Both the position numbers and the translations under genes were made by a program. The notes beneath the pieces are model-generated. The model did not search any database, had not been told where the DNA came from, and saw only the letters and a list, made by a program, of their open reading frames with translations. Shown here in pieces: positions 1-7,250 of a stretch of 7,250 nucleotides of DNA (its first letter is position 1; every line of letters starts with the position of its first letter). The DNA lies in contig DMNR01000357.1 of the NCBI GenBank assembly GCA_003452655.1, positions 1 to 7,250 of the forward strand. The letters run 5' to 3'. The DNA is from Actinomycetota bacterium. Lineage in GTDB: Bacteria > Actinomycetota > Actinomycetes > S36-B12 > UBA10799.

Positions 1-39
1 CTTGAGCTCGATAGGTGCACGTGGGAATTCCGCCGTTAG

Positions 40-78
40 AAAACGAGTTGGACGATTCGAGGAAGTGTGGCGTAGTCT
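40..78 (+). promoter_or_regulatory. Possible promoter of the whiB7 leader
   Basis: A run of A residues at 40-43 lies just upstream of a TTGGAC (-35-like, 48-53), and a TAGTCT (-10-like, 73-78) follows. The 19-base spacer is longer than ideal. In mycobacteria WhiB7 binds AT-rich DNA next to the -35 of its own promoter, so an A-tract here would fit autoregulation. The match is weak and inferred by eye. Bases 1-127 hold no supported gene. Confidence 0.3.
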
Positions 79-127
79 TCCCCGGAACAGCTTCGACCAC
101 TCAACCGGCATACCCGGGCAACGCGAC

Positions 128-136
128 AAGGAGGTG
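128..136 (+). promoter_or_regulatory. Perfect Shine-Dalgarno of the whiB7 leader uORF
   Basis: AAGGAGGTG is fully complementary to the 3' end of 16S rRNA and lies 5 bases before the ATG at 142. It is the strongest ribosome binding site in the window and decides the start of the 57-codon uORF. Such a strong site in front of a short leader ORF suggests that ribosome occupancy of the leader, rather than the peptide itself, is what matters. Bases 132-137 (AGGTGC) can also pair with 282-287 (GCACCT), part of the antiterminator arm. Confidence 0.75.
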
Positions 137-141
137 CTGAA

Positions 142-315
142 ATGAACGTAGACATAACCACAATTACCAATCTTGTCGTATCGGCACCGACGACGCATGC
201 CTCGTATTGGCACGCCGCTGGAACCAAACCGACCGCAACCAAGCGAGCCCGAGTTTTTGGTTACCCGTCCGGTTTCCGACCGCACCTTGATCATCGATCG
301 TGGGTCATTGTCTGA
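142..315 (+). CDS. Upstream ORF (57 aa leader peptide) of whiB7
   Basis: This short ORF has ATG at 142 and TGA at 313-315, giving 57 residues from MNVDITTITNLVV to SWVIV. It follows a perfect Shine-Dalgarno and lies about 115 bases upstream of whiB7. The peptide resembles no family I know and has no obvious signal or membrane segment. Its 3' third overlaps the antiterminator 5' arm (codons 47-50), and its stop codon lies inside the 300-320 hairpin, directly before a terminator. This arrangement fits uORF-controlled attenuation as described for whiB7/wblC in mycobacteria and Streptomyces. Drug-stalled ribosomes on the uORF would prevent terminator formation. Coding status is inferred from the ribosome binding site and architecture, not from homology. 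Confidence 0.68.
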   Translation: MNVDITTITNLVVSAPTTHASYWHAAGTKPTATKRARVFGYPSGFRPHLDHRSWVIV

Positions 316-341
316 CCCACTCGGCACTATCAAGGCCGCGG
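280..341 (+). promoter_or_regulatory. Antiterminator structure of the whiB7 leader
   Basis: Bases 280-283 (CCGC) and 285-291 (CCTTGAT) can pair with 338-341 (GCGG) and 329-335 (ATCAAGG). This makes 11 base pairs with only a small 1x2 internal loop. The downstream strand shares 332-341 with the 5' arm of the intrinsic terminator, so the two folds are mutually exclusive. The stem encloses the 300-320 hairpin. A ribosome near the uORF end would hide 280-291 and allow the terminator; an early stall would leave this arm free and allow readthrough. Pairing was read by hand and no energies were computed. Confidence 0.62.
300..320 (+). promoter_or_regulatory. Leader hairpin enclosing the uORF stop codon
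   Basis: GTGGGTCA (300-307) and TGACCCAC (313-320) form a perfect 8-bp stem with a 5-base loop. The uORF TGA (313-315) is the start of the 3' arm, so a ribosome finishing the uORF must melt the stem. GGGTC (302-306) could also pair with GACCC (341-345) inside the terminator stem, a second alternative pairing. There is no T-run after it, so it is not itself a terminator. It sits within the loop of the antiterminator. Confidence 0.6.
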
Positions 342-369
342 ACCCGGAATGGGGACCGCGGCCTTTTCT
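332..369 (+). terminator. Intrinsic terminator (attenuator) upstream of whiB7
   Basis: AAGGCCGCGG (332-341) pairs perfectly with CCGCGGCCTT (356-365), and TTTTCT follows at 364-369. Inside the loop, CCC (343-345) can pair with GGG (352-354), lengthening the stem. It lies after the uORF stop and 61 bases before the whiB7 ATG, so it would stop transcription before the gene. This is the expected place for a conditional terminator in the whiB7 leader. Its 5' arm is contested by the antiterminator. Confidence 0.8.
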
Positions 370-430
370 ATTGCCCGACGACCACAACGCACAGTTCACC
401 CGAAGACCTCAACACAGATAGGGGAGCGAG

Positions 431-835
431 ATGACAGTCCTCAGCCTCGCGCAGCAAGCCGCTCAAGCGAGAACCAACTCGGTGCCGTGTCGCACCTACG
501 ACGCCGATCTGTGGTTCGCCGAGGACCAAGCCAGTACGGATCAGGCACAAGGACTGTGTCAGCAATGCCCGCTGCAGGCGGCCTGTCTGAGTGAGGCGCT
601 GTTACGTCAGGAACCTGCCGGTGTCTGGGGCGGGGAGTTGTTTGAACGCGGCCAGATCGTTGCCGCTCACAAGCCCAAGGGGCGACCACGCAAGGACGCT
701 GACGAGATTGCTGCGGTGGCGGCGGCCCGGTTGGCTTCGCGCCTCGTGGAGGTTTCGCAGGCTCTCGAGCAGGACAGTCCTGAATTGGCAGAACAACTGT
801 CCGAAGCTGTGACCGAGATCGTCGGCGCTGCGTAG
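431..835 (+). CDS. whiB7: WhiB7/WblC-type redox-sensitive transcriptional regulator
   Basis: This is a 134-aa WhiB-like [4Fe-4S] protein. Cysteines C20, C43, C46 and C52 match the Cys, CxxC, Cys cluster pattern, followed by the WhiB turn GVWGG (64-68). The motif KGRPRK (83-88) is an AT-hook, the mark of WhiB7 within the family. WhiB7 works with the housekeeping sigma factor to activate intrinsic antibiotic-resistance genes and its own promoter. Mycobacterial WhiB7 ends soon after the AT-hook at roughly 90 aa. Here an extra tail of about 45 residues, Ala/Glu/Leu-rich and probably helical, continues to the end. The ATG follows GGGGAG (421-426). Expression is probably controlled by the uORF and attenuator upstream. 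The family call is firm; the WhiB7 subtype rests on the AT-hook, leader and neighbours. Confidence 0.9.
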   Translation: MTVLSLAQQAAQARTNSVPCRTYDADLWFAEDQASTDQAQGLCQQCPLQAACLSEALLRQEPAGVWGGELFERGQIVAAHKPKGRPRKDADEIAAVAAARLASRLVEVSQALEQDSPELAEQLSEAVTEIVGAA

Positions 836-840
836 AACTT

Positions 841-894
841 CGCTGCATTCGGTGGGATGTGCTGCTGTGACGGCATCTCTCACCGAATGCAGCG
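841..894. terminator. Long hairpin between convergent whiB7 and ABC1 kinase genes
   Basis: CGCTGCATTCGGTG (841-854) and CACCGAATGCAGCG (881-894) form a perfect 14-bp inverted repeat. GATG (856-859) and CATC (874-877) can extend the stem inward. It fills the gap between the end of whiB7 (835) and the end of the minus-strand kinase (913). A shared bidirectional terminator is the natural reading, although neither strand has a good T-run after the stem. Confidence 0.6.
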
Positions 895-912
895 ATTCAA
901 CAGTCGATGCTC

Positions 913-2286
913 TTAGTCGTCGACGAATCCAGGAACCCAATCGATGATCTCCTGACGGGAAGCTACGTGGGAGTCGAGTTGGCAGAGGACACCAATCGAC
1001 CCCAGCCAAACGCGGTGGATCAGTAGATAAGACGGTGGGATATTCAGCTTGAGGCCAACGCTGAAATCGCCACCCCGGGGATCGTTGATGCGGGTGAATT
1101 GTCCGCGCATCCATTCACGCGTGTAGTGGAACTCGTCGGTTCGTAACGGTTCGATGAACGGCAGCAGGTAGCGCAGGAGGGATTCGGGTTCGATCTCAAC
1201 ATTGGGTTTGATGAATCCCTCTTCACGCATGCCGTCGACGATCGAGGGGCCATCTCCCTCGTGAAGGGCGATCCGCAGGATGCGCCCGACTGCCAGCGGG
1301 AAGCCGTCTGGAAGCTGTGCCGCAGCGCCGTAGTCGAGGACCGCGAGGCGACCATCTTCGGTGTAGCGGAAGTTCCCTGGGTGCGGGTCGGCATGCAAGA
1401 GGCCCGCGCGGGTTGGCCCCGAAAGCAGGAATCTCAGGTACAGCGTTCCGGCCCGGTCGCGATCCTCGGGGGTTCCGTCGCTGATCACCTTCGATAGTGG
1501 AATTCCCTCGACCCATTCAGAAATCAGGAGCTTTGGGCTCGCGGCGAGGATGTGAGGAACGATGAAGTCTGGATCTCCCTCGTACGCGGCCGCGAACTGA
1601 CGCTGCGTTTCACTCTCGCGCAGGTAATCGAGTTCCTCGGCGACGCGAGCCTTGAGCTCAGCGAGCAGCGGCTTCATATCGAGACCTGGCACCATGGAAC
1701 CGAACATTCGACCCATCCGGGCGGCCTGGTTTAGGTCGGACATGAGGGCTTTGCCCGCTCCGGGGTACTGCATCTTGACGGCGACGACGCGGCCATCGCG
1801 GTACACCGCCTTGTGCACTTGGCCAATTGACGCGGCCGCGGCAGGAACCTCGTTGAACTCAGAGAAGCGGTCGCGCCAGTCCGGGCCGAGCTCCTCAGTC
1901 ATCACCTTGCGAACCGTTTCCGGAGGCATGGGCGGGGCGGCATCCTGCAGCTTGGTCAACGTCGCCCGGTACGGCCCGGCCATCTCCTCGGGGAGCGCCG
2001 CTTCAAAGACGCTCATTGCTTGACCAATCTTCATGGCCCCGCCCTTGAGTTCCCCTAGTACCTTGAACATTTGTTCCGCGGTCTTGGCTTGGATCTGCGC
2101 ATTGACCGCTTCGGCTGGCTTACCGCCGACCCGTTTGCCGAATCCGAGAGCCGTTCGACCGGCGTAGCTGGCCGGCAAGGAGGCCATTCGAACCGTGCGT
2201 CGGAAAGCGCGCTGAGGCATGGCTGCGGCAGCGTCCGGTTCGTCCTTCGGGTCCTTCGATTGGTCGGCCACGTGGCCATTGTCCAC
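913..2286 (-). CDS. ABC1/AarF/UbiB-family atypical kinase
   Basis: This is a 457-aa ABC1 (UbiB-like) protein-kinase-like protein. Numbering from the GTG at 2286, the motifs are: family-specific KIGQ (86-89), Ala-rich loop AAAASIGQVH (149-158), VAVK with Lys171, the ExD region EELDYL (217-222), catalytic-loop HADPHPGN (298-305, Asp300) and DYG metal-binding triplet (318-320). All key positions are present, so ATP binding and ATPase activity are likely. UbiB relatives support isoprenoid-quinone or lipid metabolism; the actinobacterial substrate is not known to me. The start is uncertain. GTG 2286 has GAGGG seven bases upstream. ATG 2220 (MPQRAF) matches the N-terminus of relatives best, and ATG 2370 is possible but lacks a ribosome binding site. 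It is divergent from the ThiF-like gene and convergent with whiB7, an arrangement resembling the mycobacterial Rv3197 neighbourhood. Confidence 0.9.
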   Translation of the reverse strand: MDNGHVADQSKDPKDEPDAAAAMPQRAFRRTVRMASLPASYAGRTALGFGKRVGGKPAEAVNAQIQAKTAEQMFKVLGELKGGAMKIGQAMSVFEAALPEEMAGPYRATLTKLQDAAPPMPPETVRKVMTEELGPDWRDRFSEFNEVPAAAASIGQVHKAVYRDGRVVAVKMQYPGAGKALMSDLNQAARMGRMFGSMVPGLDMKPLLAELKARVAEELDYLRESETQRQFAAAYEGDPDFIVPHILAASPKLLISEWVEGIPLSKVISDGTPEDRDRAGTLYLRFLLSGPTRAGLLHADPHPGNFRYTEDGRLAVLDYGAAAQLPDGFPLAVGRILRIALHEGDGPSIVDGMREEGFIKPNVEIEPESLLRYLLPFIEPLRTDEFHYTREWMRGQFTRINDPRGGDFSVGLKLNIPPSYLLIHRVWLGSIGVLCQLDSHVASRQEIIDWVPGFVDD

Positions 2287-2370
2287 GTTGCGGCCCTCGC
2301 TGGGGATAGCCACTGCGCCCAATGCCGCCAATCGGGCAAGTTGAACCCTGGGATTAAGGGGGTCGTGCAC

Positions 2371-3246
2371 ATGGATGTGCGCAACAAGGAGGTTCGTCCG
2401 GCCTGGGCGATTGGGGTCGAATTGCGTCAGACGGCGGTGGACTGCGTGCAGGTGGTCGGAGACGTGGAGTGCCCGCTCGCGCTGCGCGGACTACCAGGCG
2501 TGGCGCTTGACTGGCTGCGCCAACTTGATGGTGCGCGGTCCTGGGGCGCGCAGGTGGCTGAGGCTCAAGCCCGTGGCATGCAGGGTGCTGACGCCTCGAT
2601 GTTGCTCGACCGCCTGCTTGATGCCGAGTTGTTGATCGATGCGAGGGTTGAGATCGCAGCGTTCCAATTCGCGAATCCCGTTGTCGTAGGAGCCGCGGGT
2701 CTCAGCGAACAGATCGCTGGGTTACTTCCGGGGTCGATACCCCTCGGGCCGCTTCCCAAGCCGCGCGACGGCGACGACTGGCGCCTGCGAACCGAGGAGC
2801 TTGGAGACAAGATTGGTTCTGCTGCGACCATCGTCGCGCTCGACTCACCCTGGGTTGATGCGGCGGAACTCGAGTTGGTGAGTCGGCTCATTGACGCCCG
2901 AATTGACCACGTTGTGGTCGGAGCGGGCGTATCAAGCGCGCGTGTTGGTCCGGTCACCCGGGCCGGTGGGGGGCCGTGTGTGCGCTGCGACGAGTTGCTG
3001 CGAGTCGAGCTGGATCCGCTCTGGCGGCCATTGTCGGCCCAACTGGCGTTGGACATGCCAACCCCAGCGGCCCCGACCCTGACCGTTCTCGCGGCGGCAG
3101 AGGTGGTTCGCCAAATAACAAACGCGGCCCCTCACGAGGAGGTGGCCGCGTTGAATGCGGTCTTGACGACCGGCTACCGGGGCGGCGCCTGGCGACGCCG
3201 TCCCCTTTCGCGCCACCTCAAGTGTTCGTGTTGGTGGCCGAAGTAG
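2371..3246 (+). CDS. ThiF/E1-like (TOMM cyclodehydratase-like) zinc-binding protein
   Basis: This is a 291-aa protein resembling the actinobacterial ThiF-family proteins found next to ABC1 kinases. Residues 1-95 look like the leading winged-helix-like region of these proteins. VVVGAAGLSEQIAGLL (104-119) sits where the E1 nucleotide loop should be but is degenerate. VALDSPWVDAAEL (155-167) and HVVVGAG (180-186) follow the Rossmann strand pattern. CVRC (203-206) and the C-terminal CSC (285-287) supply the four zinc-ligand cysteines of the fold. The Arg/Lys/Asp set for adenylation is not evident, so it is probably a binding or scaffold protein rather than an active adenylase. No YcaO, ThiS or precursor peptide gene is nearby. 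ATG 2371 is preceded by AAGGGGG (2356-2362). The frame stays open upstream to 2071, but that stretch overlaps the divergent kinase. Confidence 0.7.
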   Translation: MDVRNKEVRPAWAIGVELRQTAVDCVQVVGDVECPLALRGLPGVALDWLRQLDGARSWGAQVAEAQARGMQGADASMLLDRLLDAELLIDARVEIAAFQFANPVVVGAAGLSEQIAGLLPGSIPLGPLPKPRDGDDWRLRTEELGDKIGSAATIVALDSPWVDAAELELVSRLIDARIDHVVVGAGVSSARVGPVTRAGGGPCVRCDELLRVELDPLWRPLSAQLALDMPTPAAPTLTVLAAAEVVRQITNAAPHEEVAALNAVLTTGYRGGAWRRRPLSRHLKCSCWWPK

Positions 3247-3264
3247 CTGGTAGCTAGAAGGTCG

Positions 3265-3423
3265 TTACTGCTTCTTCCCGAGAATGCGGGTGACGGTGGT
3301 GTTGCACACGGGGCACTTGCCCTTTGCCATGCGGCGTCCGTTTGTCTCGTGCACTTCGCCGGTGAATTCGCGCTTTTCTTTGCACTTGACGCAGTACGCC
3401 TCGCCTGAGTAGCTCTCGGCCAT
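3265..3423 (-). CDS. DUF5679 small zinc-ribbon protein (52 aa)
   Basis: This is a tiny protein starting MAESYSGEAYC and ending TRILGKKQ. Two CxxC knuckles, CVKC (11-14) and CPVC (37-40), flank a basic middle segment with NGRRMAKGKC, as in the actinobacterial DUF5679 family. The shape suggests a treble-clef or zinc ribbon that could bind nucleic acid or a protein; no function is known to me. The ATG at 3423 has AGGAGG four bases upstream. The same frame extends to 3522, but that extension is Arg/Gly-rich leader sequence and was not used. The stop lies 18 bases from the convergent ThiF-like gene. The enoyl-CoA hydratase-like gene is divergent, with a 122-base shared upstream region. Confidence 0.85.
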   Translation of the reverse strand: MAESYSGEAYCVKCKEKREFTGEVHETNGRRMAKGKCPVCNTTVTRILGKKQ

Positions 3424-3443
3424 AAGTCCTCCTGGGCAATCTC

Positions 3444-3461
3444 GCCGTGGTTGTCCACGGC
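3444..3461. repeat. Perfect 7-bp inverted repeat in the DUF5679 5' region
   Basis: GCCGTGG (3444-3450) and CCACGGC (3455-3461) flank TTGT. It lies 20 bases upstream of the DUF5679 start, so it would form a hairpin in that gene's 5' UTR, or act as an operator. Bases 3451-3459 (TTGTCCACG) also differ by one base from the actinobacterial DnaA-box consensus TTGTCCACA. Being between divergent genes, it is not expected to be a terminator. Confidence 0.4.
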
Positions 3462-3500
3462 CTTTGGTTCTTGTCGCGGTTCCGGTGTGGCACGCGCGTC

Positions 3501-3530
3501 CACCTTGCGGCAGTTTCGCCACCTTACGGC
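3501..3530. repeat. Tandem direct repeat in a divergent promoter region
   Basis: CACCTTGCGGC (3501-3511) and CACCTTACGGC (3520-3530) match at 10 of 11 bases with starts 19 bp apart. They lie just before the -10-like TACTCT of the plus-strand crotonase gene. Read on the minus strand, the second copy contains TAAGGT, a possible -10 for DUF5679. They could be binding half-sites of a regulator or overlapping core promoter elements. Confidence 0.35.
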
Positions 3531-3532
3531 GC

Positions 3533-3538
3533 TACTCT
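3533..3538 (+). promoter_or_regulatory. Possible -10 of a leaderless transcript for the crotonase gene
   Basis: TACTCT fits the actinobacterial TAnnnT -10 pattern and is separated from the ATG at 3546 by 7 bases, the usual distance to a transcription start. No Shine-Dalgarno precedes that ATG. Together these suggest transcription begins at or next to the start codon. No convincing -35 was found. Confidence 0.4.
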
Positions 3539-3545
3539 CGCCTGC

Positions 3546-4385
3546 ATGACCGTGACCCCGCCGGAAAATGCCGTAAACCCCGTGGATTTTGATCCAACGA
3601 CCGACCATCTGGGGGTCGAGCGGACCGATTCAGGGCTCGTCGTGGTCACTTTGAACTATCCAGAGCGCCGCAATGCGATGTCGGGACCCATGACGGCGGC
3701 GTGGGGGAGGCTCGCCGCAGCGCTCAAGCTCGACCCATCGGTGCGGGCAGTGGTGGTGACAGGGGCGGGTACGGCCTTCTGTTCCGGCGGCGACACCGGC
3801 TGGATCGGGGGCGATCCAGACGCCACAGTTGATGAGCTGCGGACCAAGATGATGGCGTTCTACAAGACCTGGCTGAGCATGCGCGAGGTGCCCGTCCCAG
3901 TCATAGCCGCGATCAACGGTGCTGCGGTTGGTGCGGGTGCCTGCATCGCCCTGGCAGCCGATATTCGGATCGGAAGCGAGAACGCGAAATTCACTGTTCC
4001 CTTCCTCAAGCTGGGCATCCATCCGGGGATGGCCACGACGTACCTGTTGCCAGAGGTTGTTGGGGTTGCCGCGGCACGTGACTTGCTCTTTACCGGTCGG
4101 GTGGTCGGAGCCCAACGAATGCTCGAACTAGGGCTCATCACTGAGTTGTTCCCGGCCGACGGATTTGTTGATGCTGCTCGTGAGCTTGGGGAATCCGTTG
4201 CAGGCAACGCCCCGATTGCCGCTCGCTTGACAAAGGCTGCGTTGCTTCGAGGCGGTATGGATTCGATCGAAGAGTGCATTCAATGGGAAGCCGTTGCCCA
4301 GCCCGTCACGATGGCCACCGCGGATCTGCATGAGGGCCTGGCGGCTGCGGCGCAAAAGCGTTCACCGCGATTTGCTGGCCGTTAG
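3546..4385 (+). CDS. Enoyl-CoA hydratase/isomerase (crotonase) family protein
   Basis: This is a 279-aa crotonase-fold protein likely to act on an acyl-CoA in the cytoplasm. LNYPERRNAMS (36-46) is the CoA-binding start of the fold. AFCSGGDTG (77-85) and NGAAVGAGA (124-132) carry the oxyanion-hole backbone positions. KFTVPFLKLGIHPGM (148-162) follows. Compared with classical enoyl-CoA hydratase (Glu144 and Glu164 in the rat enzyme), the equivalents read Cys133 and Phe153, so both catalytic glutamates are missing. Straight hydration of enoyl-CoA is therefore doubtful; isomerase, hydrolase or another crotonase chemistry is possible. ATG 3546 was chosen because the conserved fold begins soon after it and a -10-like element lies just upstream. 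The frame opens at 3447 but that extension looks noncoding. It is divergent from DUF5679 and convergent with the M48 gene. Confidence 0.85.
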   Translation: MTVTPPENAVNPVDFDPTTDHLGVERTDSGLVVVTLNYPERRNAMSGPMTAAWGRLAAALKLDPSVRAVVVTGAGTAFCSGGDTGWIGGDPDATVDELRTKMMAFYKTWLSMREVPVPVIAAINGAAVGAGACIALAADIRIGSENAKFTVPFLKLGIHPGMATTYLLPEVVGVAAARDLLFTGRVVGAQRMLELGLITELFPADGFVDAARELGESVAGNAPIAARLTKAALLRGGMDSIEECIQWEAVAQPVTMATADLHEGLAAAAQKRSPRFAGR

Positions 4386-4452
4386 TTAAAGCGGACCCGG
4401 CGCGGCGCCTGGAAGTCGACACCGTGAAATCGATCGGGACGCTTGCCTCGAA

Positions 4453-4532
4453 ATGAGACGAAGCCCCCGCTTCCTTGTCACTGCTCGCCTTCCCCTTGCG
4501 ATTAGTGACTTAGAAGCGGGGGCTTCGTTCAT
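4453..4532. terminator. Large composite hairpin downstream of the crotonase gene
   Basis: ACGAAGCCCCCGCTTC (4458-4473) pairs perfectly with GAAGCGGGGGCTTCGT (4513-4528). Above a 3x3 internal loop, GTCACT (4477-4482) pairs with AGTGAC (4504-4509), and TCGC (4485-4488) with GCGA (4498-4501). ATGA (4453-4456) can add pairs at the base. The lower stem looks like an actinobacterial terminator, serving convergent genes on both strands. The tall structured top is unusual for a simple terminator, and a small structured RNA is an alternative. Confidence 0.6.
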
Positions 4533-4595
4533 GGATGACGTTATGGACTCCGAGGGGGTGTATGCAATGGTTCGAGGACTATTGCTCCCGCCGCC

Positions 4596-4738
4596 TGTGG
4601 ATGCGCTTGGGGACACCCTGTGGAGCAGGCCGAGGGGAGCCGTGGACAAGCCTGTCAACAACTGTGGACAACCCGTTTCGCATGGTGATCAACTTGTCTT
4701 CTGACCAGTGGAAACATCTGTCCACGGGGTGTGGGTAA
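4596..4738. other. Cluster of DnaA-box-like sequences in a convergent intergenic region
   Basis: Compared with TGTGGACAA (or TGTGGATAA): TGTGGATGC at 4596 (7/9), TGTGGAGCA at 4619 (7/9), CGTGGACAA at 4641 (8/9), TGTGGACAA at 4663 (9/9) and TGTGGGTAA at 4730 (8/9), all on the plus strand. CTGTCAACA at 4652 and CTGTCCACG at 4718 match the opposite strand at 7/9. The first four plus-strand copies start 23, 22 and 22 bp apart, about two helical turns. This suggests cooperative binding by DnaA, either for titration or local control. There is no dnaA or dnaN in the window and no AT-rich unwinding region, so it is not claimed as oriC. Apart from this cluster and the hairpin, 4386-4751 holds no supported gene. 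Confidence 0.45.
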
Positions 4739-4751
4739 AAGAAAGTTTGGG

Positions 4752-5285
4752 CTATTCGGGGTTGCTGGTCGCAAATTCGACGCCGTCAAGGAAGGAACAG
4801 GCACGCTGACGCTGTGAATACGTGTCGAGCAGGTGGTTGAAGTCGGGGCCGTGGTTGGGCACGACCAGGTGCGCGAGTTCATGCAAGATCACGTAGTCAA
4901 CGACGTATTGAGGCATTCCTTGCAGCCGGGCGGACAGCCGGATTGAACCGTCGGTCGTGGTGCAGGAACCCCATCGCCGGTTTTGATTCGTTGACCATCG
5001 GATGCTGCTCGGTGCGGGCGCAGTCGGCATGTAGCGCTTGCGCAGCCAGCTCGCGCGCTCTAGGAGTTGGTCATCGCTGACTCTGGTCTTCTGAGCGCGC
5101 TTGAGGAGGCGCTGATGCAAAGCAAGAGCGTGCTTGGCCGCCTCACGCACCGACATTCGTTCGGGAACCACGACGATGGTGATGCCGGCCTCGCGATGCG
5201 CACCCACACTTCGCTTCCGCCTCGTGGAGCGGCGCACCTCGATATCCGCCGGTAGCCCGGGAACATCGATGGGTCGGATTGTCAT
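4752..5285 (-). CDS. YgjP/SprT-like M48-type metallopeptidase
   Basis: This is a 177-aa protein of the YgjP-like metallopeptidase group (DUF45, COG1451). RRWGSC (103-108) is the family motif before the active site. HELAH (135-139) is the HExxH zinc site with Glu136 as catalytic base, and NHGPDF (144-149) gives the third ligand His145. The N-terminal third is basic and beta-rich (EVRRSTRRKRSVGAH). No signal peptide or membrane segment is visible, so it is probably cytoplasmic. Substrates are unknown. The ATG at 5285 lies 9 bases after the DUF2342 stop, so the two are probably one operon; the ribosome binding site is weak and translational coupling is plausible. Its stop is near the DnaA-box-like cluster. 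Confidence 0.9.
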   Translation of the reverse strand: MTIRPIDVPGLPADIEVRRSTRRKRSVGAHREAGITIVVVPERMSVREAAKHALALHQRLLKRAQKTRVSDDQLLERASWLRKRYMPTAPAPSSIRWSTNQNRRWGSCTTTDGSIRLSARLQGMPQYVVDYVILHELAHLVVPNHGPDFNHLLDTYSQRQRACSFLDGVEFATSNPE

Positions 5286-5294
5286 GCGCTCACA

Positions 5295-6728
5295 TTAGTC
5301 GCGAGGACCGTCATCGCCGGGGACGTCTTCCACAGGTCCGGGCTTGTCCAATTCGCTGGTGTCGATGTCGCTCGAACGATTCAAGAAACCGTCGAGGTCG
5401 TCGAGGTCATCTGCGGTCGGAAGCAAGTCCGGGTGTGCCCAGAGCGCGTCGCGGGCAGTAATCCCGCCACTGATGCGAAGTCGTTGCCAGAGATCGGCCG
5501 CCTCGCGCAGCCGACGGGGACGCAACTCAAGTCCGACGAGGTTGGCGAACGTCTTCTCCGCTGGCCCACCGGTCGCCCGACGACGACGCAGGGTCTCGCG
5601 CAGGCGGTCGTAGGACGGGAGTCGTTCCGACGCTGCGGCATCCACAACATCGTCAACCCAGCCTTCGACGAGTGCGAGCATCGTCTCGAGACGTGCCAAT
5701 GCTGCCTTTTGTTCCGGAGTGTCTTCTTGCTCGAAGACTCCAGACGCCATCGCGGCCTGGATCGCCTCTGGGTTCTGGACGTCGACACCCTCCAGGGCTG
5801 ACTGGATTCGGTCTTGATCGACCTTGACGCCGCGCGCGTATGCCTCCAGGGCCCCTTCGACGCGCGATCGCAACCACGGAACGTGGGCGAACAACCGCTG
5901 ATGTGCGGCTTCGCGCAGGGCGATGTAGACGAGGACGTCGGAGTCCGGAAGGTCGAGGCCCTCGCTGAAAGCAAGCACGTTCGATGGCACAAGCGCACTG
6001 TGTCCGTCGGAGGTCAGTGGAATGCCGACGTCCGAACTGCACACGACTTCACCTGCCAGTGCCGCCAAACCGTTGCCAACCTGCATGCCGAACATCGCTG
6101 ATCCCATGGCCTTGGCCATGCCCATCAGGGGTGCCATCGCTTGAGCCAATTCCGGCGGCATGCCCTCGGGCAGTCCCATTGCGCCGCCGCCGAGCGCATC
6201 TGGCCCCGGCATCATCGTTTGCATCGTGGTTTGCATCTGTTCCGCAATTGGAGTGATGAACTTCTTCCACGCAGGCATTGTCTCGATGAGCCATTCGCTG
6301 CGGCTCCAAGCCTTGGCTGAGCCGGCTGTCGCGGGGAACTCCGTGGCTGGATCGAGCCACATGTCCGCCAGGCCTACGGCTTCTTCAACCGAACGCTGTT
6401 GCGCCGAGGGAACTGACGGGTCACCGGCCTCGACGATCTCCTTGCGTGCGATGTCAGTCGCCATCTCCCAGTTGACGGGACCTGCGTTCTCGCCGCCGGA
6501 GGACTGCAGCATCGCGCCTAGTTGCTGCAGAGCCGCGCCCAGGTTGGCCATGTCGAACCCCTCTGAACCACCTGCACCCAGCGGGTCGTTCGAGCCGAAG
6601 CCGCCGCCGCTGCCAAATCCGGGAGGAAGGCCGCCTCCGCCGCCGCCACTGCCGCCGCTGCCGGTTGCGCCGGACTCGTCGTCAGGGTCGCGGGGCTGGC
6701 CGAATCCGAAAGGAATGTCGCCGCTCAT
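5295..6728 (-). CDS. DUF2342 zincin-like (F420-associated type) metalloprotease-like protein
   Basis: This is a 477-aa member of the actinobacterial DUF2342 family, called zinc-dependent metalloprotease or F420-biosynthesis-associated protein in databases. MSGDIPFGFG opens a Gly-rich low-complexity tail (19-54), which appears in the DNA as GCC/GCCGCC-rich sequence at about 6598-6664. The conserved core includes YIALREAAHQRLFAHVPWLR (268-287), where the HExxH-like site reads REAAH (272-276), with Glu273 and His276 kept and the first His replaced by Arg. VEGWVDDVV (354-362) and the Arg-rich LRETLRRRRATGGPAEK (376-392) follow, then an acidic C-terminus. No membrane segment is seen. The ATG at 6728 has GAGG five bases upstream. 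It is probably co-transcribed with the M48 gene downstream. Protease activity is inferred from the family name only. Confidence 0.9.
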   Translation of the reverse strand: MSGDIPFGFGQPRDPDDESGATGSGGSGGGGGGLPPGFGSGGGFGSNDPLGAGGSEGFDMANLGAALQQLGAMLQSSGGENAGPVNWEMATDIARKEIVEAGDPSVPSAQQRSVEEAVGLADMWLDPATEFPATAGSAKAWSRSEWLIETMPAWKKFITPIAEQMQTTMQTMMPGPDALGGGAMGLPEGMPPELAQAMAPLMGMAKAMGSAMFGMQVGNGLAALAGEVVCSSDVGIPLTSDGHSALVPSNVLAFSEGLDLPDSDVLVYIALREAAHQRLFAHVPWLRSRVEGALEAYARGVKVDQDRIQSALEGVDVQNPEAIQAAMASGVFEQEDTPEQKAALARLETMLALVEGWVDDVVDAAASERLPSYDRLRETLRRRRATGGPAEKTFANLVGLELRPRRLREAADLWQRLRISGGITARDALWAHPDLLPTADDLDDLDGFLNRSSDIDTSELDKPGPVEDVPGDDGPRD

Positions 6729-6804
6729 GAAGGCCTCAACTCTTGGTCGCAGATGGTGTCGTGCGCAGTTACTCGATCAACGCTAACCGGACTCGGGATA
6801 TTCG

Positions 6805-6840
6805 GCCACACCGGCTGTGGCGCTTACGCCATCGGCGTAG
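6805..6840. repeat. Two tandem perfect hairpins in a divergent intergenic region
   Basis: GCCACA (6805-6810) and TGTGGC (6816-6821) form one stem with loop CCGGC. TACGCC (6825-6830) and GGCGTA (6834-6839) form a second with loop ATC, and T6824 and G6840 can add a wobble pair. The two stems are three bases apart. They lie between the divergent DUF2342 gene and the small membrane gene, with no T-run on either side, so paired operators or 5'-UTR structures are more likely than a terminator. Nothing else was recognised in 6729-6922. Confidence 0.4.
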
Positions 6841-6922
6841 TGCTCGCGGGAGTGATCCGGACCTGCGCGCGTTGTCGGGTCGGGGGCACGGAGGTTGGGT
6901 TTTGACACCGTAAGGTGAGCGC

Positions 6923-7168
6923 GTGGGTGTTTTGGTGTGGTGGTTGCTGCCGCTGTTGGCGACCGTCGCTGCGATCGCCTGGCTTTGGTGGAAGGGCCGC
7001 ACCGGTGCCGGCGAACCGGGTCACGTGCACTCGGCCTCGGAACTAGAACGCATGCGCAGGGCAATCGAAAAACCCTTGCCGCAGAACGTCGAGCGCAATG
7101 CCGGTTCGACGCCCTCACAGGCCACAGAAGAGACGCCTGCGCCCGATCCACACGCAGGTGCCGCATGA
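6923..7168 (+). CDS. Small single-pass membrane protein (81 aa)
   Basis: This is a short protein with one hydrophobic segment at residues 3-23 (VLVWWLLPLLATVAAIAWLW), then KGR and a polar, Pro/Ala-rich cytoplasmic-looking tail containing SASELERMRRAIEK. By the positive-inside rule the N-terminus would be outside and the tail inside. The GTG start at 6923 is supported by AAGGTGAG (6912-6919). TAAGGT at 6911-6916 could alternatively be a -10, giving a leaderless start. The stop overlaps the next gene by four bases (ATGA). I recognise no family; it may anchor or regulate the product of the downstream gene. Confidence 0.68.
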   Translation: MGVLVWWLLPLLATVAAIAWLWWKGRTGAGEPGHVHSASELERMRRAIEKPLPQNVERNAGSTPSQATEETPAPDPHAGAA

Positions 7169-7250
7169 GTGACCCATCAGCTGGGATTCCCACGATGCAG
7201 TTGCCGACGATGGAACAACTTGAAGTCGACTACGCGCGCGAGCTCACTGA
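7165..7250 (+). CDS. Partial CDS, unknown product (5' end only)
   Basis: The ATG at 7165 overlaps the stop of the membrane-protein gene in an ATGA junction, which implies translational coupling. The frame stays open to the window edge: 28 complete codons beginning MSDPSAGIPTMQLPTMEQL and reaching ARELT. That is too short to assign a family. The ATG is supported by the overlap rather than by a separate ribosome binding site. Confidence 0.55.
   Translation, partial: MSDPSAGIPTMQLPTMEQLEVDYARELT

Follow-up and report, generated by a model that had tools for sequence, protein, structure and literature searches.

The whiB7 gene and its genome

The window analysed here, the whole 7,250-nucleotide stretch of contig DMNR01000357.1 (assembly GCA_003452655.1), comes from the genome of an actinobacterium close to the order Nanopelagicales, an incomplete draft assembly of 3.2 Mb in 466 contigs (70.7% complete). 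In the available text of PMC10202952, the members of this order are called freshwater bacteria. On its forward strand, positions 431–835 encode a WhiB Fe-S regulator of 134 amino acids with the AT-hook GRPRKD, whose gene is preceded by the Shine-Dalgarno sequence GGGGAG (421–426). The product matches the Pfam family Whib, as expected from the sequence-only reading, which had reported a WhiB gene with an AT-hook and named it whiB7, while an NCBIfam search with the same product gave no match. Its top solved relatives are the WhiB7 chains 7kif, 7kim and 7kuf (1e-25), with 7kug at 4.2e-19, whereas seven other WhiB sequences among the PDB matches listed reach 6.6e-6 at best. Nine of the 18 loci of the order were aligned, and none of them departs from the four cysteines (C20, C43, C46 and C52), the motif GVWGGE or the AT-hook. 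These cysteines, the GVWGG turn and the AT-hook at the C-terminus are marks of WhiB7/WblC proteins, and the protein's similarity to WhiB7 exceeds that to the other WhiB proteins. As the WhiB7 chains match far better and these residues are invariant, the gene is identified by sequence as a whiB7 ortholog, in agreement with the earlier assignment. Its best named relative is carried by a metagenome-assembled genome of the same genus that is labelled Candidatus Nanopelagicales bacterium (JAOAUD010000098.1; protein 96% identical). The genome of the window contains three more WhiB matches, which are weakly similar.

In actinobacteria, intrinsic antibiotic resistance is under the control of whiB7 leaders, descriptions of which come mainly from mycobacteria and Streptomyces. 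The comparison below covers 85 whiB7 leaders, comprising 18 loci of the order (from 17 genomes) and 67 from the class (20 loci and 47 stretches), where the 47 stretches were taken from the better-scoring matches listed, for spread over families, and L034 and L035 were excluded as lying on the same contigs as L005 and L006.

Putative promoter

A putative promoter occupies positions 39–78 of the forward strand. It comprises the WhiB7/WblC box GAAAAC (39–44), which fits GAAAWY and stands 3 nt (GAG) ahead of the −35 element TTGGAC (48–53), a spacer of 19 nt, and the −10 element TAGTCT (73–78), which fits TANNNT. In the portion of PMC7157823 available, the WblC promoter is given as GAAAWY, 3 nt, −35 TKGMNN, a spacer of 16–19 nt and TANNNT; GAAAAC, TAGTCT and the 19-nt spacer fit it exactly, while TTGGAC differs from TKGMNN at the fourth base. 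The distance of 7–8 nt given in the same portion places the predicted RNA start at about 85–87. A consensus promoter scan of positions 1–2000 found nothing.

The strict box GAAAWY-N3-TTG-N19–22-TANNNT (GAAAWYNNNTTGN{19,22}TANNNT) has a single site in the genome of the window, which is the whiB7 promoter, against no control hits; among its relatives in the genus, G003 has one site, at whiB7, G001 has one elsewhere (control 1) and G002 has none. A mismatch-free site of the stretch RAWAASNNGTTGGAC lies upstream of whiB7 in all four genus genomes, with one extra site in G003. As the published box precedes whiB7 in genus genomes, autoregulation of this promoter by WhiB7 is predicted from sequence. 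With one mismatch allowed, hits and control hits are similar in the genome of the window (G000; 17 and 14), G001 (16 and 11), G002 (7 and 14) and G003 (15 and 11), and no regulon is therefore claimed.

Predicted terminator

An intrinsic terminator hairpin is predicted at 332–365 of the forward strand, where the arms AAGGCCGCGG (332–341) and CCGCGGCCTT (356–365) form a perfect 10-bp stem around a 14-nt loop with the inner pairing CCC/GGG. The fold has a stability of −27.4 kcal/mol (z −5.1), which was equalled by none of 200 shuffles. The stem, itself ending in TT (364–365), is followed by the T-rich tail TTCTATT (366–372), which together with these two T reads TTTTCTATT, a T-run interrupted after four T. 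The hairpin was missed by a consensus terminator scan of positions 1–2000, which found none, because the scan admits loops of 3–8 nt only and the 14-nt loop exceeds this limit.

By the rule of at least 6 perfect pairs and a T-rich tail, a terminator is present in 82 of the 85 leaders, the exceptions being L019, L047 and L050, compared with 125 of 850 shuffles (15%). A stem of at least 8 pairs with at least 6 G/C occurs in 78/85 leaders and 7/850 shuffles, and the terminator arm contains GGCC[GA]CGG in 73 of the 82. Two genomes, G023 (L019 and L037) and G377 (L047 and L067), each carry two whiB7-like genes, one with a terminator and one without by the rule, as though one of the copies were no longer under the switch. 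An Rfam search up to E 1 gave two matches, both to miRNA families, below the gathering score and outside the leader, for which there is no match to a curated family at gathering score.

The region after the terminator bears on another possible mode of control, acting wholly or partly on translation through a hidden whiB7 Shine-Dalgarno sequence, or through Rho-dependent polarity, in place of the intrinsic terminator. The Shine-Dalgarno sequence at 421–426 is predicted to pair with 394–401 at a probability of 0.98–1.00, and RNA past 372 could be open to Rho. This pairing lies after the terminator, however, and sequence before 342 takes almost no part in it (mean 0.01); being apart from the arms at the uORF, it would not be switched by a ribosome on the uORF. 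As the intrinsic terminator is also present in nearly all leaders, control of this kind in its stead is considered very improbable, while the predicted pairing within 394–426 may be a possible second layer of control.

Upstream open reading frame

The uORF of the window extends over 57 codons from the ATG at 142 to the stop codon TGA at 313–315 on the forward strand, and is led by the Shine-Dalgarno sequence AAGGAGG (128–134), of which AGGAGG is also found in L005, L006 and L007. The sequence-only reading had described both this uORF with its perfect Shine-Dalgarno sequence, at the correct coordinates, and the terminator with a 10-bp stem and T-run, all of which were recovered here, the T-run with the interruption noted above. 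A uORF of at least 15 codons, led by a Shine-Dalgarno core of 4 nt or more and stopping 14–32 nt before the terminator, is present in 78 of 82 leaders and in 72 of 2460 dinucleotide shuffles (2.9%); L008, one of the four leaders missed, is truncated at a contig end. Raising the core to at least 5 nt leaves 73/82 leaders against 9/2460 shuffles, and a stricter rule for spacing leaves 53/82 against 18/4100 mononucleotide shuffles. The 78 uORFs range from 39 to 146 codons, yet all stop within −32 to −14 of the terminator, so that the position of the stop is fixed and that of the start is not.

The encoded peptide contains 8 threonine and 6 alanine residues among 57, and the uORF shows no run of a single codon type. 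Compared with L005, dN/dS is 0.72 for the uORF, 0.72 and 0.76 for the other frames (codons 1–45) and 0.03 for whiB7; by part, it is 0.52 for codons 1–18 and 1.66 for codons 19–45, while the last 12 codons, which hold RNA arms, have one synonymous change and no other. Pairs with L006 give 0.74–0.85 (without frame controls). Four uORF pairs of family f7 give 0.47–1.85 for the whole uORF and 0.60–2.02 without the last 14 codons, with controls of 0.54–1.05; three of these pairs share sequences, and they range over 1.25–1.85, above their control frames (0.54–1.00). In the pair L011–L012, dN/dS is 0.47 for the whole uORF; with the last 14 codons removed it is 0.60, the controls being 1.05 and 0.55. 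Purifying selection on the peptide beyond that in other frames was thus not clearly found in these few pairs and small samples.

These values bear on whether the leader senses a single drug or amino acid, through a specific arrest peptide encoded by the uORF or through control codons in it for that one amino acid. Such sensing would accord with the response of whiB7/wblC leaders to amino acid starvation as well (PMC11550727, in the text available), with the threonine and alanine content, and with the lower dN/dS in codons 1–18 and in L011–L012 as a whole; however, the whole uORF evolves like the other frames against L005 and codons 19–45 exceed them, the three related f7 pairs lie over their controls, L011–L012 falls between its two controls once the last 14 codons are removed, and no run of a single codon type is present. 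The tail RSWVIV, conserved in L001, L005 and L006, doubles as an RNA arm. A peptide- or codon-specific sensor is accordingly judged improbable, and since purifying selection on the uORF codons beyond that in other frames is not clearly apparent, the quantity sensed is likely to be the position or progress of the ribosome instead of the peptide.

Predicted antiterminator

A second structure, predicted at 280–341 of the forward strand, contains three nested elements. In the outer stem, the 5′ arm (280–291), made up of CCGC (280–283) and CCTTGAT (285–291), pairs with 338–341 and 329–335, respectively, in the 3′ arm (329–341; ATCAAGG and GCGG), which overlaps the 5′ arm of the terminator (332–341). 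The middle stem (294–324), found in the fold of 278–341, joins TCGA (294–297) to TCGG (321–324), and the inner hairpin (300–320; GTGGGTCA-TTGTC-TGACCCAC) pairs 300–307 with 313–320 (−13.6 kcal/mol, z −4.8), its 3′ arm starting with the uORF stop codon. The RNA of 278–341 has a stability of −30.4 kcal/mol (z −5.7; none of 200 shuffles as stable). The 5′ arm of the terminator forms part of the 3′ arm of this antiterminator, and the two structures are therefore predicted to be mutually exclusive. The antiterminator and the promoter box at 39–78 are the parts absent from the sequence-only reading, and the antiterminator is the decisive one.

Co-variation of the arms was assessed by comparing the pairing of each leader's own upstream region with the 8 nt at the foot of the terminator against that obtained with upstream regions permuted among leaders. 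The score over all leaders is 1248 against 1020.6 (sd 22.6; 0 of 2000 permutations as high), and for 17 leaders of the order it is 281 against 240.8 (sd 10.1; 0/2000). A wider upstream region gives 1251 against 1044.8 (sd 22.3; 0/5000), a difference of 9 sd, and the distal arm 1101 against 1055.4 (sd 11.1; 0/5000); in these permutation tests kinship is handled solely through a set of 69 nonredundant leaders, where the wider-region and distal tests give z of 8.4 and 4.0. Arm pairs that change together include CCTTGAT/ATCAAGG in the window, CCTCGA/TCGAGG in L008 and TCTCGAGG/CCTCGAGG in family f7. In L007, which belongs to the genus of the window, the terminator's GCGG is replaced by ACGG and the matching CCGC by CCGT, an independent paired change. 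TCCGT occurs upstream of 11/14 terminators of the ACGG type and 8/61 of the GCGG type (Fisher 3.9e-6, ignoring descent), seven leaders being of neither type. In L006, L007, L010 and L018, the leader's own arms are not better than foreign ones in the 8-nt test.

Single-leader measures are less uniform. In six of the 17 leaders of the order (L007, L010, L011, L017, L018 and L037), the fold has a z of −2 or higher; of 82 leaders, 51 have a fold that is matched by at most 5/100 shuffles, and 23 have a pairing probability so matched. The probability that the terminator arm pairs upstream is 0.77 over the 82 leaders against 0.64 in shuffles, and that of the window is reached by 8/100 shuffles. As the shuffles also score high, pairing probability is a weak measure in the GC-rich terminator arm, and so is enclosure of the stop codon, which is found in the antiterminator of 74/78 predicted folds (95%) and, with shuffled upstream DNA, in 1060/1560 (68%), a moderate excess. 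RNAalifold, run on 33 of the 82 leaders aligned with MAFFT, returned 4 pairs only and did not recover the outer stem, which is attributed to misaligned arms, as some terminators carry an additional G that appears to have displaced them. A covariance model (R1) built from a MAFFT alignment, likewise with 4 pairs and no outer stem, was rejected and replaced by the test of own against foreign arms.

Co-variation also bears on the possibility that the terminator is a plain insulator ending uvrD transcripts and the uORF either a frame open by chance or a small, unrelated gene. Intergenic terminators are common, and uvrD lies upstream in relatives; however, an insulator needs neither a promoter box ahead of the uORF, nor a uORF stop held at a set distance from the terminator, nor co-varying antiterminator arms, all of which are found here, and this explanation is scarcely credible.

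Proposed attenuation model

Because of the stable and exclusive folds, the conserved terminator and uORF stop, the co-variation of the arms and the promoter box, the leader (about 85–430) is best read as a ribosome-controlled transcription attenuator with the uORF stop inside a predicted antiterminator hairpin, to which a probability of roughly 0.85 is given on the strength of sequence comparison and folding models. This extends the sequence-only reading of a uORF-controlled whiB7 attenuator, for which the sequence parts, antiterminator included, are present. A lack of conservation in relatives had been named there as grounds for abandoning the idea; terminator, uORF and co-varying arms were instead found across the leaders.

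In full-length folds at equilibrium, the terminator wins in 79 of 82 leaders, so that readthrough would need the antiterminator to fold first, during transcription. When a ribosome is modelled on the stop codon, with the pairs beneath it forbidden, the terminator is retained in 78/78 leaders and the antiterminator region loses 19.2 kcal/mol on average. The order of folding, translation of the uORF, termination and the inducing signal are inferred with the help of these models as follows. WhiB7 likely activates the promoter at 39–78, to judge from its box. A freely translating ribosome would reach the stop codon at 313–315, cover the inner hairpin and undo the antiterminator, whereby the arm 332–341 would be free, the terminator would form and transcription would end near 366–372. 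If, through a drug or starvation, ribosomes move slowly, are missing or stop earlier in the uORF, the antiterminator at 280–341 would form first, being made before the 3′ arm of the terminator, and the polymerase would read through into whiB7.

With the co-variation of the arms, two kinds of feature can be told apart: selection seems to maintain the position of the stop and the exclusive arms, but seemingly not the uORF peptide. Across the class, the whiB7 leader may thus be a peptide-blind meter of ribosome arrival at the stop codon, in which a uORF of any length or sequence would serve, selection would keep the stop within a hairpin that the antiterminator encloses, whiB7 would be turned on by any defect in initiation, elongation or release, and the leaders would make up an RNA family beyond the Rfam copy searched; this generalization is put forward at about even odds. 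Sensing independent of the peptide would explain how one leader answers many unrelated ribosome drugs.

Comparison with known leaders

According to the part of PMC4128351 (Dinan 2014) available, whiB7 of two mycobacteria has a uORF, a Shine-Dalgarno sequence and a terminator-like stem-loop, and its RNA drops after the uORF. A terminator/antiterminator model for whiB7/wblC is given in the accessible text of PMC11550727 and PMC9618640, which cite Lee, Lee and Roe 2022, and whiB7 is termed a well-characterized example in that of PMC13236596. As far as these texts go, the present leader resembles the attenuators of mycobacteria and Streptomyces in its uORF led by a Shine-Dalgarno sequence, the intrinsic terminator after it and the excluding antiterminator, as well as in an RNA start about 350 nt ahead of whiB7 and an autoregulated promoter box, both of which are predictions here; it differs in belonging to another order. 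It can be assigned to the whiB7/wblC attenuators by its uORF, predicted terminator, predicted co-varying antiterminator and promoter box with a one-base departure in the −35 element, and it shares its layout with the other leaders examined, while departing from them in the sequence of its antiterminator arms and uORF peptide. Given the published descriptions, the mechanism is already known; what is added here is a new lineage and a fuller anatomy than was first described. No earlier report of such a whiB7 leader in this order was found in the literature searched, which consisted partly of titles and the beginnings of abstracts.

Two other kinds of leader are comparable, as described in the excerpts available. 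The ilvB1 leader of M. tuberculosis (PMC13236596) likewise has a uORF, a terminator and an antiterminator that is masked by a ribosome at the stop codon, but it carries control codons for branched-chain amino acids, of which no such run is seen here. The leaders of the ARE-ABCF genes are5sc and tiaA (PMC12421871) also join a uORF to a terminator switch, there sensing drugs, but their uORFs are very short, stalling occurs at the start codon, and a resistance ATPase is controlled instead of a WhiB regulator.

Distribution and neighbouring genes

Matches to whiB7 at 1e-15 or better occur in 17 of 166 genomes of the order (13/80 among the near-complete ones) and in 312 of 393 genomes of the class (an even draw with completeness of 90% or more), whiB7 being thus common across the class and patchy within the order. 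The gene is present in 6 of the 11 genomes of the family; of the five without it (G005, G006, G007, G009 and G010), only G009 is more than 90% complete. The order uvrD–whiB7–abc1 is seen in four loci of the family (L139, L140, L141 and L142), while no uvrD is seen in L145, and L138 and L143 end at a contig edge. In three family genomes without whiB7 (L144, L146 and L147), the uvrD match adjoins abc1, the match in L146 and L147 ending short of the C-terminal part of the query; by sequence comparison, the whiB7 unit is missing there along with its leader. A search of G005 matched neither whiB7 nor abc1. Since these close relatives lack the whole unit, one can ask what the cell loses without it.

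In the window, abc1 lies on the reverse strand (913–2370), convergent with whiB7, and encodes an ABC1-type ATPase related to the macrolide-binding MABP-1/Rv3197 of mycobacteria, for which inducible macrolide resistance has been reported in a paper available in part. Its product scores 462.5 bits against NF050082, below the cut-off of 800, and matches PDB 7cy2 at 1.2e-123. A very stable hairpin after whiB7 (840–895; −42.8 kcal/mol and z −9.7 for 836–900) is probably the shared end of the convergent whiB7 and abc1 transcripts. The open reading frame at 2371–3246 of the forward strand has no Pfam match, and its similarity to a TOMM leader-peptide-binding domain is weak (20.9 bits against a cut-off of 36.9). 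A long GC-rich hairpin after an enoyl-CoA hydratase gene (4456–4530), which has a sub-threshold miRNA match in Rfam, is probably a terminator.
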